This document shows, one piece after another, positions 1 through 34,758 of a stretch of 34,758 bases of DNA. This DNA comes from an uncultured bacterium (GTDB lineage: Bacteria; Armatimonadota; JACIXR01). Every line of letters begins with the position of its first letter. Within the stretch, counting starts at the first letter, position 1. The notes beneath the pieces were generated by a model that saw nothing but the letters and a program-made list of their open reading frames with translations, did no database searches and had not been told where the DNA came from. The position numbers were made by a program, and so were the translations under genes. The stretch spans positions 1 to 34,758 of the forward strand of contig CALITO010000020.1 in the NCBI GenBank assembly GCA_938041455.1. The letters are read 5' to 3'.

Positions 1-1
1 G

Positions 2-205
2 GTATTTGATATGCTTCCCCTGGGCTTGTTGTATGATATGCCCCTTCTATCTCTAAACACTGCCCATTACAAATTGGGTTTGCTCGGCGCAAGGACGCTC
101 CTGCAGGTTATGGAAGATACACCCCAGACAAGGGTAGAAAAACGTATTCACCTTAGAAAGATACTACGATTGAAAGATACAAGCAGGGGAGGTGATGTAA
201 TTTGA
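2..205 (+). CDS. LacI-type transcriptional regulator, C-terminal end (partial)
   Basis: The frame is open from base 2, so the gene begins outside the window and only about 67 C-terminal residues are present. The fragment reads as the end of a LacI/PurR-type sugar-sensing domain: a short 'DMPLLSL' strand, then a helix with the spacing Y-x-L-G-x-x-G-A-x-x-L-L, and a terminal strand ending in an Arg/Ser-rich 'LRLKDTSRG' segment, as in the family's usual '...L.V.R.ST' ending. It ends before the same-strand carbohydrate locus, so it is plausibly that locus's sugar-responsive regulator. The DNA-binding domain is not visible, and a GntR protein with a LacI-like sensor domain is equally possible. The internal ATG at 11 is not the real start. 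Confidence 0.6.
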   Translation, partial: VFDMLPLGLLYDMPLLSLNTAHYKLGLLGARTLLQVMEDTPQTRVEKRIHLRKILRLKDTSRGGDVI

Positions 206-217
206 GAGGGTTGAGAA

Positions 218-252
218 AGAGTGTAGAATGTCCGTCCTCTGTTCTACACTCT
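218..252. repeat. 11-bp inverted repeat (hairpin or operator)
   Basis: Perfect 11-bp arms (AGAGTGTAGAA at 218-228 and its complement at 242-252) flank a 13-nt loop, between the regulator fragment and the prepilin-like gene. No T-run follows, so it is not a classical intrinsic terminator. It could be a weak terminator for the regulator gene, or a two-half-site operator upstream of the carbohydrate locus. The dyad is seen directly; either function is inference. Confidence 0.5.
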
Positions 253-316
253 GGGGCTTCCATTGATTAGAGGACGAAAACTTTTAAAAATTCATGCAAG
301 GAGGTCGAAGATAAGG

Positions 317-1087
317 ATGTTAAGGAGAGAGAAGAAGGGTTTCACTTTAATCGAGTTACTTGTGGTGATAGCAATAATTGCTATTTTGGCAGCTATCCTG
401 TTCCCCGTTTTCTCGAGGGCTCGGGAAAACGCGAGGAAAACGGCGTGCCTATCCAACCTTAAACAGATAGGCAATGCCCTTATGATGTATGTGCAAGACT
501 GGGATGAAAAGTATCCACCAGCTTTCCTTTGGGACCCCAACTACGCCTCCACAGGCACATTCATCTCCTGGTTCCCCGCTTTATATCCCTATGTTAAGAA
601 CCAGAAGGTTTTTGAATGCCCCAGCACGAACGGTGAGAAGTACGGAGAAACCTTTGGATTCTGGTGGTGGATACCTCCCGAATGGCGTGGCACAATCAGA
701 CACAGTTATGGAATGAATTGTTATGTAGGTTCTGATGGTCCTACCTCTTGGTGCTCCATTTGGAAAGGCGGACGCTCTATGGCTGGGATTCCCCATCCAG
801 CCGATATAGTGGCGGTAGCGGAATGTGCACACCTCTTTGTTCATAACTATTGGGGTTGCACCCCCGCTCCTGAATGCGGGAGGTTTCAAGTAGGCTACGC
901 TCAGATCTGTGGAGCTTGGTGTTGGCCACCCAACAGAGATGAACGCTACACCCGCCATATGGGGGGCTCCGTTATTTGCTTCGCCGATGGACATGCCAAA
1001 TGGGTTCAAGCCGATTACCACAGAGGCTTGCCGCGCGGCGTCATAATAGACCCCGATTTGGAGCATCTGGAGCGTCCCTCACCTTAA
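317..1087 (+). CDS. Prepilin-type N-terminal methylation protein with H-X9-DG motif
   Basis: A 256-aa type II/IV pseudopilin-like protein. A short basic leader (MLRREKKG) is followed by the prepilin peptidase site [21 protein letters not shown], where cleavage falls after Gly and the +1 Phe would be methylated. Next come '[27 protein letters not shown]', typical of the DUF1559-like secreted pseudopilins of Planctomycetes, Verrucomicrobia and Armatimonadota. Near the C-terminus is [16 protein letters not shown], an exact H-X9-D-G motif. The ATG at 317 is chosen because AAGGAGGT lies at 298-305; the frame is open further upstream to a TTG at 263, but that would add residues ahead of the leader. 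It is the first gene of the locus that continues with glycosidase-like proteins. Its role (surface display or secretion) is inferred only. Confidence 0.9.
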
Positions 1088-1170
1088 ACTAAGATCGAAT
1101 AGCGCGGTTTAAAATCAAATATATAGGAGAAGCGAGGCGAGTTGATGCGAGGAACTCGATAACCCTTGTT

Positions 1171-3447
1171 TTGCTTGCCTTCGTCGTTGTTCGTATAGGA
1201 GTTTCCTCCGCCCCGCCTGCCCTTGAACTGAGGGGAAGGGTTATGATGTTCCCTTTCTGGCTGGGAACAACTATGTATGGAAATATGTGGAAGGGATTCG
1301 CCCAAAACGAAAAGCGCACAGATTGGTGGTGGTTCGATAAGAACTATTGGACTAACCTCTTCTCCGATATGGAAAGATACCACCTCAACGCCGTCCTTCT
1401 CCTCCACCCTCATCCTTACCCTGCCCTCCTCGACCTCCCACAATACCCCGAGGCTCGCTACTTCCCTCCCGATTTGCTCTCAAAAAATCAGGAGATGTTC
1501 GGATGGATCGTTGAGGAAGCTAAACGCCACGGGATAAAGGTCTATTTCCTTACTTGGAACATCTGTCTTCCCCCTAATTTTGCCTTCACTCATAATCTCC
1601 CCGAGTTCGGTGCCGATACATCCCTATCTCGTTCTTATACAAGAGAGGCTGTAGCTAAGTTATTTCGCTTATACCCGGACCTCGGCCTGGTCACTATGGC
1701 AGGGGAGACACCTCCAGGCTGTATAGATTTCGTTGAGGATGCAATCGTTGGGGGTATAAAGGACAGCGGGGTCAACCCTTCCTTTATCTTCTGGACATGG
1801 TGCAGTTATCCCTGGGAGGCGCAACGCATTCTCAAAGCCTATCCTAACACCCAGCTTATGCACTACCTCCAATACGAACAGTTCTTCCTTCCCAAAGCGG
1901 ACCCTCGCATAAAGAAATTCAGCGAAGAATGCGGAAATGTGCCCATGATCGCTTTGGGTGGTCCTAAATCAGCACACGGTTATCTTTTCTGGGGTGACCC
2001 CGAATGGGCACATGCAACGATTAAAAGTTTGAAGGAGCAGAACGGCGTGGGCTTGTTTATCGAAACCTATATTGCTGACCCTTGGCTGGCTCAGGAAACT
2101 TTCTCCCGTTATGCATACGATATTGGAGATGAGTATAATGAGGAAGAATGGGTGAGGAAAGTGGAGGAGCGTTATAAATGTAGTGGACTGGGAAAGAACC
2201 TTCTATCTGCTATGAAAAATGCTAGTAGGATAATTCCCCGCTTTCTCCTCCTCGTCCATAGTCAGACGGACCACTATATGCCCCAGTTTGGCTTGCCCCT
2301 CGTCTTCTATCTGGAAATGCCCACCATCAACACATATATATTTGAAAATGTTCAAGCCACTGATGAAAGGGGATACTTGAAACCCAATCTCGGATTGTGC
2401 TACCCCAATCCTGATTGGGGAGTGAGAGTGGTCTCGGTATGGGACTATGCTAAGGGGAATGTGATAGAAGGGGCAATCACTCCCCCTCAGATAGCGAATG
2501 GTTTAGAGGACCATTCTATTGCATGCTTAAGGGAAACAGGGGAGGTGCGGAAGAAGATAAAAAATAAGGGAGCTCTCGCCCAGCTTTTAGACAGGTTGGA
2601 GCTGAACGCATATTTGGGATTGCATTTCGCGAATAAGATACGCGCAGCAGTGGACTGGGCTAAATTTAAACTGGGAGAAGATACCGCTTCGTCTTGTTTA
2701 GCACATCTGCGCGAATCGGTTAAAGCTTGGGAGAAAGTAGTGGATATAGCCAATCGGTTATATCCCAACGACCTCTCCTTTTGGCGATGTGAAATAGCCT
2801 CACCGCCTCCCTGGAGACAGAACCAGATTTGGCATTCCTATGTCCCCCTACAGGGGCATTGGCGAGACCACCTTGAACCCTTCCGTAGGGAAGTGACTAT
2901 AGTAGAGAGGGAAACAAAAAAGGGGCGAGAGGAGGCAAGGCTTCCCTTGTGGGAGGAAATCTTAGCGGAGTCTGTGGAGAATTTGGAATTGATCTTCTCC
3001 GATAATTTTGAGGAGGAAAACGGCAATTGGGTGTGGGGGGAATGCGCTTCTTTAACGCATAAAAAGGAGGAGGTTATAGAAGGTAAAGGTTCGGCGCTTT
3101 TCGATTCTCGGACGCTGGAAGGCGAGTGGCATCTGGCACTGCAGAATCTTCAGAAAGCCTTCAAGCTTGAGCGGGGGAGAAAATATCAACTCGAGTTTGA
3201 CTATAAGATAGTGGAAGAGGGCTTAGATTATCCCGATAATCCCTTCGCAGTTGCAGGACGCACTCCTACAGGGGGCGTTGCTTATGATATCGGAACAGCA
3301 AGGTTTTGGGATGGGGTTAAAGGAACGAGGGGACACAGGATAGTAATTCTTGAGCCCAAGGGATATGACGACTACTACATCTTCTTCAGCCTTCATGGGA
3401 GGGGAGCATTGGTGATAGATAATTTGCGATTGTATCGTGTTAATTAG
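1171..3447 (+). CDS. Putative secreted TIM-barrel glycoside hydrolase-like protein
   Basis: About 758 aa. The N-terminal two-thirds look like a (beta/alpha)8 glycosidase barrel, rich in Trp/Tyr with beta-strand signatures such as 'NAVLLLHPHPYP', 'GIKVYFLTWNICLP', 'LGLVTMAGETPPG' and 'PSFIFWTWCSYPW'. The spacing is reminiscent of GH20/GH67-type alpha-glucan or glucuronide enzymes, but I cannot assign a family or catalytic pair. The last ~140 residues ('SDNFEEENGNW...' to 'ALVIDNLRLYRVN') read as a jelly-roll carbohydrate-binding-like domain. The start is uncertain: the frame is open from 1093 without an ATG. TTG 1171 leaves a short hydrophobic signal (LAFVVVRIGVSSA), and ATG 1243 (preceded by AGGGGAAGGG) would remove it. 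An out-of-frame ATG at 1145 suggests a 2-nt frameshift in the signal peptide. Confidence 0.6.
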   Translation: MLAFVVVRIGVSSAPPALELRGRVMMFPFWLGTTMYGNMWKGFAQNEKRTDWWWFDKNYWTNLFSDMERYHLNAVLLLHPHPYPALLDLPQYPEARYFPPDLLSKNQEMFGWIVEEAKRHGIKVYFLTWNICLPPNFAFTHNLPEFGADTSLSRSYTREAVAKLFRLYPDLGLVTMAGETPPGCIDFVEDAIVGGIKDSGVNPSFIFWTWCSYPWEAQRILKAYPNTQLMHYLQYEQFFLPKADPRIKKFSEECGNVPMIALGGPKSAHGYLFWGDPEWAHATIKSLKEQNGVGLFIETYIADPWLAQETFSRYAYDIGDEYNEEEWVRKVEERYKCSGLGKNLLSAMKNASRIIPRFLLLVHSQTDHYMPQFGLPLVFYLEMPTINTYIFENVQATDERGYLKPNLGLCYPNPDWGVRVVSVWDYAKGNVIEGAITPPQIANGLEDHSIACLRETGEVRKKIKNKGALAQLLDRLELNAYLGLHFANKIRAAVDWAKFKLGEDTASSCLAHLRESVKAWEKVVDIANRLYPNDLSFWRCEIASPPPWRQNQIWHSYVPLQGHWRDHLEPFRREVTIVERETKKGREEARLPLWEEILAESVENLELIFSDNFEEENGNWVWGECASLTHKKEEVIEGKGSALFDSRTLEGEWHLALQNLQKAFKLERGRKYQLEFDYKIVEEGLDYPDNPFAVAGRTPTGGVAYDIGTARFWDGVKGTRGHRIVILEPKGYDDYYIFFSLHGRGALVIDNLRLYRVN

Positions 3448-3479
3448 ACGAGTAAAATTGGAAGAGGAGGTAGAGAATT

Positions 3480-4175
3480 ATGAAGTTAGAGGAGATGAAA
3501 CCCTGTGAGATAGAGAAAGTGCTTAGGGAAGCTCCCATAGTGTATATTCCCTGGGGGTCTTTAGAGTGGCACGGGGAGCAAAACCCCATAGGTTTAGATA
3601 CTTTAAAGGTATATCATCTCTGTCTTAGGGCGGTGAGGAAAACAGGCGGGGTGGTTTTCCCTCCCCTATATTGTGGTTATGAGACGATGAAACCCTATCT
3701 CGGCTTTAAAAGGACGCTCGAGGTATCCAAGGAAACCATTCAGAGCTTGGCGAGGGAATATCTGGAACAATTATACGATGAGGGATTTCGCATCTTCGTC
3801 ATCCTTATGGGGCACTACGGAGCGAGGCATGTAGAGGCGCTTAAGGAGGTTGCTAACGAGTTTTTGAAAAAACATCCCGATGCAAAGGGTATCTTCGCTC
3901 CAGACCCCGCTTTCCTTTCTGAGAAGGGCATTAGAGGTGGGCATGCTGACTATTACGAGACCTCGCTTATGATGTTCTTCCGCCCAGAGCTTGTTGATCT
4001 GAGCCTCTTACCCACTGGCAGAGATTTAACAATTGAAAAAGACGGTATCGGCGGAGATGATCCGAGGAAGGCCACCATTGAAGAAGGGGAAAGAATCGCT
4101 AACTTGTTGGTTGAGGAGTTGGCTCGCCAGGTGAAGGAGTTGAAAAAGGAATTAGAAAATCTAGAGAGGGGATAA
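3480..4175 (+). CDS. Creatininase-family amidohydrolase
   Basis: A 231-aa metal-dependent amidohydrolase of the creatininase family (creatinine amidohydrolase / MftE / FAPy deformylase group). The family's metal-site pattern is visible: 'PWGSLEWHGEQNPIGLD' gives Glu29, His31 and Asp40; 'MGHYGARH' (His112) stands where the family has N-G-H-G-G-N; 'GGHADYYETS' gives His155 and Glu160. Length fits the family (about 230-260 aa). ATG 3480 has GAGGAGG at 3463-3470. It lies between two glycosidase-like genes with short spacers (32 nt upstream, 7 nt downstream), so it is probably co-transcribed. Creatininase-like genes often accompany carbohydrate loci in this type of bacterium, and the physiological substrate is unknown. 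Creatinine itself is unlikely. Confidence 0.85.
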   Translation: MKLEEMKPCEIEKVLREAPIVYIPWGSLEWHGEQNPIGLDTLKVYHLCLRAVRKTGGVVFPPLYCGYETMKPYLGFKRTLEVSKETIQSLAREYLEQLYDEGFRIFVILMGHYGARHVEALKEVANEFLKKHPDAKGIFAPDPAFLSEKGIRGGHADYYETSLMMFFRPELVDLSLLPTGRDLTIEKDGIGGDDPRKATIEEGERIANLLVEELARQVKELKKELENLERG

Positions 4176-4182
4176 AATTGGG

Positions 4183-7100
4183 ATGAGAAGGTTTTCCCCT
4201 TGGTTTTTATTGACAATATTTGTATTCTTTCCAATCTCTTTTGGGAGGGGAGAGGTTTTGATAAGAAAGAAGACACTTGACCCTTCTGCCTTTCTTCAAA
4301 GGAATATACTCACAAATCCCGATTTGGAAAGAGGCGATGCCACTATAATCGGTTGGCAGGGCTGGAAGGGAGGTTATACGCCGGATGAAAGCACATCCCG
4401 CAGTGGGGAAAGGTCCGCGAAGTGCCAATCCGATGACCCTCAAAAGGAACAAGGAATATTCCAAACTGTCATCCTGAACCAAGATAAACCCGTCCCAATC
4501 CTTGCCCAATGTTGGAGCAAGGCGGAGAATGTGAGCGGGACACCCGACAACGGCTATTCTCTTTACATAGATATAGAGTATAGGGATGGCACCCACCTCT
4601 GGGGTAGAACTGCCACCTTCTCTTGTGGGACTCACGATTGGGAAAGGGCTACTCTCTGGATATTTCCCGAGAAGCCGATAAAACAACTTACCATATACGG
4701 GCTCTTCCGCTGGCACACTGGAACCGTATGGTTTGATGACTTCTTCCTCGCTCAACTTAAAGATGTTCAACTATTTGATGGTATACCCGTCGAGAGTATA
4801 CCCGTAAAACCCTCTATGCCAAATCAGACGATCTCCCTCAAAACCCCTGATGGCTTCTCCTTGCTTTTTGATAAGTCAACTGGAGAGATAATCGGTGAAG
4901 CGAATAGGCGGGGCGGTTTCTATCTACGAGATGTGGCGCGCAATTCTTATTTCCGTCAACCCCTGGGGGAAATTAAGAAAAGAGGCAACAGGCTTCTTTG
5001 GGAAGCAGTGGATAGAGAACTCGGCTTGAAAATATCGGCGTGGTATTCCGTTCATCAAATAGAAAGCGGTATATCCAAGGGTAAGGGTTATATCAAAGTT
5101 GATGGAGTTGTGGAAGACCTCCTTAAGCAGGATAGGGCAGTGAGCGTTTATTTTGTCCTTCCCCTGAATGCGGAAGGATGGCTCTGGTCCCAGGATATGC
5201 GTAGCGAGGAGGTCGTCCAGCCCGGAAGAACTTATATAAGGGGGATAAACGTTGATGTGGGTGCTAACGGGCTTATGTCCTGGTATCCCCTGGCTTGTTT
5301 AAGTGGAAAGGAGAGAGGGCAAGTTCTCGCCATTCCTTTGGATGAGCCACGCCTTTACAGAATTGCTTACGACTCAACTGAGAAGGAGTTCTATATCGTC
5401 TTTGATTTCGCTCTCGTTCCCGATACGGAGAAGTTCCCCTCAAGGGCTGACTTCCACTTCATCGTATATCAAAGCGACCCTAATTGGCGAATGCGTTCCG
5501 CCCTCCAAACCTACTACGATATCTTCCCAGAATTCTTCCTTAAAAGAGTTAAAAAGGAAGGTATATGGATGCCTTTTGCGGATATAGCCACTGTCCCAGC
5601 GTTTGAAGATTTTTACTTCGCCTTTCAGGAAGGGGCACCTAATCCCGCTTTCGATGATGAACACGGCATATACAGTTTCGTCTATGTTGAACCTGCGAGC
5701 CACTGGCTACCTATGCCTCCCGAGGCTCCCCGAACCTACGAGGGAGCAATAGCTGTATTGCAAGATGATTTACAGGGCAAGAGGGGGGAAGCTGCCAAAG
5801 ATATGGCTATAGCAACCCTTACAAGTGGAATCAAGGACCCCGGTGGCAAATTCTTTTGCCACATAACCAAAGCTCCCTGGTGCGACGGAGCAGTATTCCT
5901 CCTCAATCCCGACCCCGATGTGCCCACTACTTCAGAACTTCCCCTTAATAAAGCCAAGGTTATGTTGAGGACTGTTAAATCCGCTCTCTCTCGCCATCCT
6001 TTTCAGATGGAAGGGTGGAGCAATTATGGGGAAGGTTATGGCATAGACGAGGAAATAAAGCGTTCAGGGGAGCGTTCTATCCGCTGTGAAACGGATATAC
6101 CGGGAGAATTTGGTGCCTCTCAAACCATAGTTTTAAACCAGGAGGAAGCGAAACCCTTGGTAGTTAGAGCCTGGAGCAAAGCTGAAGGTGTCACAGGTGG
6201 GGAAGATATAAATTACTCTATATATGTTGACCTCTATTACACTGATGGCACTCCAAGGTGGGCTATAACTGCTCCTTTCAGCGTAGGTAGCCATGACTGG
6301 GAGGAAAGAGAACTACTTATCACGCCAGAGAAGCCCATCGCAACCATAACTGTCCATCTTCTATTTAGAAGAACTCATAGTGGTAAGGTCTGGTTCGATG
6401 ATGTATCCCTTACAGAACTTGGCTCCAGCAACAACCTCCTCAAAAACCCAGGCTTTGAAGGAAAGGTAAACAGGGGGGAAATAGACGGCACTTATCTTGA
6501 TTCCTACGAGATGGGAGCAATGGAACTGAATTATCGCAGGGATCATTTCCCTTGTGCTGATATTCCCCTTGTTTTCAATCGTATGACCTATCAACCCTGT
6601 CGGCTGTTCATTTTCCAGACATATGAATTCCAAAGAGAAATAGCGAAGAGGATGCACGAACAAGGTAAGCTTCTCTTCGCAAATGCGGTCCTTTGGAACT
6701 TCGCCTTTCCTGCCCATCTCTTGGATGTGTTGGGCACAGAGGTAAATTGGCTTCCTGGCGGCGAGTTCAGACCTGACGGCGATGCGATTATGAACTATAG
6801 AAGAGCCCTTTGTTATAGAAAACCCTACTGCCTGCTTATGAACACTAATTACGAGAAATTCAATCGTCAACTTGTGGAGAAATATTTCAAACGATGCCTC
6901 TTTTACGCCATCTTTCCTGGCTTCTTCGATGAAGAAGCTGCCTCTAAAGACCCCTATTGGACATCGCCCAAGAGATGGTATGAAAGGGACCGAGATTTGT
7001 TCAAGAAATATCTGCCCCTTATAATCTCTATTGCCCAAGCGGGTTGGGAACCCATCACCTATGCTGTCGCGGATAAAGAAAAAATCTACCTCGAACGCTA

Positions 7101-7335
7101 TGGAAGAGCGGAAGAGAAAAACCTTCACTTCACGATTTTCAACGATAGCGGTGAGAAAGAAGGCTTCCGCTTGACGATAGATTTGATCGCTCTGGGAATA
7201 AAGGGAAAGGTGCAGGTGAGGGAACTCCTCACCCAAAAGGAGATTCCCATATTTTACGAAAAAGGCAAAGCTGTGATGGATGGTGAAATTGAACCGGAAG
7301 ATGTTTGGTTGTTGAAGGTGGAGCCTATAAACTGA
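4183..7335 (+). CDS. Large secreted glycosidase-like protein with duplicated carbohydrate-binding-like module
   Basis: 1050 aa with a clear Sec signal (MRR + FLLTIFVFFPISFG). Two copies of a beta-sandwich module are visible at about residues 40-195 and 605-747. Both share 'SGERS.(K/R)C', 'QT(V/I)(I/V)LNQ', '(C/A)WSKAE.V(S/T)G', 'SH/THDWE', 'PEKPI' and '(T/K)VWFDD'. They resemble CBM4/9-type sugar-binding domains. Residues 200-590 look like a beta-rich domain followed by the start of a barrel ('GIWMPFADIATVPAFEDFYFAF'). Residues 750-1000 continue it ('GTYLDSYEMGAMELNYR', 'KLLFANAVLWNFAFPAHLLD'), so copy 2 seems inserted in the catalytic region. A small beta domain ends the protein. The family is not recognised. 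It starts 7 nt after the creatininase stop. Confidence 0.65.
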   Translation: MRRFSPWFLLTIFVFFPISFGRGEVLIRKKTLDPSAFLQRNILTNPDLERGDATIIGWQGWKGGYTPDESTSRSGERSAKCQSDDPQKEQGIFQTVILNQDKPVPILAQCWSKAENVSGTPDNGYSLYIDIEYRDGTHLWGRTATFSCGTHDWERATLWIFPEKPIKQLTIYGLFRWHTGTVWFDDFFLAQLKDVQLFDGIPVESIPVKPSMPNQTISLKTPDGFSLLFDKSTGEIIGEANRRGGFYLRDVARNSYFRQPLGEIKKRGNRLLWEAVDRELGLKISAWYSVHQIESGISKGKGYIKVDGVVEDLLKQDRAVSVYFVLPLNAEGWLWSQDMRSEEVVQPGRTYIRGINVDVGANGLMSWYPLACLSGKERGQVLAIPLDEPRLYRIAYDSTEKEFYIVFDFALVPDTEKFPSRADFHFIVYQSDPNWRMRSALQTYYDIFPEFFLKRVKKEGIWMPFADIATVPAFEDFYFAFQEGAPNPAFDDEHGIYSFVYVEPASHWLPMPPEAPRTYEGAIAVLQDDLQGKRGEAAKDMAIATLTSGIKDPGGKFFCHITKAPWCDGAVFLLNPDPDVPTTSELPLNKAKVMLRTVKSALSRHPFQMEGWSNYGEGYGIDEEIKRSGERSIRCETDIPGEFGASQTIVLNQEEAKPLVVRAWSKAEGVTGGEDINYSIYVDLYYTDGTPRWAITAPFSVGSHDWEERELLITPEKPIATITVHLLFRRTHSGKVWFDDVSLTELGSSNNLLKNPGFEGKVNRGEIDGTYLDSYEMGAMELNYRRDHFPCADIPLVFNRMTYQPCRLFIFQTYEFQREIAKRMHEQGKLLFANAVLWNFAFPAHLLDVLGTEVNWLPGGEFRPDGDAIMNYRRALCYRKPYCLLMNTNYEKFNRQLVEKYFKRCLFYAIFPGFFDEEAASKDPYWTSPKRWYERDRDLFKKYLPLIISIAQAGWEPITYAVADKEKIYLERYGRAEEKNLHFTIFNDSGEKEGFRLTIDLIALGIKGKVQVRELLTQKEIPIFYEKGKAVMDGEIEPEDVWLLKVEPIN

Positions 7336-7350
7336 AAGGAGTGATAACAA

Positions 7351-9789
7351 ATGTCAGACAAGTGGCAAAATACCCTATTCCTTTGTCTTTCGACACTGCT
7401 TACCAACTTAACCCTATCTCAAGGCTTTCCCCCGGTTTTCGTTTCTTATCTCCCCCACCATCTTTTCCCCACTGACGATAAGCAAATCTCCCTGCCAATC
7501 GCCCTTCACAACACTACCTCAAATACACAGAATGTTTCCTTGTCTTATTATTTCCCTAACGCTCCTTCAAAAGCAACCCAGCAATCCCTTTCCCTTCCCC
7601 CCTATTCAGTGGAAATCCCCCTCCTCCACATTGAACTACCTTCTCCTGTGCCTGAGAAGGTCCTCCTCGAGATTTCCAGTGGAGGACAAACATCCCGCTA
7701 CGAGGTCCAAATCCTCAGGGGAATAGACCTCTCCAAATTAAAGTGGAAGGCTAAACACGATAGGGAAAGGCGGGGAGATAAGGAAGGTTATCAACTACCG
7801 GCTTTAGATGATTCAGCTTGGGAAGAGAGGATAATGCCCTCGCTCTGGAACGACCTGGGCTACACTTGGTGTAGGGTGAGGTTCACCATTCCTGAGAATT
7901 GGAAAGGCTCAGACCTCTATCTCGTGATCGGGGCAATAGATGACAACGATATAACCTATTTCAACGGGGAGAAGATAGGGGAGACCAATGGATGGGACCA
8001 ACTACGAAACTACCGAATCCCCGCCCAGCTCATTAAGTGGGGAGAGGAAAACATTTTAGCGATAAGAGTGGATAATGTTAATGCTGGAGGGGGAATATAT
8101 AAACTGCCAATTATAATAAGCAAGAGCCCATTCATTCCGGCCAGCCCCTGGCGAGTTCTCGCGGGAGAGGAAAAGATTCAGGAGAAGCCGCGAGAAATCG
8201 GCAAACCGCTACCCATTCGCTCTATAAGGGTGGTTGATGGTGTTCTTCTGTATGAGGATGGCAAGGAAGTAGCCCTTTGGGGAACTAACATATATCCGAA
8301 TTCTTGGATGGAATACGATAATATCAAAAAATTGGGTTTAGACCACAAGAAAGTAACTGATGAGGATTTCCAACACTTAAAGAAAATGGGTGTGGATGTG
8401 ATAAGGATGCACATATTTGAGAAGGAAATAGCGGATGAGGGAGGCAACCTTGTGGAAAACGATCACCTGGATATCCTCGATTATGTGGTCTATAAATGTG
8501 AAAAGGAGGGCATCTATCTATTCATTACCCCCGTCGCCTGGTGGTGGAGCCCAAACAAGATCCCCTGTTTCTCTGATGTTCCTAAGGAGAATATGATGGT
8601 GGATAAAGAGGTAGTGGAGAAGACGAAGCGGTATATTAAGCAGTTGCTGACTCGCAGGAATCCTTATACAGGGAAGAGATATATAGAACATAAGTGCTTT
8701 TTCGCTATAGAGATAATGAACGAGCCCCAATATTTCACCTACGATGATATAAGGGCGAAGCAGAAGGCAGGGGCGGAATATCAATGGGGAGTTTGGGAGA
8801 AGTGGTGCGAGGAACGAGGCATAAGCCCACAAGAGGGGGATTACTTCCCCCTTTTCCGCTACGAGTATTTTGCCAACTGGTTAGGTGAATGCTACAGGGC
8901 TATAAGGGAGACGGGAGCTATGCAGGTTATCTCCGCTCCACTTTTTGGGGCGGACCGTCAAGATGACTTAATACAAGCCATTTACCTCTCTCCCTGTGAG
9001 GCGATAACCTATGGTGCTTATCCCGGCGGATGGGAAAGGATGAACGATTCCCGTGATATATTAGAGGAGGTTGACATCATTTATGGGTGGTTCAGGTTTT
9101 CTCTTTCCGATATTCGTCTCGCCCATAAGGCGAGGCTCGTATATGAATTTGATGCTCCTGCCTTGTTAAGAGGTGCCTATGTTTATCCGCTAATAGCTTG
9201 TGCGTGGCGCAGCCTGGGAACGCAAGTCGCTTGTCAATTCCAATACGATAGCGTCGCTACAGCGGAGTTTAACTCCGATTGGTGGAATCACTACTTGAAC
9301 TATCTATATACCCCTTCAAAGGCGGTCAGCTATATCATAGGAGGCGAGGTATTCCGTTCCATTCCCCGCTTCTATCCTTATCCCCATCCTTCCTCACCAA
9401 TGAGGGAGAGGGTATTTGACCGCTTCGCTGTTTCTTTTCCCTTTAATATCTCCCTTATGTGGAAGAATGGTATATGGATGAACTCCAATGAGGTGCGATG
9501 GAATCCCTTCGAAGTCTTGGGTATACCGAGGCTTATAACAGGGGTGGGGAAATCTCCTTTTGTGGAATACGAAGGGACAGGGATATACAGGATAAAGGTG
9601 GGAGACAAGTATTTGGAGATAGAGGTCAACCCCGATGCGGAGATAAACCCCGAGGCCGACCCGATGAACACCGCCCTGGGGAAGACGCTAACTAAGCTGT
9701 ATGAAAGGGAGAGGGAAATGGTCATAAGGTTGGGAGGGAAGGAGTATAGATTGAAGGTCAAGCCGGGGAACTATCGGATTAAGAAATAG
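7351..9789 (+). CDS. Secreted GH5-like glycoside hydrolase with GH2-type sugar-binding domain
   Basis: 812 aa. An N-terminal hydrophobic signal (LFLCLSTLLTNLTLSQG) is followed by an Ig-like domain (~30-125) and a galactose-binding-like domain of GH2 type (~130-260; 'WCRVRFTIPENWKG..LYLVIGAIDDNDITYFNGEKIG'). A clan GH-A barrel spans about 290-700. The acid/base Glu458 sits in 'AIEIMNEP', and Glu599 in 'RLVYEFDAP' is the likely nucleophile on strand 7. 'GVDVIRMHIFE' and 'GIYLFITPVAWWW' are typical strands 2 and 3. The N-E-P signature supports GH5/cellulase-like retaining beta-glycosidase chemistry; substrate cannot be told. AAAGGAGTGA overlaps the previous stop codon, so translation is coupled in the same operon. 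The C-terminal ~100 aa form a beta domain. Confidence 0.8.
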   Translation: MSDKWQNTLFLCLSTLLTNLTLSQGFPPVFVSYLPHHLFPTDDKQISLPIALHNTTSNTQNVSLSYYFPNAPSKATQQSLSLPPYSVEIPLLHIELPSPVPEKVLLEISSGGQTSRYEVQILRGIDLSKLKWKAKHDRERRGDKEGYQLPALDDSAWEERIMPSLWNDLGYTWCRVRFTIPENWKGSDLYLVIGAIDDNDITYFNGEKIGETNGWDQLRNYRIPAQLIKWGEENILAIRVDNVNAGGGIYKLPIIISKSPFIPASPWRVLAGEEKIQEKPREIGKPLPIRSIRVVDGVLLYEDGKEVALWGTNIYPNSWMEYDNIKKLGLDHKKVTDEDFQHLKKMGVDVIRMHIFEKEIADEGGNLVENDHLDILDYVVYKCEKEGIYLFITPVAWWWSPNKIPCFSDVPKENMMVDKEVVEKTKRYIKQLLTRRNPYTGKRYIEHKCFFAIEIMNEPQYFTYDDIRAKQKAGAEYQWGVWEKWCEERGISPQEGDYFPLFRYEYFANWLGECYRAIRETGAMQVISAPLFGADRQDDLIQAIYLSPCEAITYGAYPGGWERMNDSRDILEEVDIIYGWFRFSLSDIRLAHKARLVYEFDAPALLRGAYVYPLIACAWRSLGTQVACQFQYDSVATAEFNSDWWNHYLNYLYTPSKAVSYIIGGEVFRSIPRFYPYPHPSSPMRERVFDRFAVSFPFNISLMWKNGIWMNSNEVRWNPFEVLGIPRLITGVGKSPFVEYEGTGIYRIKVGDKYLEIEVNPDAEINPEADPMNTALGKTLTKLYEREREMVIRLGGKEYRLKVKPGNYRIKK

Positions 9790-9838
9790 AAAGGTAAGGC
9801 CCTCACATCCCGTAGGGGGTGCTTATTTCTCCCTAATC

Positions 9839-12337
9839 CTAAGGTGTCTCCCTGCTTACCAATTCCCGAACTTCTTTCTCCTTTTCCAAGAGGAGAGCTC
9901 TTGCTTCCTCCTTCGTTTGCCCTTCAGCCCATATATGGAAGTAAGGTTCGGATATATCTGGAAGGATGAGCACCCAACTTTTCGGACTTGAACTCACTAC
10001 TATCCCGTAATCTGAAGAACTCCCCTTTGATTGGCGTAGGAGCCTCATCACCTTTGCCTTCTCCTCCCATGGGCAGGGGACAGAGGTATAGTAGAGGTGG
10101 AAGGGCGGGAGCTCCCGCAGTAAATCGCTGATGCTCTCGCCAATCTGAGCAAGGCACTGAAGCATCACACCGAGGGCGAAGATGGAATCAAAAGCGGGTT
10201 GGAACTTGGGAAAAATCAACCCACCCGAGTCATTGCCACCGAGAAGGGCGGATTGGGACACCTCCAATAGATAGCGAGGTAAGGGACGAGTTCTTATCAC
10301 CCTTCCCCCATAATGAGATGCGAGTTCGTCCAGGGCGGAAGGAGCCGAGAGATAAGAAGCGATATCTCCCCGGTATCCCGTTTTATAAAGGAGTAGAGCG
10401 AAGAAGAGGAGCAATTTGTAGCCATCTATTATCTCCCCGTTAGGAGCAACGAGGGAAAGGGTCTCCCCTCCACTATGCTCAAAAAATACCCCTAAATCTG
10501 CTCCCAAAGCCATCACTACATTCCTCAGCTCCCTCAGCATCTCGTCCCTTACTTCAGGCGCTCGAGGAGCCCTTTGGGGGTCAACAAAGGGGTTCAAAGC
10601 GATGACATCCAAGCCTATCCTACCAAGAATAGCAGGGAGGACAAGGGAAGTCCTACCAAACGCGTAATCTATTACTAACTTAAAGCCCCGGGACGATATA
10701 AGTTTTTCATCAAGGTGGGAGAGAAGGGCCTCCCTATAGACCTCGATCACACGAGTGGAATATTCTATTGACCCTACCTCGTCGTCCCTCACCCTGCGGA
10801 AGTCCTCCCTAAAGAAAAAGCTTTCCAACTTGCGTTGGCTGGATGGCGGTAGTTCTATTCCCCTTTCATCAAACAGTTCTATCGTTATGAGTGACCTATG
10901 ATAGGGCACCATCCTTATGTGGGCTCCTCCCACCATATTCTGGCTCCTTATGGTAAAGCGTGTGATGGGCAATATCATAGCTTGAAGGTTCATAACATTT
11001 ATCCCTGTGGAAAGGAGCCCCGAGATGAAAGCTCTCTTGATCATTCTCGCAGTTTGGGAGGAATCCCTGCTCACTGCTACCCAACTCCCTTTGGGGAAGA
11101 GACTGCCGAAAGCTGCTCCCAGTTTAGTAGCATACTCGGGCGTTATTTCCAAGTTGCTTATGCCCGCTATACCATATCTTCGGAAAAGACTTCCATACCA
11201 TTTACCACCCCATACAAGGCTCATCGTGACAGTTGAATTCCTCTCCACCACTTTATCAGGCCAAATTTTGACAAAGGGGCGAACCGCTACATCGTTTTCT
11301 AATGTGCAGCGGTCACCAACGATAGCTCCCTCCTCTATTTTTACCCTTTCCCCTATTATGCTTTTCTCTCCCACTATACAGCCGAAAAGGTTAGCACCCC
11401 TGCCTACGAAAACTTTATTCCAAACAATGCTCCTCTCTATCTTGGCTCCTTCCTGAAGGATGTTCTCCGCCCCAATTACAGTTGGCCCGGTTATTCTCAC
11501 CCTTCCTTCTATCCTGGTATTCCAGCCAATATAAACGGGTGGAATTAGCTCCGCTTCCCCCAAATCGACATTTTCTCCCACCACTATACCCTCGGTGATC
11601 TCTTTCCCTTCCATTCGGAGATTTACCTTTCCATATAGAACGGCGAAATTTGCCTCCATATAAGAGGTGTGGCTGCCTATATCGCACCAGTACCCTTCAC
11701 TTATGAAACCGTAAAGGGGTTTTTTCTCTCTAAGCAGTTGGGGGAAGAGGTCAAGGGAAAAATCCACGAATCGCCGGTCCCCTATATAAGAAAGGACTTC
11801 AGGTTCTATAATATAAATTCCCGTGTTCACGGTATCGGAGAAAGCTTCGTCCCAGGAGGGTTTTTCAAGGAACCTCTTTATAGCTCCCCTCTCATCCACT
11901 ATGACCACTCCATATTCTAGGGGATTAGAAACTCGTGATAACACAATTGTAACCAGGGCACCTCTATCTTTGTGAAAAGCGATTGCCTTGCTGAGGTCTA
12001 TATCGGTCAAGGCATCACCACTTAAGATGAGCAAAGTATCGTTCAGATTGAATGTTTCCGCTGCTTTTTTCACGCTTCCCGCTGTGCCCAAAGGGACATC
12101 CTCTACTGAATACTTTAGGGAGAAGCCAAATTCCTCACCGTTTCCGAAATAACCCTCGATCTCGTCAGCGAGGTAATGAACGGTTGCCACTGCTTCATTC
12201 AATCCGTGCTTCTTGAGTAATTCTATTATGTGCAACATAATGGGCTTTCCCCCTACCGGGACCAAGGGCTTAGGGCGATGAATTGTGAGGGGTCTTAGCC
12301 TGGTTCCCTCGCCACCTGCCATAATTATGGCTTTCAT
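9839..12337 (-). CDS. Sugar-1-phosphate nucleotidyltransferase fused to a degenerate phosphomannomutase-like domain
   Basis: 832 aa. Residues 1-235 are an NTP-transferase domain: 'MAGGEGTRLRPLT' for nucleotide binding, 'RPKPLVPVGGKP', and 'LSGDALTDIDL' for metal. Residues 250-370 are a left-handed beta-helix of hexapeptide repeats. Residues 380-830 have phosphohexomutase topology but lack its active site. Where the phosphoserine loop T-A-S-H-N-P should be there is 'GGAHIRMVPYHRS' (470-482). The metal loop D-G-D-G-D-R is 'FFEHSGGETLSLV' (618-630), and the sugar loop G-E-x-S-G-H reads 'GGNDSGG'. Such proteins are usually annotated mannose-1-phosphate guanylyltransferase; GTP/ATP and sugar specificity are unproven. 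The ATG overlaps the upstream stop codon as ATGA, with GGAGGTGA before it. Confidence 0.85.
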   Translation of the reverse strand: MKAIIMAGGEGTRLRPLTIHRPKPLVPVGGKPIMLHIIELLKKHGLNEAVATVHYLADEIEGYFGNGEEFGFSLKYSVEDVPLGTAGSVKKAAETFNLNDTLLILSGDALTDIDLSKAIAFHKDRGALVTIVLSRVSNPLEYGVVIVDERGAIKRFLEKPSWDEAFSDTVNTGIYIIEPEVLSYIGDRRFVDFSLDLFPQLLREKKPLYGFISEGYWCDIGSHTSYMEANFAVLYGKVNLRMEGKEITEGIVVGENVDLGEAELIPPVYIGWNTRIEGRVRITGPTVIGAENILQEGAKIERSIVWNKVFVGRGANLFGCIVGEKSIIGERVKIEEGAIVGDRCTLENDVAVRPFVKIWPDKVVERNSTVTMSLVWGGKWYGSLFRRYGIAGISNLEITPEYATKLGAAFGSLFPKGSWVAVSRDSSQTARMIKRAFISGLLSTGINVMNLQAMILPITRFTIRSQNMVGGAHIRMVPYHRSLITIELFDERGIELPPSSQRKLESFFFREDFRRVRDDEVGSIEYSTRVIEVYREALLSHLDEKLISSRGFKLVIDYAFGRTSLVLPAILGRIGLDVIALNPFVDPQRAPRAPEVRDEMLRELRNVVMALGADLGVFFEHSGGETLSLVAPNGEIIDGYKLLLFFALLLYKTGYRGDIASYLSAPSALDELASHYGGRVIRTRPLPRYLLEVSQSALLGGNDSGGLIFPKFQPAFDSIFALGVMLQCLAQIGESISDLLRELPPFHLYYTSVPCPWEEKAKVMRLLRQSKGSSSDYGIVVSSSPKSWVLILPDISEPYFHIWAEGQTKEEARALLLEKEKEVRELVSRETP

Positions 12338-14070
12338 AACTTATCACCTCCCCGAGTGCTTGGGGGAAAGGATAATTCGGCGAAGGAGAAAGGGTCTATG
12401 TAAGGGAAGGGGCGGTCTCTTTGCTCACAATAGGTCAGATATTGCCAAGCAGGGGGCTCGGGTTCTTCTCCAGCTAATAGTTCCTTCAACATTTGGGAAA
12501 GGCGAAGGAAAGAATTGTAATGTTCCGCAACCCGCATCTCACCATAATCTCTCGCTGCCCAGGTGGAAATCAGGAACTGCCAATCCGAAGCTTGAAGCAG
12601 GAGAAGCTCCCTCGCCATCTGATTTAGGACTCGTCTCACTCTTTCGCCTTTTCCCATTGCCCGCCTTGCCAACTCCTTCATCTCCATTTCCGCTTGATAG
12701 ACATAACGCCATGTCCATTCTGTCCACTCGTTAAGCCATATCCAATGAAAGCCTCCCTCTCCCCACGACCCCTCCGGCAGAGAGACCATCATATCCGCTG
12801 GATATCTCTCTAAATAATCACCACAAGTTATCATCTCTATCTCCTCGTCCTCTGCTATCCGCTCTATTACCCTCCTCAAAAATTTCGGTCCCTCAAACCA
12901 CCAGTGTCCAAAAAGCTCCGTATCGTAGGGCGCAACGATTATCCCTTTCTCTCCGGTTTCCCTTTTAAAATTTCCAAGGACTTTCTTTAATAGAGTGAGG
13001 AAATGAAGGGAATGTTCCTCTATCCTTTCCTCTGCTTTCTCTGGGATATAAACCTCCTTTGCACCAAGGTCAGCTTTGGGGTCGGTCACCCTCCAAAAGC
13101 GCAGCCCGCTTGGGAAGTGCTTTTTGTGAAATTCAAGATAATAGCCATCACCGGGATAGCCAACTTGTCCACTCCAAACCTGCAGTCCGGTTTCGGGGTC
13201 TCGCACGAATACTCCGACGGGACGCTTCGGCTCACCCGAGGAGTTCACAAGATAAGGGCGATAGGGATGCCTATGTATCTCCTCGGGACGCTCTACTTTC
13301 TCCACCCTTTCCCAAAGCGCTTTCAAAGCCTCAAATCTCTCTAAATAGACGCCTGTTACTTTACCACCTTTCAAAAGATGGGTATCTATGATAAAGTATT
13401 GCAACCCTTCCTCGCTGAGGAACTCTTCCACCCCCTTGCGGAGATATTTGTAATCTATCAAGGGAGCTTTCCATTCATAGCGGGAGCGGTAGGCGCATTC
13501 GGGTAGCCACATTCCCCTGGGCTGACGGTGGAAGTGATGTCGGTGAGCAGAAACGCCCAGCCTCACCTGGGTCTGCACACTCTCATCAAGGAGAAGAAGG
13601 GGTAAATACCCATGGGTAGCAGCGGAAGTCATAATCTCTATCTGTCCTGCCTCTTGCAGATTCCTCAACTCTCCTATTAAATCCCCCCTTAGCTCCTCAA
13701 ATTTCTCCAATGTCCTTCCGAAGAAGTCCTCCCACATCTTCACTAACTTAGCCATTTCCTCCTCGCCCTGTTTCCTCCATTCCTTCTCCGCTTCGTGGCA
13801 CAAACTTATCTTATGCTGGAGATAACTCTTTAACTCGTCCGGAAAAGAAGGATCTGCGAGCTGTTCGCAGGTGATAGGCGTTATGCTAAAAGTAACCTTG
13901 GGAGGAATTCCCCTCTCCGCAAGTTTTCTAAAGGTATCAAGTAAAGGGATATAAGATTCAACGGTAGCCTCTGATAGCCAATCCATACCGTGAGGCCACC
14001 TGCCGTGGGCAAGGACATAAGGTATATGAGTGTGTAGAACGAGGGCAAAATAGCCTAACCGCTCCGCCAA
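12334..14070 (-). CDS. GH57 1,4-alpha-glucan branching enzyme (DUF1957 type)
   Basis: 578 aa, a normal length for bacterial GH57 branching enzymes of the Thermococcus TK1436 / Thermus type. The conserved N-terminal 'FALVLHTHIPYVLAHGRWPHGMDWL' opens the barrel. The nucleophile Glu191 sits in 'GMWLPECAYR', and the acid/base Asp383 in 'IVAPYDTELFGHWWFEGP'. A helical C-terminal DUF1957-like region follows ('WQFLISTWAARDYGEMR'), which forms the acceptor cleft. It creates alpha-1,6 branches in alpha-glucan in the cytoplasm; no signal peptide is seen. The start is TTG 14070, preceded by AGGAGGAGG. It is co-transcribed and translationally coupled with the nucleotidyltransferase, which suggests a glycogen-like or other storage/capsular polysaccharide pathway. 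Confidence 0.9.
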   Translation of the reverse strand: MAERLGYFALVLHTHIPYVLAHGRWPHGMDWLSEATVESYIPLLDTFRKLAERGIPPKVTFSITPITCEQLADPSFPDELKSYLQHKISLCHEAEKEWRKQGEEEMAKLVKMWEDFFGRTLEKFEELRGDLIGELRNLQEAGQIEIMTSAATHGYLPLLLLDESVQTQVRLGVSAHRHHFHRQPRGMWLPECAYRSRYEWKAPLIDYKYLRKGVEEFLSEEGLQYFIIDTHLLKGGKVTGVYLERFEALKALWERVEKVERPEEIHRHPYRPYLVNSSGEPKRPVGVFVRDPETGLQVWSGQVGYPGDGYYLEFHKKHFPSGLRFWRVTDPKADLGAKEVYIPEKAEERIEEHSLHFLTLLKKVLGNFKRETGEKGIIVAPYDTELFGHWWFEGPKFLRRVIERIAEDEEIEMITCGDYLERYPADMMVSLPEGSWGEGGFHWIWLNEWTEWTWRYVYQAEMEMKELARRAMGKGERVRRVLNQMARELLLLQASDWQFLISTWAARDYGEMRVAEHYNSFLRLSQMLKELLAGEEPEPPAWQYLTYCEQRDRPFPYIDPFSFAELSFPPSTRGGDKL

Positions 14071-14165
14071 AGGGAAATCGCCTCCTCCTGAATTCTTAAA
14101 AATATTTTATCTTTACCTAACCTTGTTTGGTAGCCTTAAATTCAGAATAAACCGGGTTTTTCTGC

Positions 14166-15128
14166 TTATCTCTCTATGACCTCCCATTTCCCGCACCTGT
14201 CCCCCCAGCGGGCAAGGAGCTTTCCATCGCTCTTTATCTCCACTATCTCGCATCTATTTGAGCACCCCCTGCACTCAAAGGAGGAGGATTCAAAATTCAT
14301 TTCCGCAACTTCGAATCCCCTAAAGCGAGTTTTCCTACCATCCCTCATCTGCTCTGCTGCGAGGAGAGCTGCTCCTATTGCCCCCATAACATTGTGGTAG
14401 GGGGGGACCAAAACCTCGCAGCCCAAAGCCCTTTGGAAAGCATATTTAATCCCTATATTCGCTGCTACACCACCTTGGAAGATGACAGGGGGCAGGATTT
14501 TCTTCCCTTTAGCAACATTGCTTAGGTAATTCCTCGCCAAAGCTTCGCAAAGTCCAGCGATTATGTCTTCCACCGAGAAACCCATCTGCTGTTTATGTAT
14601 CATATCGCTCTCGGCGAAGACGGTGCACCTACCTGCTATCCTCACAGGGGTTTTCGCTTTTAAGGCGAGCTCCCCGAATTGTTCTATGGGAATGCCCAGG
14701 CGTTCCGCTTGCCTGTCAAGGAAGGAACCCGTTCCCGCTGCGCAGACAGTATTCATAGCGAAATCCACTACCAAGCCATTACGCAGGATAATGATTTTCG
14801 AGTCCTGTCCCCCTATCTCAATGATTGTGTTGACACTGGGGTCGAGGCGGAGAGCAGCAACGGCGTGAGCGGTTATCTCGTTGCGAATAGCATCCGCCCC
14901 TATCATAACTCCTGCAAGATACCTCGCTGAACCCGTAGTTCCCGCTCCCCTTATTTCTATGCCTTTTGGCAAATCTTCCCTCGCCATCGCCACGCCTTGC
15001 TGAATCGCCTTAATAGGTTGTCCCTGAGTGCGAATATAAACCGGCGTGCCGAGGGGGTTGCCCTCTTCATCTATCACTACGACCTTAGTAGTTACTGAAC
15101 CTACATCAACACCTATATATCCCTTCAA
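14166..15128 (-). CDS. BadF/BcrA/HgdC-family ATPase (acyl-CoA dehydratase activase)
   Basis: 320 aa ASKHA-fold ATPase. 'GVDVGSVTTKVVVID' (residues 6-20) is the phosphate-1 loop and 'EIGGQDSKI' the adenosine/phosphate-2 region. The bridging [4Fe-4S] cysteines match HgdC: Cys129 in 'NTVCAAGTGSFLD' and Cys168 in 'AGRCTVFAESDMIHK'. A C-terminal tail carries Cys286, Cys289, Cys293 and Cys312 (CxxCxxxC...C), as in the long activases associated with DUF2229 proteins. In the known systems this homodimer injects one electron per ATP into a dehydratase-type partner. Its start codon overlaps the stop of the next upstream gene by 4 nt (ATGA-type), so the three genes form one unit and the partners are probably those two proteins. 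Confidence 0.88.
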   Translation of the reverse strand: MKGYIGVDVGSVTTKVVVIDEEGNPLGTPVYIRTQGQPIKAIQQGVAMAREDLPKGIEIRGAGTTGSARYLAGVMIGADAIRNEITAHAVAALRLDPSVNTIIEIGGQDSKIIILRNGLVVDFAMNTVCAAGTGSFLDRQAERLGIPIEQFGELALKAKTPVRIAGRCTVFAESDMIHKQQMGFSVEDIIAGLCEALARNYLSNVAKGKKILPPVIFQGGVAANIGIKYAFQRALGCEVLVPPYHNVMGAIGAALLAAEQMRDGRKTRFRGFEVAEMNFESSSFECRGCSNRCEIVEIKSDGKLLARWGDRCGKWEVIER

Positions 15129-16210
15129 TGAACTTCCACCACCCGTCTCCTCTGGAGGAGGTCAACGAAAGCCTCCAGTCTTGTCAATACACCCGCCTTC
15201 CCCGTGTGCTCATCAAACACCAAGGTTAATACGGGGAAGGAAAGGTCTTTGCTCACCCGAGGAAGGATGCTCTGGGCGATTATCTCGGGCATACAGGTGA
15301 AGGGCATAAGGTGGACCATCCCGTGGAACTTTCTTTTGGCGTAAATCACCGCCGAGGCTACGGATAGTTGACCATCACCGCCCACGAAGTGTCCAAGATA
15401 GGGTTTTGACATCTTCTCCAACAGATGATGTTTCCTTATGCCTTGTATAGAGGGTATAAGATGCTCCTTAACCCAGTCGGTTATATAAAGGGCTCTCTCA
15501 ACCTCTACATCCATCTTGCCCAGCTCGTTCTCCACATCCATATTGACGAAGGGCTCAAGGACAACGAATATCTCCCCCGTTATAGCTACCCTTAGGGGAT
15601 CTATCTTCTTTCTCTGGACAGATAACAGTTCCTCAAGCGCTTCCTTCCTTATCCTCCTAATCTCTCTATAGGAGGAGGCGTCGTCAAGCTTATGTAGAGT
15701 TTTCTCAAGGATGTGGGTTGTCTCTCCCTTGTTTACTTCTCTTGCCTTTATTTTATGTCCTATTTTTTCGAGGTAGTCCATAATCTCCAACTTGCGTATC
15801 CCAAAGAGGAGGGCGGAGAATATCTTGTAGAGCGGTTTCCCATTTCCCACCCGTCTGAGGTCGTTTAGGAACTCTCTCCACCTCCCTTGAGGGGGGTCAA
15901 AGATGATGAACCTCACATTATATCCCAAATCCTCCAATATTCTCTTTTGGACCGCTCCATAGTAGCCGAACCTGCAAGGGCCCACCCCTCCCGCCATAAT
16001 TATCGTATCCGCTCCTGCCTCCAGAGCTTCCAGGAAACAACCAAGATTTATCTTAAGGGGGAGACAGGCGAACTCGGGAGAACGCTGAGAACCGAGGGTG
16101 AGGGTGCGTTTCGATGGTTTAGGGGGAACGATTACCTCATGCCCCAGTTCCTGAAGGGCTGTTTTCAACCCAAGCCAAAGATTTCCCATATGGGGGAAGG
16201 TTACCCTCAT
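15125..16210 (-). CDS. 2-hydroxyacyl-CoA dehydratase D-component-like protein
   Basis: 361 aa, of the 'acyl-CoA dehydratase activase-related' / HGD-D group. Candidate Fe-S ligands are Cys49 in 'EFACLPLKINLG', Cys58, Cys79 in 'GGVGPCRFGYYG' and Cys306 in 'PFTCMPEI'. The protein ends with 'FDEHTGKAGVLTRLEAFVDLL', shared almost exactly with the neighbouring gene product, so the two are paralogues and might form a heterodimer like HgdA/HgdB. Overlaps of 4 nt with both neighbours show tight coupling. No adjacent CoA-transferase, enoyl reductase or amino-acid pathway gene shows what it reduces. The reaction is therefore open: dehydratase, double-cubane type reductase, or other ATP-driven low-potential chemistry. 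Confidence 0.75.
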   Translation of the reverse strand: MRVTFPHMGNLWLGLKTALQELGHEVIVPPKPSKRTLTLGSQRSPEFACLPLKINLGCFLEALEAGADTIIMAGGVGPCRFGYYGAVQKRILEDLGYNVRFIIFDPPQGRWREFLNDLRRVGNGKPLYKIFSALLFGIRKLEIMDYLEKIGHKIKAREVNKGETTHILEKTLHKLDDASSYREIRRIRKEALEELLSVQRKKIDPLRVAITGEIFVVLEPFVNMDVENELGKMDVEVERALYITDWVKEHLIPSIQGIRKHHLLEKMSKPYLGHFVGGDGQLSVASAVIYAKRKFHGMVHLMPFTCMPEIIAQSILPRVSKDLSFPVLTLVFDEHTGKAGVLTRLEAFVDLLQRRRVVEVH

Positions 16211-17175
16211 TTCCGCCTCCTCAGCATATCAACGAAGGCCTCTACCCTTGTCTGAAGTCCTGCTTCACCCGTGTGCTCATCCAAGGTGATGACCATCATC
16301 GGAAAGTTATCGTTTCTTCTTGCTTCACTCTGGAGGAGCTCTGTTATGAGGGAATCCGGGCCACATTCAAAGGAAACAACATTTATTATCCCGTCCACTT
16401 TCCTCTTGTGGATAAGATAAAAAGCAGCTCCTACTATATCCCTCTCGTAGGACCAGAAAAGACGCTTTGGAAGGAATTGGGCGTGGTGTTCTATATCCTC
16501 TTGTCTTATCATCTCTCCCGTCACTACCTCCACCCCCAGTTCCTCTAATTTGCCAAGCAGATCAAGGGTTGGGAAGCGGTCGTAGACATTATAGGGATGT
16601 CCTATAACCCCGATCTTTATATCTCTTCCACCCTCTTTTTTCTCCCAGCCTCTTTCCTTGAAGAGGATGTCTATCGCCTCATCGGGGGTGAACCCTTTGA
16701 GCATAAGGTTTCTATAGTTCCAGTGGTTTTCGCAAGCTTCCCTATATGCGGATTTAATTCTACTCACGGGTGCACCCAGTTGTTTCCCTATCTCCAAAGC
16801 AGCTTTAAGGGGGCTTTTATCTTTCCTCTTAACATTTACCGTTGCATCAATGAGGGGGGGAAGGTTCTCCAAAGTATTACGCACAACATCAGGAAGCCCC
16901 AAGAACTTGGGGCAGGTATAAGCCTCCTTCTCCACCGCTACTACGCGAGGTATGAAAAGGAAATCAACTTTCCTACCCGCAAGATAAACAGTATGCCCGA
17001 AGAAAATCTTGACAGGTAGGCAGACATCGTCGTGAGAGCTTTTCGTTCCAAGGTTGAGGATTTCCTTTGAGGTGGGGGGCGATGTAATTACCTCCGCCCC
17101 TATCCCCTCGAGGAATACCTTCCACATTGGATAATAATGATAGAACAATAGCCCTCTCGGAATGCCTACTTTCAT
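16207..17175 (-). CDS. DUF2229-type acyl-CoA dehydratase activase-related protein
   Basis: 322 aa, beginning 'MKVGIPRGLLFYHYYPMWKVFL', the usual opening of DUF2229 proteins. Conserved cysteines are Cys52 ('DDVCLPVKIFFGH'), Cys88 ('AYTCPKF') and Cys271 ('SFECGPDS'), a likely [4Fe-4S] set. It shares 'TSKEILNLGTKSS..VCLPVK' and 'DEHTGEAGLQTRVEAFVD' with the downstream gene product, so it is its paralogue. In many genomes this domain is fused to the activase and HGD-D domains in one ~1000-1400-aa protein; here the three parts are separate overlapping genes. The ATG has no Shine-Dalgarno, and a consensus -10 box ends only 10 nt upstream, so the mRNA may be nearly leaderless. Confidence 0.75.
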   Translation of the reverse strand: MKVGIPRGLLFYHYYPMWKVFLEGIGAEVITSPPTSKEILNLGTKSSHDDVCLPVKIFFGHTVYLAGRKVDFLFIPRVVAVEKEAYTCPKFLGLPDVVRNTLENLPPLIDATVNVKRKDKSPLKAALEIGKQLGAPVSRIKSAYREACENHWNYRNLMLKGFTPDEAIDILFKERGWEKKEGGRDIKIGVIGHPYNVYDRFPTLDLLGKLEELGVEVVTGEMIRQEDIEHHAQFLPKRLFWSYERDIVGAAFYLIHKRKVDGIINVVSFECGPDSLITELLQSEARRNDNFPMMVITLDEHTGEAGLQTRVEAFVDMLRRRK

Positions 17176-17185
17176 ATTTATTTAT

Positions 17186-17214
17186 ATTATAGCAAAAAAA
17201 GTTGGGAAGTAAAA
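17186..17214 (-). promoter_or_regulatory. Extended -10 promoter of the activase operon
   Basis: On the minus strand a perfect TATAAT (17186-17191) is preceded by TGC, an extended -10. The -35 region is weak (TTTTAC at 17-nt spacing). The predicted transcription start (~17179) lies about 4 nt before the ATG at 17175, which leaves no room for a Shine-Dalgarno. Confidence 0.6.
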
Positions 17215-17225
17215 CAATTGCTCAC

Positions 17226-17271
17226 CCCTCCCATTTCAGAGATTTTAAAACCTGCTCTTTAACCGGGAGGG
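17226..17271. terminator. Nested stem-loop between operons (possible terminator)
   Basis: CCCTCCC at 17226-17232 can pair with GGGAGGG at 17265-17271, and within the loop AGAG (17238-17241) can pair with CTCT (17255-17258). It lies just after the beta-helix gene's stop codon on the minus strand and before the next operon's promoter. The outer loop is long and no T-run follows, so function is only suggested by position. Confidence 0.3.
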
Positions 17272-17275
17272 TAAT

Positions 17276-20089
17276 TCACCTTTTGCTTTCCTCCCTTATC
17301 ACCCCCTGGGGATTTTCTTCTCCTGCGGGCCCCTCCACATTGTTAGTATCCTCAACTATTATATCTTTACCTTGAAGTCGCAAGCCCACGGATTTGCCGT
17401 CCAGGAGATGAGGATCCCAAAAGTAAAGGAGGTTTCTTCTTATTATAGCGCCTCGCACGCTGGGATTCATCGCTATCCCTGTCCTTTGGTCCCGGCAGAA
17501 ATTAAATTCCACTATTGTTCCCAGAACCGAGGGATTGCCGTCAGAATTGGCACCTCCCGCCACATTTATACCATTGAACCTGCTATTCACCATCGTGTTA
17601 TGGCGTATAATATTGCCTATCGCCCTCGGCCACTCAACAGGTTGCCCTCCATTATCCACATAGAGGAGCACTCCCTCACTCGTCGTTTCCACCCAATTGT
17701 ATTCCACTATGTTGAAGAGAAGGACGCCTATACCTCTGTTCCAACTCGCAGGCATCTGGGGCTCCAGAGTTGAAGTAGCCGCGAATAGGAAGATACCCTG
17801 CCTCCTCTGATTTCCCACTCGGTTCCTCGCGAAGACATTCTCCCAACCACCTATCCAAAGCTGAAGTCCGCTCATCCCGTTAATGGTCTCGTTACCTATC
17901 AGAAGGTTGCGAGCAAACAATGTGGTGAGAAGGACTTTGGAATTGTTTTCAGGTAAAACATCCCAAGCCCTGTCTAACTGGAAAGCCCTTTCCTCCCTTC
18001 CCACAACTCGCCTCACCTGCCCCATCCCCTTACCCTCCAATACTACCACATAATACTCGCTTGTTATAGGCTCAAATTCACCAGCATCCTCTTTTGGGGG
18101 GAGGAAAAGAGTAGGAGGTAAGGTTATGCTATTTGTTCCCACGGCTTCAGGCTTACCGTAATAGGCATAGCGCATACAACTCTCCAGAAGAATCATTTCC
18201 CCTACATTCTGATCCATTCCCGCGATTCCGCCGAAGCGGGGGTTCTCCGCCTTATTGTAGGCGATGTAGTTATCGTTAACGCTTCCTTTCCCTGTGCTTA
18301 CCCAGATAAGACGCTCGGATGTTGGTCCGCCCCCAGGGGGGCATATAACAGTGTTATTCTCTATAACACATTGGGATAAGGGCTCCGTGCGTCCCTGAAT
18401 AGCGCCAGTAGCATTCCGCCATCGAGATACACCTCTCAACTTGTTGCTGATGAATTGTCCTTGACGAATTCCCGAAAGGTAAAGAGGACAACATCCCGTC
18501 AAATCACAGTTCTCCACTTTTATATTATTGACATGGTGAATGTAGAGAGCACAGTTCTCTTTTTCTTTCCCTCCAATATCAACAACCTTTACATTCCCTA
18601 TACTTATCCCCTCTAACCATTGAAGAGGGTCAGGTGAACCCACCGCTATCCCGATATTTATCAAATTGCTTCCTGCGAGAGTTAAATCAAATAAACCACT
18701 ATGGTCCCCCATAATCCATACTCCCGCGGAGCCCTTGGAGGAGAGATAAACTTCCTTGGCTTTAACCGATGTGACATCTTCCGCTTGGAGGATTAGGGTA
18801 TCCGGGGAAGGCAAAGGAACTCCCACTTTGGGCGGTGACCAAGAGGAATTTAGAACAAAGACAAAAGCGTCTATATTCAAGCCACCCCCCTCCATATTCG
18901 TCCAGCGAATGCGATTGTAGCCCTTTTTGAGCTTTATTTTCCCCGCTTTGCTCCAAACAAAGCTTTCCCAACTGCCAGTATTTGGCAGATTCATCAAGGG
19001 AACAGGCTTGTCCTCATTAGCTGTAAGGGTAGTTCGTCCGCCCATATCATTTATTTGGTAGGGGGTGTTATCAGCTGCATAGCGCATCCAAACCGTCCAT
19101 TCTCCTTCCTCGGGCACTAATATCTGATACTCCAGGACATCCCCCTTATTGTGAATACCCCCAACAGCTTGGCCCCACACACCCTTTGAAGGGAGGAGAA
19201 AATGGTTATAACAAGATGCATCGGTTGTTACCTTTATTATGGTTGCATCAGCCTTTTCTCCTTTTAAAATAACCCCCTTCGGCACCCTTAATAAACCCTT
19301 TATCTCGTATTCTCCCTCCGGTAGTTTAACTATTCCCCCGCCTTCCTCTGCCACTTCGTCTATGAAAGCTTGCAGGTGGCCCCCCACAAACTTTCTTTCC
19401 TTCAAGGGTTGCTCCCTCTTAACAACCCTTATCTTAATTGGTCCGCCCCAGCCCCAATTTCCTCCGTAACCGGCGTGAACCCATACCTGATAATCACCGG
19501 GCATAAGCTCGGGAGGTATCTGAAAACGCACAGCGTAACGGTCAACCTCTACAACCTTGGCCCAAGTGCCTCTCTTTCCCTCTTGGCAAATGTAAATGAA
19601 AGCGGTTCGCTCATCGGGGAGATGGGCGAGGCATTGACCAAAGATTCGTATGGTCTCTTTCGGGTGGGCGACATTGGGAGTGCACCAATAGGGTTGGGGA
19701 GCGTTGAGGCGAACAGGGCGTCCCCGAACACCGTTCTTCTCAGGCCAAACGATATAGAGACCATCAAGAACCTCTTGAGGGATGGTGGCTATAAGAAAGT
19801 CAGGGGAGGAATATTGCACCTTGACTCGCCAGGGCTGACCGAAGGGGGAATGAGCGCTCGGTCCCCAAAAATAAAGGGAATCACCGAGATTTTCCCCTAT
19901 GAGGAGGAAACTTTCGTCGCTTTTCGCCGTCGTGGTATGGCTATAAACGATGGGGGCATTTGGAGCAACCTCGGAAATTAACTCCAGTTTGTAATATTGC
20001 CCTGGAAGGTTGGTGGGAGATGGGGAGGGAGTGGGCCATATAGTAGGCATAGGCAGGGAGAGCGCGGTCGCTAAGATGAGAGAAAGCAT
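17276..20089 (-). CDS. Large secreted right-handed beta-helix protein (pectate-lyase-3-like) with inserted carbohydrate-binding-like domain
   Basis: 937 aa with a short Sec-like signal (MLSLILATALSLPMP) and a Pro/Ser/Thr linker. About residues 40-230 hold IPT/TIG-like beta domains ('FLLIGENLGDSLYFWG', 'TIRIFGQCL'). From ~245, 'LQAFIDEVAEEGGGIVKLPEGEYEIKGLLRVPKGVILKGE' is the typical opening of a pectate-lyase-3/GH28-type parallel beta-helix. The rungs continue to the end (repeated 'N.I..N.', 'IVEFNFCRD', 'IIRRNLLYF'). At ~290-425 they are interrupted by a CBM6/35-like sandwich ('GDVLEYQILVPEEGEWTVWMRYAA', 'YNRIRWTNMEGGGLNIDAFVFV'). It is likely a polysaccharide lyase or hydrolase, or a binding protein; catalytic residues were not identified. 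It begins 16 nt after the isomerase-like gene, without a clear Shine-Dalgarno. Confidence 0.75.
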   Translation of the reverse strand: MLSLILATALSLPMPTIWPTPSPSPTNLPGQYYKLELISEVAPNAPIVYSHTTTAKSDESFLLIGENLGDSLYFWGPSAHSPFGQPWRVKVQYSSPDFLIATIPQEVLDGLYIVWPEKNGVRGRPVRLNAPQPYWCTPNVAHPKETIRIFGQCLAHLPDERTAFIYICQEGKRGTWAKVVEVDRYAVRFQIPPELMPGDYQVWVHAGYGGNWGWGGPIKIRVVKREQPLKERKFVGGHLQAFIDEVAEEGGGIVKLPEGEYEIKGLLRVPKGVILKGEKADATIIKVTTDASCYNHFLLPSKGVWGQAVGGIHNKGDVLEYQILVPEEGEWTVWMRYAADNTPYQINDMGGRTTLTANEDKPVPLMNLPNTGSWESFVWSKAGKIKLKKGYNRIRWTNMEGGGLNIDAFVFVLNSSWSPPKVGVPLPSPDTLILQAEDVTSVKAKEVYLSSKGSAGVWIMGDHSGLFDLTLAGSNLINIGIAVGSPDPLQWLEGISIGNVKVVDIGGKEKENCALYIHHVNNIKVENCDLTGCCPLYLSGIRQGQFISNKLRGVSRWRNATGAIQGRTEPLSQCVIENNTVICPPGGGPTSERLIWVSTGKGSVNDNYIAYNKAENPRFGGIAGMDQNVGEMILLESCMRYAYYGKPEAVGTNSITLPPTLFLPPKEDAGEFEPITSEYYVVVLEGKGMGQVRRVVGREERAFQLDRAWDVLPENNSKVLLTTLFARNLLIGNETINGMSGLQLWIGGWENVFARNRVGNQRRQGIFLFAATSTLEPQMPASWNRGIGVLLFNIVEYNWVETTSEGVLLYVDNGGQPVEWPRAIGNIIRHNTMVNSRFNGINVAGGANSDGNPSVLGTIVEFNFCRDQRTGIAMNPSVRGAIIRRNLLYFWDPHLLDGKSVGLRLQGKDIIVEDTNNVEGPAGEENPQGVIREESKR

Positions 20090-20105
20090 CTTAAAATTAA
20101 GCTTT

Positions 20106-21557
20106 TTAAATGTCTTCTTCTATGACTTTTAACCCCTTTAGCCTTGCGAAGTTCTTAACATCCTCTCGCCAATCACCATAGAAAGTGACACGATGCCAGG
20201 TGTGGGTCCAATTCCTGAGGATTTTTCTTGCCTCAACTTGGGCGGCTAATTTAGTTCTACAGCCTTTAGGGTCATCTATGTTGGCAACTGTCTTACCTGT
20301 GTGGAGGATGACGCTGTTGTCCCAGAGGGAAATCCTCAAAGTGGTTATTTTCTCCCCCAGGGGGAGGAGGGATTGAATTGAGGCACCTTTACCATCCTCA
20401 GCGTGGGAGCGGATTATGTAGGGATTTGCTGGGCCCTCGGGTCCGAATGGTCTGCTCATAGCGACGCAGTGGGCATAGATTATCCGATCTGTGGCGGTAT
20501 CAAGGACGGGGTCTGAGATATAGCCGGGGCGACCCGTCATATAGCGCATCATAAGCTGGGTTATTGTGGAGTCCACATCTGCTTCGCAGCAACCTGTGGA
20601 ACCCTCGTTGTTTAGTTGGAAGAAGGCAAGGCAGGGGTAAGCCTCGAGACGCCCTCCATAGACTAACCCCAGACAATTTATGGTTATGGCGTCACCATTT
20701 CTCCTACTCATAATTGATTTCGCGGCAAGATACAACCTCGCTGCCTTGAGGATATCCTCAGGCGTAGGTTCAACCACCTTCTTCGCTTCCTTCACCCATT
20801 TATCTACCCATTCCTGCGCCGAGCGAGCCCTCACCCTACGATAGGCGGAATTTACCTCCTCTACAGGAACTTCTTCTAATGTCGTGCCGAATAACTCCTT
20901 CAACCTTCGAGCGGTAGGGGTTATGTCTCCACCTCCCATAACGATGAGTATCTTGGATTGTTCCAGCTGTTTTATTACCTCAAAGAGGTGAACCGCACGG
21001 ACCACATCTTTGAAATCGGAGGAGGCAACGCCTACGACTGGTAAATCGCGCTTTCCTACTTCCTCCATCACGGCAAGAAACTCGCCCGAGCCAGCGTAGA
21101 GGTCGTCAGCAATTATGGTGGGGCGCCCACTCCTTGCGAAAACAGCCGGAGCACCCGTCCAAATACCGATGATATAAACGAGATAGCCATCCACATCCTT
21201 CGTCTCCTCTATTATGCCATTAGCGTCGTTGACACTCTGGGCATGGTAAGGGATGAAGTTGATCCCGGGACAAGCGGAGCGCAGTTTCTCGGTGAGCTCC
21301 TCAGCCCTCTTGTTATAGTCGTATCCTAAATAGGGCCAGGTAGGGACCTCGGAAGGGGTGTGAGTGAAAATTAGGGGGATATTAGCCTTTTCCCTGGCTC
21401 GCCTTTCTTCTCCCAGAGGTTGAGCAAAACTATTTCCCTCCCGCAAAAAGAAAAGCCCACCCAAAAAGAGGGAAGCACAATAGCCCAAGAACTCCCTTCG
21501 GCTAACCTTTAGCCCTTCCTTCCTTTCCTCTTCTCTCTCTTTCTGGTGTGCGCTCAC
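20106..21557 (-). CDS. Tat-exported L-fucose/L-arabinose isomerase-like protein
   Basis: 483 aa. The N-terminus carries a twin-arginine signal, 'SRREFLGY' (residues 19-26), followed by a hydrophobic stretch and '..SFAQ' as the likely cleavage site. The rest matches the L-fucose isomerase fold: an N-terminal Rossmann-like half ('DVDGYLVYIIGIWTGAPAVFA', 'KILIVMGGGDITPTARRLKELF') and a C-terminal catalytic half ('QLNNEGSTGCCEADVDSTITQLMMRYMTGRPGYISDPV', 'IIYAHC'). Glu318, Glu325/Asp327 and His363 are candidate metal ligands by analogy with FucI's Glu/Asp/His set. Ketol isomerases are normally cytoplasmic, so export is unusual. The start is GTG 21557, with GGGAGGTG just upstream; the gene heads a two-gene operon with the beta-helix protein. 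Confidence 0.78.
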   Translation of the reverse strand: MSAHQKEREEERKEGLKVSRREFLGYCASLFLGGLFFLREGNSFAQPLGEERRAREKANIPLIFTHTPSEVPTWPYLGYDYNKRAEELTEKLRSACPGINFIPYHAQSVNDANGIIEETKDVDGYLVYIIGIWTGAPAVFARSGRPTIIADDLYAGSGEFLAVMEEVGKRDLPVVGVASSDFKDVVRAVHLFEVIKQLEQSKILIVMGGGDITPTARRLKELFGTTLEEVPVEEVNSAYRRVRARSAQEWVDKWVKEAKKVVEPTPEDILKAARLYLAAKSIMSRRNGDAITINCLGLVYGGRLEAYPCLAFFQLNNEGSTGCCEADVDSTITQLMMRYMTGRPGYISDPVLDTATDRIIYAHCVAMSRPFGPEGPANPYIIRSHAEDGKGASIQSLLPLGEKITTLRISLWDNSVILHTGKTVANIDDPKGCRTKLAAQVEARKILRNWTHTWHRVTFYGDWREDVKNFARLKGLKVIEEDI

Positions 21558-21590
21558 AAAGATTCACCTCCCTTGTTACATTTTTCCCTC

Positions 21591-21618
21591 ATTGTAAAAC
21601 TAAAAATTAAAAAAGCAA
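21591..21618 (-). promoter_or_regulatory. Promoter of the isomerase/beta-helix operon
   Basis: On the minus strand TTGCTT (21613-21618) and TACAAT (21591-21596) are 16 nt apart in an A/T-rich stretch. This gives a leader of about 27 nt that carries the GGGAGGTG ribosome site. It matches sigma-70 consensus at 4 of 6 and 5 of 6 positions. Confidence 0.5.
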
Positions 21619-21649
21619 GGGTTTTCTACGGCATTCTTAAGTTTCCCAT

Positions 21650-22462
21650 TTAATGTCCCCTTCTCATACTGGTAAGGGAAAGGAATAGGAATAAAAAGAC
21701 GACGATCATACCACTAGGGGGGAAATCCCAGGCGTAGGAGAGATAGAGCCCGATGACCACGGAGGGAATGACGACCAGAAGGGAGAGGACGAATGCCATC
21801 CTCAAGCTACGAGAGGCTAAAAGGGCTATGAAGGGAGGAATGACGAGCATAGAGAAAGAGAAGAAGACACCTGAGAGCCTTGTGGCAAATGCTATGACTA
21901 CACCCACCGTGAGGTAAAAGAGGAAATTCCACAACTGGGTATTCAATCCCATCGCCCTTGCGGTCTCCGCATCGAAGGAAGTTGCGGTTATCTCCTTGCT
22001 GAAGAGTAGATAAAGGACGAGAATGGGCAAAAAGGCTATGAGAAGGTTCCGCACATCCTCCTGGTGGATTGCCAGGAGGTTCCCGAAAAGGCTCTCCATA
22101 ACACCGGCTTCTCCCTTGGCACTTTTGGAAAGAAGAAGCAAGGATAAAGCCAAAGCAAAGGAGTAAATCACACCTATTAGCGCTTCCCTGGGCACCCTTT
22201 CTTTTCCCCTGGTCGCCATTATGAGAAATACGAGGCATAGAAACACCATTGTTAGGGAAAGAATATCCTTGTTTAATCCCAAGTATGTAGCAAGCGCTAT
22301 TCCTAAAGAGGATACCTGCGCCAAGCCTATCCCCAAAAATGCTATCCTTCTCAATACCACATATATACCCACTATGGAACTTGTTATTCCTATAAGTAGG
22401 GAAGCAAAAAGGGCATTTCTCATAAAGGGAAAGGAAAAAGCCTCTGAGAAAGAGTGCCACAT
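21650..22462 (-). CDS. Metal (zinc-type) ABC transporter permease
   Basis: 270 aa, the usual length of ZnuB/TroC-family (ABC-3) permeases, with seven to nine hydrophobic helices. Family hallmarks are 'NALFASLLIGITSSIVGIYVVLRRIAFLGIGLAQVSSLGIALA' at the N-terminus and 'FATRLSGVFFSFSMLVIPPFIALLASRSL' in the second half, where the family has 'G.LL..a.LiiPaa.A'. I chose ATG 22462 rather than the longer frame from 22525, because GGAGGGG lies about 8 nt upstream and the extra residues (Cys-rich, non-hydrophobic) belong to the end of the ATPase gene in another frame. It starts 1 nt after the ATPase stop (TAATATG), so translation is coupled. Confidence 0.9.
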   Translation of the reverse strand: MWHSFSEAFSFPFMRNALFASLLIGITSSIVGIYVVLRRIAFLGIGLAQVSSLGIALATYLGLNKDILSLTMVFLCLVFLIMATRGKERVPREALIGVIYSFALALSLLLLSKSAKGEAGVMESLFGNLLAIHQEDVRNLLIAFLPILVLYLLFSKEITATSFDAETARAMGLNTQLWNFLFYLTVGVVIAFATRLSGVFFSFSMLVIPPFIALLASRSLRMAFVLSLLVVIPSVVIGLYLSYAWDFPPSGMIVVFLFLFLSLTSMRRGH

Positions 22463-22463
22463 A

Positions 22464-23183
22464 TTAAGCACCCCTCCTAGGCAGACCGAAGAATTCTCGC
22501 AACATCCCTGGCGATAGCATTTCATCTCTCTTCCCGCTTACCACTTTCCCATCTCCAAGCATAACTATCTTCTCCGCTCGCTCCGCTACCACATCCAAGA
22601 GATGGCTGACGAGAAGTATGGTTATTCCCTTCTCCTTGTTCAGGTGGGTAAGGAAATCGAGCATGCTCTTTTGTGAGGCTATATCCAAGTCGGTTATGGG
22701 TTCATCCAGAAGTAGTATCTCCGGCTCACTTACCAGCGCCCTTGCTAAAAGAACCTTCTGCTTCTGTCCCCCCGAAAGCTCTCGGTAAAGTTTTTTCTCC
22801 ATTTCCTCCAACCCCACTACCCTAAGGACCTCCCTCGCTTTTTTCTCAAATTTTCTCACGCTCCTCAAAACCCCCACCCTCTTATAGAGTCCCATAGAGA
22901 CTACCTCCATAGCGGTTAAGGGGTATGTCTCTTCAAGAAGGGAGCGCTGGGGCACATAGCCGAGGGAAAGATTGGGTTTGTGGATTATAACCTGTCCCTT
23001 CATAGGCTTCAGAACGCCTGCTATCGCTCGTAGGAGAGTGGTTTTACCCGCTCCATTTGGTCCAACTATGCCGATAAAATCACCCTCCTCAATTAGGAGG
23101 TTAACCGAGGGGAGGACTACCTCCCCTCGGTATCCTAAGTAGACATCCCTGAACTCCAGCAAGAGCCTTTTCATTTCCATCAC
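22464..23183 (-). CDS. Metal (zinc-type) ABC transporter ATP-binding protein
   Basis: About 239 aa with all ABC ATPase motifs: Walker A 'GPNGAGKTT' (residues 41-49), Q-loop 'YVPQRS', signature 'LSGGQKQK' (136-143), Walker B 'EILLLDEP' and H-loop 'LLVSHLLDVV'. 'GYVPQRSLLEETYPLTAMEVVSMGLY' is characteristic of the Zn/Mn/Fe (ZnuC/TroB) subfamily. The start is uncertain: GTG 23183 shares one nucleotide with the previous stop, ATG 23180 and ATG 23174 are also possible, and no strong Shine-Dalgarno is present. It couples with the permease downstream and the binding protein upstream. Confidence 0.92.
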   Translation of the reverse strand: MMEMKRLLLEFRDVYLGYRGEVVLPSVNLLIEEGDFIGIVGPNGAGKTTLLRAIAGVLKPMKGQVIIHKPNLSLGYVPQRSLLEETYPLTAMEVVSMGLYKRVGVLRSVRKFEKKAREVLRVVGLEEMEKKLYRELSGGQKQKVLLARALVSEPEILLLDEPITDLDIASQKSMLDFLTHLNKEKGITILLVSHLLDVVAERAEKIVMLGDGKVVSGKRDEMLSPGMLREFFGLPRRGA

Positions 23184-24082
23184 TATCTCAAAGCCTTGGT
23201 GATCGCGGAGACGATGGTGTCAAAGAGGGAGAAGTAATCGTCAACTCCCTTCATCGCGCCAACCGCAGGGGGAACCACCACTACCTTTGCCCCTGTTTCC
23301 TTGGCCACTATATCGGCGAATTTGCGGGGATAGTATGTCTCAAGGAGAATTAGTTTAGCACCTTGCTCCTTCATATCTTTTATAAGCTGGGCTATATGGG
23401 CTGTTGAAGGGGGAATCCCCGGCTTCGGCTCCAGCGTGCCTAAATAATCCAGCCCAAAATACTCGGCGAAATAAGAAAAACTTCTATGATAGGAGACGAA
23501 CTTCACGCCCTTGAAGGGTGCCAGAGAGGATTTCCACTCCTTCGCTTTCTCCCGTAAACGAGAGATGAAACTATCCGCCCTCTCCTTGAAGAACCCGTGG
23601 TCGCTTGGAGGAGCGACCCTTAGCAACCCTGCCAGTATGTTCTTGGTTATTATCTCTCCATTGGCAGGGCTTAACCAATAGTGGGGGTTACCATAAATGT
23701 GTATCTCCCCCTCCTTCGGGCTTATCCGCCCTCTTGGCACCTCCAGTTTCTTTATTCCCAGTGAGCAATCTACATAGCCAGGGGAGCCCCAGATAATCTT
23801 TGTGTTGCGGGAAGCATCAACTAAGGAATCCACCCACATATCCAGATCCATTCCCACCTTAACAAGAAGGTCAGCATTCCTCAAACTTACCACCAAGCTA
23901 GGACGTGGTTCAACATAGTGAGGGTCACGCTCGCCGCTGGCAAGTGTGACCACCTCTACTTTCTCACCTCCTATCTCCCTCACTATGTAGGAGAGCAATG
24001 GGATGGTACAGACCACTTTAACCTTAGCCCAAAGGGGTGTGAGTAAAGGAAGCAATATGAGGATTTGGAAAAGGCGTCTCAT
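23183..24082 (-). CDS. Zinc-type ABC transporter solute-binding protein (ZnuA-like)
   Basis: 299 aa cluster A-I metal-binding lipoprotein-type or secreted protein with a Sec signal (RRLFQILILLPLLTPLWA). Counting from ATG 24082, ligands are His55 ('ERDPHYVEPRP'), His134 ('NPHYWLSPANG'), His199 ('VSYHRSFSYFAEYFG') and Glu248 ('LILLETYYP'). His at the third position, rather than Glu as in Mn/Fe TroA/PsaA, favours zinc. The His-rich loop of proteobacterial ZnuA is absent. ATG 24082 is preferred over GTG 24091/ATG 24088 because AGGAGG ends only a few bases before those. 12 nt separate it from the outer-membrane protein gene. Confidence 0.88.
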   Translation of the reverse strand: MRRLFQILILLPLLTPLWAKVKVVCTIPLLSYIVREIGGEKVEVVTLASGERDPHYVEPRPSLVVSLRNADLLVKVGMDLDMWVDSLVDASRNTKIIWGSPGYVDCSLGIKKLEVPRGRISPKEGEIHIYGNPHYWLSPANGEIITKNILAGLLRVAPPSDHGFFKERADSFISRLREKAKEWKSSLAPFKGVKFVSYHRSFSYFAEYFGLDYLGTLEPKPGIPPSTAHIAQLIKDMKEQGAKLILLETYYPRKFADIVAKETGAKVVVVPPAVGAMKGVDDYFSLFDTIVSAITKALR

Positions 24083-24094
24083 ATCCATCACCTC

Positions 24095-25147
24095 CTATTC
24101 CAAAGGGTGGGCGTGGGGACCCATACCAAATATTACCTGAACCCAGAAGCGATTGTCGGCACCTTGGGGACGGTCGCAATATTGATATTGGAAACGAAGG
24201 ACGCTCGTCTCCGTTAGGTATTTGCTGGCAATGAGTGATAAAGCCTTCTCCTTGCCTTCTTCCGCAACAAGTTCAGCATTGTCAATCCGTAACGCCCCTT
24301 CCCAATAGCGAGTGAATTTATGAGCACCTAAAAGATACCAACCCTTCTTCTTAAAATCCTCGTGCTCAGCCCAAAATAGTTCCATCCTTAGCAAATCTCT
24401 ACCGAAGGCTCCAGGCCATCTTCTAAATGTCCAGTCCAACCCCCTTATCTTGACCGGCTCCTTACCCGCTCCCCTGGCAAAGCTGAGCCCAACCTCTAAT
24501 TCACCCTCTTTATAAGGGGTGGAAACCCATAGCCTTGCAGTATGCAAAGTTTTTTCTAAGCCGGGCATTCCTTCTCCTTTCTCAGGGGTGACGACTTGCC
24601 AAGTAGAGAGGTCAAGGTAGGTGAATATCTTGCTGGGTAATAGATAGCTCAGGGTGGCGCCATCGCCTATAAGACCGTGCTCACTGAAAAGTTCTGTGAG
24701 TACCAAGGGATTATCAGCATATAGGCGGTGGTGAGGATGGAGGGGATTCTCCTTTCCTAAACCAACCCTCTTCCTCCCTCCTATCAAGCTGAACCCCTTT
24801 CCGAGATTCAAAAAACTCACATAGCCTTCCTCCACCTCAGCCTGGGTATGCCCTTTATGTTCGTGGAAGGCGATAAACACATCTCCCCTTATCGTTGGGT
24901 AGATCCAACTCTGAAGAGCTATTTCCAATTCCTCCAGACTAACCTTGTTCCTGTCCTCCTCTTCCTTATTTGATGAGAAAAGTGTTTGTAGATCACCGAT
25001 TACACTTATCTCGGGAAGTTGAAGCGCTCGTAGGAGCTCACCCCTGGGTGGTGGGGGTGTGATTTCCTCCTCATAAGTTCCTTCCTCAACCGGAAGAAGA
25101 GGTAAAGCCAATATCAAGATAAAGAGACCTACAATGAAAGAGCGCAT
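24095..25147 (-). CDS. Outer-membrane beta-barrel protein of the zinc uptake operon
   Basis: 350 aa with a Sec signal (MRSFIVGLFILILALPLLP). It then has a Pro-rich linker and alternating amphipathic strands that end in aromatic or polar residues ('IYPTIRGDVFIAFHEHK', 'EGYVSFLNLGKGFSLIGGRKRVGLGKENPLHPHHRLYADNPLVL', 'FWVQVIFGMG'). There is no TonB box or plug domain, so it looks like a small porin-like barrel rather than a TonB receptor. Clustered His (EHKGH, HPHHR, terminal HAHP) suggest metal affinity. It lies directly upstream of the zinc binding protein, with AAGGAGG before its ATG, and is presumably the outer-membrane step of the same uptake route. The family was not named with certainty. 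Confidence 0.65.
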   Translation of the reverse strand: MRSFIVGLFILILALPLLPVEEGTYEEEITPPPPRGELLRALQLPEISVIGDLQTLFSSNKEEEDRNKVSLEELEIALQSWIYPTIRGDVFIAFHEHKGHTQAEVEEGYVSFLNLGKGFSLIGGRKRVGLGKENPLHPHHRLYADNPLVLTELFSEHGLIGDGATLSYLLPSKIFTYLDLSTWQVVTPEKGEGMPGLEKTLHTARLWVSTPYKEGELEVGLSFARGAGKEPVKIRGLDWTFRRWPGAFGRDLLRMELFWAEHEDFKKKGWYLLGAHKFTRYWEGALRIDNAELVAEEGKEKALSLIASKYLTETSVLRFQYQYCDRPQGADNRFWVQVIFGMGPHAHPLE

Positions 25148-25192
25148 AGAAACACCTCCTTATTAAGGAATATGGGAAAAATTTGTTAGTTC

Positions 25193-25224
25193 AAAAGTTC
25201 AAGGGTTGAAAAGTTTAAGGGTTA
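25193..25224. repeat. Tandem 16-bp direct repeat
   Basis: Two adjacent 16-bp units (AAAAGTTCAAGGGTTG, then AAAAGTTTAAGGGTTA) differ at 2 positions, and a further partial GTTCAAAAGTTC lies just before them. They sit at the 3' end of the 98-aa gene, and the last unit includes its stop codon. Confidence 0.6.
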
Positions 25225-25518
25225 TAAGGGTGGGGCACGAACAAAGTAGGCTTCTTTTTCATCACTCTTTGGGAAAAGGGGAAAGGAGAAGGGTAAGGGG
25301 AAAGCAAGGAAAGGGAAGACTATGGGGAGGAAAAGCAGGAGCGAGAAGAAAGAGAGAATGCTCAGCAAATCGCAGAGGGAGCAGGGAACGGAGTTGGAGG
25401 TGGCGCTCCCTCCCTCCCCCCGAGGAAGATGGAAATGAGCAGATACGAAAAGGGGCAAGAAAAGCAACCCTACCGCTAAAAGCCAACTGAAGATGGCAAG
25501 TTCCTTCCTCTTACTCAT
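25222..25518 (-). CDS. Small exported His/Cys protein at the head of the zinc operon
   Basis: 98 aa. The signal-like N-terminus (KELAIFSWLLAVGLLFLPLFVSA) is followed at once by 'HFHLP', then 'CSLC', and then a second long hydrophobic segment (LLSILSFFSLLLFLPIVFPFL). The combination His-x-His plus Cys-x-x-Cys in a short membrane protein recalls DUF2946-type proteins found with metal transporters, and a metal-chaperone or sensor role is plausible but inferred. Its reality is supported by a consensus -10 box 8 nt before the ATG and a palindrome overlapping the promoter; there is no Shine-Dalgarno. The opposite-strand frame here is Arg/Gly-rich and not convincing. Confidence 0.55.
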   Translation of the reverse strand: MSKRKELAIFSWLLAVGLLFLPLFVSAHFHLPRGEGGSATSNSVPCSLCDLLSILSFFSLLLFLPIVFPFLAFPLPFSFPLFPKSDEKEAYFVRAPPL

Positions 25519-25526
25519 TAATAATT

Positions 25527-25555
25527 ATTATAACCGGTTTTGTTGAATTATCCAA
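25527..25555 (-). promoter_or_regulatory. Promoter of the zinc uptake operon
   Basis: On the minus strand TTGGAT (25550-25555) and a perfect TATAAT (25527-25532) are 17 nt apart. The predicted start point is within about 2 nt of ATG 25518. The palindrome at 25537-25561 covers the -35 and spacer, as expected for a repressor site. Confidence 0.55.
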
Positions 25556-25561
25556 CAAAAC
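25537..25561. promoter_or_regulatory. 25-bp palindromic operator (putative metalloregulator site)
   Basis: Arms GTTTTGTTG (25537-25545) and CAACAAAAC (25553-25561) are perfect complements around a 7-nt centre that is itself partly symmetric. The site overlaps the zinc operon promoter and sits just upstream of the secG promoter on the other strand. Placement fits a Zur, MntR/DtxR or similar repressor. The sequence does not match the Zur boxes I remember from E. coli, B. subtilis or Streptomyces, so the regulator is unidentified. Confidence 0.6.
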
Positions 25562-25567
25562 AATTAC

Positions 25568-25596
25568 TTGACTTTCGAGGTTAAGAAGGGCAAAAT
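25568..25596 (+). promoter_or_regulatory. Promoter of secG
   Basis: TTGACT (25568-25573) and CAAAAT (25591-25596) are 17 nt apart, about 31 nt before the secG ATG. The leader contains the GAGAGGTGA ribosome site. It lies back to back with the zinc operon promoter. Confidence 0.45.
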
Positions 25597-25626
25597 TAAA
25601 GGAAATATGCTCGAGAGGTGAAAGAG

Positions 25627-25866
25627 ATGTTTTTATTATTGAACATTTTGCAAATTATCGCCGCTGTAGTTCTCATCTCCTTGGTCGCTATTCAAACAAC
25701 GAAGAGGGAGGCCGGAATATCAGGCACCATTGGGGGAAAGGTCACCACGCCCTTCAAACTGAAACCGGGATATGAAGAGTGGCTGGATAAACTCACTATG
25801 TGGGCGGCGATTACCTTCTTCGTCCTTTCCATAATTGTGGGCACTATATATATGAGGATGAAATAA
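25627..25866 (+). CDS. secG: Preprotein translocase subunit SecG
   Basis: 79 aa with two transmembrane helices (LLNILQIIAAVVLISLVAIQ and MWAAITFFVLSIIVGTIYM) joined by a loop. The SecG hallmark is 'TTKREAGISGTIGG', corresponding to the family's 'Q.....gl....ggg'. It associates with SecYE in the inner membrane. ATG 25627 is chosen over GTG 25618 because GAGAGGTGA (25613-25621) is correctly spaced for it. It is the first gene of a unit with an isomerase-like gene and cysS; the next start is 11 nt downstream. Confidence 0.88.
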   Translation: MFLLLNILQIIAAVVLISLVAIQTTKREAGISGTIGGKVTTPFKLKPGYEEWLDKLTMWAAITFFVLSIIVGTIYMRMK

Positions 25867-25877
25867 GGAGACCGCTA

Positions 25878-26858
25878 ATGAGGCTGAAAACTACTCCTCG
25901 TTTCGCCTGCGGTATTTGGTATTTTGGTGCCTGTGGAGACAGGTTTAAGAAAGACGGTTATAGAGAGGATATACCACTTGAAAAGAGACTGGAATTGATA
26001 GCCAGCATAGAAGGATTGGAAGGGGTGGAGTTTCATTACCCGAGCGAGTTGAATGAGAACAATTTGGAGAAGTTGATAGCACTTATGAACGATTTGGGGC
26101 TAAAAGTGGCTAATGTAGGTCCCCATCTCCACGGCTATACCGAGTTTCGCTTTGGCTCTCTCACCAATCCCAACCCCAAAATCCGTAGAGAGGCAATAGA
26201 CCTTGTAAAAAGAACGGTTGACACCGCGAGAAAGGCGGGCTGCAATATGACGATTTTGTGGCTTGGCCCTGACGGATTTGATTATCCCTTCCAAACCAAC
26301 TATGCCGAGGTATGGGGATGGCTCATAGATTCCCTCGCGGAGGTAACATCATATAAAACTGACCACACCTTCTGCCTGGAATACAAACCCTATGAACCTC
26401 GTTGCAAATCCTTTGTAGATAGCATAGGAACATCTCTGGCGATAATCTCCGCTGTGGGAGCCAAGAATCTGGGCATCAACATAGATTTGGGACACGCTTT
26501 GATGGGTGGTGAGAACCTCGCCGCCTCCGCTACTTTAGCTCTCAAGCATGAAAAACTCTTTCACCTTCACTTAAACGATGCTTGGAAAAGATTTGACGAC
26601 GATTTAATCTACGCCTCTGTCCACCTGGTAGAGCATTTGGAACTGCTCTTCTGGCTCGATTACTTGGGCTACAATGGATGGTATAGTTTCGACCTTTTCC
26701 CTTATAGGGAGGACCCCAAGCTCGCCACTGAGCAATCGCTGAAAAACTTTCTCAAGTTGAGGGAAATATTGACGAGAATAGACGAGGAAGCCCTGTCTTC
26801 CGCTATAGAAAAAAGTGATTCTACTCGTCTGACCGCTCTCCTTAGGGAAGCCCTTTAA
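25878..26858 (+). CDS. Xylose-isomerase-like TIM-barrel protein (sugar isomerase/epimerase family)
   Basis: 326 aa. It resembles the AP-endonuclease-2/xylose-isomerase-like barrel family. Likely divalent-metal ligands appear in strand ends: Glu in 'FCLEYKPYEPR', Asp and His in 'GINIDLGHALMGGEN', His in 'LFHLHLNDAW', and a late acidic residue in 'WYSFDLFPYRED'. The strand order and 'HLHLND' element are close to L-rhamnose isomerase / D-tagatose-epimerase-like proteins. The actual sugar substrate cannot be told. TAAGGAG (25864-25870) fixes ATG 25878, and an in-frame extension to 25800 inside secG is spurious. The protein is expected to be cytoplasmic. Confidence 0.8.
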   Translation: MRLKTTPRFACGIWYFGACGDRFKKDGYREDIPLEKRLELIASIEGLEGVEFHYPSELNENNLEKLIALMNDLGLKVANVGPHLHGYTEFRFGSLTNPNPKIRREAIDLVKRTVDTARKAGCNMTILWLGPDGFDYPFQTNYAEVWGWLIDSLAEVTSYKTDHTFCLEYKPYEPRCKSFVDSIGTSLAIISAVGAKNLGINIDLGHALMGGENLAASATLALKHEKLFHLHLNDAWKRFDDDLIYASVHLVEHLELLFWLDYLGYNGWYSFDLFPYREDPKLATEQSLKNFLKLREILTRIDEEALSSAIEKSDSTRLTALLREAL

Positions 26859-26864
26859 ATATTT

Positions 26865-28286
26865 ATGCCCCTCTATATTTATAACACGCTCACAAACGAG
26901 AAAGAAGAATTTATTCCCCAGATCGAGGGAAAGGTTCGCATATATTCTTGTGGTTTGACTGTGCAGGGCTATGCTCACATCGGGCATATAAGGGGAGCGG
27001 TGCTATTTGATGTGATAAGGCGGTTTCTCAAAAAAGAGGGTTACGAGGTCACATATGTTCAGAACTTCACCGATATAGACGATAAGATAATAGCAAAAGC
27101 TAATCAAGAGGGTGTCCCACCTCAGCGATTAGCGGAGTATTTCATATCCGCATACTTAGAGGACGAGGAAGCAATGGGAATTGCCCCCGCCGATTTCTAT
27201 CCTCGGGCTACCCACCATATAAAAGAGATAATAGAGGTTGTAGAGACACTTATTAGGAAAGGCTATGCCTATGTAGTAGATGGAGATGTCTATTTTTCCG
27301 TTGAGCGGTTCCCCTCCTACGGGAAACTCTCGAGGAGATCTTTAGAGGAGATGATGGTTGGGGCAAGAGTGGAAGTTGATGAGCGGAAGAGGGCACCCTA
27401 TGACTTCGCCCTTTGGAAATCGGCAAAAGAAGGAGAACCTTTTTGGGAAAGTCCCTGGGGGAAGGGGCGTCCTGGCTGGCATATAGAATGCTCTGTTATG
27501 TCAATAAAATACCTCGGTGTCCCTTTGGATATTCACGCAGGTGGGCAAGATTTGATCTTTCCCCACCATGAAAACGAGATAGCCCAGTCGGAAGCTTTCA
27601 CAGGGCAAACCTTCGCCCGCTATTGGCTACACTGGGCACCCGTTAACCTGAGGGGGGAGAAGATGGCTAAATCAACGGGAAATGTCTTCATAGTGCGTGA
27701 AGCTTTGAAAGAGTTTTCTCCCCAAGCCCTCAGATTGTATCTTCTCTCCTCCCATTATAGAAGTCCAATAGATTTCGATGAGGAGAAAATCAGGGAGATG
27801 GAAAGGGCGCTTGGACGAGCAGGGGAGGGGGAGGAGAAATTGGATATAGCCCTAAGGGATGAAGCTAACTATGGGGAGGGGATGATAGAGCCTCCGGATT
27901 TGGAAAGCTTCAAAAAGCAGTTCTATTCCTCCTTGGGGGACGATTTCAATACGCCGAAGGCGGTAGCGACCTATTTTTCCCTTGCCCGTGAGGCAGGTAG
28001 AATAGCTGATGCCCTCCTGCCAAAACCCCCTGTGTCAACCTTGATTACCCTCTGGCGGATTAAGAGCCTTCTTAAAGAGTTCAAATGGGTTTTGGGAATA
28101 GAGAGAAAAGAAGGGGAGAAAATGGAGATAAAGGGATTTGTTGAACTGTTAGTGAAGGTGAGAGATAAACTGCGCAAACAAAAGCTATTTGAGATAGCCG
28201 ATGAAATAAGGAGCGGATTGGGCGAGCTGGGGATTGTGTTAGAAGACCATCCCCAAGGCACAGTCTGGCGCCTAAAGGGAGAATAA
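26865..28286 (+). CDS. cysS: Cysteine--tRNA ligase
   Basis: 473 aa, standard length. The class I HIGH motif is at residues 38-41 ('AHIGHIRGAV') and KMSKS appears as 'KMAKS' (266-270). Zinc ligands are Cys29, Cys209 ('WHIECSVMS') and the 'FPHHENE' histidine and glutamate. 'QNFTDIDDKII' and 'IHAGGQDLIFPHHENE' are diagnostic for CysRS. The usual 'CGPTVY' reads 'CGLTVQ' here, a mild departure next to the active-site zinc cysteine. It starts 6 nt after the isomerase-like gene without an obvious Shine-Dalgarno, so it probably depends on translational coupling. Its 3' end overlaps the convergent methyltransferase gene by 15 nt. Confidence 0.96.
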   Translation: MPLYIYNTLTNEKEEFIPQIEGKVRIYSCGLTVQGYAHIGHIRGAVLFDVIRRFLKKEGYEVTYVQNFTDIDDKIIAKANQEGVPPQRLAEYFISAYLEDEEAMGIAPADFYPRATHHIKEIIEVVETLIRKGYAYVVDGDVYFSVERFPSYGKLSRRSLEEMMVGARVEVDERKRAPYDFALWKSAKEGEPFWESPWGKGRPGWHIECSVMSIKYLGVPLDIHAGGQDLIFPHHENEIAQSEAFTGQTFARYWLHWAPVNLRGEKMAKSTGNVFIVREALKEFSPQALRLYLLSSHYRSPIDFDEEKIREMERALGRAGEGEEKLDIALRDEANYGEGMIEPPDLESFKKQFYSSLGDDFNTPKAVATYFSLAREAGRIADALLPKPPVSTLITLWRIKSLLKEFKWVLGIERKEGEKMEIKGFVELLVKVRDKLRKQKLFEIADEIRSGLGELGIVLEDHPQGTVWRLKGE

Positions 28287-29207
28287 ATCGGGGCCGGCGA
28301 AAAGTTTTCCATAGAGGGAGGGGAACGCCTCCCTAAGTCTTCTTTCCGCTAATCTAACATATTCCTCGTTTATTTCATAACCTATATAATTCCGCCCGCT
28401 CCTCAGCGCCGCTATAGCGGTCTGCCCACTACCCATAAATGGGTCCAAAATAACTTCCCCTTCAAATGTATAAAGCTGGATAAGCCTGTAGGGCAACTCA
28501 ACAGGGAAAGGAGCAGGATGCCCTACTTTGCTGGCGGCGGCAGCTGGGATGTTCCAGACGCTCTTTGTGAATTCCAAGAACTCCTCTCTCGAGAGCGTGC
28601 TTCTTCTCCTATAAGGATTAGCCCGGCTAAATATCCCTTTGGAAAAGACAAGTATATATTCGTGAACATCCCGTAGAGTGGGGTTTTTCGGAGATAGCCA
28701 GCTTCCCCAAGCTGTGGAAGGGCTACCACTTGACCCCTTGTTCCATATCACCTCTCCTCTCATAAGGAACCCTAACTCTAACATATCCTCTATAAAGAAG
28801 GTATGGAGGGAAATGTAGGGTTTTCTCCCGAGATTAGCAATGTTTATGCAAGCCCTTCCCCCGGGCACCAATACCCTCTTGACCTCCTTCCATACCCTTT
28901 TCAGGAACTTTCTATACTCTTCTAAGGTAAGGTTTTCGTCATATTCCTTGCCTACATTGTAGGGGGGTGAGGTAACCATAAGGTGGACGCTGCTGTCGGG
29001 AAGCTCAGACATATCCTCACTTGATTTGCAGAGGATTTTGTTGAGATATTGGGGAGGAATGGGATTCTCAATATATTGCATCTTCTCTTCCCGGGGTAAT
29101 CCCTCATATAACCTGCTGGAATAAAAGGGGGTAGAGTCGTGGTTTATCCTCCCGGGTGAACCAAAGGCACTTGTCTTTGTGCCCCTTCTTTTTTTATCGC
29201 TCCTCAT
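28272..29207 (-). CDS. DNA (cytosine-N4 or adenine-N6) methyltransferase of a type II system
   Basis: 311 aa from ATG 29207. Motif order is that of a beta-class enzyme: the catalytic motif IV 'TSPPYN' (residues 79-84) comes first and the SAM-binding motif I 'DPFMGSGQTA' (255-264) near the C-terminus. 'VLVPGGRACINIAN' and 'GRNYIGYEINEEYVRLAERR' are further motifs. S-P-P-Y favours N4-cytosine methylation, though N6-adenine is not excluded. All motifs are intact. Alternative starts are ATG 29213, which overlaps the upstream gene's stop, and ATG 29225; GGGAGG at about 29215-29221 best suits 29207. The companion restriction gene just upstream is broken, so it may now act as a solitary methyltransferase. 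Confidence 0.87.
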   Translation of the reverse strand: MRSDKKRRGTKTSAFGSPGRINHDSTPFYSSRLYEGLPREEKMQYIENPIPPQYLNKILCKSSEDMSELPDSSVHLMVTSPPYNVGKEYDENLTLEEYRKFLKRVWKEVKRVLVPGGRACINIANLGRKPYISLHTFFIEDMLELGFLMRGEVIWNKGSSGSPSTAWGSWLSPKNPTLRDVHEYILVFSKGIFSRANPYRRRSTLSREEFLEFTKSVWNIPAAAASKVGHPAPFPVELPYRLIQLYTFEGEVILDPFMGSGQTAIAALRSGRNYIGYEINEEYVRLAERRLREAFPSLYGKLFAGPDLFSL

Positions 29208-29209
29208 CT

Positions 29210-29712
29210 TCATTCCTCCCTCCATAGGTCAACCCATCTTTTATAGGGGTTAAAATCTACTTTTTGCCTCTGCCAAGGAATAGGGATACTCCTTGTGCCA
29301 GGGTCTTCTAATAGCGAGGACATCGCTTCTTTGGATATTTCAACTCCTCGAGGGTTTGTCCCAGTTTTGGGGAGTTTGATATATCTTTCCCTTCCAAGTT
29401 TTTCAAAGACTTTGAGTTGAACAGGTAAAGGGATCCAATATAATCCACCCACAGCACCCCAGGCGACTCGGACGAGCAGAATATCGCAAGAGGTTGTCCA
29501 AAAACTTTTACATCCACTTCAGGCTCGGTAATGGGTAAACCTGTTTCCACATTTTCTTCACCGAATCTGTAAATAAAGCAAGGCGATCATTATTCTTTCC
29601 CTTAAAGAACCCACCTCCATTCCTGTCTGTCCTTCCCTCCTGCTTTCCAGCTCCGCTAATTGAAAAAGCAAGGGCAAGCGCCTTTTGATTTTCTCCACAA
29701 GCTTTATATCAT
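29210..29712 (-). pseudogene. Frameshifted type II restriction endonuclease, ThaI-like
   Basis: Three reading frames join into one coherent protein. From about 29712 down to 29558 the frame reads 'VEKIKRRLPLLFQLAELESRR...MEVGSLRERIMIALL', then meets a TGA. One extra T near 29575-29577 moves it to 'FIYRFGEENVETGLPITEPEVDVKVFGQP'. A second break near 29488-29491, probably with lost codons, leads to 'SCDILLVRVAWGAVGGLYWIPLP', continuing to 'NPRGVEIS' and 'FNPYKRWVDLW' at the stop. 'EVDVK' is a plausible PD-(D/E)XK-type core. From memory these phrases match the ThaI (CGCG) restriction family. The start also looks damaged: ATG 29712 follows AGGAGAG but runs into TAA after one codon. Its end touches the methyltransferase start. 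Confidence 0.6.
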
Positions 29713-29771
29713 TGAAACTCTCCTATGTAATGGGGCATTGGTAATATTTTTTATAACTAACTTCATTCTCT

Positions 29772-29800
29772 TTGTCAAGAAAGTTCTTGGGTTCTATACT
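29772..29800 (+). promoter_or_regulatory. Promoter of the VanW-family gene
   Basis: TTGTCA (29772-29777) and TATACT (29795-29800) are 17 nt apart, each at 5 of 6 consensus positions. The expected start point is about 6 nt before ATG 29813, and no Shine-Dalgarno is present. Confidence 0.6.
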
Positions 29801-29812
29801 TCATTTTGAAAA

Positions 29813-31075
29813 ATGAGAAGAGTCCTGCTTATCTTTTCCCTATTTATTCTGTCTTTCTTAGCCTTCACTACAGGGTTTACCTTCTATTTCCACCTCCATA
29901 ACCTCGTCTTCCCCAATGTAAGGGTAGGGGGAGCGAATTTGGGTGGGCTTTCTCTACCAAAGGCTAAAGATCTCCTTGAGAAGATGAATAGCGAGAGAAA
30001 ATGCATATTGAGGATGGAAGAAAAGGATATGGAGTATAAGTTTAGGGAAATAGGATTATCCTATGATGTAGAGAGGATTTTGCGTTCCGCTTTTGAGATA
30101 GGGAGAAAGGGGTGGTTGGAAACTTTTAAGGAAGCCTGGATTTGCTTGAGCAGAGGGATTGATTTGGAGGTGGGGGTGAAATTGGACAAGAGAAGATGGG
30201 AAGGCTTCATTATGAAGTTGCGAAGAAAGGTAGATAAACCGGCGGTTAACGCCCGCCTGATCGTGGAAGAGGGGAGAGTTGTGGGAATTACAAAGGCGAA
30301 GGAGGGATATGAGGTGGATGAGAAGAGGCTCTTGGAGAGGTTAAGCGAAGCGAAAAACGGGAGCATAAGGCTCCCAGTGAAAGTGCTTTCGCCCAAGGTC
30401 AAAGAGGAAGATTTAGAGGGATTGGAACTCATAGGAGAATTCACCACTTCCCTCAAACGCTCCTCCTGGGGAAGGATTGAGAACATAAGGAAAGCCGTCT
30501 CCCCCATAGATGGGACGCTTCTAAACCCCGGGGAGAAATTCAGCTTTAACGAGAGGGTAGGACCTCGCATCACAGAGAAAGGTTATAAGATAGCTCCTAT
30601 TATGGTTAGGGGCGAGCTCGTGCCTGGGGTGGGTGGAGGAGTGTGTCAGGTTTCAACGACGCTTTACAACGCCGTGCTTTTGGCGGGCTTGAAGGTGAAC
30701 AAGAGAGGACATCATGCAAGACCCGTGAAGTATATCTCCCCTGGAAGAGATGCTACGGTCGTTTGGGGTTATATTGATTTGGTCTTCTCCAACGATAAGG
30801 ATTACCCTATATACATTCAGGGAGAAGTAAAAGGGGGGAAATTGACATTTAGAATATTCGGGAGAAAGGACTTTGAGGAGATAAAGGTCTTTAGCGAGGT
30901 GGAAAGGAAGGCGGATGGCACGATAATCGCTAAGACATACAGGGTGATAAATACCGGAAAGGAGAAAAGAACAGAACTTATTTCCACCGACATTTATAAA
31001 CCCCTGCCCAAGAAGATATCTTCCCCACTTTCTTCCAGATCATCTTCAGCGGACGGCGAAGAAAGCCCGGACTGA
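29813..31075 (+). CDS. VanW-family cell-envelope protein with peptidoglycan-binding-like domain
   Basis: 420 aa. An N-terminal membrane anchor (RVLLIFSLFILSFLAFTTGFTFYF) is followed by a PG_binding_4-like region (~40-190). The VanW core spans ~205-350: 'GEFTTSLKRSSWGRIENIRKA', 'DGTLLNPGEKFSFNERVGPR', 'GVGGGVCQVSTTLYNAVLLAGL' and 'YISPGRDATVVWGYIDLVF'. The strictly conserved G-G-G-x-C-Q-V-S-T-T is intact. VanW proteins are cell-surface proteins named from vancomycin-resistance clusters, but most lie outside such clusters and their biochemical role is not established; no vanHAX genes are here. The final ~70 residues include a small beta domain and a Ser-rich tail. The gene stands alone with its own promoter. 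Confidence 0.9.
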   Translation: MRRVLLIFSLFILSFLAFTTGFTFYFHLHNLVFPNVRVGGANLGGLSLPKAKDLLEKMNSERKCILRMEEKDMEYKFREIGLSYDVERILRSAFEIGRKGWLETFKEAWICLSRGIDLEVGVKLDKRRWEGFIMKLRRKVDKPAVNARLIVEEGRVVGITKAKEGYEVDEKRLLERLSEAKNGSIRLPVKVLSPKVKEEDLEGLELIGEFTTSLKRSSWGRIENIRKAVSPIDGTLLNPGEKFSFNERVGPRITEKGYKIAPIMVRGELVPGVGGGVCQVSTTLYNAVLLAGLKVNKRGHHARPVKYISPGRDATVVWGYIDLVFSNDKDYPIYIQGEVKGGKLTFRIFGRKDFEEIKVFSEVERKADGTIIAKTYRVINTGKEKRTELISTDIYKPLPKKISSPLSSRSSSADGEESPD

Positions 31076-31081
31076 AGAATT

Positions 31082-31316
31082 ATGGAGCGAAACTATCGCT
31101 TAGCTTGGTTTTTGTGGGATAATTTAGCGAGAATGATGGGGGAGGGTTGCCCAGAAGAGGCATTTAAAAAGATCTATCGTTAGCTGTGCTCATTATGGAG
31201 CCTATTGTTATACCCGCAACCTGGAAGCACAACATCACGGTTTCTCCCCATATCATAATGCAGATCTTCAGAACGCTGAAGAAATAATCAATAAGTTAGA
31301 GGGAAACCGAGCCTAA
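31082..31316 (+). other. Short coding-like fragments, probably a gene remnant
   Basis: The ~290 bases between the VanW gene and the rhomboid gene hold no convincing intact gene. A 33-codon frame (31082-31183) begins with ATG 7 nt after the VanW stop and reads 'MERNYRLAWFLWDNLARM...'. A second frame, ending at TAA 31314-31316, reads 'SCAHYGAYCYTRNLEAQHHG', then 'FSPYHNADLQNAEEIINKL'. Both have protein-like composition. The second loosely recalls C-termini of fold-type I aminotransferases, but this is weak. The offset frames suggest a decayed gene. Confidence 0.25.
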
Positions 31317-31367
31317 TATTCACTTTACTCAGTCCACTTAGGGAGGGGATAGATAATATGGGGTGGC

Positions 31368-32048
31368 TCAGCGATAATAATACCACCTAGGGGGAACGAT
31401 GTAGCGGGCGTAGAGGTAGCCGAAGGCGAAGCCACCTATATGCGCCCAGAAGGCTATCCCTCCTGTGTCTCCTGCGAAGGGAAGGAAGAAGAGCCCCTCC
31501 AGAACCTGCCAGATGAACCAGAAAAAAAGGTAGAAAAAGGCAGGTATCTCCATAATGGTGAAAAACATAAAGAAGAAGACAATGGAGGAAATACGAGCGA
31601 AAGGGAAGAGGACGAAATAGGCTCCCATAACTGCCGCTATCGCTCCACTTGCCCCCACAACTGGCACCTTGGAGAAGGGAGATATTATCAGTTGGACGAT
31701 ATTCGCTATAACCCCTCCCCCAACATAAAAAAGCAAGAATTTGAAATGCCCCAACCTATCCTCTACATTGTCCCCGAATATCCAAAGGAAAAGCATATTC
31801 CCCAATATGTGAAGCCATCCCCCATGAAGGAAAAGGGATGTGAAAAGTGTAAGGAAAAAGGGAAGTCCGGGAACTACATCGGGTCGAAAAAGGCGTGTGG
31901 GAACCATCCCACAGGTATAAAAAAGCCTTATTTGTTGCTCCCTCGTGAGGGAGACCTCGTAGAGGAAAACGAGGAAGTTCAGAGAGATAAGAAGAACAGT
32001 GATTATTGGATATCTCCGGGAAGGGATATTATCTCTAATAGGAATCAA
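31368..32048 (-). CDS. Rhomboid-family intramembrane serine protease
   Basis: 226 aa with six or seven hydrophobic helices. The N-terminus 'MIPIRDNIPSRRYP' is the usual cytoplasmic opening of bacterial rhomboids. 'HGGWLHILGNMLFLWIFGDNVED' is helix 2 with its oxyanion His/Asn. Catalytic Ser134 lies in 'VVGASGAIAAVMGAYF' and the partner His203 in 'FWAHIGGFAFGYLYAR', so both dyad residues are present. It cleaves membrane proteins within the bilayer; its substrate is unknown. The start is TTG 32048, preceded by a GGGG-rich stretch. The TTG overlaps the TGA of a 32-codon glutaredoxin-like frame, which may supply ribosomes by reinitiation. Confidence 0.92.
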   Translation of the reverse strand: MIPIRDNIPSRRYPIITVLLISLNFLVFLYEVSLTREQQIRLFYTCGMVPTRLFRPDVVPGLPFFLTLFTSLFLHGGWLHILGNMLFLWIFGDNVEDRLGHFKFLLFYVGGGVIANIVQLIISPFSKVPVVGASGAIAAVMGAYFVLFPFARISSIVFFFMFFTIMEIPAFFYLFFWFIWQVLEGLFFLPFAGDTGGIAFWAHIGGFAFGYLYARYIVPPRWYYYR

Positions 32049-32143
32049 ATTCCCAGCCCCTTTTCTGTTTCACTCGCTAGATACTCATTAGCCATAAGAC
32101 AATAAGGGCAACGAGTGGCAGTGCAAACAATAACTCTCTTCAT
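32045..32143 (-). pseudogene. Truncated glutaredoxin-like protein (32 codons)
   Basis: This short frame reads 'MKRVIVCTATRCPYCLMANEYL' and ends 10 residues later. A beta strand plus C-P-Y-C active site and the following helix is the classic first third of a glutaredoxin/NrdH (about 75-80 aa in full), but the rest of the fold is absent. Its TGA overlaps the TTG start of the rhomboid gene. A TACAAT box lies 6 nt before the ATG and no Shine-Dalgarno is seen. It could be a relic left when the rhomboid gene was joined to it, or a short translated leader that couples to the rhomboid. No thioredoxin-fold protein of 32 residues is expected to fold alone. Confidence 0.5.
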
Positions 32144-32149
32144 AATTTT

Positions 32150-32155
32150 ATTGTA
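32150..32155 (-). promoter_or_regulatory. -10 box before the glutaredoxin fragment/rhomboid unit
   Basis: TACAAT on the minus strand ends 6 nt before ATG 32143, giving a predicted leaderless transcript. The -35 region is poorly defined (TTAACT at 16-nt spacing). Confidence 0.4.
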
Positions 32156-32195
32156 ATAAATATAACTCAACAGTTAACTATTTTAATTTAAATTT

Positions 32196-32209
32196 CGGTT
32201 TTGTTGAAT
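32196..32209. repeat. 14-bp copy of the zinc-operator arm
   Basis: CGGTTTTGTTGAAT here is identical to 25535-25548, which contains the left arm of the palindrome upstream of the zinc operon. The right arm is missing, but TCAACA at 32167-32172 and TGTTGA at 32202-32207 form a widely spaced inverted pair. It lies in the divergent spacer between the glutaredoxin fragment/rhomboid unit and the amidase gene. Possibly a half-site for the same regulator. Confidence 0.4.
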
Positions 32210-32280
32210 AAAGGAAAAAGTGAAAGATACCCCCTCTTGCGCGGTTTCTCTCCTTCCTTAAATCAACGCTTCAAAAATAC

Positions 32281-32309
32281 TTGCACAATTTTAAATATTA
32301 TGTTACTAT
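32281..32309 (+). promoter_or_regulatory. Promoter of the amidase gene
   Basis: TTGCAC (32281-32286) and TACTAT (32304-32309) are 17 nt apart, with TGT before the -10 (extended type), in an A/T-rich region. The leader would be about 50 nt and includes the possible Shine-Dalgarno hairpin. Confidence 0.4.
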
Positions 32310-32323
32310 TTTTTATTACATAA

Positions 32324-32359
32324 CCTCCCTCTTGGGTGGGTTAAAAACAAAGAGGAGGG
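32324..32359 (+). promoter_or_regulatory. Leader hairpin that can mask the amidase Shine-Dalgarno
   Basis: CCTCCCTCTT (32324-32333) can pair with AAGAGGAGGG (32350-32359), six bases perfectly, then one mismatch, one G-T pair and two more pairs, around a 16-nt loop. The 3' strand is the Shine-Dalgarno of ATG 32366. This would hide the ribosome site at low temperature; the function is inference. Confidence 0.35.
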
Positions 32360-32365
32360 ATTAAT

Positions 32366-33619
32366 ATGTTAAGGAAGTGGCTATCTGTGTTGTTGGAGAG
32401 GCTTCTCTCTCGGAGGGAGTATTGTAGCCTCCTATTGAGCTTGGCACTTGGGGTTTCCCTCTCTTGGGCGGACCCTATTGCGGTGGATTTGCACGCTCGC
32501 TGGTGTCCCGACTTAACCGCTTCTCCCCCAGAGTGGCGGTGCGTCAAAGGTGGAACAGTTGCTGGAGGGGTAGAGTTCCATATCATCGCCAATTTCAGTT
32601 CCCCCGTAACGGGATTCACAGTTGACTCAGTTGACATAACGGAGCAGACAAATGTCCACGAGCCCCAGCATTATCACTCCGATGGTCCATTGAGCACGAC
32701 AACTTACAGTTCACCCCCTTATAATGTTTGCTCCTCTCCCCCCACAGGTTATCAGGTTTGGGTAGTCTGCACGCTTAATCCCCCCTTCTCCACCTTCTCC
32801 TATCACAACACATCTTATCTCGTATCCGTCAATTATCACTATATGATAATGGGGGGTCCCTTTCGACCACCCTCAAGGGTAGATGGCAACCTAAGCATAA
32901 CCGTGAACTTCCAGAACCTCACAGTTGAGGCTCAGCCGGAGTATCTAATTAACGATCCGGGAAAGGGACACCACAATACCGCCATCACCTTCCAACTGAG
33001 CTCCGCCCAGAAGAAATACTGCTCAGCCACCATCTTCCTCTACTCCTCCGAAGGTCAACTTATAAAACAGGAGACAATAAACAACCTCCTTTGCCCTGGC
33101 ACCCATACCTATCAATGGAATGGGAAAATAACCCAGGGAACTCCCCCCACTAATAGATTAGTACCCAGGGGAATATATCTCTACGATATAGAAGTAGTGG
33201 GTGCTTCGCCCTACGATGTTGATTTCCGCTGTAGCAGGAACTTGAAGATAACACAGACGAAGTGGGAGACAGTGGGTGGCTTAGAAGATTGTGCAAGTTG
33301 GGACGGTGTCTCTCCCATTCCCCCTCCCCAGGAGAAGATATCCTATGTCCTTGAGGATACCTCGGCTAAAAACGCATATTCAGCGAAGATGACTGTATTT
33401 AACGGAAAAATCCAGAAAATAGACGAAGAAGAAAGTGGCACGGTGACGAACTTGCCCAACACAGCCAACACCATATGGAACGAGAAGATATTGAATATAC
33501 AGCTTGTCCCTGAAGATTTTCCCTATATCTCCCTCGTCTCAGCCATAGATGACCACCCAGAAACGGACAAAGCCCACAGAAGGAAACCCGCCTTAGAGAA
33601 AAATTCACAAAAAAATTAA
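32366..33619 (+). CDS. N-terminal part of a secreted cell-wall amidase (Ig-like and FlgD-like domains), frameshifted
   Basis: 417 codons. A basic N-terminus and signal (YCSLLLSLALGVSLSWA) are followed by an Ig-like domain (~40-180: 'GGVEFHIIANFSSPVTGFTVDSVDI'). A FlgD-type Ig domain follows (~200-300): 'TAITFQLSS', 'CPGTHTYQWNGKITQGTP', 'PRGIYLYDIEVVG'. The frame ends at TAA 33617-33619, just after an A7 run (33609-33615). Removing one A from that run would continue the frame straight into the amidase catalytic domain of the next entry ('SQK' then 'IKFWWGVIIDYGHGAGDPG'), so the two parts were probably one ~695-aa protein. GAGGAGGG (32352-32359) is the ribosome site. The domain order (binding domains, then amidase) is sensible for envelope hydrolases. 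Confidence 0.7.
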   Translation: MLRKWLSVLLERLLSRREYCSLLLSLALGVSLSWADPIAVDLHARWCPDLTASPPEWRCVKGGTVAGGVEFHIIANFSSPVTGFTVDSVDITEQTNVHEPQHYHSDGPLSTTTYSSPPYNVCSSPPTGYQVWVVCTLNPPFSTFSYHNTSYLVSVNYHYMIMGGPFRPPSRVDGNLSITVNFQNLTVEAQPEYLINDPGKGHHNTAITFQLSSAQKKYCSATIFLYSSEGQLIKQETINNLLCPGTHTYQWNGKITQGTPPTNRLVPRGIYLYDIEVVGASPYDVDFRCSRNLKITQTKWETVGGLEDCASWDGVSPIPPPQEKISYVLEDTSAKNAYSAKMTVFNGKIQKIDEEESGTVTNLPNTANTIWNEKILNIQLVPEDFPYISLVSAIDDHPETDKAHRRKPALEKNSQKN

Positions 33620-34457
33620 GTTCTGGTGGGGAGTAATAATAGATTATGGGCACGGTGCGGGGGATCCTGGTAACCTAGGTTCTATGTATAAGGATAAAGA
33701 AACCGGGAAATGGATAGAAAGATACCCTTGGGTTGAAGCTGATTCCAACACTTGGATAGGGTATATGCTAATGCGTAGCTTAGAATTTCATAATAATAAT
33801 AACTGTTCCTGTGAAAAAGACTACGGCTATTTGCTCAAGCAGGTACCACAGAAACCCCCTAGTGAACAAGCTAAAGAAGCAGCTAAGAGGCATAATATAA
33901 AATCAGCCTATAGAGTTCAGAGAGCGAGTGATGTATATAAGGAGGAGCAGCGTTTTAAGAAAGAATTAAAAGAAAAAAGGAAGATTGAAAACCCTGAAAG
34001 GTTTGTATTTGTATCCGTTCATTGTAACTCTTTGGGGCGCCCTGATGACCCGAAACATCCTGTGCCTAATCCCACTCGTGCCAGTAATTATGTAATTTAT
34101 AGGTTTCCAGAGGATTACACGCTAGCGGAGAAGATAGCATCAGCTTTGAAATCATATTTGCCGCTGAAGGAGATAGATCTTCCGCCCGATCCCCGCATAG
34201 GACGAACCACATCCATAAAATATGCCCCTCCCCATGAGAAGGATAGCCCCAGATATATGAAACTTCTGGTGCTTTCCCGTTCCTCTCTTAAGCCCATAGG
34301 AGAGATTGGTTGCAGGTGCCCAGGATGTTTAATAGAGAATGTTACCTTGACCAATTACGAGGACGAAGATTATGTTAGCAGTTCATGGGAGGGGCCTTCC
34401 TGGTTAGGATGGGTTATACACTTGGGTATAGACAAATATGTGGAAAGCCAACCATAA
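33597..34457 (+). CDS. C-terminal catalytic part: N-acetylmuramoyl-L-alanine amidase (Amidase_3), frameshifted
   Basis: This frame is open from 33597, but has no start codon before ATG 33684, which already lies past the first catalytic motif. The Amidase_3 zinc site is visible: His in 'VIIDYGHGAGDPGNLGS' (family D-x-G-H-G-G-x-D-x-G), Glu in 'YPWVEADSN', His in 'FVSVHCNSLG', and the catalytic Glu in 'PIGEIGCRCPGCLIEN'. It cleaves the amide between MurNAc and the stem peptide. Cysteines around the final motif are unusual. Taken alone from ATG 33684 it would lack its first zinc ligand, so it must be read with the upstream gene, either through a sequencing or assembly error, a real mutation, or slippage at the A7 run. 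Confidence 0.75.
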   Translation, partial: RKIHKKIKFWWGVIIDYGHGAGDPGNLGSMYKDKETGKWIERYPWVEADSNTWIGYMLMRSLEFHNNNNCSCEKDYGYLLKQVPQKPPSEQAKEAAKRHNIKSAYRVQRASDVYKEEQRFKKELKEKRKIENPERFVFVSVHCNSLGRPDDPKHPVPNPTRASNYVIYRFPEDYTLAEKIASALKSYLPLKEIDLPPDPRIGRTTSIKYAPPHEKDSPRYMKLLVLSRSSLKPIGEIGCRCPGCLIENVTLTNYEDEDYVSSSWEGPSWLGWVIHLGIDKYVESQP

Positions 34458-34478
34458 TAAGAAAGGAGGTAGAGTGAG

Positions 34479-34758
34479 ATGAGATTATTAAAATTTATGC
34501 TTATAGTTTTAATAGGGAGTTTGTGGCTGGGGATAGTCTCCCTCTGCTGGGAAGACGAGGAGGAGATGTTATCTGAGGAAGAAGAGCTACGCTTAATTCC
34601 TTACATTGGCAACCTCGCCTGGTCTCCGGATGGTAGTAAAATAGCGTTTGTAGGTTATTTGCAAGGTGTTGATCACCCCCCCGACATATATGTAGTAAAT
34701 ATTTACACTAAGGAGATCGTCAATCTGACTAATACACCGGATATCGGCGAGAATGGAC
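34479..34758 (+). CDS. TolB/PD40-like beta-propeller protein, N-terminal end (partial)
   Basis: The gene runs off the window after 93 codons. A signal segment (LLKFMLIVLIGSLWLGIVSLC) contains a Cys that could be a lipobox residue. An acidic Glu-rich stretch follows, then the first propeller blade: 'LAWSPDGSKIAFVG' and 'DIYVVNIYTKEIVNLTNTP', the classic PD40/WD40-like blade of TolB and related periplasmic proteins. GAAAGGAGGT (34461-34470) precedes the ATG by 8 nt, 21 nt after the amidase stop, so co-transcription with the amidase is likely. The number of blades and further domains cannot be seen. Confidence 0.75.
   Translation, partial: MRLLKFMLIVLIGSLWLGIVSLCWEDEEEMLSEEEELRLIPYIGNLAWSPDGSKIAFVGYLQGVDHPPDIYVVNIYTKEIVNLTNTPDIGENG

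Follow-up and report, generated by a model that had tools for sequence, protein, structure and literature searches.

Remains of a ThaI-type restriction gene beside a whole methyltransferase gene in an uncultured member of the Armatimonadota

A broken restriction gene and its methyltransferase neighbor

The analyzed window, a stretch of 34,758 nucleotides, carries on its reverse strand the pseudogene of a type II restriction endonuclease of the ThaI family (PF15514), here called R (29210..29738), followed by an intact gene for a DNA methyltransferase of the N6_N4_Mtase type, its ThaI-type partner, here called M (28272..29207). The pair is inserted between two open reading frames of the forward strand, cysS on the left (26865..28286) and, on the right and divergent from R, a gene at 29813..31075 that is presumably VanW-like. 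M and cysS are convergent and their 3′ ends overlap by 15 bp (28272-28286).

The R remnant extends from a plausible ATG at 29738-29736 (M-P-H-Y-I-G-E-F...) to a TGA stop at 29212-29210 and was delimited by profile matches, a structural match and alignment with two relatives, the congener G002 and G039 of the same phylum. PF15514 is matched in three separate reverse-strand frames between 29213 and 29722, at profile positions 2-53 (E = 4e-15, 56.5 bits), 45-80 (E = 2.5e-10, 40.7 bits) and 108-203 (E = 6e-36, 124.4 bits) of 203, all above the curated cut-off of 25 bits. The final 80 residues, in the C-terminal piece, give an end-to-end alignment to chain 3NDH of the ThaI crystal structure (E = 7e-27). 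The match to the ThaI family is real and far beyond chance. The original prediction had joined three frames into a ThaI-like restriction enzyme, and each of these frames now matches PF15514 independently; a translated search against restriction enzyme families thus places the pieces in a nuclease family. R is a pseudogene of a PF15514 member and no longer a working one, and it is the sole PF15514 copy in the 2.2-Mb, 97% complete assembly.

Three lesions interrupt R. The first is a small indel of 1-2 bases in GAG-TTTC-AAT-GAT (29709..29719, reverse strand), recognized from the frame translations and by comparison with the E-I-F-x-D of relatives. It lies around 29715-29719, about 20 bases after the ATG at 29738, and the frame from this ATG comprises only 9 codons before a TGA at 29711-29709; the damaged start that had been proposed is thereby explained as a frame break just past a plausible start codon. 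The second lesion, also foreseen, is one extra T in CTTTATT, which alignment to G002, G039 and further intact relatives, together with the frames, locates in the TTT at 29575-29577 (reverse strand); the A-L-L-I-Y-x-F-G-E frame is lost and an early TGA comes next. At the third position, a break had been suspected near 29490. A break is indeed present, but it is no point frameshift: the gap against intact homologs marks the junction of a 103-bp deletion (29478..29496, reverse strand, best placement 29487/29488), such that the stretch from E83 to D131 (numbered as in the L015 frame) has 41 bases compared with 144 in intact genes. Relative to the intact protein, roughly codons 96-129 are missing, and the WTVD block and the invariant lysine of SxK go with them. 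Among the residues lost are S96, K98, T99, K109, W112, T113, V114, D115 and F122, each of them present in 63-65 of 65 intact homologs, and in total about 14 near-invariant residues are gone. With regard to the active site, E85 and D87 are kept while K98 and the WTVD block, near-invariant in intact homologs, are deleted; E85-x-D87 ... S-x-K98 is the putative active site, as suggested by the PD-(D/E)xK pattern and the invariance of the residues.

M was assigned by PF01555 (E = 1.7e-50), the PADLOC model MTase_II PDLC03350 for type II methyltransferases (6e-136), synteny and start spacing. Its frame is open over 317 codons, reaching up to 29225, and motif IV (TSPPY, residues 85-89 of this frame) precedes motif I (DPFMGSGQT, residues 261-269), in agreement with the earlier description of an intact methyltransferase with both motifs. 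The start at 29207 (MRSDKK...) is more likely than that at 29225, since its distance from the R stop is conserved. In the window and in ten intact loci, the junction of R stop and M start points to the 3′ end of R, GGAGGGAGGAA (29213..29224, reverse strand, encoding W-R-E-E), as the likely ribosome-binding site of M, with GGAGG as the putative binding sequence. In 98 near-invariant columns M has two departures (P139S and F226I), both at positions otherwise fixed; this is within the range of 73 homologs, which mostly have 0-1 departures and up to 5 when whole. M also matches the cytosine-N4 methyltransferase 8s9n in the PDB and, from this match and the SPPY motif, is likely an N4-cytosine (m4C) enzyme.

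The restriction-modification pair in other genomes

In a survey with one genome per species, 80 ThaI loci were found in many bacterial and archaeal phyla. A relative of M, mostly 60-80% identical to the window M, adjoins R in 79 of the 80 loci, and in the remaining one the contig breaks off just beyond R. The R-M pairing is therefore canonical, and in the usual layout M lies downstream of R, its start following immediately on the R stop. Of the 80 loci, 10 have a broken R, 7 of them with M whole; the opposite state, a whole R with a broken M, occurs in 2, one of them with masked bases; some single breaks among the 80 loci may be sequencing errors. Programmed frameshifting was considered and rejected, as no slip site is shared by the breaks in other genomes, which fall in differing sequences. 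Four of the ten broken ThaI genes elsewhere (L076, L084, L086 and L092) are broken near codons 128-137, two of them in G runs; this cluster probably reflects homopolymers and a search bias, an intact C-terminus having been required by the search. R and M are whole in G039 and G012, both of the window's phylum; they are adjacent in G039 and lie on different contigs in G012 (L012 4180-5043 and L227 1738-2643; G012:C80 and C132), apparently as a split R-M pair, although mis-binning is possible. A close M without R or an R remnant was found in none of 61 genomes, the R of G012 sitting on another contig. Mobile carriage of the locus was also considered, and no match was found on plasmids. Relatives of M do occur on a few IMG/VR contigs; two of these, classed as viral (L229 and L232), encode methyltransferases 74% and 82% identical to the window M.

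Within the genus, G002 carries the R-M pair at the same site, between cysS and the VanW-like gene. Its R has a 116-bp deletion over nearly the same core as the window R and is split in addition, and in its M the frame is broken once, near codon 220. The two M genes are sisters in the M tree (100/93), and the two core deletions of R overlap and end in the same codon. In the congener G001, cysS directly adjoins the VanW-like gene, so that the site is empty, and a separate, wrecked ThaI R-M copy lies elsewhere (L010 5428-6313; G001:C3, about 45430-46310), in which M is without its middle and R is broken. The G001 R keeps part of the core missing from the window and G002 R genes, and R was therefore destroyed at least twice in the genus.

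ThaI cleaves CG^CG, and by homology to ThaI the specificity of both R and M would be CGCG. The observed/expected ratio of CGCG is 0.41 in the sampled genome and 0.40-0.45 in sampled stretches across the genus, 0.33-0.44 in genomes with an intact ThaI and 0.59 in one control without ThaI. These values give no clear sign of a CGCG-avoidance footprint, since many palindromes show the same or a stronger depletion and the G+C content differs between the genomes.

Timing of the loss and possible explanations

Synonymous differences between the window and G002 are close to saturation (pS 0.70-0.85). The pN/pS of the R remnant in this comparison is 0.249 (0.185-0.323) and that of M 0.148 (95% 0.112-0.191), with cysS at 0.138 and the VanW-like gene at 0.313. 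Of 48 near-invariant residues outside the deletion, 45 are still present in the window R remnants, and the identity of R relative to that of M is inside the range of intact pairs. From the pN/pS of the remnant and the residues kept, we infer that selection acted on R during most of the time since the window species and G002 diverged, and that R was lost lately. Since R died so recently, the state of M dates from the time of a live R, and the conservation of M is no evidence for a function independent of R. The original prediction of a solitary methyltransferase thus stands insofar as the genome has no whole PF15514 R, but the conservation of M is too young to speak for an R-free role. M may nevertheless come to have a lasting role as an orphan.

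We consider it highly probable that R has been freshly killed while M is whole and very probably active, most likely as a CGCG m4C methyltransferase, so that the locus represents a solitary methyltransferase that arose in place and is very young. In this reading, a ThaI-type operon, with R first and the start of M directly at the R stop, would have been present between cysS and the VanW-like gene in the ancestor of the two species. In the window species, R would recently have been killed by the 103-bp deletion of the SxK/WTVD part and the two small frame breaks, and no useful form of the R protein would be made. M would still be translated from its own ribosome-binding site and likely methylate its target, CGCG if it is ThaI-like. 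Without R, foreign DNA would not be cut at the target site and M would not be needed for protection. R would be expected to go before M because loss of R is harmless while M works, whereas loss of M is harmful while R works. The roughly 500 bases of untranslated R remnant in the RNA and the lost translational coupling from R to M could lower the expression of M, and the fate of M in G002 and G001 suggests that the window M will decay too.

In a different reading, which we regard as unlikely, R had already been lost in the ancestor that G002 shares with the window species, and selection for an epigenetic function has since kept M as a domesticated orphan. M is constrained, the shared end codon of the overlapping R deletions would fit a single, older loss in that ancestor, and CGCG-modifying m4C orphan methyltransferases do persist in Nitrososphaera (group HG12, PMC10609329). 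However, the R remnants are constrained as well, hence R stayed alive over most of the divergence; M carries a frameshift in G002 and is without its middle in G001, and the 61 genomes are without any close M free of R or an R remnant. We give equally little weight to the idea that one shared core deletion disarmed R in the two-species ancestor and that selection has since then retained M, perhaps together with the R remnant, as a CGCG m4C epigenetic mark; if true, the genus would show methyltransferase domestication in progress.

That errors of sequencing or assembly account for all breaks and that the organism owns a working ThaI-type system appears very improbable. Lesions 1 and 2 are indels of 1-2 bases, one of them in TTT, the R remnants still look constrained, and broken R-M genes are often mimicked by sequencing errors (PMC3488263). 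However, lesion 3 is a loss of 103 bp from the most conserved part of the protein and therefore not a base-calling error, and the R copies of the two congeners are broken in other ways. Due to the core deletion and this different wreckage, sequencing error is ruled out as the whole explanation, and the real decay that had been predicted is upheld. Retention of the R remnant for a non-cutting role, as a catalytically dead DNA-binding fragment or in the regulation of M, deserves next to no credence: the flanks are conserved while the core is lost in two species and the likely ribosome-binding site of M sits in the R 3′ end, but neither in the window species nor in G002 are the flanks connected by one open frame, and the window R frame from the ATG has only 9 codons.

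Comparison with known systems

Solitary methyltransferases are common, and their origin is debated. The window locus is a concrete case in which R was lost first and in place. The genus offers a staged series, from the window (R dead, M whole) through G002 (R dead, M frameshifted) to G001 (both wrecked), plus an empty site, and this series suggests that M then tends to follow R into decay rather than becoming domesticated. The kind of decay is already known; the staged series is the point of interest.

The nearest known system is the ThaI R-M system of Thermoplasma acidophilum (PF15514, 3NDH). The window locus resembles it in the family match of all three R pieces, in the alignment of the C-terminal 80 residues and in the methyltransferase that lies beside R in relatives, and differs from it in that its R is a pseudogene, from which the SxK/WTVD block is missing. 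The orphan m4C methyltransferases of Nitrososphaera HG12 (PMC10609329) are like the window M in having no active endonuclease, and base type and target would be the same if our assignment holds. In contrast to these persistent lone genes, the window M still has the dead R attached and the loss is recent. In the loss of R and the keeping of M, the locus is also like the solitary methyltransferases and decaying R-M systems described before (PMC4176335, PMC3488263). A pan-genome survey found that solitary methyltransferases rarely arise by decay of complete systems (PMC4176335); while such decay in place is held to be rare, the window locus is an individual case of exactly this decay.
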